From positions 62,001-126,000 of the forward strand of contig JABIFF010000022.1 of the NCBI GenBank assembly GCA_018650845.1: a stretch of DNA of 64,000 nucleotides, written 5' to 3'. Position 1 is the first letter of the stretch. Each line of letters starts with the position of its first letter. Below, piece by piece: positions 1-64,000 of the stretch. Source of the DNA: Chloroflexota bacterium. Lineage in GTDB: Bacteria; Chloroflexota; Dehalococcoidia; Lucifugimonadales; Lucifugimonadaceae. The notes beneath the pieces were generated by a model. It made no database searches, was not told the origin of the DNA, and saw nothing but the letters and a program-made list of their open reading frames with translations. The translations under genes and the position numbers were made by a program.

Positions 1-89
1 ATGCCGGCAACGAATCCGCCCACACCGCCCATAAGCAGGCCAAGCAGGAATCCGCCGCCGCCGCCTCCACTGCTGTCATTGTCAGCCAT
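1..89 (-). CDS. YtxH-like small membrane protein, N-terminal fragment
   Basis: The first 29 codons of a minus-strand gene run off the window edge. The start ATG is at 87-89 with an AGAGG Shine-Dalgarno about 7 bases upstream. The visible protein begins MADNDSS, then a run of glycines, then a hydrophobic Gly/Leu-rich stretch (GFLLGLLMGGVGGF). This is the usual N-terminus of YtxH-domain envelope proteins, but too little is present to be certain. It lies 61 bases downstream of the membrane protein at 151-483 on the same strand, so the two are probably co-transcribed. Confidence 0.6.
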   Translation of the reverse strand, partial: MADNDSSGGGGGGFLLGLLMGGVGGFVAG

Positions 90-150
90 TAATTACCTCT
101 GACTTCTGGGTTCTGTGTGTAGTTTGAAAATAGTGCGATGCTCATGCCGG

Positions 151-483
151 CTACCTATCTTCTCGATCTGATGGCTCAGGTTCGTTCGAGCCTCCGCCGA
201 AGAGGCGACCTACGCCCTGAAACGCTCCCATCAGTCCAAGACCTTTCACAACTGGTCTCAGCACTGACGCAGCTTCTTCCACGGTTCGTCTAGCAACGGC
301 AACCCGCCCGAAGGTTTCTTCGAATCCTTCAGCCACGTGCTCCATTCGATCCATGAATCGATTCACCCGACCGTAGAGTCGGAGCGAAAGAGCGGCTCCG
401 AAGAGCAACAGACCGAACGTGAACACCAAAAATACGATCAGTACGATGTCTCTTATTTGAGCGACGTTCTCGGCAAATGTCAT
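151..483 (-). CDS. hypothetical single-span membrane protein
   Basis: 110 residues with one strong transmembrane segment near residues 13-35 (IVLIVFLVFTFGLLLFG). A charged, probably helical region follows (VNRFMDRMEHVAEGFEETF), then a Gly-rich segment and an acidic tail. The layout, an N-terminal anchor plus an amphipathic helix, resembles DUF948-like envelope proteins, but I do not recognise a specific family. It is followed closely by the YtxH-like gene on the same strand, which suggests a small envelope operon. Function unknown. Confidence 0.6.
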   Translation of the reverse strand: MTFAENVAQIRDIVLIVFLVFTFGLLLFGAALSLRLYGRVNRFMDRMEHVAEGFEETFGRVAVARRTVEEAASVLRPVVKGLGLMGAFQGVGRLFGGGSNEPEPSDREDR

Positions 484-828
484 ACGTATTTCAGTTCAAA
501 GTGCTTAAATAATCGTAAGTTCGCTGGGACAAAATGACCGTTTTCAGTTGAACACCGTCATAGTCAGCCATCTCATCCTAGCAGTGCAAAGAGAATTATT
601 GCAATATTAGAAAGTATCCACTTTATAAGTATTCACTTTAGAGTGGTGCTCTTAGCTCACAACAACTCGAATACAGTCGATCTGAACTCAACTCAAGTCG
701 CTGCCTAAGGTTCGGTCTGAACGCGTGGACGAGAGAAGAGGCTAAGAATTTAGACGTGGGACTGCTGTCGGTGACACATTCCATCTCACCGTTACGAACA
801 CTAAAAGTGGAGCAGTTCTTACTCGAGC
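484..828. other. intergenic region with no recognised gene
   Basis: 345 bases between the small membrane protein and the end of rpoD. It must hold the promoter of the minus-strand envelope genes. The only structures I see are a hairpin with 6-base arms (CGGTGA/TCACCG, 769-791), which lacks a T tract, and an A/T-rich stretch at about 600-645 with two near-identical boxes (TATCCACTTTA and TATTCACTTTA) enclosed by CCACT...AGTGG. The boxes could be an operator; there is no further support. Confidence 0.4.
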
Positions 829-2367
<1,539 letters not shown>

Positions 2368-2369
2368 TT

Positions 2370-4208
2370 TTATGCCCGCCCTGTCATTACTTTGCGAAGA
2401 TTCTCGTTCGAATGGAGCGATTGATCCAAAAGCTCCTGCGCTTCCTCACCCTCCAGCTCTTTGAGCCGTTCGGTTTGCAGTTTTTTAGTACGCCTATAGT
2501 GCCGTTCTCTCAAACGCATAACGCACTGCGTAACATCCTCGATATGTCGAGCCTGATCCGACGGAGGAAGTTCACGTTCTGCTAAACGATGTGCCTTTTC
2601 CGTTAAATCATCGCCAAGTTCGTGCGAAATTTCGCCGAGTGTAGACGAGGATTGCCACGCCGTAAACAAAGCCCGGTTGTCAGACTCATGCATAAATTCG
2701 GGCGGCATAGCTACTGCATGCTCACGAAGATCGTCTAATTGCAGTACGAGAGACAGCAGATGTTCCTCTAATGGATCACCCGCTGAAGAGTTCAATACTT
2801 CGCTGACCTGCTCCGACGAAATTCGTCCCGAATCCAAGAATTGCGACTTTTTCCCGCTACGGTATGAGCTATTACGTCGCGAGCCAGATCGACCAGATCG
2901 ACCGAGCGCTCTCGGCTTATCGACAATCGATTTAAGACGCTGCTCGGTAATGCCAGCAAGCTTCGCAGTGGTCGACCAGTAGCGATCTTGGTCGTAATCG
3001 TTCGTGATGTTGTAGATCAGAGGAGCGACGCTGTTGCCGAAATCAGCAATGCCTTGGCCAGATTCCAGGTTATGAAGCTTTGCCTTCGCAACTATCAAAT
3101 AGTCGAGCAGCGGCTCAGCTTCCTTCAGCGACGTTCGCCAGCTATCAGGATCGGAACGAATAGCTTCATCGGGGTCTTTACCGCCGTCTGGGCGTGCGAC
3201 CTTCACTTCGATTCCACGACGTCGACCAGTGCTTAGTTCAGCCGTAACGCCTTCCAGTGCTCGCATAGTCGCTGCTTCACCCGCAGCGTCGGAGTCGAGA
3301 CAGAGAATGATCGTCCCAACACCACCGGCTGTTGCGTGGCGTGAGAGCGAATCCAACTGCATTCCAGTAACTGCAGTACCCATCGAAGCGACCACGTTCG
3401 TAAACCCATGCTCGTGAGCAGCGATTACGTCCATGTATCCCTCAACGACCACAGCTTCGTTCGATGCCCTGATCGATTCAGCAGCCCAGTTGAGCCCATA
3501 CAAAATCGAGGATTTGTCGAATGCGTCAGTCTGAGGCGTATTCAAATATTTTGGTTCTGAGCCGTCGAGAGTCCGCGCCCCAAAACCGATGATTCGATCT
3601 CGAGCGTCACGAATTTCTATAGTCAGGCGTCCAGTGAACATGTCACGCCATGAACCATCGTCTTTTCGAGTGATTAGTCCTGCATCCCGAGCAGTTCTAG
3701 CTTGAACGTTCCTCGTTCGCAGGTGCCCAGAGAGAGTTTCCATGCCGCTTGGGGCAAGACCCAACCCTCGGCGCTTAGCAGTTTCGATATCAATACCTCT
3801 ATCGGTCAGGTACTTGAGAGTGTCCTCACCGACAGGGGCTTTCAGTCTCGAAAGGAAGTAGTCAGCGGCTATATCGTTGGCTTCAATAAGACCGGTAACA
3901 GGCTTTTTGCGAGGTTCGTTCTTACGATCCTCAACCTTGATCCCAGCACGATTAGCGAGCTGTTCAAGCGCTTCTACGAACGACATGTTCTCTTGCTTCA
4001 TCATGAAGGAGATCACATCGCCACCCTCGGCACACGAGCCAAAGCATCGCCAGCTACCAGTCTCTGGATAGATTACGAACGAAGGCGAGCGTTCAGAGTG
4101 GAAAGGACAGAGGGCTTTCGGCTGGCGCGATGAAGTATCCAAGTCGACATAATCTGAAATGACTTGAACGATATCGGACCGGCTTTTTACCTCGTCTACT
4201 AACGCCAT
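2370..4208 (-). CDS. dnaG: DNA primase DnaG
   Basis: 612 residues. It makes RNA primers for the replication fork. The N-terminal CHC2-type zinc finger is visible (CPFH...[12 protein letters not shown], residues about 34-64). The central TOPRIM domain carries [16 protein letters not shown] and then [12 protein letters not shown], the acidic metal-binding residues. A DnaB-interacting C-terminal region follows. The start [18 protein letters not shown] matches the usual family start. It lies directly upstream of rpoD and is probably co-transcribed with it; the promoter region would be 4209-4382. Confidence 0.97.
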
Positions 4209-4264
4209 ATCTTTTGAAACTCAACGCACCCTACTGGATGCGGCTACGAATCTCGAAACTGGAA

Positions 4265-4286
4265 TGTCACACTTACATACGTGACA
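4265..4286. promoter_or_regulatory. inverted repeat upstream of dnaG (possible operator)
   Basis: TGTCAC and GTGACA arms are separated by 10 bases that include ACATACGT. The site is about 57 bases upstream of the dnaG start. It could bind a dimeric regulator of the dnaG-rpoD operon. There is no independent evidence. Confidence 0.3.
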
Positions 4287-4382
4287 AATTTCACACGGAT
4301 TCGGATAGGCTGAACTGTGCCGGAAAGTATACGGATACTAATTTCCCCGTGACGCCCTGCCGGGGGTAATTTAGGACCATTT

Positions 4383-5498
4383 CTATATGCGGCCCTGAAA
4401 TACTCCATCACTCAACCCAGGTCTGACCTGTTCGGCCATCATCAGGGCGTAGTTGTCTGTCATGCCGCATACGAAGTCGGCAGCAGCACGCTCGGTCGAT
4501 CCGGAAAACTCTCGCAGCCAAGCCGGAATCAGTTCGGGCTTGCGATTAAAGTGCTCGAATAGCACGCCGACGATCGCTGCAGCCTTACGACCTTCTACCG
4601 ATGCACTGATCGGGTGATAGAAGCGTTCGAACATGAACACACGAAGATCGGTGACGATCTTGCCAAGTTCAGGCGACATTCTGATCCACGGCTTATCGCC
4701 GCCTTCATCATCAGAGGTATCTACCTCGATTTCGCCCGTGCAATCCCACGAAGATTCCACAACATCTCGTACTACAGCATCGATTCGTTGCGAATGCCGA
4801 ATGCCTAGCGCATCGATGGCTTCTGATGGCAGATCTTCCAACTGAATATAGTCAGATCGCAGTGCGTCTTGAATATCGTGTGCTAAATACGCCAATGCAT
4901 CTGAAATCCGAACGATCTGTGCCTCTAACGCCAGATTCGCCACGGCTGCACGGTTCAGAAATTTGCCTTCAGGCTTCGAATGGTTCCGAATTCCGTCGAT
5001 AACGTTCTCAGTCAGGTTCAGACCCTTGCCGTCTTTCTCAAGCTGAGTAATCAGTCTCACCGAGTGTCGACTGTGATGGAAACCGTCAGTAAGCACCTGA
5101 TTCAGCACGCTCTCGCCAATATGACCGAACGGCGTGTGCCCGAGATCGTGACCAAGACCAATCGCCTCGACCAAATCTTCGTTCAAATTCAAACCACGGG
5201 CGATCGATCGCCCCACCTGAGATACCTCGATCACGTGCGTTAGCCGAGTGGTGAAATGATCGCCCTGCGGAGCAACAAAAACCTGGCTCTTGTGCTTTAG
5301 CCTTCGGAACGAATTTGTGTGAACCACTCGATCACGATCACGCTGAAACTCCGTTCGAGTCTCGGAAGGCTCTTCCGGTATCGCCCGAACAGCGTCCGCC
5401 GAACGCGAAGCAAACGGTGAGAGCAGTTCTTCTCGCTTCTCAAGTCGAATGCGTACTGAACTAAGGTCGGGTTTCGTATTTCGTGAGATCGTATCCAT
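4383..5498 (-). CDS. dgt: dGTPase-like HD-domain triphosphohydrolase
   Basis: About 371 residues. Removes triphosphate from dGTP or related dNTPs. HD-superfamily metal residues are visible: the histidine in RLTHVIEVSQVGRSIARGL, GLGHDLGHTPFGHIGE, and a later DALAYLAHDIQDA. The N-terminal FRRLKHKSQVF signature is typical of the dGTPase-like family. An upstream TTG (5507) is in frame, but the ATG at 5496-5498 has AGG 10 bases upstream and is preferred. Members of this shorter class often act on several dNTPs, so strict dGTP specificity is not shown. Confidence 0.9.
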   Translation of the reverse strand: MDTISRNTKPDLSSVRIRLEKREELLSPFASRSADAVRAIPEEPSETRTEFQRDRDRVVHTNSFRRLKHKSQVFVAPQGDHFTTRLTHVIEVSQVGRSIARGLNLNEDLVEAIGLGHDLGHTPFGHIGESVLNQVLTDGFHHSRHSVRLITQLEKDGKGLNLTENVIDGIRNHSKPEGKFLNRAAVANLALEAQIVRISDALAYLAHDIQDALRSDYIQLEDLPSEAIDALGIRHSQRIDAVVRDVVESSWDCTGEIEVDTSDDEGGDKPWIRMSPELGKIVTDLRVFMFERFYHPISASVEGRKAAAIVGVLFEHFNRKPELIPAWLREFSGSTERAAADFVCGMTDNYALMMAEQVRPGLSDGVFQGRI

Positions 5499-5531
5499 CG
5501 ATTTCAAGCCTATATGCGAAGGCTAATTTGG

Positions 5532-6821
5532 TCACCTATCGTGCGTCGGGTCTTCGTGCAAATTTCGAACTTTTCGTTGAGTAATCAAAATAGTAACGAT
5601 CAACACAAGCAGGATCACAGGTCCCACCATCATCCCCGCTCGTAAACCTATCAACGTAGCCAGCGATCCGGTCCACAATCCGCCAAGCAAGCCAATGCTC
5701 GACGATATTGCGAATACGCCCATCACCCGACCTCGAATTTCTTCCGGAACTCGCAGTTGAACAGCGACGATTGCCGAAATGTTGAACAAACCGTTCCCAA
5801 AATGAGCCAGAGCAGCCAACGGCATCGCAATCGCCAGAGTCGGAGAGTTTGAAACGATCAACATGATCGAGGAGAACGACGCTGCACCACCTAAAATCAT
5901 CAAGCCGAGATGCCGCCCCGGCGAGAGTCGACCCGCCACCATTATTCCGCTGAACGCCCCAATTCCAGCCGAAGAGAACATGTAGCCGACTTCACGCGGA
6001 CCGCCATCGAACAGATCGACAAACGCCGGCAGCATGCCAATCCACCCGAACACCATCAACATGTTTGTGAATGACAGGATCATCAGCACCAACAAAATCC
6101 TGTGGCTGCGAATGTACCCAAATCCTGTACCGAGATCACGCAGAACGCTGCGAGTAACTGCTGAAGCCCCACGACGTGGCAGTGCCAGAGTGGCGATGAA
6201 CATGGCTAGCCAGCCAAGGGCAGATACGAAAAATCCAATATGAGTGCCGGTTGCAGCAATCAACACTCCACCCAGCGTAGGCGCAACCACTGAAGCCGAT
6301 GCCATTAGTGATCCATTGATCGTCACAGCGCTCTTCATTGCCGATTTAGGCACCAAGGAAGGGAAGTACGCCTGCCTCGACGGTTGATCTGCACCCGCAA
6401 CGAATCCTGAAATTATCGCAACAGTAAATACGTGCCAGGGCTGGACTGTATTTGAAAGATCTAAAACACCGAGCAATACCAACAGCATCGCACCGATGAA
6501 CGATGAACCACCAAGCAGGAATTTCGCCTCGAAGCGATCGGCAAACACCCCACCAAACACGTTCACAAGCATCATCGGAATTGCGGTTGCAGCCGCTACT
6601 CCGCCCAAACTCAGCGTCGAGCCAGTTAGGTCCCACATAAGCAAACCTTGAGCAACGGCTCCCAGTCGAAGAGCATTCATCGCTAGAACAGTTCCGCCGA
6701 AGTAAATACGGAACGCCGGAATAGCCAAGGCGCTGGTTCGTCGCTCTACTTTAGGAGCAGAAGACGATTCCGCTTCATCAGCTGACTTCACAGTTTCACT
6801 GCCTGAATCTACGTTGCTCAC
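5532..6821 (-). CDS. MFS transporter (EntS/MFS_3-like), second of tandem pair
   Basis: 429 residues with about 12 hydrophobic segments. The MFS motif A-like loop is GGVFADRFEAKFLL, and a second motif is RVPEEIRGRVMGVFAIS near residue 355. These are typical of the MFS_3/EntS-like export group. It starts inside the last codons of the upstream MFS gene (ATGA-type overlap, 6818-6821), so the two are translationally coupled. The proteins share the same motifs and layout, so they are tandem paralogs. Substrate unknown. Confidence 0.88.
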   Translation of the reverse strand: MSNVDSGSETVKSADEAESSSAPKVERRTSALAIPAFRIYFGGTVLAMNALRLGAVAQGLLMWDLTGSTLSLGGVAAATAIPMMLVNVFGGVFADRFEAKFLLGGSSFIGAMLLVLLGVLDLSNTVQPWHVFTVAIISGFVAGADQPSRQAYFPSLVPKSAMKSAVTINGSLMASASVVAPTLGGVLIAATGTHIGFFVSALGWLAMFIATLALPRRGASAVTRSVLRDLGTGFGYIRSHRILLVLMILSFTNMLMVFGWIGMLPAFVDLFDGGPREVGYMFSSAGIGAFSGIMVAGRLSPGRHLGLMILGGAASFSSIMLIVSNSPTLAIAMPLAALAHFGNGLFNISAIVAVQLRVPEEIRGRVMGVFAISSSIGLLGGLWTGSLATLIGLRAGMMVGPVILLVLIVTILITQRKVRNLHEDPTHDR

Positions 6822-8089
6822 GCGTCTTCCAAATTGCCGCCGTCCAAGTTGCGAACTATCGGCTGAGTGATTCCCACTATCAAGAAAACCGAAGCCAGAA
6901 TCGCAGCACCGATTGCAACAGCAATTCGCTCGTCGTAAACCGACGCCACGTAGCCGCCCATCACGCCGCCTAGTGGGATGAAGCTGAACGTGATCGTGTA
7001 GATGCCCATTACCCGTCCTCGCATCCCCTCAGGCACTCGAAGCTGCAACGCTGTCATCGCTATCACGAAGTAAATCGTGTTTGCGAGACCGCCGATGAAT
7101 AGGAAAATCAACGCGACGTAGAACGACGGAGCAAAAGCGAACGAAACAATCGCAGCAGTGAACGTTATCGTGCCGCCCAGCATGAAGTACCCAACACGTG
7201 GATTCGCTCGAATACGTCCCACCGTGAATGTACCTGCAAGTGCGCCCAAACCAAGCGCAGAAAGCATGATTCCAAAGCCATCGGCTTCACGTTCAAACCG
7301 CTTGGCGAAAAACGGCATCAGCTGTATGTACTGCATTCCGAAGAAGTGAGTGGTGTATGTAAGACCAATCAGCAGCACAAAATCCCGCCTTGAAAGAATG
7401 AATCTCACGCCTTCGACGATATCGCCAAGCACGTTACGACTCTTCACAACCGGTGGCGAACTAACCCTGAGCGAAATCATCACAACCAGCATGCTGGCCC
7501 ATCCGAGCACCCCTACGAAGAACACCGATTCAGTACCGCCAACGGTGATCAAAATTCCGCCAATGATCGGTGTCACCAATCGACTGAACTGCCACATCAC
7601 CGTTCCCAGCACCACGGCACTCGACATATGTTTTCGTTCGATCAAAAGCGGGAAGTACGAGCTTCGAACTGGCCCATCAAAGCCCATCACAAGGCCTTGA
7701 GCTGAAGCTATAGCAACGACGTGCCAAATCTTGATTACATCTGTGGCATCAAGTATCGCTAGCAACAGCAAAAGCGCGGTCGATGCAATCGACACCGCCA
7801 TTATCAGCATGCGACGATCTACTCGATCAGCCAATACACCGCCGAATAGGCTCACCAGAATCGTCGGGATCGCAGTAGCACCGCCGAGGAGACCAATATC
7901 AGTCGTCGAGCCGCCCAGCTTGTCGACGATGAGCCAGCCCTGTGCCATCGTCACAATCTGAATTGCGCCCACCGAAGCAAGCGAACCCAACCAGTATCGA
8001 CGGTATTTAGCGTTGCTCAGCGCACCTAGCTTGTCCGTCATTCTGGCGCGGAAACCAGAAGGAATTTGTTCGTCTGTGCTAGATGCCAA
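6818..8089 (-). CDS. MFS transporter (EntS/MFS_3-like), first of tandem pair
   Basis: 423 residues from a TTG start at 8087-8089. An internal ATG (residue 17, MTDKLGALSNAKYRRYWLG) is an alternative that sits right before the conserved first helix. Signature loops are FGGVLADRVDRRMLI and RVPEGMRGRVMGIYTITF, which parallel those of the downstream paralog. About 12 membrane spans. Probably an efflux system for a small molecule. Both copies are kept, which suggests either different substrates or a heteromeric exporter. Confidence 0.87.
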   Translation of the reverse strand: MASSTDEQIPSGFRARMTDKLGALSNAKYRRYWLGSLASVGAIQIVTMAQGWLIVDKLGGSTTDIGLLGGATAIPTILVSLFGGVLADRVDRRMLIMAVSIASTALLLLLAILDATDVIKIWHVVAIASAQGLVMGFDGPVRSSYFPLLIERKHMSSAVVLGTVMWQFSRLVTPIIGGILITVGGTESVFFVGVLGWASMLVVMISLRVSSPPVVKSRNVLGDIVEGVRFILSRRDFVLLIGLTYTTHFFGMQYIQLMPFFAKRFEREADGFGIMLSALGLGALAGTFTVGRIRANPRVGYFMLGGTITFTAAIVSFAFAPSFYVALIFLFIGGLANTIYFVIAMTALQLRVPEGMRGRVMGIYTITFSFIPLGGVMGGYVASVYDERIAVAIGAAILASVFLIVGITQPIVRNLDGGNLEDA

Positions 8090-8203
8090 GCTTAAAAGTG
8101 ATCGATTCGAGTGATGGGATTAATGCGAGCGACGATGTTACGCCTTCTTCGCATTGATTAGTGATCGAATGGCACAATTTGCTATTCGACAACCACTCGC
8201 CAT

Positions 8204-10057
8204 CTATTCAACAGTGACGGTTTTGGCGAGATTTCTTGGCTTGTCGGGGTCACGCCCGAGAGCCAGTGCTGTTCGGTATGCAAGAATCTGCATCGGAACT
8301 AAAGTGACGAACGGCTGAAGAAGCTCGGGGCATTTCGGAACATAGATCACGTGATCGGCAACACGCCCAATCATCTCGTCGCCCTCGGTTGCAATCGCAG
8401 CTACTTCACCACCACGTGCTTTCACTTCGCTGATGTTCGAAAGCATCTTCTCGTAGAGATCGTTCTGAGGTGCAGCAACAACTGTCGCCATATCGTCACC
8501 CAGCAGTGCGTTCACTCCGTGCTTCATTTCGCCAGCTGCGTAGCCTTCGGCATGTATGTAAGCAAGTTCCTTCATCTTCAGTGCGCCTTCAAGCGCGATA
8601 GGCAGCTGCGCTCCACGACCGAGATAAAGCAGATCTTCAAATTTCGATAGTCGATCAGCCAGTTCCGAAACCTGACCGTTGAGCTCAAGAGTTTTTGCGA
8701 TTAGCGATGGCAGTTCAGCCATAGATTCAACGATAGTTTTGACTTGTACGGCGTCGATCACGCCTCTTGTTTCAGCAAGCACCACCGCCAGCTCCAGCAG
8801 CGTTGTCATACTGCCAATTAGCGTTTTGGTTGATGCAACACCGATTTCTTGGCCAGCTCGAACGGGCAGAGTGAAATCGGCAATTCTGGTCGCTTGTGAA
8901 CCTTCTAGTTCAAGCACTACGCCTTGAGGTGAACCTGCATTTCGGGCATGCTCCATCGCCGCCAACGTATCAGCAGTTTCGCCAGACTGAGTAACAGCGA
9001 CAATCAAGGTATTAGGCCCTAGAACCGGATTCCGGTATCGCAGTTCAGACGAGTTCTCAGCAGTTGCTGGAATACGAGCCAAAGATTCGATCACGGAGGC
9101 GCCAAACATCGCTGCGTGAAGCGATGTTCCCATGCCCGTTAGAACAACTCTGTCGATCGACTTTAGTTTCTCGCTAGTTAGTGAAATTTCAGGAAGCGAA
9201 AGAGTCCCGGCAGAAAAATCAGCTCGCCCTCTCATCGCACCTTGAACCGCATCAGGTTCTTCGGCAATTTCCTTCGACATAAAGTGCGGATGATTGCCTT
9301 TTTGAGCTGCTTCGAAGTTCTGAGCAGTCACAACTGGCTCACGAGTAATCGTCGATCCTTGAAGATCGAACAACCGAACATCGCCATGTTCGATCTCAAC
9401 CACTTCACCGGGCTCTAAATAAATAACTTCCGATGTGTACGGCAAAAGAGCGATAGTGTCGGACGCCATCACGGCTGCGTGATCGCTCTTGCCAACAACA
9501 ATTCCGCCGGCGTTTCCAACCCGCAGCCCCACAACAACGTCAGGCTCTGCTTTCGATACAGCAACAATCGCCGTATTGCCTTTGATCTGGCCAGCGGCGC
9601 CGATCACAGCTTCTCGAAGACTACTTCCAGCTGCCACTCGATTGCCTACCAGATGCGCAAGCACTTCTGAATCAGTCTCTGACTTGAATTCGAACCCTGA
9701 ATCAACAAGCTGATCTTTCAACTCGATGAAATTCTCGATAATCCCGTTATGTGCGATAGAAACCGACCCATCGCTCGAAGCGTGTGGGTGCGAATTCTGC
9801 TGATTCACCTCTCCGTGAGTCGCCCAGCGCGTGTGACCAATACCCACAACACCCGAAAGCTGGCTTTCACCTGCCGCCACCGCAAGGTTTTCCAGCGACG
9901 CCTTGTGATCGCCACGTTTGACGGTTTGAATCTCGCCAGAAGAGTCGATCACCGAAATTCCGGCCGAGTCGTAACCTCTGTACTCAACCGATCGAAGACC
10001 TTCGATCAGTAAAGGAACAGCGTTCTCAGTTCCGGCATATGCAAATATTCCACACAC
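8204..10057 (-). CDS. glmS: glutamine-fructose-6-phosphate aminotransferase GlmS
   Basis: 617 residues. Makes glucosamine-6-phosphate from fructose-6-phosphate and glutamine, the entry to amino-sugar and cell-envelope precursors. The N-terminal glutaminase domain starts with the catalytic Cys2 (MCGIFAYAG) and has HTRWATHGEVN. Two SIS sugar-isomerase domains follow (VVLTGMGTSLHAAMFG; DLLYLGRGAQLPIALEGALK). The C-terminus DKPRNLAKTVTVE is canonical. The start is GTG, placed immediately after the TAA of plsC, so the genes form an operon. No glmS ribozyme pattern was seen; there is no leader between plsC and glmS. Confidence 0.97.
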   Translation of the reverse strand: MCGIFAYAGTENAVPLLIEGLRSVEYRGYDSAGISVIDSSGEIQTVKRGDHKASLENLAVAAGESQLSGVVGIGHTRWATHGEVNQQNSHPHASSDGSVSIAHNGIIENFIELKDQLVDSGFEFKSETDSEVLAHLVGNRVAAGSSLREAVIGAAGQIKGNTAIVAVSKAEPDVVVGLRVGNAGGIVVGKSDHAAVMASDTIALLPYTSEVIYLEPGEVVEIEHGDVRLFDLQGSTITREPVVTAQNFEAAQKGNHPHFMSKEIAEEPDAVQGAMRGRADFSAGTLSLPEISLTSEKLKSIDRVVLTGMGTSLHAAMFGASVIESLARIPATAENSSELRYRNPVLGPNTLIVAVTQSGETADTLAAMEHARNAGSPQGVVLELEGSQATRIADFTLPVRAGQEIGVASTKTLIGSMTTLLELAVVLAETRGVIDAVQVKTIVESMAELPSLIAKTLELNGQVSELADRLSKFEDLLYLGRGAQLPIALEGALKMKELAYIHAEGYAAGEMKHGVNALLGDDMATVVAAPQNDLYEKMLSNISEVKARGGEVAAIATEGDEMIGRVADHVIYVPKCPELLQPFVTLVPMQILAYRTALALGRDPDKPRNLAKTVTVE

Positions 10058-10783
10058 TTAGGCATTTACCCCGCGGTTGGCTCCGCTACTAGTCGACCAT
10101 TCGAATTCAGCAGTCTCAGAAAATTCGTTATCGCACTTCTCAGCGTATTCGCCTCTTTGAGCTTCGGGAAGCATTTTGGCGATACGAATCATGATTTCAG
10201 TGGTCACATCCGCCATCTGCCTTCTAGAAGGACGTCCCTCAGTGCCTGAACCAGTGGCAACAAACGGCTTTCCGATTTTCAGTCTTAGCTTGGCCGTTGG
10301 CTTGAACACTCTTAGCGGGTGTTGAAGCTTTTCCGAACCCGTGAGCGCGAACGGGACAATCGGAACACCTGTCGACATAGCTATCATCGCAAGCCCTTGC
10401 TGAGCCTTGAGCAGTCCGCCAACCTTGCTTCGAGTACCTTCTGGAAACACTATCGCTGTTCGGTGTTCGCTTAACAACTGATTAGTAATCCAGTTCAAAG
10501 CTCGAACATCTGCACGCGTTCTGTCTACTGGAAACGCTCCGTACCCACGCATTAGAACCGACCCGATTCGATATTTAAATAGTTCTTTCTTCGCCATAAA
10601 CACTGGCGGCTTCGGCAAAGCAGCAGCAACTATCGCTGGATCTAGATTCGAAAGATGATTCGAAGCTACCAATAACGGCCCGTTATCGGGTATGTTCTCC
10701 TGCCCTTCGATTTTGAAATCGGAGAACAATTTGAGCGTGGTTTTGAACCCTGAATTACAAAAAGGGAACAGCCACTGGGCCAT
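10058..10783 (-). CDS. plsC: 1-acyl-sn-glycerol-3-phosphate acyltransferase
   Basis: 241 residues. Acylates lysophosphatidic acid to phosphatidic acid at the membrane. The HX4D catalytic motif is in SNHLSNLDPAI and the substrate motif is FPEGTRSKVGG. The start codon overlaps the cmk stop (TAATG-type, 1-base overlap). The stop abuts the glmS start, giving cmk-plsC-glmS in one transcript. The cmk-plsC pairing is common in bacteria. PlsY further along the window would supply the lysophosphatidate. Confidence 0.93.
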   Translation of the reverse strand: MAQWLFPFCNSGFKTTLKLFSDFKIEGQENIPDNGPLLVASNHLSNLDPAIVAAALPKPPVFMAKKELFKYRIGSVLMRGYGAFPVDRTRADVRALNWITNQLLSEHRTAIVFPEGTRSKVGGLLKAQQGLAMIAMSTGVPIVPFALTGSEKLQHPLRVFKPTAKLRLKIGKPFVATGSGTEGRPSRRQMADVTTEIMIRIAKMLPEAQRGEYAEKCDNEFSETAEFEWSTSSGANRGVNA

Positions 10784-11469
10784 TAAAGAACTTCCTCAAC
10801 TAGTTCGATTAGTTTTTCAACAACTTCATCAAACGATAGATCGTCGGTATCGACTACAAGAGCATCATCAGCAGGTCTAAGTGGCGAATTTTCACGCGAA
10901 GAATCGGCAAGATCCCGCTGTTCCATCGAACGAAGAATAACCTCTAGCTCCACTTCAGTGCCTTCTGCAATAAAGTCGCGATGTCGACGAATTGCCCGAG
11001 TTCGAGCCGTAGCGGTCAGATAAATCTTGAGTGGGGCATCGGGGAGAACAACTGTTCCGATGTCCCGACCCACCATCACTATCTCGCCTTCACCGGCCAA
11101 TCGCTGCTGCTCAGCGACCATAATTTCCCGAACTCTCCCAACAGCAGCCACTGAAGAAACAGCATCATCCACCTGAATCGAATGAAGGTGTTTGGTCACG
11201 TCTTCCCCGTTGATAACGATCAAGTTATCGCCCGATTCAGAATCGGTTACTGAAAACTCCATCGTTTCGGCCGCAGCCGCTACGGATTGTGCATCGCTAA
11301 CGTCGACTCCATTTTGAACGGCGTTCCAAGTTGCAGCCCTATACATCAAACCGGTGTCTAAAAAGCGATAACCGATACGGGAAGCGAACGCCTTACCCAC
11401 GGACGATTTTCCTGACACAGCGGGCCCATCGATGGCTATCGGCGGTCGAGCGTTACTAGTTTCTGGCAA
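10783..11469 (-). CDS. cmk: cytidylate kinase
   Basis: 228 residues from a TTG start. Phosphorylates CMP/dCMP. The P-loop lies right at the N-terminus (IAIDGPAVSGKSSVGK), followed by YRFLDTGLMYRAATWNA and the nucleotide-binding MVGRDIGTVVLPDA. The open frame continues upstream to 11802, but that part is antisense to cvpA and carries no kinase sequence. The TTG at 11467-11469 with GGA upstream gives the usual family length. Transcription probably starts in the region shared with divergent cvpA. Confidence 0.93.
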   Translation of the reverse strand: MPETSNARPPIAIDGPAVSGKSSVGKAFASRIGYRFLDTGLMYRAATWNAVQNGVDVSDAQSVAAAAETMEFSVTDSESGDNLIVINGEDVTKHLHSIQVDDAVSSVAAVGRVREIMVAEQQRLAGEGEIVMVGRDIGTVVLPDAPLKIYLTATARTRAIRRHRDFIAEGTEVELEVILRSMEQRDLADSSRENSPLRPADDALVVDTDDLSFDEVVEKLIELVEEVL

Positions 11470-11520
11470 TCGAATTCCGTTCGTTCTGCTACATAACTTT
11501 GGGCTGACTTTAGGCTGACT

Positions 11521-11546
11521 GCACCTGTTTTTGACCACACAGGTGC
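11521..11546. promoter_or_regulatory. inverted repeat between cmk and cvpA
   Basis: Perfect 8-base arms GCACCTGT and ACAGGTGC are separated by 10 bases in the divergent promoter region of cmk (minus) and cvpA (plus). A direct repeat of GGCTGACT lies just to its left. No T tract follows, so an operator is more likely than a terminator. Confidence 0.35.
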
Positions 11547-11707
11547 TGAATGCACTAAGAACAGGATAGTCGCCTGCTGCTAGAATCCCGATCACTCGTT
11601 GTATACGCGTTATCAATATTTCTGTAACGCTTCGCCGATACCATCGTTGAATTGGCTCAATGATCGGCGTGAACAATATCGCCAACTGATAGCGGAGAAA
11701 TTCGAAT

Positions 11708-12346
11708 ATGAACGTTCTAGATTGGGTTCTCATCGCGGCATTCGCGATAACTGCCATTTGGGGATACAAAACTGGACTTGTAATGGCGGCAATCAACGCC
11801 ATTTCTATCTACATTGCTCTCTTCTTGAGCGGACTATTCGCAGGTCGAGTTCTTTCGATGATCTGGGACGGCGTAGAAAGCGAAGCCCTTTCAACGGCTA
11901 TCGGTTATGTCATCATCTTCGCCGCAGTGTTCATTGCAGGCAGGATTGCCGGATCAATCATCAAGAAAGCCCTCAAAGTTACGTTCATGGGCTGGATCGA
12001 CAGCCTCGGCGGAATCGTGATTGGCTTGGTCGCTGGAGTACTAATCTCCGGCGGAGTAATGACAGTTCTCGCACGCTACTCATTTGTTGAAGACGAAGCA
12101 GTCGTGGAGTCGGGCATTGGTCTTGAAGATGTAATGACCGACGGCATCGCAGGTCTCAAAGACGAAATCACTGGACGAACCATCGCATATGCCAAAGACC
12201 TCGGCCGAGAAAACGGTCGAACCTGGCTTGTTGAATCACAGGTTGTGCCTTCACTGCTCAACCTACGCAGCTTCGTGATCGATTTCGCACCCGAAGAGTT
12301 CGGTGTGGCGCTTGATCGACTCGAACAAGCTATCGACCAGCAATAA
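11708..12346 (+). CDS. cvpA: CvpA family membrane protein
   Basis: 212 residues. The N-terminal 110 or so residues hold four predicted membrane helices (LDWVLIAAFAITAIWGYKTG; YVIIFAAVFIAGRIAG; GWIDSLGGIVIGLVAGVLIS), the arrangement of the colicin V production protein family. A soluble C-terminal tail follows. Its Shine-Dalgarno GGAGA is 9 bases before the ATG. CvpA homologs support envelope homeostasis in other bacteria, but the biochemical role is unknown. It is divergent from cmk and upstream of the HNH gene. Confidence 0.82.
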   Translation: MNVLDWVLIAAFAITAIWGYKTGLVMAAINAISIYIALFLSGLFAGRVLSMIWDGVESEALSTAIGYVIIFAAVFIAGRIAGSIIKKALKVTFMGWIDSLGGIVIGLVAGVLISGGVMTVLARYSFVEDEAVVESGIGLEDVMTDGIAGLKDEITGRTIAYAKDLGRENGRTWLVESQVVPSLLNLRSFVIDFAPEEFGVALDRLEQAIDQQ

Positions 12347-12473
12347 CAAAAGTTAATCCAACTACTACTAATTTTCCGTACATACGTAAGTGACCTGCAA
12401 TAGGACACTTTAGGAGCTATAGAACGAACACACCTGAATAGCGGCGCTAGCATCGCCGAAAACTGGAACCGAG

Positions 12474-13040
12474 ATGACCGAGAGTACGCGAGCGCCAGTA
12501 TTGGTGCTCAATCAGAACTATCAGCCGCTCAACATCTGCGATATTCGCAGGGCGGTGAAACTCGTCGGTAAAGGCAAGGCAGAATCGGTTCAGGACACAG
12601 GTGAATACGTCCACACAGTCGACGATTTATTCGATCGACCAGACGTCATCAGGCTCGTCTACATGGTTAAGCGACCGCTCCAGCGCAGGAAGATGTCGCG
12701 CAACGAAGTGTTCGCTCGTGACAACAACTCTTGCCAGTACTGCGGTGCGAAGCCTCGAGATATGACTATCGACCACGTGCACCCTCGCTGCAAAGGCGGC
12801 GAGTTCACGTGGACGAACGTTGTGAGCGCTTGCAAGGCGTGTAACCACCGAAAGGCGGGTCGCACGCCCCAGGAAGCGGGAATGAGGCTACGTAACAAAC
12901 CCTACGAGCCTCGCCCCAACCCATACTCGTTCCTCAGGCTGGAATCTCTGAAAAAGACATGGCTCCCGTTCGTACCCTGGCTAGTACCGGAATCGAACCC
13001 ATCTTCTGGCAGCTTGGAAGCAGCAGTAGCTGGCGATTAG
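12474..13040 (+). CDS. HNH endonuclease family protein
   Basis: 188 residues. The HNH core is clear: zinc-binding CQYCG at about residue 83, catalytic IDHVHPRCKGG, and the second zinc pair CKACNHRKAGR. An N-terminal extension (VLVLNQNYQPLNICDIRRAV) is typical of a widespread group of solitary chromosomal HNH proteins. It is not linked here to a methylase or a phage gene, so restriction or homing is not indicated. The biological role is unknown. Confidence 0.88.
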   Translation: MTESTRAPVLVLNQNYQPLNICDIRRAVKLVGKGKAESVQDTGEYVHTVDDLFDRPDVIRLVYMVKRPLQRRKMSRNEVFARDNNSCQYCGAKPRDMTIDHVHPRCKGGEFTWTNVVSACKACNHRKAGRTPQEAGMRLRNKPYEPRPNPYSFLRLESLKKTWLPFVPWLVPESNPSSGSLEAAVAGD

Positions 13041-13089
13041 CTGGTTCGTCGGTGTCACGCATCTTCCTCCAGCACCCAACAACCAACCG

Positions 13090-13138
13090 CGTCATCCTGA
13101 ACTAGATTCAGGATATCGAAGCAGTGCGAAGTACCTGC
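13090..13138 (+). repeat. two-hairpin intergenic repeat, copy A1
   Basis: Begins GTCATCCTGAA and contains a 7-base hairpin (TCCTGAA/TTCAGGA) followed by a second hairpin formed by GCAG...CTGC. Closely matching copies are at 17502, 19308 and 33149. It lies in the convergent gap between the HNH gene and holB, just left of long inverted-repeat copy 1. The same general hairpin family is common in intergenic DNA of many bacteria. Confidence 0.85.
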
Positions 13139-13147
13139 ACACATCCT

Positions 13148-13360
13148 CGCGTCCCGACCAGCGCGGAGGGACCTGGGGCAGTGCGGTGAAAGTTTGCTAA
13201 GCAGGCATCGATTGGCGATAGCGAGGATACTCACTTCGTAGGCGAGTGTTGGCAACAGTGATAATTACGGTGTGCAGCTTGCACGATCATCTCTGTCCTA
13301 GCTGAACGTGCCGCTTCACCCCCCACGACACCAGATCCCTCGGCTACCGCTCGGGACGCG
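13148..13360. repeat. long imperfect inverted-repeat element, copy 1
   Basis: The left arm begins CGCGTCCCGACCA, continues to GGAGGGACCTGG and ends near GCGGTGAA. The right arm, ending CGCTCGGGACGCG, is its imperfect reverse complement over about 43 bases. About 130 bases lie between the arms. Related copies are at 17232, 19144 and 63470. With A1 it fills the 328-base gap between the convergent HNH and holB genes. No transposase is present. Confidence 0.8.
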
Positions 13361-13368
13361 AGAACTAA

Positions 13369-14571
13369 CTACTCGTCAACGTCGTCAAACGTCAGCGCCG
13401 GAACTTTTTCTGGATCTGCCCACGGCAAATCCAACATCAGCACCTCGAGTACCAGCTGCGGAACAGCGTTAGCCTCTAGAGCAGCTAACGCCTCCTGAAT
13501 CGACGTCACAGCCCCAGAAATCTGAGCCTCTTTCAACTGCGAAGCTATCTCCGACAGCAATTCCGCCCACTCAACGTTGATCACCTGATCATCGAGCTTG
13601 TGCCGCATCATCGCAACATCACGCCACCACTCGAGCCATCGTTGCATCTCGGCAAGTACAGCATCACGGTCACGCCAGAACTGCCCACCGGTCTGTCGGG
13701 CGTACCGGAATCGTTCCTCAACATTGCCTGTAACAATCTCAGCAAACCGCAATACAGCCTGATTATGAGCATCGACTATCGTGGCATCGTGCAAGGCGTC
13801 TATCGCCCAGCCCGGGCAACCGCGAGCCAGCCTAGAAAGTGAACGAGCCTGATCCTCGCTGGCCTCGAACCGTTCGATTAGCTCAGCCTCGATAACTTCG
13901 GCATCCACAGGCCGAAGATCAATCCGCTGGCATCTAGAAATAACCGTTTCCTGCTTGATCGATTCAACTGAAGGTGCAAGCAGTATCAGCATTACATCAT
14001 CAGCTGGTTCTTCGAGAGTTTTCAACAACGCATTCGCCGATTCGGCGTTCATCCGATCAGCACCATCGATGATGAACACTTTTTTCAAGCCTTCGAATGG
14101 TGAAGTTGCCGAATCCTGAATAATGTCTTTGATGTGGTCGATCCGAATGCCCATTCGACTGCGCTTGTCGCCGCCGTCTTCGTCACCACCAGAAGATTTC
14201 TTCTTATCAGCCGATGATTCAGTGTTTGGATCGATCACCCGAACATCTGAATGAATGCCCTTGCGAATTCGCTCTGCCTGATGCGAATTGTTCAGATCGA
14301 TATTCGGTGCCTCGCCAAACATATCGACCACTGCTTCACTGTTGACCATGCTGGCGATATCAAGCGCCAGTGTCCGTTTGCCGACCTTGTCAGGTCCGAT
14401 GATCAAATAAGCGTGAGAAAGCCGACCTGTTTCGGACGATCTAGAAAGAAGCCGCGTCGCACCCGGATGACCAAAGGTCGTCCATCCAACAACTGGCGGA
14501 CGAATGGTTGCGGGCGAGGCGGAATCAGGCAAGATCGAGGCTCGATGCGAGTAGGTCTTTGTATGTCTCAC
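13369..14571 (-). CDS. holB: DNA polymerase III delta' subunit-like (clamp loader)
   Basis: 400 residues. The AAA+ clamp-loader fold is visible: LIIGPDKVGKRTLALDIA is a P-loop-like motif, KVFIIDGADRMNAESANALLKTLEEP is sensor-like and very typical of HolB, and ISRCQRIDLRP follows. The start overlaps the end of lysA by 47 bases. A TTG at 14530-14532, just before the conserved VVGWTTFGHP region, would cut the overlap to 8 bases and is an equally good start. The canonical zinc-binding cysteines of gamma/tau are absent, as expected for delta'. Confidence 0.88.
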   Translation of the reverse strand: MRHTKTYSHRASILPDSASPATIRPPVVGWTTFGHPGATRLLSRSSETGRLSHAYLIIGPDKVGKRTLALDIASMVNSEAVVDMFGEAPNIDLNNSHQAERIRKGIHSDVRVIDPNTESSADKKKSSGGDEDGGDKRSRMGIRIDHIKDIIQDSATSPFEGLKKVFIIDGADRMNAESANALLKTLEEPADDVMLILLAPSVESIKQETVISRCQRIDLRPVDAEVIEAELIERFEASEDQARSLSRLARGCPGWAIDALHDATIVDAHNQAVLRFAEIVTGNVEERFRYARQTGGQFWRDRDAVLAEMQRWLEWWRDVAMMRHKLDDQVINVEWAELLSEIASQLKEAQISGAVTSIQEALAALEANAVPQLVLEVLMLDLPWADPEKVPALTFDDVDE

Positions 14572-15850
14572 GACGGCGAATCAAACGTGCTTCGCCGTCT
14601 TTCACCATCACAACGGCAGGTCGAGTCTGCATGTTGTAGTTGCTCGCCATCATCAGGCAGTAAGCGCCAGAAGCGGGCAACGCGAGTAGTTCGCCGGTTT
14701 CAACACTTGGAAGATCGACATCACGAGCCAAAACATCACCCGATTCGCAGAATTTTCCTGCAACGGTCACGGTCTGGTCTCTGGTTGCTATTGGACGATC
14801 CACAGGCACTACGGCGTACTCAGATTCGTATAAAGCAGGGCGAATATTGTCGCCCATTCCGCCGTCGACACTCACATAAGTTCGAACGTCAGGAATGGTC
14901 TTGATTCCGCCAACTGTGTACACGGCAACACCAGCTCGTCCGACAATCGCACGACCCGGTTCGACTGAAAGAATCGGCTCGTCGAGACCGTATGCGTCGC
15001 AGCCTTTTCGAATCGCAACTGCGATTTCTTTGGCGTAGTCGCTCATAGCCGGAGGCAAGGTATCGGAAACATACCCAATGGCAAATCCACCACCAGGGCT
15101 GAATCGCTTCAGCTCAAGACCGTACTTGTCACGCATGTTCGCAGCGAACTGCAAAACATAGTCGATTGCTTCTGAATAAGGCTCTAGTTCAAATATCGGT
15201 GATCCCAAGTGGAAGTGAAGACCCACCACATCGAGGTTTTCTTTCGCAATCGCCTGTTCAACCGCAACTTCGGCATCGCCGGTTTCAATAGAAAATCCGA
15301 ATTTCGAATCGAGAATTCCTGTCGAAGTGAGCATGTGCGTGTGCGGATCGATACTCGGCGAAAGCCTGAGCATCACTTCCTGTTTCACACCAAGCTCACC
15401 TGCAACGTCGTTCAGCAGATCGATTTCAGCGAACGAATCGAGGGTAATAAGCCCAATTCCGTACTGAATCGCCTCGGAAAGTTCTTCGCGACCTTTGTTG
15501 TTGCCGTGAAAGTTCATTCGCTCGGCAGGAAAGTCAGATGCGATTGCCACAGCGAGCTCGCCGCCGGTGACAACGTCCATATCCAGACCTTCTTCTTCGA
15601 CGATTTTCGATACCGCCGGGTTAGCAAAGGCTTTTGAAGAATATTCGATGTGGGTCTGTTCGTATTCAGCCGTAAAACTGCCTACGAAATCTTGGCAAAT
15701 GTCACGAAGAGTCGCCTCGTCGTAGATGTACAGCGGACTACCGTACTCCTCGACTAGATCGCGAACGTCGCAGCCACCGATGGCCAGACGACCTTCGTCG
15801 CTGATATCAGCAGTAATAGGAAGAATTTCAGATTCAGGAATTTTGGACAT
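14525..15850 (-). CDS. lysA: diaminopimelate decarboxylase
   Basis: 441 residues. PLP-dependent last step of lysine synthesis, meso-DAP to lysine. The PLP lysine is in EYSSKAFANPAV. Other fold III group IV motifs are GLHFHLGSPI, SPGGGFAIGY, EPGRAIVGRAG, and the active-site Cys in GKFCESGDVLARD. The ATG has no clear Shine-Dalgarno. Directly upstream is a highly base-paired leader (15861-15990) that may control it. holB follows with overlap. lysC in this window supplies the shared aspartate pathway. Confidence 0.95.
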   Translation of the reverse strand: MSKIPESEILPITADISDEGRLAIGGCDVRDLVEEYGSPLYIYDEATLRDICQDFVGSFTAEYEQTHIEYSSKAFANPAVSKIVEEEGLDMDVVTGGELAVAIASDFPAERMNFHGNNKGREELSEAIQYGIGLITLDSFAEIDLLNDVAGELGVKQEVMLRLSPSIDPHTHMLTSTGILDSKFGFSIETGDAEVAVEQAIAKENLDVVGLHFHLGSPIFELEPYSEAIDYVLQFAANMRDKYGLELKRFSPGGGFAIGYVSDTLPPAMSDYAKEIAVAIRKGCDAYGLDEPILSVEPGRAIVGRAGVAVYTVGGIKTIPDVRTYVSVDGGMGDNIRPALYESEYAVVPVDRPIATRDQTVTVAGKFCESGDVLARDVDLPSVETGELLALPASGAYCLMMASNYNMQTRPAVVMVKDGEARLIRRRETYKDLLASSLDLA

Positions 15851-15860
15851 TTTTGTATTT

Positions 15861-15990
15861 GAGAACGCGAATATTATCTAAATGCAGATGCTAATTGAGT
15901 TATCCGCGAAGCGGAAGCCCGGAAGAACTCTGGAAGTGACCGAAGGCGCCACCAAAGACGCCAACGGATAGGCGATCAATTGTCGTTCTC
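15861..15990 (-). promoter_or_regulatory. structured leader of lysA (candidate cis-regulatory RNA)
   Basis: Three nested long-range helices are visible: GAGAACG (15861-15867) with CGTTCTC (15984-15990), AATTGA (15893-15898) with TCAATT (15976-15981), and TATCCG (15901-15906) with CGGATA (15965-15970). Inside them is GGCG/CGCC (15945-15948 with 15959-15962). A competing hairpin, TCCGC-GAA-GCGGA (15903-15915), excludes the third helix. The element ends 10 bases before the lysA ATG. It does not match the lysine riboswitch or any other class I can recall. Orientation is inferred from its position; the rest of the 316-base lysA-selD gap shows nothing clear. Confidence 0.45.
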
Positions 15991-16166
15991 AGTGCAAGAC
16001 TCGTCAATTTGAATTGGCATCGAAGCTGTAACAAGTTTGTTGCACTCACTTTTTGCACCGTTAGCCGCCACCACGTTATCTAACTACCGAGGCGGAATCG
16101 AGAAGTACCCGATTCGCATCTTGAAAAATGTCATTCTCTCCGCAGTTATGACACGATTTACGAACT

Positions 16167-17222
16167 ATGAGCGATAAACCCGTACGACTAACCGAACTGG
16201 CAACCTGCGCCGGTTGAGCTGGAAAGCTCAGCGCGAGTGAACTTGCCCAGGTCTTGGGCAGGCTGCCAACACCAACCATCACCGATCCAAACGTGCTGGT
16301 TGGAACTGAAACCGGCGATGATGCTGCCATCTACCGGATAGACGAACGCGTCGCTCTCGTACTCACAAATGACTTCTTTGCACCCATAGTCGACGATCCT
16401 TACGACTACGGCCAAATCGCCGCAGCAAACGCCCTAAGCGACATCTACGCAGTTGGTGGACGACCAATTACGGCACTCAATATCGCAGCGTTCCCTCGTG
16501 AACTTGGGCCAGATGTAATTGCGAAAATCCTCGAAGGCGGACAGGCAAAGGCTGAAGAAGCGGGGATTTTGATCATCGGCGGGCACACCGTCGACGACAA
16601 AGAACCTAAATACGGACTTGCCGCTACTGGCATCGTCACTCCCGGCGAGCAAATCACGAATGCCAACGCTCAACCCGGCGACGTGCTGATTCTCACCAAG
16701 GCAATCGGCTCTGGATTTATTACTACGGCAGGAAAAGCTGGAACCGCTCCTGCAGATGCGATTGCCGCAGCAGTGAAGTCGATGGCGACTCTGAACAAGG
16801 GCGCAGCCGACGCCATGATCGAAGTTGGAGTGAATTCAGCTACCGATGTGACTGGATTCGGCTTGCTCGGGCATCTTTCGCAAATGGCGAAGGCAAGCGG
16901 TGTGTCGGCGACTTTGAACTGGCCAAAGATTCCGTTGCTAGAGGGAGTAATGGAGATTGCCCGGGCTGGATCGATGTCGGGTGGAACAGCTCGCAACATG
17001 GAAGCGCTCGAAGACAAAATTGTTCTTGGAGAAGGCATTACCGAGTTCGAATTCATGATTCTTGCCGATGCCCAGACGTCTGGTGGCATGCTCATTTCAG
17101 TTCCAGAAGAACGATCTGACGCCCTTGTAAAGAGTCTAGTTGCTAATCAAACACTTTATAGTGAGGTTGTCGGCAAGGTCACCGCAGATGGCGATCCCGG
17201 CGTTATAACGATCAATAGCTAG
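16167..17222 (+). CDS. selD: selenide, water dikinase, selenocysteine-containing
   Basis: 351 residues if TGA 16215-16217 is read as selenocysteine. Makes selenophosphate from selenide and ATP, the Se donor for Sec-tRNA. The TGA is codon 17 in the context CAGUAGK, the position of E. coli Cys17 with its downstream Lys20. Without read-through the frame starts at MGRLPTPTI and lacks the catalytic N-terminus. Downstream motifs are typical: DDAAIYRID, LTNDFFAPIVDDPYDYG, GGHTVDD, TDVTGFGLLGHLSQM and DAQTSGGMLIS. The ATG at 16167 has no strong Shine-Dalgarno. It is divergent from lysA. Confidence 0.93.
16215..16262 (+). promoter_or_regulatory. selD UGA codon and candidate bacterial SECIS element
   Basis: The TGA at 16215-16217 is followed by a hairpin with stem TGCCC (16244-16248) and GGGCA (16256-16260), apical loop AGGTCT and one bulged T. 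From memory the loop is the same as in the E. coli fdhF SECIS. The loop G is about 33 bases after the TGA, inside the 16-37 base range described for bacterial SECIS. A smaller hairpin (TGAGCT/AGCTCA) includes the TGA itself. Confidence 0.75.
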
Positions 17223-17231
17223 GTCATCTCT

Positions 17232-17450
17232 CGCGTCCCGACCAAAGCGGAGGGACCCGGGGTGGACGCTGTGAAACTTCGCTGCGCAGCTCATCGCTTC
17301 CAAACATCAGCCCCCCAGTGTCATCCTGAGGCTCTCGAAGGACGACAGTCGAAGATCACGAATCGTTCATAAGCGGCAATCACGCCCACATCGTGCGAAC
17401 GTGCCACGCCAACCCCACCGCACCAGATCCTTCGGCTGCCGCTCAGGAAA
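17232..17450. repeat. long imperfect inverted-repeat element, copy 2
   Basis: The left arm starts CGCGTCCCGACCAAAGCGG. The right arm runs to TTCGGCTGCCGCTCAGG and is its imperfect reverse complement. Inside is a different hairpin repeat, GTCATCCTGAGGCTCTCGA (17320). The element lies between convergent selD and mazG. Together with the A2 repeat it accounts for most of the 334-base gap. The right arm is more degenerate than in the other copies. Confidence 0.78.
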
Positions 17451-17501
17451 TGAGATTGCTGCCTGCTCGATTCACCAAAAGCCAAGCGTGGCTTCTAACA
17501 C

Positions 17502-17550
17502 CGTCATCCTGAACTCGATTCAGGATATCGATGCAGTACGAAGTATCTGC
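17502..17550 (+). repeat. two-hairpin intergenic repeat, copy A2
   Basis: Same two-hairpin layout as A1 and A4 (GTCATCCTGAACTCGATTCA, then GCAGTACGAAGTATCTGC). It ends 7 bases before the mazG stop codon, so it lies at the 3' end of mazG and could act as a transcript-end or stability hairpin. Confidence 0.85.
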
Positions 17551-17556
17551 ACACCT

Positions 17557-18354
17557 CTACTCAGCAGAAGCCTCAGTCTTATCCCAAACCCTAGCTCGCT
17601 CAATGTCTGGCATCTCAGCTAACACCTCGTCTCCAGCCATCTCCTCAGCTCGCAAAACGTGATCCCGCAAGCCAACGGTAGCTTTGCGCAAAGCAGTCTC
17701 AGCATCGATTCCCGCAGCGTGCACCTGCCGAGCGACCGCCATAAGGTACTCACCCGCTCGCTCTTCACCCTCTTCTAGCGATTCACCCTCAATCGACCCA
17801 AACGCCAACGGCATTGCGTGCTTCTCAGGCCACGGCAGCCCCGCTCGCATCACACGTCGTTGAACCGACGACGAGTAAGCCAACGCCGGCATTGCAGAAG
17901 GCAGTGAAGCCACTATCGACCGTTTACCACCCGACTCAGCACGCTTAAGCGCCTCCCAGCGATCAACCACCTGCTCTGAATCGGTCACCTTGTCTTCATC
18001 ACCAAAGACGTGCGGGTGCCTTGCGATCATCTTCTCTCGAATCACGTTGCACACTGCTGCGGCGTCAAACCCGTCTTCACGTCGAGCGATATCGGCATGA
18101 AACAGAATTTGAATCATGATGTCGCCCAACTCTTCCGCTAAGCCATCCGAATCGCCTGAATCGATAGCCTCAAGAGTTTCGTAGGTCTCTTCAAGCAAGT
18201 TCGGTCGAAGCGAAACGTGCGTCTGTTCGGCATCCCAGGGGCAGCCTCCGGGGTTTCGCAGCAACTCCACAGTCGCTGTTAGCTCCGCAAACGCCTCTCC
18301 GGCCGCTTTGGCTTGTTCGCTTCGTGAACTTTCGGAACTCAAGTCTGCCTTCAT
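17557..18354 (-). CDS. mazG: MazG family nucleoside triphosphate pyrophosphohydrolase
   Basis: 265 residues. Hydrolyses NTPs or dNTPs to monophosphates and clears damaged nucleotides. MazG metal motifs are visible: GGCPWDAEQTHVSLRPNLLEETYE near residues 36-60, followed by AEELGDIMIQILFHADIA. A second MazG-like half is present (ALAYSSSVQRRVMRAGLPW...RKATVGLRDHVLRAEEMA), which gives the full-length two-domain form. The start region is divergent from and slightly overlaps the upstream frame of the DUF1461 gene. Confidence 0.92.
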   Translation of the reverse strand: MKADLSSESSRSEQAKAAGEAFAELTATVELLRNPGGCPWDAEQTHVSLRPNLLEETYETLEAIDSGDSDGLAEELGDIMIQILFHADIARREDGFDAAAVCNVIREKMIARHPHVFGDEDKVTDSEQVVDRWEALKRAESGGKRSIVASLPSAMPALAYSSSVQRRVMRAGLPWPEKHAMPLAFGSIEGESLEEGEERAGEYLMAVARQVHAAGIDAETALRKATVGLRDHVLRAEEMAGDEVLAEMPDIERARVWDKTEASAE

Positions 18355-18410
18355 CTTTCCTGAGCGTCTTTCTTCGGATTACGCTCGCACTAATTCATCT
18401 GTTGCCACGT

Positions 18411-19133
18411 ATGCTAACTGTGATGCCATCAAATTCGCACCAATCCACCAGTTCCCACACGCTGCCTCTCGTCGGGGCCGCAATATTCGCACTGGTGCTG
18501 CCGCTCTTCTTAATTCTGTTCAGCACCAGCTACATCACCAATAGCGAATGGCTGTACGACTACGGCTGGTGGCGCAACGATATCGCCAATCGAACAGGGC
18601 TGCCCACCGAGCAACTGAACCGTGGCGCCGATCAGATCAAAGAGTATTTCAACAACGACGCTGAATTCCTCGACCTATTGGTCGAATACAACGGGAACGA
18701 TGTCTCGCTCTACAAAGAGCGTGAAATTCTCCATATGGTCGATGTAAAAGCGTTGATGCAAAGTGTTTTCTCCATCACACGCTGGTCCGGAGTCTTCTTG
18801 CTACTTCTGCTGGCGACCGGACTGCTGGTTCTCAAAGAGAAAACATTCCCGTTGCTGTTGAGATCGCTCAAATGGTCAGCAATCGGCACTGGCGTGTTTT
18901 TAGTGATCTTTGGCGGAACCGCAGCGATAGATTTCGGATGGCTGTTTACCCAGTTCCACTTCCTGAGCTTTGCCAATGATCTGTGGCTGCTCGATCCCTA
19001 CAACGACTATCTGATCATCATGTTCCCGCAGCAGTTCTTCTTCGAAGCAACGCTTTTCATAGGGCTGCTAACGATCGTCGACTTCGGATTGATCTACGGG
19101 GCAGCACGCCTAGCTCGCAAACGCCTGAGCTAA
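18411..19133 (+). CDS. DUF1461 (TIGR01906) integral membrane protein
   Basis: About 240 residues with four hydrophobic segments: near the N-terminus (LVGAAIFALVLPLFLILFS), two central (WSGVFLLLLLATGLLVL; WSAIGTGVFLVIFGGTAA) and one C-terminal. The family signature is FHFLSFANDLWLLDPYNDY followed by MFPQQFFFE. The open frame reaches 18324 but that part overlaps mazG. ATG codons at 18411 and 18423 are the plausible starts. Family members occur in Chloroflexi and Firmicutes; function unknown. Confidence 0.82.
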   Translation: MLTVMPSNSHQSTSSHTLPLVGAAIFALVLPLFLILFSTSYITNSEWLYDYGWWRNDIANRTGLPTEQLNRGADQIKEYFNNDAEFLDLLVEYNGNDVSLYKEREILHMVDVKALMQSVFSITRWSGVFLLLLLATGLLVLKEKTFPLLLRSLKWSAIGTGVFLVIFGGTAAIDFGWLFTQFHFLSFANDLWLLDPYNDYLIIMFPQQFFFEATLFIGLLTIVDFGLIYGAARLARKRLS

Positions 19134-19143
19134 CGGCGATTCA

Positions 19144-19440
19144 CGCGTCCCGACCAAAGTGGAGGGACCTGGGCTGGAGCGGTGAAACTTCGCTGCGAAT
19201 CCCACCACTTCCAATAGCTCGCCACACACATGTCATCCTGAGGTTCTCGAAGGGTGCATACTGAGCCACGTCGAACGACGACAGGCGAACTGAAAATTTC
19301 GAACACCCGTCATCCTGAACTAGATTCAGGATATCGAACCAGCACGAAGTAGCTGTTCGCCCGATCACTCCCGCTTTCGAACACCCGTGCCAGGCAGCAC
19401 TCCGCCACACCAGATCCCTCGGCTACCGCTCGGGACATGT
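19144..19440. repeat. long imperfect inverted-repeat element, copy 3 (with nested repeats)
   Basis: The left arm starts CGCGTCCCGACCAAAGTGGA. The right arm ends CTCGGCTACCGCTCGGGA and is its imperfect reverse complement. Between them are a GTCATCCTGAGGTTCTCGA hairpin repeat (19232) and the two-hairpin repeat A3 (19308-19355). This longest copy fills the 337-base gap between the convergent DUF1461 and HAD genes. Smaller repeats appear to have inserted into, or become trapped in, the larger one. Confidence 0.8.
19308..19355 (+). repeat. two-hairpin intergenic repeat, copy A3
   Basis: Same layout as A1 (CATCCTGAACTAGATTCAGG, then a CAGCACGAAGTAGCTG hairpin), with a few changes. It is nested inside long inverted-repeat copy 3. 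Confidence 0.8.
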
Positions 19441-19470
19441 GATTGCTGCTTTAGGAATCTTTAGTTAGCC

Positions 19471-20241
19471 CTAAAAGCTGCCCAGCCACTCGTCGACTAC
19501 TACCGGCATCTCAAGTATCGAATCGATCTTGAAGCCTGGTTCTACAGTCGACTCAACAGGCGAATTCGTTCCGCCGCGAACCCACACAGTCGACATCCCA
19601 ACCGCTGCCGCTCCGCCCACGTCAGTATGCAAATTGTCGCCGACGTGCAGCGCCCGTTCAGCCGCCACTCCCAACCCGTTCAAAGTCACTTCAAATATCT
19701 TGGCGTCAGGCTTGGCGACGGCCTGCTCGTTCGAAAACGCCAAGAAACTAAAATCGTCATGAACTCCTAGTTGGTCGAACCATTTGCAGTACATCTGCGG
19801 ACTCGTCAGACCAGTGTTCGAGATTAGCCCAATCTTCACACCACGCCCAACGAGTTCACGAAAGACATCTTTCGTTCCATCCAAAAGAAGAGGAGGCGCT
19901 TCGATAAACGTCTGATCTATCAACTGAGCCATATTCAAAATCTCATCTGAACCAACTCGTTTTTCGAGTCCCGGTACAAGACGATCGATCAGTATCGAAA
20001 TCCATTCCTCGAACTGGGCATCATGACCGTGATCATGGCCTGCAGTGATTTCATCAGAAAGCACTCTGAAGCTTTCTTTAACTACTTCAGGTTCGATCAC
20101 TTCGCCAAGCCGCGCCAGTTCACGAGTCACATAGTTAGTTCTCGCTATCCGACGCTCCATCGAATTCGAGTTTCCATCGAGCTCGAATATCAGCGTCTGC
20201 CACAGATCGAAAGTGACTGCGAAATCCCTCGAATCAGCCAA
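19471..20241 (-). CDS. HAD superfamily hydrolase (haloacid dehalogenase-like)
   Basis: 256 residues from a TTG start 1 base past the apt stop. An upstream extension of the frame lies inside apt and is not HAD-like. Motif I is TFDLWQTLIF with the nucleophile Asp, motif II is LISNTGLTS, motif III is the Lys in KPDAKIFEVTL, and motif IV is LHVGDNLHTDVGGA. This is HAD subfamily IA, probably a phosphatase acting on a small phospho-metabolite. It is in an operon with apt, which hints at nucleotide metabolism without proving it. Confidence 0.87.
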   Translation of the reverse strand: MADSRDFAVTFDLWQTLIFELDGNSNSMERRIARTNYVTRELARLGEVIEPEVVKESFRVLSDEITAGHDHGHDAQFEEWISILIDRLVPGLEKRVGSDEILNMAQLIDQTFIEAPPLLLDGTKDVFRELVGRGVKIGLISNTGLTSPQMYCKWFDQLGVHDDFSFLAFSNEQAVAKPDAKIFEVTLNGLGVAAERALHVGDNLHTDVGGAAAVGMSTVWVRGGTNSPVESTVEPGFKIDSILEMPVVVDEWLGSF

Positions 20242-20242
20242 T

Positions 20243-20758
20243 CTAGTACTGCACCATGCTGAAAATATCGATCCCGCTCGGCAGGGCAGAACGACCATCC
20301 AAAAACTCAAGCTCGACCAGGAACGCCAGTGAAACCACATCTGCGCCTAGATCAGTAACCAACTTCGAGCCAGCCCCTGCCGATCCGCCAGTTGCCAGCA
20401 GATCGTCGACTACAGCAACACGCTGTCCTTTCTCGACAGCCGATGTGCTCAGTTCAAGCCGAGCAGCTCCGTATTCCAGCGCATAGTCAATTCCGATTAC
20501 CGGAGGAGGCAGTTTTCCTGCCTTGCGAATCGGTACGAACGGAATATCGAGCTTGGCGGCGATGGGAGCACCAAAAATGAACCCACGAGAATCGATGGCT
20601 GCGAGAGCTTCGACCTTGAGCGATGCAAGGTGCTCAGACATGCGTTCCGTGATGTATTGCATGGCACGAGGATCGGCCATCACAGGGGTTAAATCTCGAA
20701 ACAGGATTCCCTCGGAAGGATAGTCGGGAACATCTCGAATCAGCGACTTCAGATCCAA
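20243..20758 (-). CDS. apt: adenine phosphoribosyltransferase
   Basis: 171 residues, the normal length. Salvages adenine to AMP with PRPP. The PRPP-binding motif is VAVVDDLLATGGSAGAG. The N-terminus has the family PDYPSEGILFRDLTPVM, and DSRGFIFGAPIA follows. The HAD gene follows in the same direction. MtnA elsewhere in the window belongs to methionine salvage, which also yields adenine; a direct link is only inference. Confidence 0.95.
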   Translation of the reverse strand: MDLKSLIRDVPDYPSEGILFRDLTPVMADPRAMQYITERMSEHLASLKVEALAAIDSRGFIFGAPIAAKLDIPFVPIRKAGKLPPPVIGIDYALEYGAARLELSTSAVEKGQRVAVVDDLLATGGSAGAGSKLVTDLGADVVSLAFLVELEFLDGRSALPSGIDIFSMVQY

Positions 20759-20859
20759 TTCACACCACCAGAACGGCTATTTTGAAAACTAAAACGCCAT
20801 TCTAGTCGCGCCCAACCTGAAATCAGTCGTGAACTTCACATCGAATCAAAACAAACGAC

Positions 20860-21942
20860 TCAGCCCAATCCCCAAATATCAGTCTCGGGATAGAAATCGT
20901 TCCAAGCGAACCAGAACACATTGATCGCATGGACCCGTTCGAGCGCACTCCCTGCAAGTTCACCCCGAACAGCCTGACCCGTAAACGGCACCCAAAGCGA
21001 TCCCGTTTGTGAATCCCTAAGCCACTCACGACCATCCTGTTCGACCAACTCGAAATCAAGCGTCTGCCCATCAACGGCAGCACCATACGCGAGCGCGGTA
21101 TCGGTACCCGGATCGAAGTACACAACCGTAGGATTTCCAGCGTGTGAAAGCTGAATCAATTGCTCAGTGCGAAGCTCCGAATGCGGAAAAGCCACCGGCT
21201 CTGAATCAAAGCCAAGCCCCAGCACCAATTCCTTCGTCGGTAATCGATCATCACGATTAGACTCGCCAATCACCCCAGCTGAACGACCTCCGTAGTAGCC
21301 AACGTAAGGATCGCCACCACGGCTGCCCTTACGAAGAGCAACGGTCGATGGGTGAGTCTCTTTCCACTTCTCCCACGTCGTAAGAGTCAGCGGAACTGTT
21401 TCGAGCATAGTTCCAACTAAATCCCCGCGAACCGACTGCGATAGGAACTGACTCCACAACGACTCCGTCTCACGGTCGTACATCACCAGAGCGTTCATGA
21501 TCAGCTTGCCCGAAACACCAAATTCGTGAACCACACCGTTTATCTCTCTGGAATACCCGATTCCAGTAAAGCAAAGCGGTCACCACGTAACGGCAATCGG
21601 CTTGCCGCCCACCACATCGTTCACAATCTCGTGTCGACTTAGCAACGGAACCGAGTAAGCACGTGCATCACCATTGATCTCCACGCCCAGAACTAGCTCG
21701 TCAGGGTCATATGTGTCATCGGCAACGCTCTGCTCGACGAACCGCGGAGCCTCTATCGACGGAATAGCGTCGAAACCGAGCAGCGTAACGATCTCAAGCG
21801 ATTTCTCTTCGGTCGAATTACGCGCACTGTTCGAATTCACCACAACAGTCTCTTCTGGGGCGATCGACGTTCCGGCCGTGGCGATCCAGAGAACGTACCC
21901 GACTAGCAGGGCAATTAGCCCTATCCCAACTACCTTATGCAT
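20860..21942 (-). CDS. DUF3179 family protein with selenocysteine (UPLC motif)
   Basis: 360 residues if TGA 21580-21582 is selenocysteine at residue 121. The frame is otherwise open on both sides. N-terminal half: a signal anchor (VVGIGLIALLVGYVLW), then the family's VLGVEINGDARAYSVPLL and RHEIVNDVVGGKPIAVTW. The TGA follows, then PLCFTGIGY and EFGVSGKL...ALVMYDRETESLWSQ, all continuous DUF3179 sequence. Family members as I recall them have VTYCPLC here, so TGA replaces the first Cys. The second Cys (residue 124) is kept. The ATG at 21942 has GAGG 5-6 bases upstream; GTG at 21948 is an alternative. Function unknown; the motif suggests extracytoplasmic redox chemistry. Confidence 0.88.
21548..21582 (-). 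promoter_or_regulatory. UGA codon and candidate SECIS hairpin in the DUF3179 gene
   Basis: On the minus strand the TGA (21580-21582) is followed after 13 bases by a perfect 7-base-pair hairpin, CTGGAAT-CGGGT-ATTCCAG (21548-21566). The 5-base loop has G at its second position, 22 bases after the TGA. Size, spacing and loop G fit the bacterial SECIS consensus. The hairpin lies in coding sequence, so part of the pairing could be chance. Confidence 0.7.
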
Positions 21943-22141
21943 CAACACCTCAACAGCTTGCTATCCCGTGCACTGTAGTACGTTAGATGCGACGTGTTCG
22001 GGTTTCGACGCTGGCGATTCGATTTTCCGTGGCACGATGCTAAAATTCGCCCTCACTCGACCTGCATTTCAGTAGCAACGCTTATCGCACCCAGCGCAAT
22101 AGCGTTTCCTGTTAGGAAATTCCAGAACAGAAGGCATTCCG

Positions 22142-23377
22142 ATCTATCTAGCGCGGCTCTCACTAACCGGATTTAGAAACCACACAAACACCGAGCTCGA
22201 GCTACGGCCCGGACTCACGTTGTTTCAGGGTCAAAACGGTCACGGCAAAAGCAATCTGCTTGAAGCGGCATACATGCTCGCAATTGCAAAGTCCGCACGC
22301 TCTTCTCACGAGCGAGAGCTAGTCAACTGGTCGCTTGCTGAAACGGGCGGCCATATGCAGATTCTCGGCGTCGGCAGAGAAGCCGATACGACCGTCCAGG
22401 CGCAGATCGATGTTGATATCACTGCTTCATCGACTCCTAACGGCAATCCAGGGTTTCGCAAAGGCTTACGAGTCAACGGCATTAAGCGATCAGCTATCGA
22501 TTTCGTAGGAAACTTGAACATTGTTTTCTTCGAGGCTGACGACCTTGAGATCATCCATGGATCACCGGGCAGACGACGGCGTTATCTCGATATTTTGATC
22601 TCTCAATCCGACACCGCTTACCTAAAATCACTCCAGCGATACACTCAGGTCGTAACCCAACGAAATCAGCTGCTCAGGCGAGTTCGTGAGGGCCTTTCAG
22701 AAGAAAACGAGCTGGAATTCTGGGATGAACGACTCGCCTACGAAGGCGCACGTGTAACCGACTCTCGAAGGCGGGCTGTCGACGGCCTGAACGACCATGG
22801 TGTTCCAGCGCATCGAGATCTCACCGATGGCGATAAGCTCGAACTCGAATATCGACCTCGAATTACTGCTGCATCAGATGATCGACCCAAAATAGGCGAA
22901 ATGAACGCCGAAATGATCGAAGAGGTAATGAAGAAAACCCTCCCGACCATTCGCCGACGAGAAATCGCTCAGGGCGTAACCGTGATCGGCCCTCACCGTG
23001 ACGATCTAGAAATTCGTCTAAATGACAATCCCGCTGGCAATTTCGCATCTCGTGGGCAATCACGAACCATCGCCCTCTCTCTAAAGCTCGCTGAAGCCGT
23101 ATTCGTAAAACAATCGACGGGCAGAACTCCAGTGTTGGCTCTCGACGATATTCTTTCGGAGCTTGATCCGCAGCGACGTCGACTCGTACTCGAAGCAGCT
23201 ACGAAGCATGAGCAAGTGCTCCTGACTTCGACCGAACCGGGAATCGTTCCTGAAGACTATCTCGAAACCGCCGATATTTACACCGTGATGAACGGTCGAG
23301 TTACTCAAGACGCCATCGCCAGCACTGGCACCAGTCCTAGTTCTGGCTCAAGTTCAAGTGCCGAATCCGATGACTAG
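22142..23377 (+). CDS. recF: DNA replication and repair protein RecF, apparent ATC start
   Basis: 411 residues. Binds ssDNA/dsDNA junctions and helps load RecA in gap repair. Walker A is GQNGHGKSNLLEAAYML, the ABC signature is FASRGQSRTIALSLKLAE, and Walker B is LALDDILSELDPQRR. No ATG, GTG or TTG lies early enough. A TTG at 22220 would cut off the conserved first strand (YLARLSLTGFRNH), and the next in-frame stop upstream is TAG 22100. ATC at 22142 is preceded by AGAAGG at 7 bases and gives M-YL, the normal RecF start. CTG 22109 and ATT 22136 are less well placed. It overlaps sir2. Confidence 0.9.
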   Translation: MYLARLSLTGFRNHTNTELELRPGLTLFQGQNGHGKSNLLEAAYMLAIAKSARSSHERELVNWSLAETGGHMQILGVGREADTTVQAQIDVDITASSTPNGNPGFRKGLRVNGIKRSAIDFVGNLNIVFFEADDLEIIHGSPGRRRRYLDILISQSDTAYLKSLQRYTQVVTQRNQLLRRVREGLSEENELEFWDERLAYEGARVTDSRRRAVDGLNDHGVPAHRDLTDGDKLELEYRPRITAASDDRPKIGEMNAEMIEEVMKKTLPTIRRREIAQGVTVIGPHRDDLEIRLNDNPAGNFASRGQSRTIALSLKLAEAVFVKQSTGRTPVLALDDILSELDPQRRRLVLEAATKHEQVLLTSTEPGIVPEDYLETADIYTVMNGRVTQDAIASTGTSPSSGSSSSAESDD

Positions 23378-24203
23378 CGAACCTGCGCAACGTCCATCAT
23401 CAGGACAAAGCCCATCACCGCGCGGTTCAGAAGAAGAGCTTCAAGCCACCATCGACCAAATCGCCGCGATCGTCACTGAATCTGACTATGTAGTTGGCAT
23501 GACAGGCGCTGGCATGTCGGTCGAAAGCGGTATTCCACCGTTCAGGGGAGCCGATGGTCTTTGGACCAAGTACGGAACGCCTCGCATGGACGGTTATTCA
23601 GATTTCAAAAAGGATCCTACCGGCTGGTGGAACAGGCGCACTAACGAAAAGATCGACGCCCACATAGTCGAACTTCGCGACGCTCTCACCAACGCCGAAC
23701 CACACAAGGGTCACTACGCACTCGCTGAACTAGAAAAACAAGGCTCACTGCAGTCGCTGGTAACCCAAAACATCGACGCACTAGACGAAAAAGCCGGACT
23801 CCAAAACCTAATAGAAATCCACGGCAATAGAACAAAGCTACGATGCATCGAATGCGGAGATAGAGTCTCGCTCGGTGATTTCGTACCGCTCTTCGCGCCA
23901 GATCCATGCAACCAATGCGGGGGCGTGGTGAAGTTCGATACCGTCATGTTCGGTGAGCCGATTCCCGACGACGTAATGGCAGCATCCAGAGCCGAAATCG
24001 ACAAAGCTGATTGCGTACTGGCAATCGGTACATCAGCCACTGTTCGACCAGCAAGCGGGCTTTTGTGGATCGCCGAAGCCTCTGGCGCAACAATTATCGA
24101 GATCAATCCCACAGAAACGAAACTAACCCCAATTTGTGAGGTATCTTTGCGCTCGACCGCAGGAGAAGCCCTACCGTTACTGCTTCAGACGCTAGCGATC
24201 TGA
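23370..24203 (+). CDS. SIR2 family NAD-dependent protein deacylase
   Basis: 277 residues. Removes acyl groups from lysine using NAD. The Rossmann motif is GMTGAGMSVESGIPPFRG and the active site is VTQNIDALDEKAG followed by EIHGNRTK with the catalytic His. The zinc-binding pairs CIECG and CNQCGG are present. IGTSATVRPASGL binds NAD. The start overlaps the recF 3' end by 8 bases (or 20 bases from an earlier ATG at 23358), so they are translationally coupled. Pro replaces the usual Asp in GIPDFRG, a variation seen in some bacterial members. Substrate unknown. Confidence 0.92.
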   Translation: MTSEPAQRPSSGQSPSPRGSEEELQATIDQIAAIVTESDYVVGMTGAGMSVESGIPPFRGADGLWTKYGTPRMDGYSDFKKDPTGWWNRRTNEKIDAHIVELRDALTNAEPHKGHYALAELEKQGSLQSLVTQNIDALDEKAGLQNLIEIHGNRTKLRCIECGDRVSLGDFVPLFAPDPCNQCGGVVKFDTVMFGEPIPDDVMAASRAEIDKADCVLAIGTSATVRPASGLLWIAEASGATIIEINPTETKLTPICEVSLRSTAGEALPLLLQTLAI

Positions 24204-24234
24204 TTTTCTAATAACGCTCGATGAGACTCGTGAA

Positions 24235-25575
24235 ATGACAACCCCGCTCGAACAAGAAATTGCCACCTATACTGCCGCCAACCCGAAATCGGCTGGCCTG
24301 CATGAGAAGGCGAAAAATTTCATGCCCGGTGGCGACACGCGAAATTCGATCTACTGGGATCCATTTCCGCTCTACATCACCGATGGAACCGGTACGACTC
24401 TCACTGATGCCGACGGTAACAAGCGAACAGATTTCGTAAACAACATGACGACTCTCATTCTGGGTCACCGTCCAGCTGAAGTAAGTCAGGCAGTAGCCGA
24501 ACAACTCGATCACGGCATGTCATTTCCAGCACCCAGCCCATCGGTAGTTCGGTGGGCAGAACTCCTTTGCGAACGAGTGCCATCTCTCGACAAAGTTCGA
24601 TTCGTAAACACTGGAACCGAAGCCACACTGAATGCAATTCGAGCGGCACGAGCGTTTTCCGGAAAGCAAAAACTATTGAAGTGCGAAGGTGCCTACCACG
24701 GTAACCACGACGCAATTCAGATCAGCGTCGTGCCACCACTCGACAAAGCAGGAGATGCCGATTCGCCTGAAGCGGTAAAAGCCTTCCCCGGCATCTCAGA
24801 AACTTCTACCGACGACATATATATCGCTCCGTTCAACGACATCGTCGCCGCCGAGAAAATCATTCGTGAACACGCCGACGAACTGGCTGCTGTGATCGTA
24901 GAACCAGTTAACGGTCAGTGCGGAATGGTGCCGGGTAAGCCAGAATTTCTTGAAGGTCTTAGGCGAGTTACCGACGAACTCGGAATCATTCTCATATTCG
25001 ACGAAGTAATCGCCTTCCGAATCGCCTATGGCGGTGCTCAGGATTACTACGGAGTCACTCCCGATCTAACTTGCTTCGGCAAGGTTGTGGGCGGTGGCAT
25101 GCCAGTTGGAGCCTTCGGGGGACGGGAAGACATCATGTCGATGTGGGACCCATCTGACGGCGGTGCAACTGTTCAGCACGCCGGCACGTTTAACGGCAAC
25201 CCGATGACGGCAGCTGCCGGAGTGGCAACACTAGAAAATCTAACTCCAGAGAAGTACGAATATCTCGATGCCCTTGGCGAGTCGCTTCGCACAAAGCTAC
25301 GTGCTCTCTTTGCCGAACTCGAAGTCCCTATGGGAGTCACGGGAGTCGCATCGCTATTCGCGTTGCAGTTCACTCCAACCGAAGTTGTCGACTACCGCAC
25401 ATTCGCAACTAACGATAAAAACATGCTCAACATCATGTTCATAGGCCTTCTAAACGAAGGATTCCTGATGTCGAACAGGTGCGCCGGAAACGTTTCCACG
25501 GTTCACACCGAAGACGATGTCGACGCGTTCGTTCAAGCAGTTAGCAACGTGCTGAAACGAGCCGGATACGCTTAG
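24235..25575 (+). CDS. class III aminotransferase (glutamate-1-semialdehyde aminomutase-like)
   Basis: 446 residues, PLP-dependent. The fold I class III motifs are present: FVNTGTEATLNAIRAARAF, YHGNHDA, LIFDEVIAFRIAYGG and the PLP lysine in CFGKVVGGGMPVGAFGG. HAGTFNGNPMTAAAGVATL is characteristic of the HemL-like branch. It may act in tetrapyrrole synthesis, but many HemL-like paralogs are amino-acid or amine transaminases, and no other heme gene is nearby. It follows sir2 by 31 bases on the same strand. Confidence 0.82.
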   Translation: MTTPLEQEIATYTAANPKSAGLHEKAKNFMPGGDTRNSIYWDPFPLYITDGTGTTLTDADGNKRTDFVNNMTTLILGHRPAEVSQAVAEQLDHGMSFPAPSPSVVRWAELLCERVPSLDKVRFVNTGTEATLNAIRAARAFSGKQKLLKCEGAYHGNHDAIQISVVPPLDKAGDADSPEAVKAFPGISETSTDDIYIAPFNDIVAAEKIIREHADELAAVIVEPVNGQCGMVPGKPEFLEGLRRVTDELGIILIFDEVIAFRIAYGGAQDYYGVTPDLTCFGKVVGGGMPVGAFGGREDIMSMWDPSDGGATVQHAGTFNGNPMTAAAGVATLENLTPEKYEYLDALGESLRTKLRALFAELEVPMGVTGVASLFALQFTPTEVVDYRTFATNDKNMLNIMFIGLLNEGFLMSNRCAGNVSTVHTEDDVDAFVQAVSNVLKRAGYA

Positions 25576-25615
25576 CCGTGCATGACCTTGGCGAATCTCT
25601 GGATCAAGCGAAGTT

Positions 25616-26443
25616 CTAGAACTTCAGGCTTGAGTCCTCGGCTGCCCCGCCGAATTCGCCCCGCATGATCGATTTCATAGACTCGCTTTCGACCGGAGCC
25701 GGTGCGAATTCGTCCATGTCGTCTTCCATACGTAGTTCGTCGCTGATTTCCATCGGATCATCAAGATCGAAGTCACCGATTTTCTTCTGAAGATACGAAG
25801 GGAACGAAGCGATTCGTGCTTGTTCGGTCGAACGTCGGGTCTCTCGTATGACCACAACGACTTCTGAATCTGTCAGTTTGGCAGCGAGAATTGCGTACTT
25901 GTTGCCGCCTGCAATCATCTTCCGCATGCGAGTTGCAATTCGAACTTCCAACGTTCCAACGTACTCGCCACCGTTTGTGGTCACCGACATGATCGTGTCA
26001 TCGACAACCAGCTTGAATTTATCGCCTGGAGAAATTGAGGCGAGAATTTCGGCTGAAGTGACCTTTTTCAGTTCGGAAACGGTGGCGACCGCTGGATCGG
26101 AAATAAACAGTGCTGAATTAGTAGCAGTTCCGCCTGATGTCCGTCGGGCGATACCACTATCTAGTTTTGAAAGACGTTCGAGCTGACGAGTTGCGACCCT
26201 GTTGTGCGGGTCAACCTCAAGAGCTCGTTTCAGCAAAGAGCGTGCGTCTTTGTACTTACTTAGCTCGAGATATGCCTTAGCCAATCGGTTCAAACAACCA
26301 ACGTTGTTTTCATCCTGCTCAATGCCTTCGATATTAACGTCGGCGGCTTCTTCCCAGCGTCCAGCTAGAGCATGCTCAATAGCTTCTTCTTCAATTTTCT
26401 TGAATGATCGTGGGGATTGGAATGATTGGCTTTGGGTGACCAT
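25616..26443 (-). CDS. tetratricopeptide repeat protein, function unknown
   Basis: 275 residues. The N-terminal third has TPR-type helices (EHALAGRWEEAADVNIEGIE; NRLAKAYLELSKYKDARSLL; ALEVDPHN). The middle has a beta-rich region (FKLVVDDTIMSVTTNGGEYV) and the tail is acidic. No catalytic motif. TPRs usually bind protein partners. It is convergent with the aminotransferase gene. The same C-terminal region occurs in proteins I cannot name. Confidence 0.68.
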   Translation of the reverse strand: MVTQSQSFQSPRSFKKIEEEAIEHALAGRWEEAADVNIEGIEQDENNVGCLNRLAKAYLELSKYKDARSLLKRALEVDPHNRVATRQLERLSKLDSGIARRTSGGTATNSALFISDPAVATVSELKKVTSAEILASISPGDKFKLVVDDTIMSVTTNGGEYVGTLEVRIATRMRKMIAGGNKYAILAAKLTDSEVVVVIRETRRSTEQARIASFPSYLQKKIGDFDLDDPMEISDELRMEDDMDEFAPAPVESESMKSIMRGEFGGAAEDSSLKF

Positions 26444-26551
26444 TGTTTTCAGCTTTCGGCTGGGTCTTTATATCTCTGATCTCTGTCGATAAAAGCAGTG
26501 TCCGCTGCCTTACTACAGACGTGATATCGCTCCTTTAGGCTCATCCCACCG

Positions 26552-26584
26552 GTGTTAACCCGATTTTCGTGTGCGGGTTTACAC
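26552..26584. promoter_or_regulatory. hairpin between mtnA and the TPR gene
   Basis: Arms GTGTTAACCCG and CGGGTTTACAC pair over 11 positions with one mismatch around an 11-base loop. It lies in the 221-base gap downstream of mtnA and upstream of the TPR gene. No T tract follows on either strand, so it is either an operator or a weak transcript-end structure. Confidence 0.4.
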
Positions 26585-26664
26585 GTAGGTTCTTTATAAG
26601 CCGTACTTGTGATTACGGTGTGCCGCTCCGAATACGGAACGTACGGGGCGCTACATCGCGCCAT

Positions 26665-27681
26665 TCACGCCAAATGAGCGGAGATGGCTTTTACCGAAGG
26701 TTCGACAATGCCGGATTCCGTGATAATTCCGGCGATCAATTCAGCAGGGGTAACGTCGAACGCAAGGTTTCTCGCCCCTGATCCCGACGAAGCGATACGA
26801 ATCGTTTGAAGATTTCCGCTTTCATCAACACCACGAACCGAAAGTACTTCGTTTTCGTCGCGCTCTTCAATTTCGATATCTCGGCCTGTTGGCGTTCCAA
26901 GATCGATGGTCGATTTAGGAGCAGCGATATAAAACGGAACTCCATGCGCCTTCGCAGCAAGCGCGTGTGCATAGGTGCCAATCTTGTTGGCGGTATCGCC
27001 ATTTGCGGCAATCCGATCCGCACCAGTGATCACAAGATCAATCTCACCACGACTCATCAGCATCGCCGAAGACCCATCAGCGATCACCACATGATCGACG
27101 CCCTCGTTAGTCATCTCCCAAGCGGTGAGTCGTGATCCCTGAAGCCGCGGTCGAGTCTCACTTACGAACACGAATGGAGATTTATCGGCTCGCTGTGCCT
27201 TGAAAATTACGGAAGCCGCTGTGCCCCAATCCTGAGCAGCCAGCCAACCCGTATTGCAGTGTGTAAGCACGCGAGTGCCAGATGAAATCAACTTGCTGCC
27301 GTGTTCGCCAATAGCTTCTGCGGCAGCAACTTCCGATTCGTCAAACTCTTTGGCAGCAGCAAGAATTTGCTCAGCGTCGTCACCCATCACTCGATCCAGC
27401 CCCACTTTGAGGTTCACGGCGGTAGGACGAGTCTCGGCAAGCACTTTGTAGGCATTGGCAAGGTTGTCACCCCGCTCCGCTGCCAGAGCGAGTCCGTAGG
27501 CAGCCATAACTCCAATGGTCGGCGCACCACGAACACCCATTGTGACAATCGCATCGGCTACTTCATCAAGGGTTCGTGCTTCAGCAACTTCGAATCGATA
27601 CGGAATCAGGCGTTGGTCGACGTACTTAACAACTCCGTTGTCCCACCACACAGCCCGGTATTGCTCGCCGTTTACCCGCAT
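26665..27681 (-). CDS. mtnA: methylthioribose-1-phosphate isomerase
   Basis: 338 residues. Converts 5-methylthioribose-1-phosphate to the ribulose form in methionine salvage. The eIF2B-like fold and MtnA signatures are present: MGVRGAPTIGVMAAYG, catalytic Cys in VLTHCNTGWLA, and catalytic Asp in ITGADRIAANGDTANKIGT. The C-terminus FDVTPAELIAGIITE is typical. It is the last of a run of minus-strand genes after two glycosyltransferases. No other mtn gene is present in the window. Confidence 0.94.
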   Translation of the reverse strand: MRVNGEQYRAVWWDNGVVKYVDQRLIPYRFEVAEARTLDEVADAIVTMGVRGAPTIGVMAAYGLALAAERGDNLANAYKVLAETRPTAVNLKVGLDRVMGDDAEQILAAAKEFDESEVAAAEAIGEHGSKLISSGTRVLTHCNTGWLAAQDWGTAASVIFKAQRADKSPFVFVSETRPRLQGSRLTAWEMTNEGVDHVVIADGSSAMLMSRGEIDLVITGADRIAANGDTANKIGTYAHALAAKAHGVPFYIAAPKSTIDLGTPTGRDIEIEERDENEVLSVRGVDESGNLQTIRIASSGSGARNLAFDVTPAELIAGIITESGIVEPSVKAISAHLA

Positions 27682-27718
27682 TGGATTCGTCTCGATTCAA
27701 TCACTTGGAATTCGATGA

Positions 27719-28450
27719 TTAACCGCGAATGCGCAGCCACGAAAGATGGAAAAACGCCTCGACAACTATGCCGAATGACATTTTTGACTTGCCAGCGGTT
27801 CGGTCCATGAACACATACGGATGCTCTACAACCCGTAATCCAGCCTTCTGGCTGCGATAGGCAACTTCGGCCTGAAAACCGAATCCGCTCAGCCTTAGAC
27901 GATCAATCCCAATCGTTTCAAGCGACTTACGACGGAATCCTTTAAACCCGGCCGTAGCATCTTTCACCTTGAGACCCAAAATCATTCGGATTCCGACATT
28001 GCCCCAGTAGCTGATTTGCTGTCGACCCCAACTCCAGCCCGGATCAACTCCGCCACCAGCTGTGTATCGAGAAGCCACAGCGACATCGGCATTGTCTAGT
28101 TCGCCAATCAGGCCGTTCAGAACTTCAGGCGGGTGCGAAAGATCGGCGTCCATTTCAAATATTCGTTCGGCGCCTGCGTCCAAGGCAGCCTGGAATCCTG
28201 CTCGGTAGGCAGATCCTAGCCCCTGCTTGCCTTCACGATGAAGAACGATGAACACGCCATCGAACTCGTCTGCGATAGCGTCCGCAATGTCGCCTGTGCC
28301 GTCTGGCGATCCGTCATCGACAACCACAAATCCAAGTCCGGCAATATTTTGCTCACGGACTTTCTCAATAAGAACAGGAAGCGTCTCCGCCTCGTTGTAT
28401 GTTGGCACAACGATTGCAACCCTGAGCGGGTTAGGAGAACTTTCGTTCAT
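27719..28450 (-). CDS. GT2 polyprenol-phosphate mannosyltransferase-like (DPM1)
   Basis: 243 residues from the ATG at 28450 (a TTG at 28471 is an alternative). GT2 fold: VAIVVPTYNEAETLPVL at the N-terminus, VVVDDGSPDGTGDIAD, the DXD-type FEMDADLSHPPEVL, and the acceptor-side GWSWGRQQISYWGN. These match dolichol/polyprenol-phosphate mannose synthases, which move a sugar from a nucleotide donor to a lipid carrier for exported glycans. No C-terminal membrane domain is present. It lies 23 bases from a CoA-binding protein gene in the same operon. Confidence 0.87.
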   Translation of the reverse strand: MNESSPNPLRVAIVVPTYNEAETLPVLIEKVREQNIAGLGFVVVDDGSPDGTGDIADAIADEFDGVFIVLHREGKQGLGSAYRAGFQAALDAGAERIFEMDADLSHPPEVLNGLIGELDNADVAVASRYTAGGGVDPGWSWGRQQISYWGNVGIRMILGLKVKDATAGFKGFRRKSLETIGIDRLRLSGFGFQAEVAYRSQKAGLRVVEHPYVFMDRTAGKSKMSFGIVVEAFFHLSWLRIRG

Positions 28451-28473
28451 ATGTGTGGCTTCTTCGGACAACC

Positions 28474-28893
28474 CTAGAATCCCAACTTCATCGATTTGTG
28501 CTCAACCATAATGCAAGAATCCATAATTACTCGAACGCCTGCCTGTTCAGCAAGTTCGGCAGCTTGCACGTTTACAACGCCTTGCTGCAGCCACATTACC
28601 TTTGCGCCTGTACCGACCACATCCCCCGTAAGGGGTAAAACCTCTGACGAGCGCCTGAATACATCGACAATATCGATGTTTACCGGAACGTCCTCAACCG
28701 AATCGTAAACCTTGAGCCCGTTCCATTCGTCAAGGTTAGGGTTTACCGGATAAATGGTGTAGCCCTCGCGCTGCATATATTCCGAAACGTATTTGCTGGC
28801 ACGATCTTCTCGATTTGAAATGCCGACCACAGCTATCGTCTTCGATTCAGCCAGTATCGAACGTATTTCACTCGTAGGCGGGTTTGAAAACAT
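28474..28893 (-). CDS. CoA-binding domain protein (YccU-like)
   Basis: 139 residues. A single Rossmann CoA-binding domain: TIAVVGISNREDRASKYVSEYM at the N-terminus, YPVNPNLDEWNGLKVYDSVEDV, and the C-terminal MDSCIMVEHKSM. This is the short YccU family with no ligase domain. The role is unknown, although members bind CoA derivatives. It sits between two GT2 genes with 2-base and 23-base spacings, so it is co-transcribed with them. The context does not explain why. Confidence 0.88.
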   Translation of the reverse strand: MFSNPPTSEIRSILAESKTIAVVGISNREDRASKYVSEYMQREGYTIYPVNPNLDEWNGLKVYDSVEDVPVNIDIVDVFRRSSEVLPLTGDVVGTGAKVMWLQQGVVNVQAAELAEQAGVRVIMDSCIMVEHKSMKLGF

Positions 28894-28895
28894 CG

Positions 28896-29681
28896 TTACG
28901 CCCCGTCCTTACGCTCTACAACGCGGTATTTTCTGGCCAGCCGGTTCACTCCGACCCTCGCGACATCGACTACAGCCATCAGGCCCTTAGTGAGGGTCAT
29001 TTTCGAACCTTCACCGTAGTACCAATCGATAGGTATTTCGCCAACTGAGAATTTTGCGGTTTTGGCTAACACAAGCAACTCGACGTCAAACGCCCAGCCA
29101 TCGAGTGACTGATGAGGAAATAATTTCGTTGCCGCTTCGGCAGAAAACAGCTTGAACCCGCATTGGGTATCTTCGATTCCACGCAATGCCAGAATTTTCA
29201 CTGCGTAGTTAAACAATCGCCCTTTTATGTGGCGACTCCGAGGTTCGTTGAACCTTTTTGCTCCCTGAGCTTCGCGAGAGCCAATCGACACGTCGTAACG
29301 TGGATTTCCGTTGTTGCTCCCTGAGCCTTCAAAAAACCTGCCCAAATTGTCGGCGGGCATCGAAAGATCGGCGTCACAGAGGAATCGCCACTCGCCGGTT
29401 GCCTCGTCCATGCCACGACGTACGGCAGCGCCCTTGCCACCGTGAGGAGCGTCGATGAGTCGGACTTGTGAGTTAGATGTACTGATTCCAGAAACTATGC
29501 TCGCCGTTGAATCAGTCGATCCATCGCTAACAATAATTAGCTCCCAGGATCGGGATTCGGAACCAGAATCAGCTTCCGACGACCATTTGCCCAGATACTC
29601 AACCAACGCATCAACCGTCGACGCGATCCGTTCTTCTTCATTGAAGGCAGGGATTACGACGCTTAGGTACGGCTGGGTCAA
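28896..29681 (-). CDS. GT2 dolichyl-phosphate beta-glucosyltransferase-like (ALG5)
   Basis: 261 residues. GT2 motifs: LSVVIPAFNEEERIAS, IIVSDGSTDSTASIV, HGGKGAAVRRGMDEATGEW, the donor-binding FLCDADLSMPADNL, and EDTQCGFKLFSAEAATKLF, which is typical of ALG5-type enzymes. It probably loads glucose or a related sugar on a lipid phosphate. With the DPM1-like gene two positions downstream, the operon looks like a lipid-linked sugar donor module. The exact sugar is not shown. Confidence 0.85.
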   Translation of the reverse strand: MTQPYLSVVIPAFNEEERIASTVDALVEYLGKWSSEADSGSESRSWELIIVSDGSTDSTASIVSGISTSNSQVRLIDAPHGGKGAAVRRGMDEATGEWRFLCDADLSMPADNLGRFFEGSGSNNGNPRYDVSIGSREAQGAKRFNEPRSRHIKGRLFNYAVKILALRGIEDTQCGFKLFSAEAATKLFPHQSLDGWAFDVELLVLAKTAKFSVGEIPIDWYYGEGSKMTLTKGLMAVVDVARVGVNRLARKYRVVERKDGA

Positions 29682-29735
29682 ATTACGAATTCGTGAGCGA
29701 TCGGGGTTTCAACGTAGTAACAGAGCGCTCAGAGT

Positions 29736-30986
29736 TTACTCGGTTTTTTCGAGTTCAAACGCATCGTGAAGAGCCTGAACGGCTTTCTGTACCTGATCCT
29801 TTTCGATGATCGTCGTGATTCTAATCTCAGAAGTGGTGATCATATCAATGTTCACACCAGCTTCAGAAAGCGTCGCAAACATCTTGGCTGCGTAACCGGG
29901 AGCGTTCTCCATGCCAGTTCCAACGATGCTCACTTTTGCGAGATCGGAACCAGTAACAACTTCGGCGTATTTAACATCAGAATCGCTACCAAGAACTTGG
30001 GCAGCCTTATCAACACTCGCCTGAGCCACGGTAAACGTGAAGTCGGTAGTGCCATCGGAAGATGCGTTCTGAACGATAACGTCGACGCTCACGCCAGCAT
30101 CAGCCAGCGGTTGGAGCAATCCTGCTGCGACTCCGGGTCGATCGATCACACCGCGAACGGTGATTTTGCCAACGTTTCGATCAACTGCGATACCGGTAAC
30201 CGCTTTGCGGACTTCCATAGTGTGCTCTCCTCCGTGGATAAGCGTTCCAGGTTCATATGAGAACGACGATGCAACGTAAACCGGCATGTCGTAAACAGCA
30301 CCAAGTTCGATTGAACGAGGGTTCATTTTCGCTCCGAGTACGGCCATTTCCAGCATTTCCTGGAAGCCAATCTCGGCGAGCTTGCGTGCCTTATCTGTAA
30401 GTCGAGGATCTGTTGTGTAGATACCGTCGACGTCTGTATATATTTCGCAGCGTTCAGCTTCAGCAGCTACTGCCAGAGCGACCGCTGTTGTATCCGATCC
30501 GCCACGACCCAGAGTCGTTATATCGCCAGATTCAGCCAACCCTTGAAAGCCAGCCACAATAACGATTCGTCCCTTATCGAGTTCTTTTCGAATCCGATCG
30601 GTTTTGATATCAGCGATTCGAGCTGATCCGTGGACCATATCGGTCTTAATTCCAGCTTGAATACCGCTCAGGCTAATCGCATCGTAGCCATCTGACTTCA
30701 GCGCCATCGCCATCAGCGTTGAACTTACAAGTTCACCAGTTGATAGCAGCGTGTCCATCTCACGAGCGTCTGGCGTCTGGCCGTGCGTAACCGCGTCAGA
30801 AAGTGCGATCAGATCGTCGGTAGAATCGCCCATAGCCGATACGACAACAATCACATCAACGCCATCGTCTTTTCGAGCCTGAATACGAGCAGCGACGTTA
30901 TGAATGTGCTCTGCCGTAGCGAGCGAACTTCCACCGTACTTTTGAACGATTACAGGACGGCGTTCTACAGTTGAATCAGTCGTCAT
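29736..30986 (-). CDS. lysC: aspartate kinase
   Basis: 416 residues. First step of the lysine, threonine and methionine pathway. The kinase signature is VQKYGGSSLA at the N-terminus, with TLGRGGSDTTAVALAVA and EIYTDVDGIYTTDPR. Two C-terminal ACT domains are present (KITVRGVIDRPGVAAGLLQ; KVSIVGTGMENAPGYAA), the feedback-regulated form. The start overlaps the thrB stop by 4 bases (ATGA), so thrB and lysC are coupled. No asd or hom gene is visible in the window. Confidence 0.96.
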   Translation of the reverse strand: MTTDSTVERRPVIVQKYGGSSLATAEHIHNVAARIQARKDDGVDVIVVVSAMGDSTDDLIALSDAVTHGQTPDAREMDTLLSTGELVSSTLMAMALKSDGYDAISLSGIQAGIKTDMVHGSARIADIKTDRIRKELDKGRIVIVAGFQGLAESGDITTLGRGGSDTTAVALAVAAEAERCEIYTDVDGIYTTDPRLTDKARKLAEIGFQEMLEMAVLGAKMNPRSIELGAVYDMPVYVASSFSYEPGTLIHGGEHTMEVRKAVTGIAVDRNVGKITVRGVIDRPGVAAGLLQPLADAGVSVDVIVQNASSDGTTDFTFTVAQASVDKAAQVLGSDSDVKYAEVVTGSDLAKVSIVGTGMENAPGYAAKMFATLSEAGVNIDMITTSEIRITTIIEKDQVQKAVQALHDAFELEKTE

Positions 30987-31888
30987 GAGCTTGCAATCAC
31001 TCCAGCACCTTCGTGAGCCACAGGCATGATCATCGGCTTGCCGTCTACGCCGTGCGTACGGGCAGATTCGGCCATTTCGTAACTGATAGTCACTTCACGC
31101 CCCGTAGCAAGTGCAAGCACGGAAGGACCCGCACCCGACAAGAACGCTCCATGCGCTCCGCCCTTAATTGCGGCTTCGATCAAATGAGGCATCGCCTTGA
31201 ACGCCTGAGTTCGGTGCGGCTGGTGAAGTCGATCGTCAGTGGCGTACTTGAGCAATTCAAGCCGACCCGATGAAAGTGCGTTCACCAGCAGTGCAGCTCG
31301 GCCAATGTTGAACACCGCGTCAGTCCGACTAATCATGTCGGGCAGTACCGCTCGAGATTCGTGAGTATTTGTGTGGATTTCAGGAACGAACAGAACAGCG
31401 TGAAGATCTTCAGGAACATTCACCTGATCGACGATCCACTTGTCAGTTCCGTTGCGAACACCAACCGTGCAGCCGCCATAAATCGCAGGCGCAACGTTGT
31501 CGGGGTGACCTTCAATGTCGGCCGCCAAAATTGTTAGCTCTTCTTTGGAAAGATCTGCTCCTGAAATGGCCGATCCTGCCACCAAGCCGCTCACAATAGC
31601 TGCCGAGCTGCTGCCCATGCCGCGTGCAAACGGAATCACATTTTTGCAGTGGTACTGAAGCCCGGGAATTGGTTCGCCAATGTGATTAAAAACCGCATTC
31701 ACGCCCGTAACGATCAGGTTCCGCGTATCCTGCGGCACCAGATCGGCACCCTCGCCGACGGTCGAAACGCTGAACTCGCCTCGAGTTATCGTCAGCTCGT
31801 TCCACATATCGAGAGCCATACCAATGCTGTCGAAACCGGGTCCGAGATTGGCTGTTGTTGCGGGAGCGCGTACTGTTACTGAGTTCAA
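30983..31888 (-). CDS. thrB: homoserine kinase
   Basis: 301 residues. Phosphorylates homoserine in threonine synthesis. GHMP kinase motifs: ATTANLGPGFDSIGMALD near the start, the P-loop-like PFARGMGSSSAAIVSGLVAG, and the C-terminal AFLSGAGPSVLALA. The start codon is TTG (31886-31888) with no good Shine-Dalgarno. It is upstream of and overlaps lysC. It is divergent from the hydroxyacid dehydrogenase gene across a 231-base promoter region. Confidence 0.95.
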   Translation of the reverse strand: MNSVTVRAPATTANLGPGFDSIGMALDMWNELTITRGEFSVSTVGEGADLVPQDTRNLIVTGVNAVFNHIGEPIPGLQYHCKNVIPFARGMGSSSAAIVSGLVAGSAISGADLSKEELTILAADIEGHPDNVAPAIYGGCTVGVRNGTDKWIVDQVNVPEDLHAVLFVPEIHTNTHESRAVLPDMISRTDAVFNIGRAALLVNALSSGRLELLKYATDDRLHQPHRTQAFKAMPHLIEAAIKGGAHGAFLSGAGPSVLALATGREVTISYEMAESARTHGVDGKPMIMPVAHEGAGVIASS

Positions 31889-31981
31889 ATTCGTTTTCGT
31901 GAGAAGAAGTTAGTTGTTTAGATTTTTCTCGAATTCGCCGTACAAGCCGAACACAAGAAATTAGAAAGATCGAAAATCGAG

Positions 31982-32012
31982 TTGCAATTCGATCCAACCT
32001 TGTAAGTATAAT
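31982..32012 (+). promoter_or_regulatory. possible promoter for the hydroxyacid dehydrogenase gene
   Basis: TTGCAA (31982-31987) and TATAAT (32007-32012) are separated by 19 bases, longer than ideal. The start ATG is about 108 bases further on. The sequence CGTACATACGT, also seen upstream of the HNH gene, lies just downstream of the -10. Confidence 0.4.
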
Positions 32013-32119
32013 CTGCCGTCGTACATACGTCCCTATTTTTTATTGGTTCGTTTTAGCCCTATTAGTTACGCCATTTATTCACATTGGCCTCCACAGCCAA
32101 AAGCAAAGCAGTTCAAACA

Positions 32120-33112
32120 ATGTCGAACATCGTAGTAATCCTCGGTCCGAACAACGAAGGCTCCAAAACCCGAATGAAAGAAGTTTCGGAAGCAGCCGAG
32201 AAAGTTGGCGGTATCGATCTTCGATTCGTCGACAGCGAACAGTCGTTCGACGATATCGCTGAACAGTGCGCAGGCGCAGTCGTAATTCTTCCAGCAGGAC
32301 ACAACAAAGAATTGGTCCCTCTGGCAGAGAAAATCGGTACTTTGAAGCTGGTACAGACCTTCAGCGCAGGTACCGACTACCTCGATAAGTCTGCACTTGC
32401 CGAACTCGGTGTTGATGTTGCGAACAACGGTGGAGCAAACGCTGTTGCGGTTGCCGAGCACGCTATCGGGCTCATGTTTTCGACCAACCGCAAGCTAGAT
32501 GTTCAAATCCAGAGCGTAAAAGATGGCACGTGGATGGCCGGCGTCGAAGGCGACCGAGCAGAGTTCCACACTCTCGTTGGAAAGAAAATCGGAATCGTTG
32601 GGCTGGGTCGAATCGGTTCACGAGTTGCTAAGCGACTTGCCGGCTGGGAGTGCGAACTCGTATTCCACGACGTTGTAGAGCATGACGATGACTACATCGC
32701 TGCTACAGGCGCAAAGAAGGTCAGCTTCGACGAGTTGGTTTCAACTTGCGACATCATCACTCTGCACGTTCCGCACGACCGAGTTACCGAGCACATGATG
32801 TCGACTCGTGAGTTCGAAATGATGAAGTCAACCGCAATTCTCATCAACACATGCCGCGGTCCGGTTGTCGACGAAACTGCTCTTATTCGAGCATTGGAAG
32901 GCAAGGAAATCTTCGCTGCTGGTCTCGACGTAACTGAGATCGAACCAATCGAAGCCGACAACCCACTGCCGACTATGACTAACGTTGTTGTCACCCCTCA
33001 CCTCGCAACTCGAGCCATCGAATCCGAGTGGAACGCAGCGCAGTTCACAATGGAAAACGCCGGCCGAGTAGTAAGAGGCGAAGGCGCCGACTGGATCGTA
33101 AAACCGGTTTAA
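32120..33112 (+). CDS. D-isomer specific 2-hydroxyacid dehydrogenase
   Basis: 330 residues from the ATG at 32120; an in-frame TTG at 32084 would add 12 residues. NAD-binding motif GLGRIGSRVAKRLAG. The catalytic Arg is in NTCRGPVVDETAL, the Glu is near TEIEPIEADNPL, and the His is in VVVTPHLATRAIESE. It resembles phosphoglycerate dehydrogenase-like enzymes but lacks the C-terminal ACT domain, so serA is not assigned. It probably reduces a 2-keto acid. It stands alone, followed by an A-type repeat and tRNA-Pro. Confidence 0.88.
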   Translation: MSNIVVILGPNNEGSKTRMKEVSEAAEKVGGIDLRFVDSEQSFDDIAEQCAGAVVILPAGHNKELVPLAEKIGTLKLVQTFSAGTDYLDKSALAELGVDVANNGGANAVAVAEHAIGLMFSTNRKLDVQIQSVKDGTWMAGVEGDRAEFHTLVGKKIGIVGLGRIGSRVAKRLAGWECELVFHDVVEHDDDYIAATGAKKVSFDELVSTCDIITLHVPHDRVTEHMMSTREFEMMKSTAILINTCRGPVVDETALIRALEGKEIFAAGLDVTEIEPIEADNPLPTMTNVVVTPHLATRAIESEWNAAQFTMENAGRVVRGEGADWIVKPV

Positions 33113-33148
33113 CAAGTTACGTTTTCTTGAGGACCAGCTACTTACAAC

Positions 33149-33197
33149 CGTCATCCTGAACTCGATTCAGGATATCGAAGCAGTACGAAGTATCTGC
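33149..33197 (+). repeat. two-hairpin intergenic repeat, copy A4
   Basis: Very close match to A2 (GTCATCCTGAACTCGATTCA, then GCAGTACGAAGTATCTGC). It lies 36 bases after the hydroxyacid dehydrogenase stop and before the tRNA promoter. This is the only A-type copy not located between convergent genes. Confidence 0.85.
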
Positions 33198-33244
33198 GCT
33201 CCTTGAGACACGCAACCCTCACTCAACCCCCTCTTGCCGCTCGC

Positions 33245-33250
33245 TATAAT
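33245..33250 (+). promoter_or_regulatory. -10 box of tRNA-Pro promoter
   Basis: A perfect TATAAT lies 18 bases before the mature tRNA 5' end. The -35 at the expected distance (CTCAAC) is weak. Confidence 0.55.
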
Positions 33251-33268
33251 CACAAAAGCTCGATAAGT

Positions 33269-33345
<77 letters not shown>

Positions 33346-33363
33346 CATATCCGAAAACAAAAT

Positions 33364-33400
33364 GCCCCAGCCAGAAAATTTTCTAGCTGGGGCGTTTTTT
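33364..33400 (+). terminator. rho-independent terminator after tRNA-Pro
   Basis: GCCCCAGC pairs with GCTGGGGC, extended by AGAAAATTTTCT through a C/A mismatch, and is followed by CG and six T. Transcription of the tRNA ends here. Confidence 0.9.
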
Positions 33401-33488
33401 CGTCACAGAGCCATCCAACCCCACGTGACGATCAGCCAGTTATCATTCCCATAATTTCTCGAACGACTCACCCGAAAGCTAAAACTCG

Positions 33489-34049
33489 TTGAAATCTGCT
33501 CGATTACTACTCCCTATTTTCGCCCTCCTCGCATTCGCCCTAACCGCTTGCGGATCGAGTGGCTCCGATTCTGCGGCCGACGCGTTCGCACAAATCACGC
33601 CGTCAGAAAAAATATTCACGATCGATGATTTCAAACCTGCTAATTTCAAAATCTCGCATGAGTACGACGTCGAAGGTCTCGTTGGGGCTATCAGCGCATC
33701 CAACGGCTTCTGGAAGCCCAGCGGAGATGTTGCCAAAGAATATGAAATGCGCTTTTACGCTTCGCATGCCGACGCCATCGAGCTAGGCACAGCGATGGCA
33801 ATCGAGGCTTCTGGCGAAACCGCTCTACTCGACGAAGAAGACGCCACATGGGACGAAGGACTCAGAGATCGGCGAGCGTATTTCGCGGCTCCATCGTCTC
33901 ACGGTAGTGGCAGCATTCAGGCTATGTACGGCGGCTACGCAATCTACGGCAATATGGTCTTGCTGTGCGAAGGAGCCAATCAGGAACACGCGCTCGGGCA
34001 CTGCGCTGCACTCATGGCAATAGTCGACCCACCAGTTATCGAGCAATAA
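33489..34049 (+). CDS. hypothetical lipoprotein
   Basis: 186 residues from a TTG start. An N-terminal signal peptide (LLLPIFALLAFALTACGSSG) with lipobox LTAC predicts lipid attachment at Cys21 and an extracytoplasmic location. The mature domain has no motif I recognise. It stops 4 bases before the PPOX-type gene, so the two are probably co-transcribed. Confidence 0.75.
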   Translation: MKSARLLLPIFALLAFALTACGSSGSDSAADAFAQITPSEKIFTIDDFKPANFKISHEYDVEGLVGAISASNGFWKPSGDVAKEYEMRFYASHADAIELGTAMAIEASGETALLDEEDATWDEGLRDRRAYFAAPSSHGSGSIQAMYGGYAIYGNMVLLCEGANQEHALGHCAALMAIVDPPVIEQ

Positions 34050-34053
34050 TCGA

Positions 34054-34473
34054 ATGACCAATTTACAAATGCCGCCCGCAGCCGAAAAATATCTCGACGA
34101 ACGCGCCAACATGGTTCTAGCGACGATTCGTAAAGACGGTCGACCGCAACTCTCACCTGTCTGGTTCGTCTGGCAAAACGGCGAGTTTCTTATCTCCACC
34201 ACGCCATCGACTGCCAAATGGAAAAATCTTCTGAGGGACCAACGCTGCACCGGTGTTGTCGATGCTCCAAACGGACGATACATCTCTGTTAGCGGCGTGG
34301 TTGAAATGTGGACTGAAACCGCCCCACATGAAGTCTCAACCGAAATCGTTCGCAAGTACAAGCTGGGAGACGAGTTCGAGCCGTACATGGAAACTCTCAG
34401 GAGTGACCGTCCCGTGCGAGGAATCATTCGCCTCAAGCCCGAAAGCATCGCCCACAGCGGATTCGATTGGTAG
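34054..34473 (+). CDS. PPOX-class flavin/F420-binding protein
   Basis: 139 residues, one split-barrel domain. NMVLATIRKDGRPQLSPVWF and ISTTPSTAKWKNLLRDQR match the pyridoxamine-5'-phosphate oxidase-like family, specifically the TIGR03618-like group that often uses F420 or FMN. The substrate is not predictable. It follows the lipoprotein gene with a 4-base gap and converges with an MFS gene. Confidence 0.82.
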   Translation: MTNLQMPPAAEKYLDERANMVLATIRKDGRPQLSPVWFVWQNGEFLISTTPSTAKWKNLLRDQRCTGVVDAPNGRYISVSGVVEMWTETAPHEVSTEIVRKYKLGDEFEPYMETLRSDRPVRGIIRLKPESIAHSGFDW

Positions 34474-34505
34474 CCGAACTGAAGCCCGACAAGGCGAAGC
34501 CACGC

Positions 34506-35738
34506 CTACCGAATGAATCGGTTGAACACCCACAGTACGACCAGCATTCCAGCGGCTCCCACTACCAGTGAAACGCTAACCGCTTCTAGCCCAACGGCAG
34601 CAGCCAGAATCCCGACTCCTGCCGGAAGTAATCCGCCGCCAATCGCCGAAGCACCCATCTGAATTCCCATCGAATTCTGTGTGTGTCGCCTGCCGACGTA
34701 TCTAGGCGTCGCCGAAACCAACGTCGGGAATATTGGGCCTAATCCAAATCCCAGCAGAACCAACCCAACAAAGCTCAGTTCGACCACAGTGAACTGCCAG
34801 AACAACAACGTTCCTAGCAGCGAAAGCACACCCGCAAGTCGAAACAACGTACTCAGCGATAGCCTGTCGGCGAACGTCCCAAGCGCTACTCGACCCGCGA
34901 CTAGTCCACCAAAATACGCCGTAACCCAAATTCCCGCCGAGCCGACTGATAAGCCTCGTGCTTCGGTGAGCAGCGTGAACGACCACACCCCGGCAGCCAC
35001 TTCTAGCGCAGTGTGTAATACGAAAGCTGCAATCCCCATCCAAACACCCGGAACTCGAAGTGTTTCAAGCGTTCCTGCAGCGGTCCCTTCGTCCGAATCT
35101 TCAAAATCACCGCTATGCCAGCGAGACCGTGTTGCCACAAACCCGAACACCAACAATATGAACGGCGCAGCAACGATGCCGTAGCCCCACTCCCAACCAA
35201 GACCGACAAGCAAAATCCCGGTCATCATGCTCGACCCACCGAGCGATCCAAGCCCGAAGAACGCATGAATCCAGTTCGTAGCCCGCGCACTGAGCTGCGT
35301 GGCGGCGTAAAGATTCACCCCGGTATCGAGATATCCATGCCCTGCACCGGCCGCTGCCGTTACTACCAGCAGCCACCACCAGCCGGGCACAAAGGCGAAC
35401 GCCAGGTATCCCAATCCCGATAGCGCGGCGCTAAAAGTCAGGAACAATCCGAGACTGCTGACACGAAGAATCCAGCCGCTCGAAAAACTAGAGATCGTGT
35501 ATCCAACGGTGTACGCAGCAACCACAGTTCCGAGCGAAGTCACCGCCACGCCGAACGTGTCGCTCATCGACGGCCAAGCGACCGATAGCACGCCCGTGGG
35601 CAAGCCGAATCCGATCATTGCCAATGCGGCAAGGGCGATCAAAATGCTCAATGGGTTATTCGTTCCATAAGTAGATAAAAGGCAGCGATGAACTTGTTGC
35701 AGGCTCGATCTTGTCACTATCGAACCGCGCACGACCAC
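34506..35738 (-). CDS. MFS transporter
   Basis: 410 residues from GTG, with about 12 predicted membrane spans. The first helix begins near residue 32 (LIALAALAMIGFGLPTGVLS), so the true start may be later than the GTG used. WPSMSDTFGVAVTSLGTVVAAY and FADRLSLSTLFRLAG are MFS features, and the spacing resembles FucP-like sugar porters. Substrate unknown. It is divergent from the enolase-superfamily gene, with which it could share a catabolic role. Confidence 0.83.
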   Translation of the reverse strand: MVVRGSIVTRSSLQQVHRCLLSTYGTNNPLSILIALAALAMIGFGLPTGVLSVAWPSMSDTFGVAVTSLGTVVAAYTVGYTISSFSSGWILRVSSLGLFLTFSAALSGLGYLAFAFVPGWWWLLVVTAAAGAGHGYLDTGVNLYAATQLSARATNWIHAFFGLGSLGGSSMMTGILLVGLGWEWGYGIVAAPFILLVFGFVATRSRWHSGDFEDSDEGTAAGTLETLRVPGVWMGIAAFVLHTALEVAAGVWSFTLLTEARGLSVGSAGIWVTAYFGGLVAGRVALGTFADRLSLSTLFRLAGVLSLLGTLLFWQFTVVELSFVGLVLLGFGLGPIFPTLVSATPRYVGRRHTQNSMGIQMGASAIGGGLLPAGVGILAAAVGLEAVSVSLVVGAAGMLVVLWVFNRFIR

Positions 35739-35895
35739 TGTTCAAGCGTCACTTGCCGACCGGTTCACCCAGCAAACTCACTCACAAAATTACCGCTCAC
35801 GCCATGAATAACAGGTATACACTCCCGCCAAACTGCAATCGATCACAGGGATGCATCGATTAATCGAGCAGTAGAAAAAATTCGAGGGTAACGAG

Positions 35896-37038
35896 TTGAA
35901 AGTCACTGGCGTCAAAACAACAGTCGTTGAGAACGAAGCTCCATACATCGGCGGAAAATACTTCCTCTTTTTGGAAGTTGAAACCGATGAGGGCATCACA
36001 GGTCTCGGCGAGAAGGTAACCGGAAGTTCGTTCAACAACAGCGGTTGGAAAGAATTCACTTCGCAGATTCAGCTCATCCACGAAACCTGCGAGGCGTTCC
36101 TAATCGGACAAGACCCCTTCAATATCGAGAAGATATGGTCTGACGCCTACGGTAGTCGACACGACTATCGCCACCCAAGCCTGCACTACACATCTGTTCT
36201 AGCTGCCATCGATATGGCGTGCTGGGACATCATGGGCAAGGCAACGAACCAGCCTGCTTACAATCTTCTCGGTGGAAAATTCCACGAAAAGCTTCGTGCC
36301 TATGCCTACATGCCTTCCGGCTGGCAAGACAGTCCGGAAAAAGCAGCCGATATCGCCCGACAATTACTCGAAGAAGGCAACTCGGCCTGCAAGCTCGACC
36401 CGTTCACACCGCTGCACCCCGGCCCTCGTGATATTTCGCTCTCTGAAATCCGGAAAGCAGCCAACATTTTCGAAGCTATTCGAAAAGAAGTTGGCGACGA
36501 GCTTGAAGTCGGAATCGGCACACACGGTCAGCTAACGACGTACTCTGCGATTCGAGTCGCAAACATTCTCGAACAGTACAACCCGTTCTGGTTTGAAGAG
36601 CCAGTGCCGCCTGAGAACTATGATGAAATGGCCCGAGTTGCCTCCCACACCAGCATCCCAATTGCTAGCGGAGAACGACTCGCCACCAAGTACGAATTCG
36701 CCCAGTTAATCGAAAAGGGTGCCGCATCGATCATTCAGATCGACGTTGGACAAGCCGGCGGAATTTTGGAAGCGAAGAAAGTGGCTGCAATCGCCGAAGC
36801 GCACTACGCGATGATCGCCCCGCACATGTACTGCGGGCCTATCGCCGCTGCTGCCGCCATTCAGGTCGATACTTGCTCGCCTAACTTCGTTATTCAGGAA
36901 GCCAACCAAGGCCCACTGCACAAGACGATATTCAAAGAGCCGCTCGCATTCGAAAACGGCTTCATCACTCCACCAACAGGACCCGGTCTCGGCGTAGAGC
37001 TAGACATGGACGTAATGAAAAGCCGAATCGTAAGTTAG
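35896..37038 (+). CDS. mandelate racemase/muconate lactonizing enzyme family protein
   Basis: 380 residues from TTG with GAGGG 7 bases upstream. An N-terminal capping domain and a C-terminal barrel are present. Metal and catalytic candidates are E234/E235 (WFEEPVPPEN), E260 (IASGERL) and H310 (IAPHMYCGP), plus a Lys in SACKLDP. The position of the first metal carboxylate reads GIGTHG (206-211), so the usual Asp is absent. It is closest to sugar-acid dehydratase/cycloisomerase-like members. From memory, multiple enolase paralogs are a known feature of SAR202. Substrate unknown, perhaps a recalcitrant organic acid. Confidence 0.88.
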   Translation: MKVTGVKTTVVENEAPYIGGKYFLFLEVETDEGITGLGEKVTGSSFNNSGWKEFTSQIQLIHETCEAFLIGQDPFNIEKIWSDAYGSRHDYRHPSLHYTSVLAAIDMACWDIMGKATNQPAYNLLGGKFHEKLRAYAYMPSGWQDSPEKAADIARQLLEEGNSACKLDPFTPLHPGPRDISLSEIRKAANIFEAIRKEVGDELEVGIGTHGQLTTYSAIRVANILEQYNPFWFEEPVPPENYDEMARVASHTSIPIASGERLATKYEFAQLIEKGAASIIQIDVGQAGGILEAKKVAAIAEAHYAMIAPHMYCGPIAAAAAIQVDTCSPNFVIQEANQGPLHKTIFKEPLAFENGFITPPTGPGLGVELDMDVMKSRIVS

Positions 37039-37108
37039 GTTTTCGGCATAGGTCATTCACTAAAAAATTTACAGCGTACTGCGCTAAATAATTAACTTCG
37101 GGGGCAAC

Positions 37109-37714
37109 ATGACAGATTCGAGAATGCGTGAGATTCGGGACGGCGAGGAAACGGCCTTAGCTAGTTCCATTAGCAGGGCGTTTTTCGACGACCCCATGAT
37201 GCAATTCATAATGCCCGACGTTAGCAAGCGCATAAAACGCAGCGAGTGGATGTTCGGCAGATTGCTCGCCTACGTTCGCAGATCTGGCCACGTCTACACA
37301 GACGAAAACCAAACAGCTGGATCAATTTGGCTACCACCAGGCAACACCACAATGACCACGACCGGAATGCTGCGGGCTGGACTGTGGCAGATGCCATTTA
37401 GAGTCGGCCTGAGTGGTTTTCTTCGGTTCGGACGCCTCGATGGAATAGCTTCGAAAGCACACAAGAAAGCCGTACAGGGCGACCACTGGTATCTTCTCGG
37501 ACTCGGAGTTGACCCAGACGCACAAAAATCAGGGCTCGGAAGTGAAGCAATCGAAATCGGAGCAGCACAGGCCCAAGCTGCCGGGCTTCCCGTCTACCTC
37601 GAAACCATGACTCAATCCAACGTCGACTACTACACCAAACGAGGATTCGAAGTCGCCGAAGAAGTAGCAGTTAATGATCTCCGAATCTGGGCGATGGTCA
37701 AACAACCGAACTAG
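37109..37714 (+). CDS. GNAT family N-acetyltransferase
   Basis: 201 residues. Acetyl-CoA binding motif A is LLGLGVDPDAQKSGLGSEAI near residues 131-150, followed by YLETMTQSNVDYYTKRGFEV. The N-terminal part (SRAFFDDPMMQFIMPD) is typical of a GNAT group often fused or linked to secondary metabolism. Substrate unknown. A GGGG-type Shine-Dalgarno precedes the ATG. Confidence 0.85.
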   Translation: MTDSRMREIRDGEETALASSISRAFFDDPMMQFIMPDVSKRIKRSEWMFGRLLAYVRRSGHVYTDENQTAGSIWLPPGNTTMTTTGMLRAGLWQMPFRVGLSGFLRFGRLDGIASKAHKKAVQGDHWYLLGLGVDPDAQKSGLGSEAIEIGAAQAQAAGLPVYLETMTQSNVDYYTKRGFEVAEEVAVNDLRIWAMVKQPN

Positions 37715-37749
37715 CCAGCGCCCTCCCTCCGCCAATCACCACGCTATTC

Positions 37750-37767
37750 TCACGCCACCCGGCGTGA
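37750..37767. terminator. hairpin after the GNAT gene (possible terminator)
   Basis: Perfect 7-base arms TCACGCC/GGCGTGA around ACCC, 36 bases after the GNAT stop. No T tract, so intrinsic termination is doubtful. Confidence 0.35.
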
Positions 37768-37794
37768 CCTCACGAATCACTCCCGTACAACCTG

Positions 37795-37840
37795 CCACAG
37801 TGTGCAAATGCCGATGAAGGCAGTTTGGCGAAATCTGTGG
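37795..37840 (+). promoter_or_regulatory. structured leader upstream of porG
   Basis: CCACAG (37795-37800) pairs with CTGTGG (37835-37840). Inside, CAAATGCC pairs with GGCA-G-TTTG around GATGAA. The element ends about 67 bases before the porG start. It may be a cis-regulatory RNA of the por operon. No match to a known class. Confidence 0.3.
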
Positions 37841-37906
37841 GCTGGCCCGTAACGCTGTGCCGCTCGCAAACGAGCCAACATTTTGAATGCTGGGAGGTTT
37901 GCGACC

Positions 37907-38512
37907 TTGGACAAACGACTACCGATTGAAGTCAGATGGCACGGTCGCGGCGGCCAGGGAGTCGTCACTGCAAGTCGAATTCTTGCCTCAGCCGCCCTAA
38001 AAGGCGGCTACTACCTGCAATCACTACCCGACTTCGGAGCCGAACGTTCAGGCGCACCTATTGCCGCCTACACCCGCATAAGCGAAACACCTGTGATCGA
38101 CCGTGGCCCCGTCTACGAACCCGATGCCGTTATCGTGCTCGATGCTTCTCTCATTGGCCAAGTCGACGTCGAAACCGGACTCGTTGCTAATGGCACGATC
38201 ATCGTCAATACCGCCAATCCCGATTCGCCAGCGCTCAAGCGCCTACAGCTAAAACCCGGCCAGCAGCTCTGGACTGTCGACGCTTCACAAATTGCGATCG
38301 AGCTAATCAGGCGAAACGTTCCCAACACTCCAATTCTCGGCGTCTTCGCTCGCTGCTTCTCAGTTCTCGATATCGACACCATGTCGCACGCAATCGACGA
38401 ACTAATGTCAGAGACATTCCCGCCCAACATCGTCGAAGCAAACCTCAAAGCCTTACGGCTAGGCCACGATCAAGCTAAAAAAATAGAAGTTGAGGTGGGA
38501 GCAAATGCCTGA
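37907..38512 (+). CDS. porG: 2-oxoacid:ferredoxin oxidoreductase, gamma subunit
   Basis: 201 residues from TTG 37907, with GGGAGG 9 bases upstream; an earlier TTG at 37883 lies before this Shine-Dalgarno. The gamma-subunit signature is EVRWHGRGGQGVVTASRILA, then PDFGAERSGAPIAAYTRI. It forms a complex with the delta, alpha and beta subunits encoded next, oxidising pyruvate or another 2-oxoacid to acyl-CoA and reduced ferredoxin in the cytoplasm. It overlaps porD by 8 bases. Confidence 0.92.
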   Translation: MDKRLPIEVRWHGRGGQGVVTASRILASAALKGGYYLQSLPDFGAERSGAPIAAYTRISETPVIDRGPVYEPDAVIVLDASLIGQVDVETGLVANGTIIVNTANPDSPALKRLQLKPGQQLWTVDASQIAIELIRRNVPNTPILGVFARCFSVLDIDTMSHAIDELMSETFPPNIVEANLKALRLGHDQAKKIEVEVGANA

Positions 38513-38864
38513 ACAACAATCGTCTGAACGACCACTGTGGCAACAGATTCAACCCGGCGGAATCGGTGTGAACCCCGGCAGTACCGAGCGAGTTCAAACC
38601 GGTGATTGGCGAACCGAAGTTCCCGTAATAGATTTCGAACGCTGTACCCACTGCATGATCTGCTGGGTCGACTGCCCCGATGCCAGCTTCGAAGTAGCCA
38701 ACGCTAAATTAATTGCCGTGGATTTAAAGCACTGCAAGGGATGTGGAATCTGCGCACAGGTATGCCCTGTGAAGTGCATAGAGATGGTTCCAGATTCAGC
38801 CGAAAACCGAGAAACAACCGACGTGAATAGTGGCAACGGAGCCAGTTCGGAATCAGCCAGATGA
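38505..38864 (+). CDS. porD: 2-oxoacid:ferredoxin oxidoreductase, delta (ferredoxin) subunit
   Basis: 119 residues. Two [4Fe-4S] motifs are visible: CTHCMICWVDCP and CKGCGICAQVCP. These pass electrons from the TPP centre to external ferredoxin. ATG 38505 has GAGG 9 bases upstream; the longer frame from TTG 38490 is less likely. It overlaps porG by 8 bases and porA by 4 bases (ATGA). The tail after the second cluster is polar and Ser/Asn-rich. Confidence 0.93.
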   Translation: MPEQQSSERPLWQQIQPGGIGVNPGSTERVQTGDWRTEVPVIDFERCTHCMICWVDCPDASFEVANAKLIAVDLKHCKGCGICAQVCPVKCIEMVPDSAENRETTDVNSGNGASSESAR

Positions 38865-40087
38865 CTACAACTCAAAAGCAAGGTCAAAAGCCAAGCTCTG
38901 GAATAACTCTTCCTCCGGCACAGGCAATCAACGGTGGTGAAGCGGTCGCTTACGCAATGCGACAAATCGATCCGGAAGTCGTTGCCGCCTACCCCATAAC
39001 GCCACAAACGTTCATCATCGAAAAATTCTCTGAATATGTGGCCGACGGACTCGTAAATACCGAATACATCAACGTCGAAAGCGAACACGCAGCCATGAGC
39101 GCTTGTGTGGGGGCAACGGCGGCTGGTGGTCGTGCACAAACCGCTACTTCAGGCCCCGGATTGGCGTTAATGTACGAGATGCTCTGGGTGGCATCTGGAA
39201 TGCGATTGCCAATCGTGATGCACCTTTGCAGTCGATCATTTTCGGCTCCTTTGAACATCCTTTGCGATCACTCCGATGTGATGGGAATGCGCGAATCATC
39301 TTGGCCAATGCTTATCGGATCAAGCCCACAAGAGGCATACGATCAAGCTGTGGCAATGCCGACTATCGCCGAGAACAAATCGGTGCTGCTTCCAGTAGCA
39401 AATGTTCTCGACGGATTTACTGTCACCCACTCGGTCGAACGAGTCGAGGTGCTACCAGATGAAGTCGTAAAAGAATTTGCCGGTGAATACGAACCCGACA
39501 TCTGGGCGCTCCAACCCGGCAGCACTGCGACGTTCGGAACTCTCGACGCCAACGACTTCTACTTCGAGCACAAACGACAGCAAGTCGAGGCGATGAAAAA
39601 CTCGCTCGAAGTAGTTCGCACGCAACTAAATGCTGTTGGCGAAATTACTGGTCGACCAATGAATTTGGTCGAGGAATACCTAATGGACGATGCTGAAATT
39701 GCCTTGGTGGTTCTCGGATCGTCCGAAGGAATGGTACGAGCTGCTATCGATCAGGCACGGGCAGACGGAATCAAAGTTGGAATGGTACGAATCAGGCTGT
39801 TCCGACCGTTCCCAGTAGCCGACGTAAGAAAAGCACTCGAAGGCATTGGCGCAGTTGGTGTTCTCGATCGAGCAATTGCTTTCGGCACTCCTGGAAACGG
39901 ACTGCTGCAGGATCTAGCAACTTCCACGAGAACCATGCCAGACCGACCACTCCTGATGGACTTCGTTTACGGCTTAGGCGGACGTGCGACCCCGAAGCAA
40001 CTGTTCCGACAGGCAGTAGATGAAGTACTCAATATGAATGAAACCCGAGTCGAGCCCGATGAGCCGGCATATTTAGGTCTCAAGTAG
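38861..40087 (+). CDS. porA: 2-oxoacid:ferredoxin oxidoreductase, alpha subunit
   Basis: 408 residues. Pyrimidine-binding TPP half: GGEAVAYAMRQIDPEVVAAY, the substrate-contacting YPITPQTFIIE, and VNTEYINVESEHAAMSACVG. CoA-binding domain: MVRIRLFRPFPVADVR. Subunit order gamma-delta-alpha-beta matches the four-subunit PFOR/VOR type of anaerobes, archaea and many Chloroflexi. Substrate choice (pyruvate, branched-chain keto acid) cannot be read from sequence alone. Confidence 0.93.
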   Translation: MTTTQKQGQKPSSGITLPPAQAINGGEAVAYAMRQIDPEVVAAYPITPQTFIIEKFSEYVADGLVNTEYINVESEHAAMSACVGATAAGGRAQTATSGPGLALMYEMLWVASGMRLPIVMHLCSRSFSAPLNILCDHSDVMGMRESSWPMLIGSSPQEAYDQAVAMPTIAENKSVLLPVANVLDGFTVTHSVERVEVLPDEVVKEFAGEYEPDIWALQPGSTATFGTLDANDFYFEHKRQQVEAMKNSLEVVRTQLNAVGEITGRPMNLVEEYLMDDAEIALVVLGSSEGMVRAAIDQARADGIKVGMVRIRLFRPFPVADVRKALEGIGAVGVLDRAIAFGTPGNGLLQDLATSTRTMPDRPLLMDFVYGLGGRATPKQLFRQAVDEVLNMNETRVEPDEPAYLGLK

Positions 40088-40123
40088 CCCCAAGCGAAAT
40101 CACGCCAAATAAGGAACCAAACT

Positions 40124-41062
40124 ATGACGCTAAAGCTACGAGATCTAAGCCTCAAACCTGATCTGTTCGGAACCGGGCACGGACTCTGTGCCGGTTGTGC
40201 AGAATCGGTATCAGTACGCCAAATTCTCTCGGCACTCGAAAATCCGCCGGTAGTCGCTCTCGCCACTGGGTGTCTTGAAGTTTCGACAACACGATTCCCT
40301 GACACCACATGGAAAGTGCCCCTGATTCACAGTGCATTCGAAAACTCCGCCACAACCATCGGCGGAGTCGACGCTGCATACAAGGCATTGGTACGAAAAG
40401 GCCGAATGGAAGATCGACCGCTAACGTTCGTAGTATTCGCCGGTGACGGTGCAACCTACGACATTGGTTTCCAATGGCTGAGTGGCGCTCTCGAACGCGG
40501 CCACAAGTTTGTGTACATCTGCCTCAACAACGAGGGTTATATGAACACGGGAATACAGCGTAGTAGCGCAACGCTACTCGGTGCATGGACCACAACCACG
40601 CCTTCAGGCGATGCCCGACCCGGCAAGCCTGAATGGCACAAAGATATGACCAAGATCATCGCTGCCCACAATATTCCATACGTTGCGCAAGCAGCCGCTC
40701 ACAACTGGAAAGACCTGATGACCAAGGTTCGTAAGGCTGAACAGGCCGATGGCCCTGCGTTCATCAATGTGCTTACGCCATGTGATCGTGGCTGGCGATT
40801 CGAGCCTGAAAAGACGATGGAAGTTAGCCAACTCATGGTCGAAGCGGGTCTGTGGCCGCTCTACGAAGTAGTAGATGGCAAATACAAGATGACTGGCGCA
40901 CGCCAGAAGAAGCGCCCCGTAATGGACGCTCTACTTTCGCAAAAGCGTTTCAGTCACATAACGAAAAATGCTGATGACGCGACGATCGCCGCAATACAGG
41001 CCAAGGTCGATGAAGAGTGGGATGCCCTGCAGGCACTATGCGAAATGTCGGCCGCTGAGTAA
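40124..41062 (+). CDS. porB: 2-oxoacid:ferredoxin oxidoreductase, beta subunit
   Basis: 312 residues. TPP pyrophosphate-binding half: GHGLCAGCAESVSVRQIL with the cluster-ligand Cys pair, and VFAGDGATYDIGFQWLSG with the GDG Mg-TPP motif, then CLNNEGYMNTGIQRSSATL. It completes the por complex. It starts 36 bases after porA with AAGGA as Shine-Dalgarno. The next gene converges. Confidence 0.93.
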   Translation: MTLKLRDLSLKPDLFGTGHGLCAGCAESVSVRQILSALENPPVVALATGCLEVSTTRFPDTTWKVPLIHSAFENSATTIGGVDAAYKALVRKGRMEDRPLTFVVFAGDGATYDIGFQWLSGALERGHKFVYICLNNEGYMNTGIQRSSATLLGAWTTTTPSGDARPGKPEWHKDMTKIIAAHNIPYVAQAAAHNWKDLMTKVRKAEQADGPAFINVLTPCDRGWRFEPEKTMEVSQLMVEAGLWPLYEVVDGKYKMTGARQKKRPVMDALLSQKRFSHITKNADDATIAAIQAKVDEEWDALQALCEMSAAE

Positions 41063-41120
41063 TTCGGATCACGAACGAAAACACAGTACGTATACGGGAA
41101 TCAAATCGCTATCTACAGGC

Positions 41121-41138
41121 AGGTCGCTATCACGACCT
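41121..41138. terminator. hairpin between convergent porB and nuclease-like gene
   Basis: AGGTCG/CGACCT arms around CTATCA, in the 89-base gap between convergent genes. No T run, so it is at best a weak terminator. Confidence 0.3.
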
Positions 41139-41151
41139 ACCGCGTTATTCG

Positions 41152-42393
41152 CTAATTAATTATGGCGAGAATCGTCTCGGTCGCCGTATCGCCCTGATCG
41201 GTAGTGGCCTTGAACGTAATAGTGAATACACCGGTGGCTGAGTAGGTGTGAACAGCGGTGATTTCACCAGTGGTCTGATTCACTGTCACATCGAAAAAGT
41301 AATCACCGTCTCCCCACTTAACCTGAACAGATAATTCGCCAACGTCGACATCAAATCGCACTCTCGCCGTAGTCACATATAGCGGCGAAAACTTGGTGCC
41401 AAACGGCGTGTTACCCGGAGAAATCGAGATACGAGGTATTGGCGTGGCAGTCGGCGGAGCTGGCGTCGGAGTAACCGTAGGTGTTGGTGTCACAGTTGGC
41501 GTGGCAGTTGGCTCGGGAGTCGCAGTGGCTGTCGCAGTCGGAACCGGGGTTGCGGTAGGAGCTGGAGTAGCGGTTGGAACCGGAGTCGGCAAAGCAGTCG
41601 GCTCTGGAATCGGGGTCGGAACCGGCACAGGAGTAGGTATTGGTAGTGGTGTGGCGGTAGGAATTGGAATTTGTGTTGGCGTCGGCGTAGCCGTAGGCGG
41701 CACAGGTGTAAGCGTTGGGGCCTCAGCGGTGAGAGCAATCACGACTACCGCGGTTGCTGTCGAATCGGCAGCTGCCTGAAGCTCAGGAGTTAGCGTCGCA
41801 GTTGGAATCGGGGTTGCAGTTGCTAGCCCCTCCCACAAACATCCTTTTGCCCTGTTCCTCGCATTCGCTTCTAGCGCGATCAACTCATCTTGATACTGCC
41901 CCTTGAGTTGATCTGCACCTCGTTCATTTGCAACCGCATATCCTTCCGATATCAGCTGATAATCAACGCTGTTACCTGCAAAGTCGAATACATATGCTTG
42001 AATCGTGTCGAACTCATCGTGCAGCGGTGGTCCATATTTCAGCCGTACCTGACTCGTGACAATCGATTTACTTAGCTCAGTCGCTTCAGATGAGCATGAT
42101 TCGCCTTCGTCGGGCAAACTTGCGCCAAACAAACGAATTCTCCCTGCGCTCGTATCGAGAGTCTCGCCATCGATGATCCTTTCCACATCGACCAACAAGC
42201 AACCCGGACAAGATATTCCCGTATGAACCGCATCTGATTCCGGGGCAGAATTATCGAATTCCGCCGACTGAGCGATCACAGTGTTTGCAATAGACGTCTC
42301 TTCAGCAGGGTTAAACGGCGATTCTTCTGTCGCTGAACAAGCAGACAGAAGAATCAGAAATCCGAATATCAGCACACGTACTACGGGGCGCAT
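41152..42393 (-). CDS. lipoprotein with thermonuclease-like domain, Pro/Thr-rich linker and PKD-like domain
   Basis: 413 residues. The signal peptide has lipobox LSAC (Cys19), predicting a surface lipoprotein. Residues about 60-190 resemble a staphylococcal nuclease-like domain (VERIIDGETLDTSAGRIRLF; IAYV-like QAYVFDFAGNSVDYQLISEGYA). A 110-residue linker of repeated TPTPTATP/PIPTPVP follows. The C-terminus (TTARVRFDVDVGELSVQVKW...TGVFTITFKATT) is PKD/Ig-like. Several catalytic nuclease residues are not clear, so binding rather than cleavage is possible. It converges with porB. Confidence 0.75.
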   Translation of the reverse strand: MRPVVRVLIFGFLILLSACSATEESPFNPAEETSIANTVIAQSAEFDNSAPESDAVHTGISCPGCLLVDVERIIDGETLDTSAGRIRLFGASLPDEGESCSSEATELSKSIVTSQVRLKYGPPLHDEFDTIQAYVFDFAGNSVDYQLISEGYAVANERGADQLKGQYQDELIALEANARNRAKGCLWEGLATATPIPTATLTPELQAAADSTATAVVVIALTAEAPTLTPVPPTATPTPTQIPIPTATPLPIPTPVPVPTPIPEPTALPTPVPTATPAPTATPVPTATATATPEPTATPTVTPTPTVTPTPAPPTATPIPRISISPGNTPFGTKFSPLYVTTARVRFDVDVGELSVQVKWGDGDYFFDVTVNQTTGEITAVHTYSATGVFTITFKATTDQGDTATETILAIIN

Positions 42394-42554
42394 TGTTCAC
42401 TCAAGGATGATTGCAAGATAAAAATCCTACCAAGTCTCCGAATTCGAACACGAGTGATATATGAACAGAGTTTCACACTGTTGGCTAACGCATCGCACAT
42501 TTATCGCATGTCCCGAGGGGTAAAATATGCGAGTTATTCAATACAAATCTACTC

Positions 42555-43475
42555 ATGGAGATGTCAGTGCCAATCGCAGCAGTCAACGGAATCGAAATCG
42601 CTTACGAAACGTTTGGTAACGGCTCAAGAACTGTGATCCTGCTCCCAGGTGCCGGGTGCCAGATGCTCGAATGGCTCGACCCGTTTTGCGAGATGATCGC
42701 CGAACAAGACTGCACGGTTCATCGAGTCGATACACGCGACGTTGGCCTTTCAACTCACTTCGACGATATATGCCCAAATCCCGGCGAAGAAATTCAAAAG
42801 CTCCACAACGGCGAGAAAATAACCCCGCCCTACACATACTCCGACATGGTCGACGATGTAGTTGCTCTAATCGCCGAGATTGCTGACGGCCCAGTTCACG
42901 TTGTTGGTAGGTCGATGGGCGGAATGATCGGACAGCGAGTAGCTACTCTTCATCCCGATATCATCGCCTCGCTAAGTTCAGTCGCATCTACTTCAGGTAA
43001 TCCAGAATTGGAAGTCGGTGACAGCAAAGAAGTTCAAGAGTTCTTCACTTTGCCGGCCCCTGTTGGACGTGAAGAACAAATCAAACGCGCAGTCGACGGC
43101 GATCGATTATTCAGCGGTACTCATTTCGAATTCGATGAAGCAGCCGATCTCAAAAAACGCACCGATATGCGCGATCGTTCCGATGATTCAAACGGTGGGA
43201 TGCGCCACTCACTGATGTTCATGACCACCGATCAAGTCGGTGAATACGCTATTCACAGCGCCAACCTACGCAAGCTCAATCTTCCGGTGGCGGTCATTCA
43301 CGGCAGCAATGACAACCTCCTCAACCCAGCTGGCGCAGTTGATGTTGCCGAACTGATTCCGAACGCAAAGCTAACCATAGTCGAAGGCATGAGTCACGAA
43401 CTTCCTTCAGGGGCATGGCCACAGATCGTCCCGGCTATTCTTGAAGTTGTCGATCAAGCCCAACCACGAAAATAG
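42555..43475 (+). CDS. alpha/beta hydrolase
   Basis: 306 residues. Catalytic triad candidates: Ser in VVGRSMGGMIGQ (nucleophile elbow GRSMG), Asp in HGSNDNLLNPAG, His in GMSHELPSGAW. The oxyanion region is LLPGAGCQMLEWLDP. A cap region lies between. It resembles carboxylesterase/haloalkane dehalogenase-like lactonases, but substrate and subfamily are not clear. Start ATG 42555, or 42561 two codons later. Confidence 0.87.
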   Translation: MEMSVPIAAVNGIEIAYETFGNGSRTVILLPGAGCQMLEWLDPFCEMIAEQDCTVHRVDTRDVGLSTHFDDICPNPGEEIQKLHNGEKITPPYTYSDMVDDVVALIAEIADGPVHVVGRSMGGMIGQRVATLHPDIIASLSSVASTSGNPELEVGDSKEVQEFFTLPAPVGREEQIKRAVDGDRLFSGTHFEFDEAADLKKRTDMRDRSDDSNGGMRHSLMFMTTDQVGEYAIHSANLRKLNLPVAVIHGSNDNLLNPAGAVDVAELIPNAKLTIVEGMSHELPSGAWPQIVPAILEVVDQAQPRK

Positions 43476-43662
43476 CTACGAAGTAGCCTCGTGATCACGC
43501 CCCAACATCAAAACCTGAACCCAACTGGGTAAAACCCACAGGTACCTACCCCGATGTGCCAACACAGGGGTGCCGCAATACTTGTTACTGCAAGCGCCAC
43601 TACTCCGAACAGTTCGGGGTAATCGACTATTGGTCGTTAAGCGCTTTTCAGGTGCATCATTT

Positions 43663-44046
43663 ATGGCAAAAATTCTCGTGGCAGACGACTCTTCATTCGT
43701 AAGAGTCAAACTCGTATCCATCCTTCAAACGGCAGGACACGAAGTGATCGAAACTGTGGACGGTACGACCGTTCTCAAGTGGGCGATCGCTGAACAGCCC
43801 GATGTAATCATGCTCGACCTAATGATGCCTGGTGCCGATGGGTGGACCACCCTCGGCGATCTAAAAATCCACGAGGAGACGCTGGACATTCCAGTGATTA
43901 TTTCATCCTCGCTCAGCAGCGACGAAGATCTGATAAAAGCCCACAAAATGGGTGCGTTCGACTTCCTGCCTAAGCCATGGACCAGCGACGATCTCGTAAA
44001 GCGAATCCGCTGGGCTAGCTTGGCCCGCGCCGCCAACGCTGCGTAA
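43663..44046 (+). CDS. CheY-like single-domain response regulator
   Basis: 127 residues. A receiver domain only: acidic pocket LVADDSSF, phospho-acceptor Asp in IMLDLMMPGADGW, conserved Ser/Thr region PVIISSSLSSDED, and Lys in FLPKPWTSDD. No output domain, so it must act by protein contact. An upstream open extension to 43570 is not receiver-like. No sensor kinase is adjacent. Confidence 0.9.
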   Translation: MAKILVADDSSFVRVKLVSILQTAGHEVIETVDGTTVLKWAIAEQPDVIMLDLMMPGADGWTTLGDLKIHEETLDIPVIISSSLSSDEDLIKAHKMGAFDFLPKPWTSDDLVKRIRWASLARAANAA

Positions 44047-44186
44047 CGCATAGCCAAAACTGCTTCGACCAGTACGTCTCAGTTCGCGTCTACCTCCGCA
44101 ACAAAATCACGCCTGCGTTCATTAGAATCAGTCGCTGCTGTTGATCGTCCGCTAAAACTGCCGGACGACTAGCGCTATTCAATCGG

Positions 44187-45494
44187 ATGTCAGGCGGAAA
44201 CGATTTGGAACACCACAGTGTGATTATTGCCGGGGGCGGACCTGGCGGACTTGGTGTGGCAGCGACTCTTGAAGGATGGCATCCACGCTTCGAAGGCGAT
44301 TACGAATTTCCATCTGATGATGTTCAGGCTTTCGCAAAAGCAAACGAACAGAACCCGCTAGCATTCGACCCGCACGAACTGCTCGAACGTGGGCATCGCC
44401 CCATCGAGTTCTATCGCATGCGTCATCACCCTATTCAAGATGCGCAACCTCTCGATGAATGGTCATTAAAATTCACGAAACAGAAGCGTGCCGATTGGTT
44501 GATGCTCACCACCGATGGGCCCGGCGGGCTATGGAACAACGTACCAAGCGAACAGATGACGCTCGGTCCAGCTCACTGGATGGAACTAGCCCACTACCCA
44601 ATCGGCAAATTCTACGAACAGACGGGTCGAGAGCGTGATCTCAACGCGCTAGTTCATCGAGACGATCTCGTTCCTTACTATCAGGCATATGCCGAAGAAC
44701 TCGGGTTAAACGATCACATTCGAACGGGCGTAAAAGTAACCAACATCGCCCCTGCCACCGACGATTTAGACGCTCGGTTCATTGTCGAATCGGTTGATCA
44801 GTCGTCCGGCAAGACAACCACTTACTCATGCGACTACGTCGTATTCGGTGTTGGGCCACGTTCTTCCCTTAGGAAGCTCGAAGCCAACGGAATCGACAAC
44901 AATTACGTATCACTCGCCTACACCCACCCCGATGACTACTCCGGTGATCGCGTGTTGGTAATCGGCGGTGGAAGATCGGCCGATTGGGCGGCTCAAGAAC
45001 TGCACGACGCCGGCAAAATGGTCGTCTACGCAATGCGACAGCAGCCCGACACTCATTTGAAACTCATCAACGATTCACAGTACTTGCCTTACTACCAACG
45101 CTGGGGCGAAATTCTCTCGGGCGAGCAGGAACGCATGGGCCTGTTGTACGGATCAACAGTCACCGCTTTCGAGCCAGAAGGACTGGTCACAATTTCGACG
45201 CCTGAGGGCTTGGTTCAAGTTCAAATCGACCACGCTATAGTCGAAATTGGCGGTGATCCTGATTACAACATTCTGAACTCATTTGGCGATCTAACGTTCC
45301 ACGCTAAACGCGATAATTTCCGATTCCAGTTGAATCAGATGGTTGTCGATCAAGCAACGTTCGAATCAGTCGATATTACGGGCCTATACCCGGCCGGATA
45401 TTCAGCACAAGGCACCGGACTCAGCGTGATCGGATTCCACGCCGGTTGCTTCCTCATCGCCGGAGACATTCTCAGGAAATCCGGCCTCGTCTAG
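44187..45494 (+). CDS. FAD/NAD(P)-dependent oxidoreductase
   Basis: 435 residues. The N-terminal FAD motif is VIIAGGGPGGLGVAATLEGW and a second nucleotide-binding motif is VLVIGGGRSADWAAQELHDAG near residue 255. The body resembles OSGIN/flavin monooxygenase-like proteins with one large domain and a C-terminal FAD cap. No Cys-based redox motif. Substrate unknown. It is solitary, on the same strand as the response regulator. Confidence 0.82.
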   Translation: MSGGNDLEHHSVIIAGGGPGGLGVAATLEGWHPRFEGDYEFPSDDVQAFAKANEQNPLAFDPHELLERGHRPIEFYRMRHHPIQDAQPLDEWSLKFTKQKRADWLMLTTDGPGGLWNNVPSEQMTLGPAHWMELAHYPIGKFYEQTGRERDLNALVHRDDLVPYYQAYAEELGLNDHIRTGVKVTNIAPATDDLDARFIVESVDQSSGKTTTYSCDYVVFGVGPRSSLRKLEANGIDNNYVSLAYTHPDDYSGDRVLVIGGGRSADWAAQELHDAGKMVVYAMRQQPDTHLKLINDSQYLPYYQRWGEILSGEQERMGLLYGSTVTAFEPEGLVTISTPEGLVQVQIDHAIVEIGGDPDYNILNSFGDLTFHAKRDNFRFQLNQMVVDQATFESVDITGLYPAGYSAQGTGLSVIGFHAGCFLIAGDILRKSGLV

Positions 45495-45643
45495 AGATCA
45501 CTCCCTAGCCAACAACCAGCAGCGTCCTCCCCTAAAAATCCTCACGTGCTCCCGCCGGGATGCAATCCTTTCGCACTCCATGACAGTCATCGCTTCATGC
45601 AGTGTTGAATGACAGGTTGCACAAAACACACGGGAGACAAGCG

Positions 45644-46261
45644 ATGCAAAATCTGGCGACGAACGGAAACCAAAGGCTCAAATCATCGCTTCATCCGAGC
45701 GCTGCCAAACTAACGACTATCGTATTGCTGGTAGTCGCCTGCACTGCTCCCATTGCAATTCAGCAGTACCTGTCGATTAGTCCTGAACTAATCGGTGCAA
45801 TCGGAATCCCGGCAATCATTCTGTTTGGATTCTTGGGCAGCGTCACCGTTGTGCTTCCCGTGCCCGTTCTTTCGCTGGTTTTCGCCGGTGCAACGATTTT
45901 GAATCCGATCACACTGGTGATCGCCGCTGCCGCCAGCATTACGGCCGGAATGGCAGTTTGCTACTTCATGGGCAAACGTGGTCACTCTCGAGCAGTTCGA
46001 GCTGCCGAAACTGGCCAGCAAAACTTCCCGAAGCCGATAACAAATCTCTACTCGTGGTCGACCGAAAACGTGGGCACAGCGTCATTCCTCCTCGCTGCAA
46101 CACCAAACCCGGTATTCGACTACGCAGGTTTCATTGCCGGAGCAGGCCGAATGAACGCCCAACGATTCCTCGCAGGAACTTTTGCAGGAAAAGTGACTCA
46201 GGCATCAGTAATTGCGTTCTTGGGTCACACCGTTGGCGAGCGAATTAATTCGATTCTCTAA
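45644..46261 (+). CDS. VTT/DedA-like membrane protein
   Basis: 205 residues from ATG 45644 with GGGAG 7 bases upstream; an earlier in-frame ATG is less well placed. Hydrophobic segments are at LTTIVLLVVACTAPIAIQ, GIPAIILFGFLGSVTVVLPV and several later spans, with a re-entrant VTT/SNARE-associated style PNPVFDYAGFIAGAGRMN. These families act as lipid scramblases or transporters in the cytoplasmic membrane. A strong bidirectional terminator follows. Confidence 0.75.
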   Translation: MQNLATNGNQRLKSSLHPSAAKLTTIVLLVVACTAPIAIQQYLSISPELIGAIGIPAIILFGFLGSVTVVLPVPVLSLVFAGATILNPITLVIAAAASITAGMAVCYFMGKRGHSRAVRAAETGQQNFPKPITNLYSWSTENVGTASFLLAATPNPVFDYAGFIAGAGRMNAQRFLAGTFAGKVTQASVIAFLGHTVGERINSIL

Positions 46262-46298
46262 TCGAATAACCACACGCTCCAAAGAAGCGGCCAAACGC

Positions 46299-46333
46299 GA
46301 AAACGCCCCGACAATGTTTGTCGGGGCGTTTTC
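46299..46333. terminator. bidirectional rho-independent terminator
   Basis: A perfect 16-base stem (46299-46314 with 46318-46333) with loop TGT contains CGCCCCGACA and ends GTTTTC, followed by ATTTTTC. It lies between the VTT gene (plus) and the zinc ribbon gene (minus). The A run at the 5' side makes it work for both strands. Confidence 0.92.
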
Positions 46334-46359
46334 ATTTTTCTATCTATCGACGAAATCGA

Positions 46360-46638
46360 CTAAGCGACTTTCGCCTTCGAGTGCAACAACGGCTGGCGTT
46401 CTTTAATTCGCTTGGCAGCTGTCGTGATGTTAATTCGTGGGTGGAACTGCACTAGGTAGTCAGCATGCATCTCATCAGCAAGCGATGAGTTGAATCCACA
46501 TTTTTCACACCACAGACCCAGACGGTCAGATCCGTCGCGAGACGGCTGAGGCTTATCACCACAACCAGGGCACTTTGTAAATTTCGGCGCTTTCATCAGT
46601 TCCATCACCTTGCTAACGTGCGTTTGAATAACATGCAC
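46360..46638 (-). CDS. small zinc ribbon protein
   Basis: 92 residues. CPGC (residues about 23-26) and CEKC (about 44-47) form a two-pair zinc knuckle. The C-terminal half is basic and helical (AAKRIKERQPLLHSKAKVA). A nucleic acid-binding role is possible. It converges with the VTT gene. The start could be a later Met (MELMKAPKF). Confidence 0.65.
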   Translation of the reverse strand: MHVIQTHVSKVMELMKAPKFTKCPGCGDKPQPSRDGSDRLGLWCEKCGFNSSLADEMHADYLVQFHPRINITTAAKRIKERQPLLHSKAKVA

Positions 46639-46728
46639 TTTGTTCTATTAACCACACTACGCCGTGAAGAACTACCGTTCCCGTGTAGAGGTTGCGAACT
46701 GGTGTGAGAGGGCACGAGTCTTTGTGAG

Positions 46729-46753
46729 TACGTATACGTAGCAGAATTCTGCT
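46729..46753. promoter_or_regulatory. two adjacent perfect palindromes upstream of the zinc ribbon gene
   Basis: TACGTATACGTA (46729-46740) shares its last base with AGCAGAATTCTGCT (46740-46753). They lie about 90-115 bases upstream of the zinc ribbon start, in the gap after trxB. Likely regulator sites. Confidence 0.4.
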
Positions 46754-46865
46754 AATGACCTAAATCACTACTGGCAAGACACCGTACAACCTTCCAGTGG
46801 GAGAAGATTAGATCGTTCAGAACTAGGCACCAGAAACGACGAATTTCGTCGTGTGAACGGAAGCG

Positions 46866-47870
46866 CTAGTCGCCAGAAGCAGCCGCAGTTGCCTGAGGTG
46901 ACCCAGCTTCCGCATCCTGCCAACCAGCTTTTACTTCCATCACGTGCTGGTAAGCAGAAAGTGCAGCAATTGCACCCTGAGCCGCCGCAGTGATGGTTTG
47001 CTTCAATTCGGTGCCATCTGTCAGATCGCCCGCTGCGTAAATGCCTTCAACCGACGTATTCAGGGCCTTGTCGACATGAACTTCACCAGTATCAGGGTTG
47101 ATCTCAAGACCAAGCTGATTCGGAATCTCTAGACGTGGATCTGCACCGGCTTCTACGAACAAGCCATCGATAGTCAGTTCATCCTGACCTTCCCACGGCT
47201 TGTTGACGCGAATTCCAGTTAGGCCAGCTTCATCTGAACCAAGCAGTTCTGAAACTTCGGTGTTGTAAAGCACCTTCACATTGTCGGTTTGATCAAGCAC
47301 CTTGAGAAGAATCGGTTCTGGGCGTGTGAGCTCACCCTTTCGGTAGATCAGGTAAACAGTCTCAGCGTACTTCGCCAGAAGCACAGCACCTTCAACTGCG
47401 GCGTTACCACCACCAACAACGGCTGCTGCCTTCTTGTTGCGGTAAAGAGGAGCATCGCAGGTTGAGCAGTACGAAACGCCGTTACCCGTCCACTCTTCTT
47501 CTTTCGGTAAGTAGAGCTTCCTGCGCTCACGACCTACTGCCAGAATTATTGAAATAGCATCGATCTCAGTGCCATCTTCGAGCACAGCTCGGTAGACATC
47601 ACCGTTTTTGGTAACGGTCTTGAGATTCGAGTAAGCGGTAGGAGTTTCGAGCTTATCTACCTGCTCCTTGAACTTCATCATCAGATCAAAGCCGTCGATG
47701 TCAGGTTGGCCAGGATAGTTTTCTATCGTCCCGCCAATAGCCGTCTCGCCACCAAACTGCTCTCCAGCTATAAGTGTTTCTACTTGATAGCGCGATGAAT
47801 ACAGCCCAGCAGCAAATGCTGCGGCGCCTTGCCCAACGATCAATACGTCAACTTGTTTGATGTCGCTCAT
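46866..47870 (-). CDS. trxB: thioredoxin-disulfide reductase
   Basis: 334 residues. Reduces thioredoxin with NADPH. FAD motif VLIVGQGAAAFAAGLYSSR, redox-active SYCSTCDAPLYR (CxxCD), NADPH motif AAVVGGGNAAVEGAVLLA, and the C-terminal FAD motif GIYAAGDLTDGTELKQTITAA. Length is slightly over the 310-320 norm, with an Ala/Glu-rich tail. A promoter with a direct-repeat operator is seen about 150 bases upstream. Substrate could be thioredoxin or a related protein. Confidence 0.93.
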   Translation of the reverse strand: MSDIKQVDVLIVGQGAAAFAAGLYSSRYQVETLIAGEQFGGETAIGGTIENYPGQPDIDGFDLMMKFKEQVDKLETPTAYSNLKTVTKNGDVYRAVLEDGTEIDAISIILAVGRERRKLYLPKEEEWTGNGVSYCSTCDAPLYRNKKAAAVVGGGNAAVEGAVLLAKYAETVYLIYRKGELTRPEPILLKVLDQTDNVKVLYNTEVSELLGSDEAGLTGIRVNKPWEGQDELTIDGLFVEAGADPRLEIPNQLGLEINPDTGEVHVDKALNTSVEGIYAAGDLTDGTELKQTITAAAQGAIAALSAYQHVMEVKAGWQDAEAGSPQATAAASGD

Positions 47871-48019
47871 GTTTCCTCACACCGCTAGTACGGATTTCGT
47901 TCCGACGCGGATTGCTACTCGCAAGCTTAGAAGCACCCGGCTTTTGTGTCGATAGGTGCGACGCCCATTAAGCCTCAGCAATCATGCAATCGCAAAAGAA
48001 AGCGTCCAGATTAATAGTG

Positions 48020-48049
48020 GTTATATTCTTAGATGCACGTGAGATGCAA
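48020..48049 (-). promoter_or_regulatory. trxB promoter with direct repeats
   Basis: On the minus strand TTGCAT (48044-48049) and TATAAC (48020-48025) are separated by 18 bases. AGATGCA occurs twice on the plus strand at 48031-48037 and 48042-48048, 11 bases apart, overlapping the spacer and -35. That spacing is one helical turn, so a repressor site is plausible. Confidence 0.5.
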
Positions 48050-48081
48050 AAAGTTCAATCTGTCGCCCGACTTGATCGCCT

Positions 48082-50418
48082 CTATAGAGACGGATCGACA
48101 TCTTTTCCTTCGAGAATCGCAGCGATCAAACTCGAATCAATATCGTCGGCATCATCTGGAAGTTCACCTTCGTCGATTTCGGTTTCGTCAGCACTTTCTG
48201 AACTGAACTGAACCATGTTGACCTCGGGCATGTCCGTATCTTCTTCGAGATCTTCGGCGGTGATGATTCCGGAATCATCGGCTTTCGATTTAGCTTCGAT
48301 AATTGCCGAAACGAAATCTTCGTCTTGTTCGGGCTCTGGTACCGCTGGCGATTCCGCAGTAGCCGGTTCTGGCTCATTAGCCGCGAACATAGCTGATATT
48401 GCGTCTTGATCCATTTCGCCAGATGCTTCAGCTGCCGGTTCAGCCGCTGGAGCGGGATCGGCGTTAGCTGCGAACATCGCTGAGATTGCATCCTGGTCCA
48501 TTTCGCCAGATGCTTCAGCTGCAGGTTCTGCCGCTGGTGCAGGATCGTCGTTGGCTGCAAACAACGCAGATATAGCGTCTTGATCAAGATCCCCAGACAC
48601 TTCAGCGACCGGTTCTGCCGCTGGTGCGGGATCGGCGTTAGCTGCGAACATCGCTGATATAGCGTCCTGATCCATCTCGCCAGATGTTTCAGCTGCAGGT
48701 TCTGCTGCTGGAGCAGGATCGGCGTTAGCCGCAAACATCGCTGATATAGCGTCCTGATCCATCTCGCCAGACGCCTCTGCTGCAGGTTCTGCTGCTGGTG
48801 CAGGATCGGCGTTAGCTGCGAACATCGCTGAAATAGCGTCCTGATCCATTTCGCCAGATGCTTCAGCTGCAGGTTCTGCCGCTGGTGCAGGGTCGTCGTT
48901 GGCCGCGAACAAAGCCGATATAGCGTCCTGATCAAGATCACCGCCATCAAGATCAACAGGCTCCGCAGCTGGAACCTCAGGATCGGCGTCATTGGCTGCG
49001 AACAACGCAGAAATAGCGTCCTGCCCCATATCGCCATCTGGCTCTGAAGTCTCGGCAGGAGCGGAAGTCGGAGTAGTTGTGACACCCGATATATCGGCAA
49101 GCGCCGCTGCTACCAGATCGAATCCAGCGCCTGAATACATATCTTCATCAGCCGCAGGCTCCTCTTCGGCTGCTGAGGTTTCAGCACCCAAAGTAGGAAT
49201 TTGTCCGGCTGCTGGCGATACGTACGGCTTCAATTCCCTCAATCGAACCGGAGAATCAGAATCTAGTTCTTCACCACGTGCGATACGAGCGAGTTGTTCA
49301 CCCTCTTTAAGAGCAACCGTCTTCGTCGAGTAGCGATTTTCGATTAGCTGCTGTCCTGCAGAACCGATTCGTAACGACCACGTGCTCCAGCGCCTAAGCA
49401 ACTGCAATGCATATGCAACTGCTTCGTGATTGTCGGGCTCGATTCCCATGTAATTGAGGTGATTCTTGAAACCGTGTGATTCTTCCAACTCACCAAGTGA
49501 AATAAGAGGAATACCAGCCGAAGCCGCGTACATGGCGAGACCGTGCGGGAATCCACGAGAAGGAGTTGTGACACAAGCCCACGTTCGTTCGATCAAATCC
49601 ACCAACGGCTCAACCTGATCGATCGCTACAACAGTTACCGGCAGTTCTCGTTCGGCAATATCGGCCCGAAGTTGTACAGATTCACTCTCTGATGCGACAA
49701 CCACGAACTCAACGTTCTCGATCATGCTCTTGGTCGCCAGAGCCGATTCTTCGATAAGCGATATCGAATCCTCACCTGAAACAGAACCTGCCCAAAGCAC
49801 AACAGGGTGCCGATTAGGATCGGTAGTTCCTACCGGCGTATAGATGTCGGTAGCAAGACCAGCTTTACCGAGTAGTAAATCGTTCTTGTAGCCAGTATCC
49901 GAAAGATACTCAACTTCCCAATCCAAAGTCGCCGAAAGCATGTTCGCTCTCAGTAGTCCTATCTGGTTGACCACCTTGGTTGGTGCCGCTCTCCAGCCAG
50001 TTTTGTCTCGCCAGAAATTGCCAACTAAGTCATCAGACGATGACACCTGTAGAGATTTAGACAGTCTTGAGAGCGCTTTACCGACTACGCCCGCTCGTGG
50101 ACCGAACGTTCTAACCAGTTCAATGCCTTCGAACTCGCGTCGATTCGATAGAACCGACCACCACAGACCGTTTGTGGGCGAAAGCCAGCGGGGACCACTG
50201 TGCCAGGAAACTCGATGACCTTTAACGGGCTTAACTACTGATTCACCGCTTGGCGAGAAGACATGAACCTTCTGAAATGACGAAGCGTAGCCATCGATCA
50301 AATCTTGGAAAGTCGCGTAATTCCCGCTCTCGGCGATCTCGGAGATCGGCGCGGAAGTTACAACCGCAATGCCTGTCGGCTGCGGTCGGAAGTCTATTTG
50401 TAGTGCTTCCTCGGTCAT
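48082..50418 (-). CDS. glycosyltransferase-like protein with tandem-repeat acidic tail
   Basis: 778 residues. The first about 390 look like a GT4/GT-B fold: ATDIYTPVGTTDPNRHPVVLWAG mid-way, and HGLAMYAASAGIPLISLGE plus NYMGIEPDNHEAVAYAL near the end. The next 310 residues are Ala/Glu/Pro/Asp-rich, with eight copies of QDAISA[LM]FAAN. Four to five of these lie in near-identical 29-residue units. The C-terminal 70 residues are acidic. No signal peptide. Acceptor sugar unknown; the tail looks like an unstructured array of short binding motifs. Confidence 0.7.
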   Translation of the reverse strand: MTEEALQIDFRPQPTGIAVVTSAPISEIAESGNYATFQDLIDGYASSFQKVHVFSPSGESVVKPVKGHRVSWHSGPRWLSPTNGLWWSVLSNRREFEGIELVRTFGPRAGVVGKALSRLSKSLQVSSSDDLVGNFWRDKTGWRAAPTKVVNQIGLLRANMLSATLDWEVEYLSDTGYKNDLLLGKAGLATDIYTPVGTTDPNRHPVVLWAGSVSGEDSISLIEESALATKSMIENVEFVVVASESESVQLRADIAERELPVTVVAIDQVEPLVDLIERTWACVTTPSRGFPHGLAMYAASAGIPLISLGELEESHGFKNHLNYMGIEPDNHEAVAYALQLLRRWSTWSLRIGSAGQQLIENRYSTKTVALKEGEQLARIARGEELDSDSPVRLRELKPYVSPAAGQIPTLGAETSAAEEEPAADEDMYSGAGFDLVAAALADISGVTTTPTSAPAETSEPDGDMGQDAISALFAANDADPEVPAAEPVDLDGGDLDQDAISALFAANDDPAPAAEPAAEASGEMDQDAISAMFAANADPAPAAEPAAEASGEMDQDAISAMFAANADPAPAAEPAAETSGEMDQDAISAMFAANADPAPAAEPVAEVSGDLDQDAISALFAANDDPAPAAEPAAEASGEMDQDAISAMFAANADPAPAAEPAAEASGEMDQDAISAMFAANEPEPATAESPAVPEPEQDEDFVSAIIEAKSKADDSGIITAEDLEEDTDMPEVNMVQFSSESADETEIDEGELPDDADDIDSSLIAAILEGKDVDPSL
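48378..49032 (-). repeat. tandem 87-base repeat array inside the glycosyltransferase-like gene
   Basis: Eight degenerate copies of a unit encoding DQDAISAMFAANADPAPAAEP or its variants. Copies differ mostly at synonymous or Ala/Thr/Val positions. Outer copies are more diverged (MGQDAISALF; VDLDGGDLDQD). Likely to vary in copy number between strains. Confidence 0.85.
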
Positions 50419-50758
50419 GGAGCATTTGTGTCAACCGAGAAAATGCATTTCATTGCTGAAGAGCATTCCCAGTCAACAGGTCGATTCCCTAGAGAATTTT
50501 GGCCATTCCGTAAATTGCGCAATACAGAACGCCCATGCGTTAACGTTGATCTCTAGTTTCCCTCGACATTGACCTATCCGATGTAGTGGCTTCACACACC
50601 TCGTCGTGGTTGCATCGCACCAACCTCAATAACGCATGTCTGAAACTCGGAGTGTCAAAAAAACTCACTTCAAGGGCATGAAATATGGGTCAAACTTCCT
50701 ATAACTCGCATCGAATTCTCTATGCGTCGGTAACACGGAACGGGGTAACGTTTTAGAT
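50419..50758. other. divergent intergenic region, no recognised element
   Basis: 340 bases between the glycosyltransferase-like gene (minus) and the small protein gene (plus). It should hold both promoters. I see no repeat, RNA gene or clear -10/-35 pair with good spacing; TATAAC at 50700 is a possible -10. Confidence 0.35.
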
Positions 50759-50974
50759 ATGGCAGCAGACATCCTCAGATTTTCTCCTGAGAAGGACCCC
50801 AACGTGACCCACAACGGAATGCACATCGCAAGCGAACTACTCGAAGCCCTCGGCGAACTAGCCGTAGCGCAAGAACGAGGCGGTTCTCGCGAGCATTTAG
50901 CTACATTGGGTCGCAGTGTTGATGCTGCCGTTCGGCGAATGAACGAATTCTCCGACATCGACTCAGCAGCCTAG
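50759..50974 (+). CDS. small hypothetical protein, 71 aa
   Basis: 71 residues with an amphipathic helical pattern (MHIASELLEALGELAVAQE; RSVDAAVRRMNEF). No known motif. ATG start without a clear Shine-Dalgarno. Codon use is like its neighbours and the frame is free of overlap. It could be a regulator or a small folded helical bundle. Confidence 0.55.
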   Translation: MAADILRFSPEKDPNVTHNGMHIASELLEALGELAVAQERGGSREHLATLGRSVDAAVRRMNEFSDIDSAA

Positions 50975-50997
50975 TCTCGCTTAGGCGTAACTCCCTC

Positions 50998-51030
50998 AGG
51001 CGTAAAACGCCTTACTTCCTGCTGTATAAT
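50998..51030 (+). promoter_or_regulatory. hairpin and -10 box upstream of argJ
   Basis: AGGCG-TAAAA-CGCCT (50998-51012) may end the upstream small-gene transcript, and TATAAT (51025-51030) is a likely -10. The argJ leader would be about 190 bases. A second hairpin (GTTCTTG/CAAGAAC, enclosing GGC/GCC) lies just before the ATG. Confidence 0.4.
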
Positions 51031-51220
51031 CCCAGTTCGATTTGAACTGCCGCACTTTTTCTATTTCCGCGTTTGATCATTTGCCATTGATCACCAATCG
51101 GAACATCGAACCTTTGTAGCGTTAACTTCTTGGGACCTCTAATACAACTCTCTTGATCGTTCGTTCTTGAATTCTGGCTTTTCGCCAAATATCCAAGAAC
51201 AAGCCATTGCCAAATTTGCC

Positions 51221-52441
51221 ATGACACTCCCCATCGCATCAGTGCCCAACGGCACCGTCACCTCAGCCAAAGGCTTCTCAGCCGGAGGCGTTTTCGCTGG
51301 AATCAAAACCCCGGGTCCGGGTAAATTAGACCTCGGGATCATTTATTCTGAACAGCCCTGCGCAGTAGCAGGCACGTTCTCGCAAAACACCATCATTTCT
51401 TCGACGGTTGTTCTCGATAAAGAACGAGTCGGCACCGACAAGAGCATTCACGCCGTAGTCGTAAATAGCGGCTGTGCGAACACTGCCGTTGGCGATCAGG
51501 GAATGACCGACGCCAAAGAGATGACCAAGCTCGCAGCCGAGCATCTTGGCGTTTCGGAAGAGCAGACTCTCGTTAGTTCAACCGGAGTTATCGGCGTTGA
51601 AATTCCGATGGCCCTCATGCGTGAGTTCATCCCGCAGATCAAACTTACCGCCGACGGCGGCGGAGATTTCGCCAACGCCATTCTCACCACCGACAAGCGC
51701 ACCAAAGAAATCGCAGTTTCGTTCGATGTCGATGGCGTGACGCACACCGTCGGTGGCGTATCGAAGGGTTCGGGAATGATTCACCCAAACATGGCGACCA
51801 TGCTTGCCTATGTAACTACCGATGCAAAGGTTGATTCAGCGTTCCTGCAATCAACTCTCTCGGCAGCAGTAAAAATTTCATTCAACCAGATCGACGTTGA
51901 TGGCGACCAAAGCACGAACGACACCGTGCTGCTCATGGCAAATGGCGAAGCCGGTGGCAGCGAAATCTCAGGTGGAGACGACGCTTCCACAGCGTTCGCC
52001 GAGGCAGTTCGCCAAGTTTGTGAATATCTCGCAATCGAAATCGCTCGTGACGGAGAAGGCGCAACCAAGCTCATCGAAGTAACTGTCGATGGAGCAGCAT
52101 CTGACGATGACGCACTTCTCGCTTCACGCTCGTGCGCAGCTTCCATGCTCGTGAAGACAGCCGTTTACGGTCGTGATCCCAACTGGGGTCGCATCTTCAT
52201 GGCAGTCGGTAAAGCTGAAATCACTCTCGATGAATCGAAGATCGACTGCTACGTAAACGATATTCAGATCGTTGCCGATGGCAAAGGCATCTCCTACAAC
52301 ATCCAGAGCGTCGTAAGTGCGCTTGGCGGTGATGAGGTGCGACTTCGGGTGGCTCTCAATATTGGCGATGGCTACGGCCGGGCGTGGGGTTGCGATCTCA
52401 CCGAAGAGTACGTGGTATTCAACTCGGCCTACACGACGTAG
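51221..52441 (+). CDS. argJ: bifunctional glutamate N-acetyltransferase / amino-acid acetyltransferase
   Basis: 406 residues from ATG 51221 (a TTG at 51167 is in frame but precedes no family sequence). Makes N-acetylglutamate and recycles acetyl from N-acetylornithine. The self-cleavage Thr is in KGSGMIHPNMATMLAYVTTD. ASVPNGTVTSAKGF matches the N-terminus of ArgJ and ISFNQIDVDGDQSTNDT the C-terminal chain. It leads the arg cluster argJ-argB-plsY-argD. Confidence 0.95.
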   Translation: MTLPIASVPNGTVTSAKGFSAGGVFAGIKTPGPGKLDLGIIYSEQPCAVAGTFSQNTIISSTVVLDKERVGTDKSIHAVVVNSGCANTAVGDQGMTDAKEMTKLAAEHLGVSEEQTLVSSTGVIGVEIPMALMREFIPQIKLTADGGGDFANAILTTDKRTKEIAVSFDVDGVTHTVGGVSKGSGMIHPNMATMLAYVTTDAKVDSAFLQSTLSAAVKISFNQIDVDGDQSTNDTVLLMANGEAGGSEISGGDDASTAFAEAVRQVCEYLAIEIARDGEGATKLIEVTVDGAASDDDALLASRSCAASMLVKTAVYGRDPNWGRIFMAVGKAEITLDESKIDCYVNDIQIVADGKGISYNIQSVVSALGGDEVRLRVALNIGDGYGRAWGCDLTEEYVVFNSAYTT

Positions 52442-52552
52442 TCGGCTTCAGAGGAACATCGCTGTGAGAGGCTTACGCCAACTCAGCGGAGTAGAGCTTC
52501 AGCTCATAAGCTCCGATAATTCGCATTTTTCAGACCAAGAAGTGGTAGCAGC

Positions 52553-53359
52553 ATGACCACTTCAGATAAACGCGATCTAAACGGCAAGACAATCGTCATC
52601 AAGATCGGTGGCAGCACTCTTGGCGAAGGCGATAGCACCGTTCCCGATATCGTCGATCTGTGGAAGCAGGGCGCTCGCCCCGTGGTCGTTCACGGTGGCG
52701 GTAAAGTCATCAGCGATTGGGTTGGTAAGCAGGGAATTCACCCCGAGTTCATTCGTGGACTCAGACGCACCGATTCAGCGACTCTCGAAGTAGCAGTGGC
52801 AGTGCTCGCAGGTCTTGTTAACTCACAACTCGTAGCCGAATTTCAGGCAAACGGTGCAAACGCGGTTGGAATTTCAGGAGTTTCTGGCGGATTACTTCAA
52901 GCTGAAGTGCTCGATCCCGATCTCGGCTACGTCGGCAAAATCGTCAAAGCCAATGCTGAACCCGTGAACACAGTCCTCAATTCAGGCGCAATTCCCGTAA
53001 TCGCTCCAACCGCCCTTCACCTGTACCCATCGGAAACCGGTGAAGACCGTATATTGAACGTGAATGCCGATACTTCAGCCGGCCACATTGCAAAAGCAGT
53101 TCGTGCCGACCAGCTGGTGTTCCAAACCGACGTCGAAGGCGTTCTCGACGCCCGTCGCAGGCTTATTCCCAGAATGACTCGTGGACAGGCAATGGACTTG
53201 ATCGCTGGTGGAATCGCTGCAGGTGGCATGATTCCCAAGATCGAAGCCTGCGCTGATGCCGTTTCTGTTGTCGGATCGGGCCACATCATCGACGGTCGGT
53301 TGGCGGGGGCATTGTTAGCCTGTGCGCGTGGTGAAGACATCGGTACTCGAATTATCTAA
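52553..53359 (+). CDS. argB: acetylglutamate kinase
   Basis: 268 residues. Phosphorylates N-acetylglutamate. Amino acid kinase motifs: IVIKIGGSTLGEGDS, VVVHGGGKVISDWV, RVNADTSAGHIAKA-type region (LNVNADTSAGHIAKAVRA) and GGMIPKIEACADAV. It lacks the N-terminal extension found in arginine-sensitive AGKs, so feedback inhibition may be weak. Spacing to argJ is 111 bases and to plsY 52. Confidence 0.95.
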   Translation: MTTSDKRDLNGKTIVIKIGGSTLGEGDSTVPDIVDLWKQGARPVVVHGGGKVISDWVGKQGIHPEFIRGLRRTDSATLEVAVAVLAGLVNSQLVAEFQANGANAVGISGVSGGLLQAEVLDPDLGYVGKIVKANAEPVNTVLNSGAIPVIAPTALHLYPSETGEDRILNVNADTSAGHIAKAVRADQLVFQTDVEGVLDARRRLIPRMTRGQAMDLIAGGIAAGGMIPKIEACADAVSVVGSGHIIDGRLAGALLACARGEDIGTRII

Positions 53360-53411
53360 GTACCTTTCACTTCACACCAGCTACTAGCGCGCCCCAAACG
53401 AGGAACTCAAC

Positions 53412-54011
53412 ATGGATACAGCCGGTCACGTCATTTCGATGCTGATTTTCGGCTATGTATTGGGTTCTATTCCGTTCGCCAAGCTCTTCACTATGCGAGC
53501 AGGTGTCGATCTATTTGAAACTGGTACTGGCAATCCCGGTGCGGCTAACGTATTTCGTAAAGTCGATAAACGCATCGGCGCCGCCGTATTTCTGGCCGAC
53601 GGACTCAAAGGCGCAGTTCCGGTGCTGCTTGCATGGGCTCTAGGCGCTCCCCAAGATCTCTGGTTTATCGGAGGATGGGCAGCTGTTCTTGGCCACTGGT
53701 ACCCAGTATTTAACAAGTTCCGTGGCGGAGCGGGTCTCGCCAGTGGAGCCGGTGTAGTCGTAGCCCTCATGCCACTCGCAGGCTTGATCGGCGTGATACT
53801 CGGCATGTTGGTTATCGCCAAACTAAAAAGCAGCGGTCACGGCGCACTAACCGGCCTGATAGTCATTGTCGCGGCAGCAGCATTAATCGACGCTGATTGG
53901 CCGCTCGGAGCCGAATGGCCCGCAATTGCAAGCGCAATCGCTCTCGCACTAATCCTCTTCGGACGAGCAGCAGCCCGCGGCTGGAAACCCGGCCGCAAAG
54001 ACTCGGATTAG
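53412..54011 (+). CDS. plsY: glycerol-3-phosphate acyltransferase PlsY
   Basis: 199 residues, integral membrane, about 5 spans. Transfers acyl from acyl-phosphate to glycerol-3-phosphate. Motifs: GSIPFAKLF, ETGTGNPGAANVFR, and GHWYPVFNKFRGGAGLASGAG with the active-site region. GAGGA precedes the ATG. It sits inside the arginine genes with no obvious pathway link, and provides the substrate for PlsC elsewhere in the window. Confidence 0.93.
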   Translation: MDTAGHVISMLIFGYVLGSIPFAKLFTMRAGVDLFETGTGNPGAANVFRKVDKRIGAAVFLADGLKGAVPVLLAWALGAPQDLWFIGGWAAVLGHWYPVFNKFRGGAGLASGAGVVVALMPLAGLIGVILGMLVIAKLKSSGHGALTGLIVIVAAAALIDADWPLGAEWPAIASAIALALILFGRAAARGWKPGRKDSD

Positions 54012-54338
54012 GCTCGGCCACGCCATCGGCACTTCGAGATAGTTACTGCTCCGTTCAATAATCATCTCAGCAGCGAGTCGACTCACTGTCATTCTGAACT
54101 TGATTCAGAATCACGATCGCCTCTGCTACTGAGGCAGCCAACCCTCCGTATTGCCAATAAGCCCCAACCCCAATCCTAGCTCCTCACCCCAATCTCATCG
54201 CCTCTGCGATATAGTTCTCGTTCTGCAAATCACGGATTGTGATTCGCATGTGCCGCCGAACACGCGGTGATTTTCGTAGTAGGGATCGTTCTCAATTGTC
54301 ATTGAGGCGTAACTCCCAAAAGAAAAAAGAGAAGAACA
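54012..54338. other. plsY-argD intergenic region
   Basis: 327 bases. It holds the single-hairpin repeat at 54086-54114 and otherwise nothing I can name. The argD Shine-Dalgarno (GAGAAG) lies just before its ATG. Confidence 0.5.
54086..54114 (+). repeat. single-hairpin repeat, identical to the right flank of the GIY-YIG gene
   Basis: 29 bases beginning CTGTCATTCTGAACTTGATT with hairpin ATTCTGAA/TTCAGAAT. It is identical in all 29 bases to the reverse complement of 58898-58926 and near-identical to 58543-58571. No gene is attached here, so this looks like a solo copy. Confidence 0.9.
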
Positions 54339-55541
54339 ATGACAAGCTCGGAAGACTATAAAGCCCTCGAATCCAAGTACTACATGCAAGTGGTTAATCG
54401 AATGCCACCTGTTCTCGTGCGAGGCGAAGGCACCCGGGTGTTCGACAACGACGATAAGAGCTATCTCGATTTCACCGCAGGTTGGGCAGTCCTAAACGTT
54501 GGACACAACCACCCAGCCGTGACTGAAGCTATTCGTGATCAGGCAGGAAAAATCCTGCAGATGTCGAACCTGTTCTACACAACTCCGCAGCTTCCGCTTG
54601 CAAAGATCCTCATCGACAACTCCGACGTCGATCGCGTGTTCTTCTGCAACTCTGGTGCAGAAGCAAACGAAGGCGCCTGCAAGGTAGCTCGCAAGTGGGG
54701 CAAGACCAAGCTCGACGGCGCATACGAGATCATCACAACGTTCGATTCGTTCCACGGCCGAACTCAGGCAATGATGGCCGCAACCGGTCAGCCTGCGTAT
54801 CAGGAAAAGTGGACCCCACTTATGCCGGGATTCGTAAATGTTGATTACAACAACGTTCAAGCAATCAAAGATGCCTACGTTGAAGGTCGAACATGTGCGG
54901 TAATGCTCGAGCCTGTTCAGGGTGAAGGCGGAGTGAACATTCCTTCCGAGAACTACTTGAAGGACGTTATGGATTTCTGCCACGAGAAGAACATTTTGTT
55001 CATGCTCGACGAAGTTCAGACCGGAATGGGTCGAATCGGAACTCTCTTCGGATACCAGCAGTTCCCGGGTGTTGAACCTGATGTAATGACACTGGCAAAA
55101 GCTCTCGGTTCAGGCGCTCCTCTTGGTGCATTCCTCACGAAGGAATTCTGCTCCGTTCTTGAGCCTGGTGACCACGGATCGACGTTCGGCGGAAACGCTT
55201 TGACTACTGCGGCCGGTGCTGCAGCTGCCAAAGTGATTGTCGATGAAGACATTCCTGAACTCGCCAACGAAACCGGAGCCTACTTCCAGGGCAAGCTAAA
55301 CGGTCTTTCTGAGAAGTACGAATTCATCACTGAAGTTCGTGGAATGGGTCTTCTAATCGCACTCCAGATGAACATCGATATTGCTGGAGCAGCCGTTACG
55401 GCCGCACTGCCTGAGGGACTACTCATCAACGCAGTTCGACCCAACATGATTCGCTTCATGCCACCTCTGAACGTAACCCGAGACGAAATCGACGAAGCAG
55501 TAGCAATCCTCGACAAGGTTTTAGAAGAAACTAGTAAGTAG
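54339..55541 (+). CDS. argD: acetylornithine aminotransferase family protein
   Basis: 400 residues, class III PLP aminotransferase. Converts N-acetylglutamate semialdehyde to N-acetylornithine. Motifs: FFCNSGAEANEGACKVARKW, SFHGRTQAMMAATGQPAYQ, LMLDEVQTGMGRIGTLFGYQ, and PLP Lys in LAKALGSGAPLGAF, with STFGGNALTTAAGAA. Assignment as argD rests on cluster context (argJ, argB). Alternatives are other omega-aminotransferases. A strong terminator follows. Confidence 0.9.
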   Translation: MTSSEDYKALESKYYMQVVNRMPPVLVRGEGTRVFDNDDKSYLDFTAGWAVLNVGHNHPAVTEAIRDQAGKILQMSNLFYTTPQLPLAKILIDNSDVDRVFFCNSGAEANEGACKVARKWGKTKLDGAYEIITTFDSFHGRTQAMMAATGQPAYQEKWTPLMPGFVNVDYNNVQAIKDAYVEGRTCAVMLEPVQGEGGVNIPSENYLKDVMDFCHEKNILFMLDEVQTGMGRIGTLFGYQQFPGVEPDVMTLAKALGSGAPLGAFLTKEFCSVLEPGDHGSTFGGNALTTAAGAAAAKVIVDEDIPELANETGAYFQGKLNGLSEKYEFITEVRGMGLLIALQMNIDIAGAAVTAALPEGLLINAVRPNMIRFMPPLNVTRDEIDEAVAILDKVLEETSK

Positions 55542-55575
55542 AACCGCTGCATACAACCAAATAGCTCAATTGATC

Positions 55576-55612
55576 AGCCCCTATGGAATATTCCATAGGG
55601 GCTGTTTTTTTA
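55576..55612 (+). terminator. rho-independent terminator after argD
   Basis: Perfect 28-base palindrome (14-base arms) from AGCCCC to GGGGCT, with AATATT at the tip, followed by eight T in nine bases. Confidence 0.92.
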
Positions 55613-55732
55613 CTACGACAAAATTCACTCACAAGAGCCTCGCGATTGGATCAGCTCAACCGGTCTATACTGCGGGCAACCAAATGGGCTGAAAATAATC
55701 TGTTATCAGAGAAAATCAGAAGGAATTCCATA

Positions 55733-57148
55733 ATGAAGATGTACATCAACGGTGAATGGACTTCGGGCGCATCCCAAATGGAAGTGAGAAATCCGTACAC
55801 AGGAGAAGCATTCGATACCGTGCCCGCCGGCACAGTCGAAGATGTCAACTTGGCGATGGCAAGTGCGGAACGTGGTGCAAAAGCAATGCGCAAACTCAGC
55901 GCATTCGACCGTTACGAAATTCTGACCCGGGCGGTCGCGCTGCTAAACGAGCGCCAGCAAGATCTCGGGGAAACGATCACTCGTGAAGAAGGCAAAGTCC
56001 TCAGTGAAGGACTTCTCGAAGTCGACCGGTGTATCCAAACCATGACTTGGTCGGCTGAAGAGGCTAAACGTCTATTTGGCGAAACAATCCCACTCGATGC
56101 CGCACCTGACAACCAGATGAAATTTGGATTCTCGGTACGAGTACCGGTCGGTGTAGTAGCAGCGGTAACGCCGTTCAACTTCCCTCTTAACCTGGTCGCC
56201 CACAAAGTTGGTCCCGCAATCGCAGGCGGCAACTCGGTCGTAATCAAACCCGCAAGCGACACTCCGCTATCAGCTCTGAAACTAACCGAAATACTCCTCG
56301 ATGCTGGAATGCCTGAAGAAGCAATACAGTGCGTAACCGGCTCAGGGGCAACCATTGGCGATGCGGTTGTGTCGCATCCTGCCGTCCGCAAGGTGACGTT
56401 CACTGGCAGCCAAGAGGTTGGCGAGCAAATCATGCGTACAGCCGGGCTCAAGAAAGTGACGATGGAGCTTGGTTCCAATTCGCCACTTATTGTTCTGCCC
56501 GATGCTGACGTCGAAAAAGTAGCTCTTGCAACCGTACAGAACGGGTACGCGAACGCCGGTCAAGCGTGCATTTCGACCCAACGGGTTTACGTCGATAGAG
56601 AGGTCTACGGAGATTATCTCGACGCCCTAAAACCAATGGTCGCAGCGTTACCGTCTGGCGACCCTATGGGAGATGCGATCAAGGTCGGCCCTATGGTGCG
56701 AGAAAGTGATGCACAGCGAGTAGAAGGTTGGATCAATGAGGCAGTCGGTGCAGGCGCACGACTGATCGAGGGTGGCGGCCGAAACGGCGCTGTTCTAGCC
56801 CCGTCGATCCTCGCTGATGTTCATCCCGACATGAAAGTATCGCGCGAAGAGCTGTTCGGGCCTGCGGTTGGAGTTACACCGATCGAAGGCATCGATGAAG
56901 CGATTCAGTATGCAAACGACACTCGTTACGGACTGTCGGCTGCGATATTTACTGAAAACATCGACAACGCGTTGAAGTTCGCGCTGGAAGTCGAATCCGG
57001 CAACGTCAACATCAACGGCGGTACCCAGTTCCGAGCGGACATGATGCCGTACGGCGGTCTCAAAGACAGCGGAATGGGTAAAGAAGGTCCTCGCTACGCA
57101 GTTGAGGAAATGACCGAACTTAAGATGGTGATAGTGCACCGGTCATAG
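55733..57148 (+). CDS. NAD(P)-dependent aldehyde dehydrogenase
   Basis: 471 residues from ATG 55733 with AAGGA upstream; the frame starts earlier but that part overlaps the terminator. Catalytic Cys is in NAGQACISTQRVYV, Glu in MELGSNSPLIVL, and the cofactor region is TPFNFPLNLVAHKVGPAIAG. It resembles succinate-semialdehyde or lactaldehyde dehydrogenases, but the substrate is open. The RraA-like gene converges, with a shared terminator between them. Confidence 0.9.
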   Translation: MKMYINGEWTSGASQMEVRNPYTGEAFDTVPAGTVEDVNLAMASAERGAKAMRKLSAFDRYEILTRAVALLNERQQDLGETITREEGKVLSEGLLEVDRCIQTMTWSAEEAKRLFGETIPLDAAPDNQMKFGFSVRVPVGVVAAVTPFNFPLNLVAHKVGPAIAGGNSVVIKPASDTPLSALKLTEILLDAGMPEEAIQCVTGSGATIGDAVVSHPAVRKVTFTGSQEVGEQIMRTAGLKKVTMELGSNSPLIVLPDADVEKVALATVQNGYANAGQACISTQRVYVDREVYGDYLDALKPMVAALPSGDPMGDAIKVGPMVRESDAQRVEGWINEAVGAGARLIEGGGRNGAVLAPSILADVHPDMKVSREELFGPAVGVTPIEGIDEAIQYANDTRYGLSAAIFTENIDNALKFALEVESGNVNINGGTQFRADMMPYGGLKDSGMGKEGPRYAVEEMTELKMVIVHRS

Positions 57149-57177
57149 CCACCCCAAATCACAAAACAGTCGTTCAG

Positions 57178-57212
57178 TGCCCTTGTCGAGAATCCCGGCA
57201 AGGGCATTGTTT
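57178..57212. terminator. terminator between convergent ALDH and RraA-like genes
   Basis: TGCCCTTG/CAAGGGCA 8-base stem with a 13-base loop, followed by TTGTTTT on the plus side. Confidence 0.75.
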
Positions 57213-57217
57213 TGCCA

Positions 57218-57991
57218 CTAGTCTCGCTTCGTCCGTTCATCCCGAACCCGCTGACGCAATTCCTCACTCGGAGGATAAAACCGCCCCGGTGAAACATCTT
57301 GCTCATCGACCATCTTGGCGATTTCGTCTTCCACCAGATCATGCTCCTCGATCCAATCGATCACCTGCTCAGCAAGCTGTTGAGGAACGACCACTACTCC
57401 ATCATCGTCAGCCACAATCACATCACCCGGAATCACAAGAACTCCATCACAGCTAACCGGGACGTTCACCTCGTGAAATGGACTTCCCTCAAGCCCAGTA
57501 ATCGCCGAGCGACCAGCGCCAAACACCGCCAACCCGTACTCATCTCGAATCTTGTCTAAGTCCCTTACTGATCCGTCAGTAATTAACCCCACGCCGCCGC
57601 GCGCCCACAACCGACGAGTCTTCATATTCCCAAGAATGCCAATATCCGACATTCGGTTCATATCCACCACAAGCACGTCGCCGGGACCACAACTCTCCAT
57701 CGCAACGAACTCAGGCGAATCCTCGCCCTTACGCAGAACGGCAGCAGTATCGGGTCTAGGCGGTAAAAAGCTCAAAGTACGAGCACGAGCGGCGATCTTC
57801 CTGCCGGGCGTCAACGGCTTTAGGTTCTTCATGTAGCAGTTGTTCCACGAAGTGCTTGTATCGCCGTTCTTCGAATCACGAGCCTGGTTCGTTATGTAGT
57901 GCAAAGCCCCAGTACACGACTGCAAACTGACTTTTTCAAACCTGCGCAAAATATCGTCCGAAATATCAGTCTGTAAACCCGTATCCACCAT
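57218..57991 (-). CDS. RraA-like / 4-hydroxy-4-methyl-2-oxoglutarate aldolase family protein
   Basis: 257 residues from ATG 57991, which has AGGAG 11 bases upstream. The core has GDVLVVDMNRMSDIGILGNMK, RGGVGLITDGSVRDLDKIRD, and GDVIVADDDGVVVVPQQLAE, typical of the RraA/HMG-aldolase fold with a DXXXR-type metal/pyruvate site (TDGSVRDL). Most such bacterial proteins are aldolases or oxaloacetate decarboxylases rather than RNase E inhibitors. It is divergent from the HxlR gene and convergent with ALDH. Confidence 0.83.
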   Translation of the reverse strand: MVDTGLQTDISDDILRRFEKVSLQSCTGALHYITNQARDSKNGDTSTSWNNCYMKNLKPLTPGRKIAARARTLSFLPPRPDTAAVLRKGEDSPEFVAMESCGPGDVLVVDMNRMSDIGILGNMKTRRLWARGGVGLITDGSVRDLDKIRDEYGLAVFGAGRSAITGLEGSPFHEVNVPVSCDGVLVIPGDVIVADDDGVVVVPQQLAEQVIDWIEEHDLVEDEIAKMVDEQDVSPGRFYPPSEELRQRVRDERTKRD

Positions 57992-58093
57992 TGCGTCGAT
58001 TGCTCCTGCTATCCGAGCCAAAACGTAACTTTCTAATGAACACACATTACGGGGATGAACCCACTGTGACTACCGCTTGCTTGATGAACACGC

Positions 58094-58115
58094 ACTAACA
58101 AAACATTAGTAACTA
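58094..58115. promoter_or_regulatory. candidate HxlR operator
   Basis: TAGT-A-ACTA (58107-58115) overlaps ACTAA-N7-TTAGT (58094-58110). It lies in the promoter between the RraA-like and HxlR genes, 20-40 bases upstream of the HxlR ATG. TAAAGT at 58121 may be a -10, which would give a nearly leaderless mRNA. Confidence 0.5.
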
Positions 58116-58133
58116 TCGTGTAAAGTGGAATGC

Positions 58134-58505
58134 ATGACCCAAAGTACGCCACAGCAGAGCGAAACGCACGACCACACTGCATCAACCCAGATGTGCCCGC
58201 ACTACGAAGCGGCGATGGAACTGCTCGCCAAACGCTGGACCGGCTTGATTCTCACCGTCCTTCAAGAAGAGCCAGCACGTTTCTCAGCAATCAGCACAGC
58301 GGTCGATGGCATCAGCGATCGAATGCTCTCGCAGCGACTCGTCGAACTCGAAGAAATCGGCATGGTCGAACGAAAAGTCGACGCCACGCAGCGACCCGTC
58401 CTAGTCGAATACGCATCAACCCAGATGGCGTGCGAACTAGCCCCCGTATTCGACGCCCTACAAAACTGGGCCGAAAAATGGATGCCCGCACAAGCTGGCG
58501 GGTAG
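58134..58505 (+). CDS. HxlR family winged-helix transcriptional regulator
   Basis: 123 residues. Winged-helix core CPHYEAAMELLAKRWTGLIL with the conserved Cys-Pro, then GISDRMLSQRLVELEEIGMVER as the recognition helix region. The N-terminal Cys (near residue 20) is where thiol-sensing HxlR/YodB/HypR proteins react with electrophiles. It is divergent from the RraA-like aldolase and next to an aldehyde dehydrogenase. It may sense a reactive carbonyl compound, but this is inference. Confidence 0.88.
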   Translation: MTQSTPQQSETHDHTASTQMCPHYEAAMELLAKRWTGLILTVLQEEPARFSAISTAVDGISDRMLSQRLVELEEIGMVERKVDATQRPVLVEYASTQMACELAPVFDALQNWAEKWMPAQAGG

Positions 58506-58542
58506 CTAAAAGTTTCTCGCCAACACTCCTGCACTACCAACC

Positions 58543-58571
58543 CTGTCATTCTGAACTCGATTCAGAATCAG
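58543..58571 (+). repeat. single-hairpin repeat, 3' flank of GIY-YIG gene
   Basis: CTGTCATTCTGAACTCGATT... with hairpin ATTCTGAA/TTCAGAAT. It contains the last six codons and the stop of the GIY-YIG gene. Differs from the 54086 copy at one loop base and at its 3' end. Confidence 0.9.
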
Positions 58572-58875
58572 CTTCGATTCCGTACCAACCGTCAGCTAAA
58601 TCCAACCACCCCGGATTGCCTGACTCCACAAGATCAAGTTTCCACTTCCGTCGCCAAGTCTTGATCTGCTTCTCACTCCCGATTGCAACTGTCACATCGT
58701 CAGTCTCATCGAACCAAACCAGCTTGGTTACGAAATGCATCGATGCAAACTTTGAGCCTGCGCCCGTTCGGTGTTGCCACAATCTTCGATAGAGATCAGC
58801 AGTAACGCCGGTGTACATAGTCTTGTCGACATCAGCGAGGATATACACGAAATATCTGTTCGACTGCTTCGGCAT
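58546..58875 (-). CDS. GIY-YIG nuclease domain protein flanked by inverted repeats
   Basis: 109 residues from ATG 58875 (TTG 58881 also possible). GIY-YIG core: YFVYILADVDKTMYTGVTAD, then RRLWQHRTGAG with the catalytic Arg/His, and EKQIKTWRRKWKLDLVE, with NPGWLDLADG. This matches the short single-domain YhbQ/UPF0213-like group. The last codons, encoding SESSSE, and the TGA lie inside the left hairpin repeat. The right repeat lies 22 bases upstream of the ATG in inverted orientation. It may act on the repeats; the substrate is unproven. Confidence 0.9.
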   Translation of the reverse strand: MPKQSNRYFVYILADVDKTMYTGVTADLYRRLWQHRTGAGSKFASMHFVTKLVWFDETDDVTVAIGSEKQIKTWRRKWKLDLVESGNPGWLDLADGWYGIEADSESSSE

Positions 58876-58897
58876 GATCAATCCGGAGTGTTTGGGA

Positions 58898-58926
58898 GTG
58901 ATTCTGAATCAAGTTCAGAATGACAG
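58898..58926 (-). repeat. single-hairpin repeat, 5' flank of GIY-YIG gene
   Basis: Reverse complement is identical over 29 bases to 54086-54114. Together with 58543-58571 it frames the GIY-YIG gene as an inverted pair about 384 bases end to end. Confidence 0.92.
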
Positions 58927-59101
58927 TTAGCATTATTTGATTGCATGGTGATCTGTGTGCCAACAAATCTCAAAACTAAACTGACACACCACTAGGATCG
59001 ACATTCGCCCCATCTAGCGAGAGAATAGTCAGGTTGCATTCATCACAATCGCGACAACAATCGCCTCGTTCGCCAAAAGCCAATAGGAAAATTACGTAAA
59101 C

Positions 59102-60325
59102 ATGGCAAGGGAAAAGTGCGTCCTCGCTTACAGCGGGGGCATGGACTCAACAATCTCAACCGTCTGGATCCAAGAGAACTACAACATGGACGTTGTAACT
59201 CTCACTGTCGATCTAGGCGCAGGACCCGAAATCGTTGGAGTTAAAGAACGGGCGGCTCAGGCCGGCGCAGTTCAATCGCTCGTTTGGGACGTTCGTGACG
59301 AGTTCGTAAACGAATATGTATTCCCTGGCCTAAAAGCCGGAGCCATGTACGAAGGTGTATACGCACTTTCGACAGCGCTTGGGCGTCCTTTGATGGCGAA
59401 GAAACTAGTCGAAGCCGCTCGTGAAGTCGGAGCCACCGCTGTAGCCCACGGTTGCACAGGTAAAGGAAACGACCAGGTTCGTTTCGACTCTGGAATCATG
59501 ACTCTTGCCGCACACGGCGAGCCTCTCAAGATCGTCGCACCTGCCCGTGAATGGGGCATGACCCGTGATGAAGAGAAGCTCTACGCCCAGAAGGCAGGAC
59601 TTGAGCTACGCGAAGTTGGTTCCGACCAGCGTGTGTACTCGATCGACCGCAATCTTTGGGGTCAAGCTATCGAAGGTGAAGACCTCGAAGACACTTGGCT
59701 CGCTCCGCCAGAAGACGCTTTCTCGTGGGTGAAGCAGATTTCCGATACTCCAGATGAGGGCATCGAAGTCGTTGTCGGCTTTGAAAAGGGCGTGCCGGTT
59801 TCTCTCGATGGCACTCTGAAGTCGGGTGTTGAACTGATCGCTATCTTGAACGACATGGCTGGTGAGCACGGTGTGGGTCGAATCGACCACGTCGAAAACC
59901 GCTTGGTCGGCATCAAGTCACGTGAGGTTTACGAAACCCCAGCAGCTATCGTTCTGCACACCGCTTTGAAGGCGCTTGAGACTTCTACGATGTCTCGTGA
60001 GCAGCAGCGTGTGAAAGACAATCTTTCTGCAATCTACTCCGACATGGTTTACGACGGTCGTTGGTTCACAGAGCTTCGCACGAACATCGCGGCCTTCATG
60101 GACAGCGCTCACGAGTTCTCGACCGGTGAAGTGCGCCTACGTCTGCACAAGGGCACTTGCTTGGTGGTTGGACGACGTTCGCCGTTCTCGCTGTACGATT
60201 TCGATCTGGCTACTTACTCGACGACCGACTCGTTCGATCACGAGGCAGCAACCGGATTCATCGACATCTACTCGCTCTCAGCCCGAACCCAATCCCGAAA
60301 ACAAACCAACTCCGAGAAGCGGTAG
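59102..60325 (+). CDS. argG: argininosuccinate synthase
   Basis: 407 residues. Joins citrulline and aspartate with ATP. N-type ATP pyrophosphatase P-loop is VLAYSGGMDSTISTVW. AHGCTGKGNDQVRFD and GTCLVVGRRSPFSLYDFDLA are family-typical. AGGAAA lies 12 bases before the ATG. argH follows 170 bases later. argF and argC are not in the window. Confidence 0.96.
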   Translation: MAREKCVLAYSGGMDSTISTVWIQENYNMDVVTLTVDLGAGPEIVGVKERAAQAGAVQSLVWDVRDEFVNEYVFPGLKAGAMYEGVYALSTALGRPLMAKKLVEAAREVGATAVAHGCTGKGNDQVRFDSGIMTLAAHGEPLKIVAPAREWGMTRDEEKLYAQKAGLELREVGSDQRVYSIDRNLWGQAIEGEDLEDTWLAPPEDAFSWVKQISDTPDEGIEVVVGFEKGVPVSLDGTLKSGVELIAILNDMAGEHGVGRIDHVENRLVGIKSREVYETPAAIVLHTALKALETSTMSREQQRVKDNLSAIYSDMVYDGRWFTELRTNIAAFMDSAHEFSTGEVRLRLHKGTCLVVGRRSPFSLYDFDLATYSTTDSFDHEAATGFIDIYSLSARTQSRKQTNSEKR

Positions 60326-60495
60326 GTAGCAAAGCTACTTTTTCTGGAGCGCATGGTTTTGCCTACGAGGTAGTTTGATCGCGCTTTGACGCGCCCAGCA
60401 CCTGCCCGCTTCCTTAAAATATCCCGCTAGTAGCGATAATGTTGCACGCAGTACAAATTCGTACACGCGCAATGCCAGTCCAAAGATCATCTCGA

Positions 60496-61899
60496 ATGAC
60501 CAGCCAAAACAACGGCTCGAACGAAAACAAAAACCCCGCAGCTGCCGCACGCGGCAGCGAGCTTGCCAGTGATTTCACGGTGTCGATCCACTACGACAGT
60601 CGCCTTTACCGTGAGGACATCGCAGGATCGATCGCGCACGCTCGCATGCTGGGTCGTCAGGGCATCATCGAGTCCGACGACGTGGAAAAAATCGTCGAAG
60701 GACTTGCAGCAATCGTCGTTGAAATCGAAAACGGCGAGTTCGAGTGGAAAGAAGAACTCGAAGATATCCACATGAACGTGGAATCACGCCTCTACGAGCT
60801 AATCGGTGATGCAGCAGGACGTCTTCACACAGCGCGCTCACGCAACGATCAAGTCGCAACAGACACCCGTCTCTGGACTCAGCTAGCCTGCGGAAGAGCG
60901 TTCGACGCGGCAGTCCAGCTACAAAAATCTCTAGTAGATCTCGCCGAGCAGCACGTCGATACCGTCGTTCCCGGCTACACGCACATGCAGCGCGGTCAGC
61001 CGGTCGTTCTTGCCCATCACCTGATGGCGTATTTCGAGATGTTCGATCGTGATGCAACCCGTTTCGCTCAGACCGCTGAATCTGCCGACGTAATGCCACT
61101 CGGATCTGGCGCTATGGCTGGCGTTCCGTACGACATCGATCGCGAATGGGTCGCCGCCCAGCTCGATTTCAGCGACATATCTCGCAACTCGATGGACGCC
61201 GTTTCCGACCGTGATTTCATAGTCGAATTCCTAACTGCATCATCCCTAGCGATGGCTCACCTATCGCGCCTCGCCGAAGAACTGGTCATCTGGTCGTCCG
61301 ACGAATTCGGATTCATCAAACTTTCCGACGAATTCACTTCCGGCTCAAGCATCATGCCCCAAAAACGCAATCCTGATTTCGCCGAACTCATAAGAGGCAA
61401 GACGGGTCGTGTTTACGGATCGCTGATGGGCTTGCTCACAACGATCAAGGGACTCCCGCTCACGTACAACCGTGACTTACAGGAAGACAAAGAAGGCCTC
61501 TTCGACGCTGCCGATACCGTTATCGCCGCACTCGAAGCCGCAGCCGGAATGGTCGCTGGCATGACCGTCAACGTCGATCGCATGCGCCACGCTGCATCCA
61601 ACAGCTTCGTGCTTGCAACCGACATCGCCGACTACCTCGTAGGCAAGGGCGTGCCGTTCCGTGAGGCGTACATCGCTGTCAGCGATCTCTCGAAACAGTG
61701 CATCGCCAATGGTGTTGGCTTCGGTGAACTATCACTAAGTGATTTCCAAAAAGCTTCATCTCTATTCGACGAGGGAGTCATGGAAATCACTCTTGATTCT
61801 GCGGTGGCAGCACGTAATGTACCCGGCGGAACCGCTCCCAACCGTGTCCGTGAGGCCATCGCCGAAGCAAAGCAACTGCTGATTGACGCCGGGGCATAA
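60496..61899 (+). CDS. argH: argininosuccinate lyase
   Basis: 467 residues from ATG 60496. Releases arginine and fumarate. The aspartase/fumarase signature is GSSIMPQKRNPDFAELI, with TARSRNDQVATDTRLW and YTHMQRGQPVVLAHHLMAY. Two upstream in-frame ATGs (60439 and 60472) would add up to 19 residues without family match, and a likely -10 (GATAAT) sits at 60435, so the later start is preferred. Confidence 0.95.
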   Translation: MTSQNNGSNENKNPAAAARGSELASDFTVSIHYDSRLYREDIAGSIAHARMLGRQGIIESDDVEKIVEGLAAIVVEIENGEFEWKEELEDIHMNVESRLYELIGDAAGRLHTARSRNDQVATDTRLWTQLACGRAFDAAVQLQKSLVDLAEQHVDTVVPGYTHMQRGQPVVLAHHLMAYFEMFDRDATRFAQTAESADVMPLGSGAMAGVPYDIDREWVAAQLDFSDISRNSMDAVSDRDFIVEFLTASSLAMAHLSRLAEELVIWSSDEFGFIKLSDEFTSGSSIMPQKRNPDFAELIRGKTGRVYGSLMGLLTTIKGLPLTYNRDLQEDKEGLFDAADTVIAALEAAAGMVAGMTVNVDRMRHAASNSFVLATDIADYLVGKGVPFREAYIAVSDLSKQCIANGVGFGELSLSDFQKASSLFDEGVMEITLDSAVAARNVPGGTAPNRVREAIAEAKQLLIDAGA

Positions 61900-61988
61900 A
61901 ACCGGCTCATTCGCAGCTACAATCTCCTGCAAATAAAACAATCAACCCTGCCAGGCTCGACCCGCGCCTGTCCACCTCAGAAAAATAT

Positions 61989-62726
61989 ATGACCGATTCG
62001 ATAATCATCGCCCACCGTGGTCTCGACGAGACCTACCCTGAGAACACCATCACCGCCTTCAAAGCCGCGCTCGAAAAGGGCTACGCAATCGAGATCGACG
62101 TTCGAGGAACCAAGGACGAAGAACTAATCGTGCTGCACGACGATACTGTCGACCGCACAACCGATGGCGAAGGTCGAGTCGCCCAAATGACGCTCGCCGA
62201 AGTGAAAGCTCTCGACGCCGGTAGTTGGTGGGGCGAAGAGTTCGCTGGCGAGCGAATTCCAACTCTCGAAGAAACGTTCGATTGCGTGAAAGAGTACGGA
62301 ACTGCCGAAACAACTCTCATCATCGAGATGAAGACGCTCGATCCCGGCTGCATCACAAAAATTTGCGATGGCTTAGCCTCACGCGGCCTTCTCGGAAGCA
62401 CGGTTGGCATCGGACTCATCCACATGTCGGTCGATGTACGCCGACGTTTCTACGGTGGCAGTCCCGACTTCCAGTGCGCTTCGGTCGCCAACACAGCCGC
62501 TGAACTTCCCGGTGCGATTGCCGACCCGTACGCATCGTGGATCTATGTTCGATACCTGATGAGCGCAGAAGACGTGAAAGCGGCTCATGATGGCGATATG
62601 AAGGTGATTGCGTCGGGTCCCGACGTGATGGAAAATCTCGACAACATGATGGTTAGTGCCGAAGCCGGTGCCGATACGATCATGGCGTACACGCCCGATG
62701 CCCTTGCAGAACGTCTCAACGGCTAA
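61989..62726 (+). CDS. glycerophosphodiester phosphodiesterase
   Basis: 245 residues, the short GlpQ/UgpQ-like cytoplasmic form without signal peptide. Catalytic motif IIAHRGLDETYPENTITAF (His-Arg-Gly, Glu), metal site EIDVRGTKDEELIVLHDDTVDR, and later TLEETFDCVKEYG. It releases glycerol-3-phosphate, which would feed PlsY. The ATG has no strong Shine-Dalgarno. It is on the same strand as argH and rpe. Confidence 0.9.
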   Translation: MTDSIIIAHRGLDETYPENTITAFKAALEKGYAIEIDVRGTKDEELIVLHDDTVDRTTDGEGRVAQMTLAEVKALDAGSWWGEEFAGERIPTLEETFDCVKEYGTAETTLIIEMKTLDPGCITKICDGLASRGLLGSTVGIGLIHMSVDVRRRFYGGSPDFQCASVANTAAELPGAIADPYASWIYVRYLMSAEDVKAAHDGDMKVIASGPDVMENLDNMMVSAEAGADTIMAYTPDALAERLNG

Positions 62727-62795
62727 CCGACTGAGTCGGGTTTTCTATAGCCAACCATTCCTTTAGGTCATTCCAACAAGGTTCACTAAATAACA

Positions 62796-63461
62796 ATGGC
62801 TCCGCACATAAAAATCTCACCTTCGCTGTTGGCAGCAGACTTCGCTCATCTTGCCGATTCAATCGCAGCCGCCGAAGAGGCAGGAGCCGATGAGCTTCAC
62901 TTCGACGTGATGGACGGATTTTTCGTACCAAACATCACGATTGGAATTCCAGTACTTGAGGCAATTCGCCCTCTCACTAAACTGCCAATCGATGTTCACA
63001 TGATGGTTCACGAACCAGCACGCTACGCTCAGGCCTTCGCCGATGCAGGTGGTGATATTTTCACAATGCACGTCGAAGCCTGCGACGATCTTGATGCGTC
63101 GCTCGGCGATGCACGTATTGCAGGAATGACTGCTGGCGTTTCTCTAAAGCCCGACACGCCCGCTTCGGTTCTACAGGCATCGTTGCCTCTCATAGAACGA
63201 GTGCTTGTGATGACTGTTGAGCCCGGGTTCGGTGGACAATCGTTCATGCCCGAGATGCTTCCAAAAATCACTGAAATTCAGAACATGGCGAAAATTGCTG
63301 GTCATGATCTTGAGATAGCGGTCGATGGCGGAATCAAAGTCGATACAGCTGGCGAAGTGATCAACGCGGGAGCCACGACGCTTATCTCAGGCACCGGAGT
63401 ATTCAACTACCCCGACGGCATGAAAATCGGCATCGAAGCCATTCGTACCGCAGGTAGTTAG
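62796..63461 (+). CDS. rpe: ribulose-phosphate 3-epimerase
   Basis: 221 residues. Interconverts ribulose-5-phosphate and xylulose-5-phosphate in the pentose phosphate pathway. Motifs: KISPSLLAADFAHLAD, HFDVMDGFFVPNITIG, IDVHMMVHEPARYA, VLVMTVEPGFGGQSFMPEML, and VDGGIKVDTAGEVINAGA with the catalytic Asp. It converges with the HAD gene; the last inverted-repeat element is between them. Confidence 0.96.
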   Translation: MAPHIKISPSLLAADFAHLADSIAAAEEAGADELHFDVMDGFFVPNITIGIPVLEAIRPLTKLPIDVHMMVHEPARYAQAFADAGGDIFTMHVEACDDLDASLGDARIAGMTAGVSLKPDTPASVLQASLPLIERVLVMTVEPGFGGQSFMPEMLPKITEIQNMAKIAGHDLEIAVDGGIKVDTAGEVINAGATTLISGTGVFNYPDGMKIGIEAIRTAGS

Positions 63462-63469
63462 CCGCTTCA

Positions 63470-63650
63470 CGCGTCTCGACCAACGTGGAGGGACCTGAGG
63501 TGGAGCGGTGAAACTCCGCTTGGATGCCAACCGTGTTCGATGGAAGAACGACTAACTTTGGCCTGGTGGTACGATTTAGCCTCGAATTGCCGCACGTGCC
63601 AAATAGCTCCCCACCGCACTAGATCCCTTGGCTGCCGCTCGGGACACGGG
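63470..63650. repeat. long imperfect inverted-repeat element, copy 4
   Basis: The left arm starts CGCGTCTCGACCAACGTGGA. The right arm has CTAGATCCCTTGGCTGCCGC then TCGGGACACG and is its imperfect reverse complement. Shortest copy, 181 bases, with no nested repeats. Located between convergent rpe and HAD genes. Confidence 0.8.
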
Positions 63651-63656
63651 AGACTC

Positions 63657-64000
63657 CTAATGCGGTCGAACGTTCCAGATATCGAACCCTTCGAACGACG
63701 ATATCGCCATGTCGGGTGCAACATCTTCTTCTGCTTCGAGAGCGACCTTGCCAACCCCTACGCAAGTCATACCTGCGGCACGTGCGGCAAGAAATCCAGC
63801 AATCGAATCCTCAAACACCACGCATCTCTCGGGCTCAGTTCTCAGTAAGCTGGCAGCCTTCAAATACGGTTCAGGATGAGGTTTCAAGTGGGTCACATCA
63901 TCGAGAGTAACTGAAGCCGAAAACACGTCGTCCAAGCCCGCCATTTTGATAAATCCATCGGCGTAAGGACGTTCACCTGAAGTCACAAGCGCAACTTTGC
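63657..64000 (-). CDS. HAD superfamily hydrolase, C-terminal part
   Basis: The frame enters from the window edge (its 5' part is outside) and ends at 63657. Motif II KVALVTSGERPYADGF, Lys motif HLKPHPEPYLKAASLL, and motif IV CVVFEDSIAGFLAARAAGM place it in HAD subfamily IA, close to beta-phosphoglucomutase-like phosphatases. Motif I lies beyond the edge. Substrate unknown. Confidence 0.88.
   Translation of the reverse strand, partial: KVALVTSGERPYADGFIKMAGLDDVFSASVTLDDVTHLKPHPEPYLKAASLLRTEPERCVVFEDSIAGFLAARAAGMTCVGVGKVALEAEEDVAPDMAISSFEGFDIWNVRPH

Follow-up and report, generated by a model that had tools for sequence, protein, structure and literature searches.

A DUF3179 domain-containing protein is tabulated as a selenoprotein with the motif UxxC/T in two reviews (PMC9312934, PMC13188914), each of which gives one accession for it, MBW1804167.1 in the former and MDJ0986319.1 in the latter. 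In the portions of these articles available to us, PMC9312934 cites Zhang and Gladyshev 2007 for DUF3179 selenoproteins as well as work on a deltaproteobacterial symbiont of Olavius, and PMC13188914 regards most uncharacterized selenoproteins with such motifs as likely redox proteins and also describes selenoproteins of the CxxU type. A third article (PMC9230427), in its accessible part, merely names DUF3179 in a table row. The words Chloroflexi, Chloroflexota and SAR202 are absent from the main texts of PMC9312934 and PMC13188914, and our literature search, which for the most part did not extend to full texts, found no report of a DUF3179 selenoprotein in SAR202 or of a link between DUF3179 and a Rieske-like fold. 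Pfam assigns no function to DUF3179, and the family is scarcely mentioned in the literature searched.

The window analysed here, a stretch of 64,000 nucleotides of Chloroflexota DNA, contains a DUF3179 gene with an in-frame TGA. Its product resembles the tabulated proteins in belonging to the same Pfam family and in the placement of the putative Sec first in UxxC, a match made on the table rows. Because the two reviews already tabulate DUF3179 with UxxC/T, the claim of an earlier note that this was an undescribed selenoprotein family fails. The review entries, as far as these sources were accessible, consist of the motif and one accession each, and the subtypes, the hairpin evidence and the fold are not in them. 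As far as searched, what is new here is the breadth in Chloroflexota, the repeated Cys/Sec exchange, the tie between residues 127 and 131, the internal duplication and a weak but consistent similarity of the predicted models to the Rieske-like fold. The UxxC active-site motif is also shared with selenoproteins of the thioredoxin/glutaredoxin type, as these are presented in the accessible sources; unlike those, the window protein has its best fold matches among Rieske-like structures and only DUF3179 in Pfam.

The DUF3179 gene and its in-frame TGA

The gene (20860..21942, minus strand) starts with an ATG at 21942 and ends with a TGA stop at 20860. The earlier note had joined two minus-strand frames over a single TGA (21580..21582, minus strand), and translation with readthrough of this codon indeed gave a product of 360 residues in which codon 121 is the only internal TGA, the final TGA being the ordinary stop. 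Codon 121 replaces the first Cys of C-P-L-C and thus forms position 1 of U-P-L-C. The joined product matched PF11376 with an E value of 2e-89 over model positions 2-292 of 292 (300 bits against a cut-off of 27), and the pieces on either side of the TGA each matched the same family separately, at positions 2-64 and 66-292, which upholds the proposed continuity of the domain across the TGA. DUF3179 was the sole Pfam family found in the window protein and no NCBIfam family was found, at the thresholds used in these profile searches; in another DUF3179 member a Redoxin match in Pfam was at chance level (E 0.12). Since NCBIfam assigns no family, automatic annotation probably splits the window gene and its kin, so that a family that uses Sec and is common among SAR202 and other Chloroflexota may go unnoticed.

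A helix predicted at the N terminus (residues 3-22, 21877..21936, minus strand) is hydrophobic in sequence and had a pLDDT of about 51 in the AlphaFold model. This low-confidence helix is compatible with the membrane anchor claimed earlier; the protein is likely membrane-anchored and probably extracytoplasmic. Judged from its sequence, the gene almost certainly encodes one DUF3179 protein carrying Sec at residue 121. The joint explanation that we favour, and regard as probable, is that of an anchored DUF3179 selenoprotein in which UGA would be decoded as Sec by way of a downstream hairpin and U-P-L-C would serve as a redox pair.

Cys/Sec exchange, domain duplication and the role of UxxC

Four DUF3179 genes were found in the genome from which the window comes. 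One reads CPLC (contig C13); in the other three, TGA takes the column of the first Cys, giving UPLC (the window), UPIC (C12) and UILC (C8). The CPLC paralogue has the same domain and the CxxC column and is 35% identical to the window protein; it differs in having Cys, in forming 4 of 6 stem pairs of the hairpin and in an N terminus that by eye follows the lipoprotein N-terminus rule, whereas the window protein has a likely helix anchor. DUF3179 was present in 113 of 294 sampled genomes of the class. In these 113 genomes, 53 DUF3179 places had TGA as their sole stop codon, 2 had TAG only and 2 had mixed stops (in genomes G248 and G256). The UxxC codon was TGA in all 53 TGA-only places, two of which (L165 and L168) had one extra TGA, and in both TAG-only places the TAG stood elsewhere than at the UxxC codon. 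A census of 149 aligned domains gave 93 CxxC, 46 UxxC and 10 other forms, with both positions missing in 8 of these 10; it took 103 of the stop-free places and omitted seven TGA fragments shorter than 230 residues (all UxxC) and two TAG rows. The column of the UGA is Cys in homologues, in agreement with the earlier reading that the TGA replaces the first Cys of the CPLC motif. All 46 Sec forms had Sec at position 1 and Cys at position 4. Their subtypes include UPLC, UTLC, UIKC, UIRC, UIVC, UVAC, UILC and UPIC, and the hairpins differ in several groups. An IQ-TREE tree with the hairpin columns excluded showed ten changes of the Sec label, at least seven of them forced by starred branches; this quick tree is unrooted for direction, and the C12 paralogue is a long branch in it. 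In a phylum sample of 400 genomes, at least 11 outside the class had a DUF3179 place containing TGA, counted irrespective of where the TGA lay. From these sequences, DUF3179 selenoproteins look widespread in SAR202 and other Chloroflexota, with Cys and Sec apparently exchanged about ten times.

The genome taken as that of Ca. L. marina (G190) has four DUF3179 genes of the TGA type, one of them with an extra TGA. In this gene (L168, G190:C1:2387562-2388005, closed genome) the second in-frame TGA lies eight codons before UPIC, at a place where relatives have Gly, and it may be a second Sec, decay or an error. In L165 (G276:C99:14591-15304, a MAG) the additional TGA is found in VLGLE-TGA-NGEARAY besides the TGA of UIKC.

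Repeated Cys/Sec exchange at one codon points to the active residue and makes the function testable. We infer that the most likely role is extracytoplasmic selenol/thiol redox chemistry, in which Sec121 would attack and Cys124 would resolve via a selenenylsulfide, outside the cytoplasm. It is fairly likely that UxxC of the window protein is a redox couple, and this reading fits because Cys and Sec were swapped repeatedly and Sec came first and Cys second in 46 of 46 Sec forms. The UxxC motif by itself is insufficient proof of redox chemistry, and the Sec-first order is a weak argument since CxxU selenoproteins also exist. Clustering of the neighbouring ORFs of 32 fetched loci and the window revealed no recurrent neighbour that names a pathway. 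The largest clusters (28 and 11 of the 33) corresponded to DUF3179 itself and, where inspected, to an antisense ORF; the next in size comprised 7 loci and looked recF-like on inspection. Smaller clusters had 6 and 5 loci, and several of the 5-locus ones lay outside the near relatives of the window.

The profile comparison of the two halves of the protein (pairwise E 4.9e-36, probability 99.9) confirms, at the level of sequence, that DUF3179 is internally duplicated. Repeat 1 (residues 76-202, 21337..21717, minus strand) bears UPLC, and repeat 2 (residues 232-356, 20875..21249, minus strand) is without C/U-xx-C in the window protein. The AlphaFold model (47 rows) had a mean pLDDT of 89.6 and displayed two similar beta-rich halves. 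When the full model was compared with the PDB by Foldseek, 15 of the best 50 of 638 matches had a probability of at least 0.8, with E values from 4e-3 to 0.16 (best 4.4e-3, and none below 1e-3 among the matches listed) and target TM scores of 0.38-0.63 for small domains and near 0.2 for longer chains. All 15 were Rieske-type or NirD-type. Similar results were obtained with repeat 1 alone (pLDDT 96.4), for which the five listed matches with a probability of at least 0.5 were again all of the Rieske/NirD type (E 0.1 to 1.2, query TM 0.34-0.41). The matched structures include AioB, KshA and NirD, which we take to have the Rieske-like fold.

The fold of DUF3179 is possibly Rieske-like, a lead that comes from predicted models. 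The window protein is a tandem duplicate of a beta-rich domain that kept the C/U pair in the first copy only. The predicted topology is what the window protein would have in common with Rieske ferredoxin and NirD, with weak support; it differs from them in its tandem duplication, in the CxH...CxxH ligand set, for which no clear His counterparts were found in the window protein, and in sequence. Profile comparison with Rieske sequences, local and global, gave nothing significant and shifted in register, and the 47-row profile had no match at E <=1 among PDB sequences. PF00355 was absent from the ten families listed for the 47 members at E <=10, a search in which filters remove most weak matches. 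Visual inspection gave about 32 residues between 'NG' and UPLC, similar to the roughly 30 between 'EG' and the second Rieske box of L113, a likeness on which we do not rely. Three genomes of other families in the same order (G306, G239 and G309) have 37 to 59 PF00355 matches per genome, and the own genome has 0 at E 0.001.

A tentative extension, which we rate as possible and still doubtful, is that of a tandem Rieske-fold protein whose cluster site in the first copy was rewired to C/U-xx-C and which would act as an extracytoplasmic selenol/thiol reductase or use Sec as a ligand. The main rival, which we rate as unlikely, also makes the protein a selenoprotein but has U121 and C124 as ligands of a metal or iron-sulfur site within a domain of Rieske-like fold, with no redox cycling of the pair. 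It would agree with the uniform type of the listed fold matches (15 of 15 at a probability of at least 0.8 for the full model, 5 of 5 at a probability of at least 0.5 for repeat 1) and with the joint loss of the C/U pair in 8 of 10 cases. However, the E values of these matches are weak, the Rieske profile comparison was non-significant and unstable in register, the His ligands have no clear counterparts, and the restriction of Sec to position 1 resembles UxxC thiol oxidoreductases, though this last argument is itself weak.

Conservation of the TGA and of the hairpin that follows it

The selenoprotein reading was compared with related loci (n = 53, from a similarity scan of public genomes), of which 52 had Chloroflexota-type titles and most were MAGs. 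The equivalent of codon 121 was TGA in 51 of the 53 loci, as it was at the UxxC codon of every TGA-only place in the class; the earlier note had suggested looking for TGA or Cys at this column in SAR202 genomes. One of the two exceptions, a gammaproteobacterial MAG (L105), has Cys instead of TGA. The other (L100, 16-825) is a decayed orthologue with CGA for TGA, Ser for the second Cys and a broken frame; in it the loss of Sec accompanies the loss of the gene. In L107 the gene is frameshifted, yet the TGA is present, and in L104, a frameshifted MAG gene, the motif reads UPLR, the second Cys being replaced. The nearest locus (L055, 90% identity) comes from Ca. Lucifugimonas marina JH1073, an isolate in culture whose closed genome was obtained with PacBio according to the accessible part of PMC10444878. 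Since this genome has TGA at the codon, an error of metagenome assembly is not the general cause. Codons 3' of the TGA that differ between the window and L055 comprised 87 synonymous and 23 non-synonymous ones, and dN/dS against the orthologues L055-L057 (79-90% identical) was 0.05-0.06, a value that is only rough because dS is saturated.

A SECIS-like hairpin lies at 21548..21566 on the minus strand, with arms at 21566-21560 and 21554-21548 and the loop CGGGU at 21559-21555. It consists of 7 bp (CUGGAAU-CGGGU-AUUCCAG), and its loop G lies 22 nt after the A of UGA. In bacterial SECIS elements the apical loop has a G close to its start, as it does in the hairpin of this gene. Folding of the single window sequence gave a z of -2.30 against shuffles. 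Comparative pairing was measured in an alignment (A3) of 50 of the 53 loci and the window, that is 51 sequences, 48 of them distinct, which omitted the decayed L100, the Cys form L105 and the frameshifted L107; another alignment (A2) held 46 of the 53 loci and the window. Columns 17-23, counted from the TGA, paired with columns 29-35 in 97.9% of cells vs 83.4% in shuffles, and pairing as high as observed occurred in 0 of 500 shuffles. Compensatory changes on both sides were seen in 34 cells vs 6.1 in shuffles, controls with slid partners were 20-47% paired, and the loop G (column 25) was invariant. Sequence, folding and covariation therefore agree on the 7-bp hairpin with a loop G at 22 bases that had been claimed.

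The stem was found in the Sec orthologues and was largely missing in the Cys homologues. Scored over 7 pairs, 44 of the 51 Sec sequences formed all 7 and the other 7 formed 6, whereas 33 Cys homologues, scored over 6 pairs, formed only 1-5. Codons 127 and 131 were exact reverse complements in 47 of the 51 Sec orthologues; among Cys homologues this held for 0 of 33 in one set and 2 of 94 in another, the two sets overlapping. Hairpin pairing ties residues 127 and 131 to each other in the Sec orthologues, giving pairs such as Gly/Ala, Ala/Gly, Gly/Ser and Ala/Ser; of the 94 Cys homologues, 66 have an acidic residue (Asp/Glu) at position 131. The hairpin z had a median of -1.78 across 46 Sec forms and of -0.08 across 94 Cys forms (p 5e-12), with values below -1.5 in 29 of 46 vs 13 of 94, and it was above -1 in 9 of the 46 Sec forms. 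The stem of the orthologues was not formed in the paralogues on C12 and C8 of the own genome (4 and 2 of 7 pairs); the C8 paralogue has a different hairpin (z -3.41) and the C12 paralogue none of note (z +0.68). L064 (about 1-1900) carries two DUF3179 genes side by side, one with WCPLC and one with WUPLC. They make a natural Cys/Sec pair in which the stem has 2 of 6 pairs in the Cys copy and 7 of 7 in the Sec copy.

That the TGA is a true stop, leaving a pseudogene or a 120-residue fragment, we consider very improbable. The lack of an NCBIfam family and the existence of one decayed orthologue (L100) would suit such a reading, but selection is purifying on both sides of the TGA, the codon is kept in all but two of the related loci and is followed by a covarying hairpin, and the two pieces belong to one domain.

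Selenocysteine machinery and its association with TGA-type genes

Under the selenoprotein reading, SelB and tRNA-Sec would insert Sec at UGA codon 121, directed by the downstream hairpin to which the comparative evidence points. The source genome (2.48 Mb in 24 contigs, 87% complete) was searched for the selenocysteine genes that the earlier note had proposed to look for, and these were recovered: selB on C13, selA on C6, and tRNA-Sec with anticodon TCA as equal-scoring matches at the ends of C3 and C17 (L001 1501-1594; L002 5-98), which probably represent the same gene, situated at a contig break. selD, encoding selenophosphate synthetase, lies in the window itself at 16167..17222 on the plus strand (TIGR00476, E 4.1e-112), 3.6 kb from the DUF3179 gene, and it has an in-frame TGA at 16215-16217 in UAGK, so that the earlier description of a nearby and apparently Sec-containing SelD stands. 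This TGA is of the UxxK type, and hairpins are predicted downstream of it. That a variant code or unspecific read-through puts some other amino acid at the TGA is hardly credible, for although the frames are open under such codes and 2 of the 53 TGA-only places have one further TGA elsewhere (L165, L168), the window gene itself terminates with TGA, a TGA falls on the Cys column in 53 of 53 places and the genome has Sec machinery.

The association of selB with TGA-type DUF3179 genes was weak across all genomes, with selB passing in 33 of 38 TGA genomes and 55 of 75 others (p 0.08). It was clear only at a completeness of at least 90, where selB passed in 26 of 26 TGA genomes vs 38 of 50 other DUF3179 genomes (p 0.004), and the five TGA genomes below the line were all 69-87% complete. 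In this comparison selB status was entered by hand from the best E values (pass, E <1e-72), and the genomes with mixed stops, G248 and G256, were counted with the non-TGA genomes; G256 (93% complete), whose match was under the cut-off, lacks selB. DUF3179 genes free of TGA were also observed near selB, at about 260 bases in G074:C140:47297-50350 and at about 6-6.5 kb in G000:C13, G190:C1 and G099:C6.
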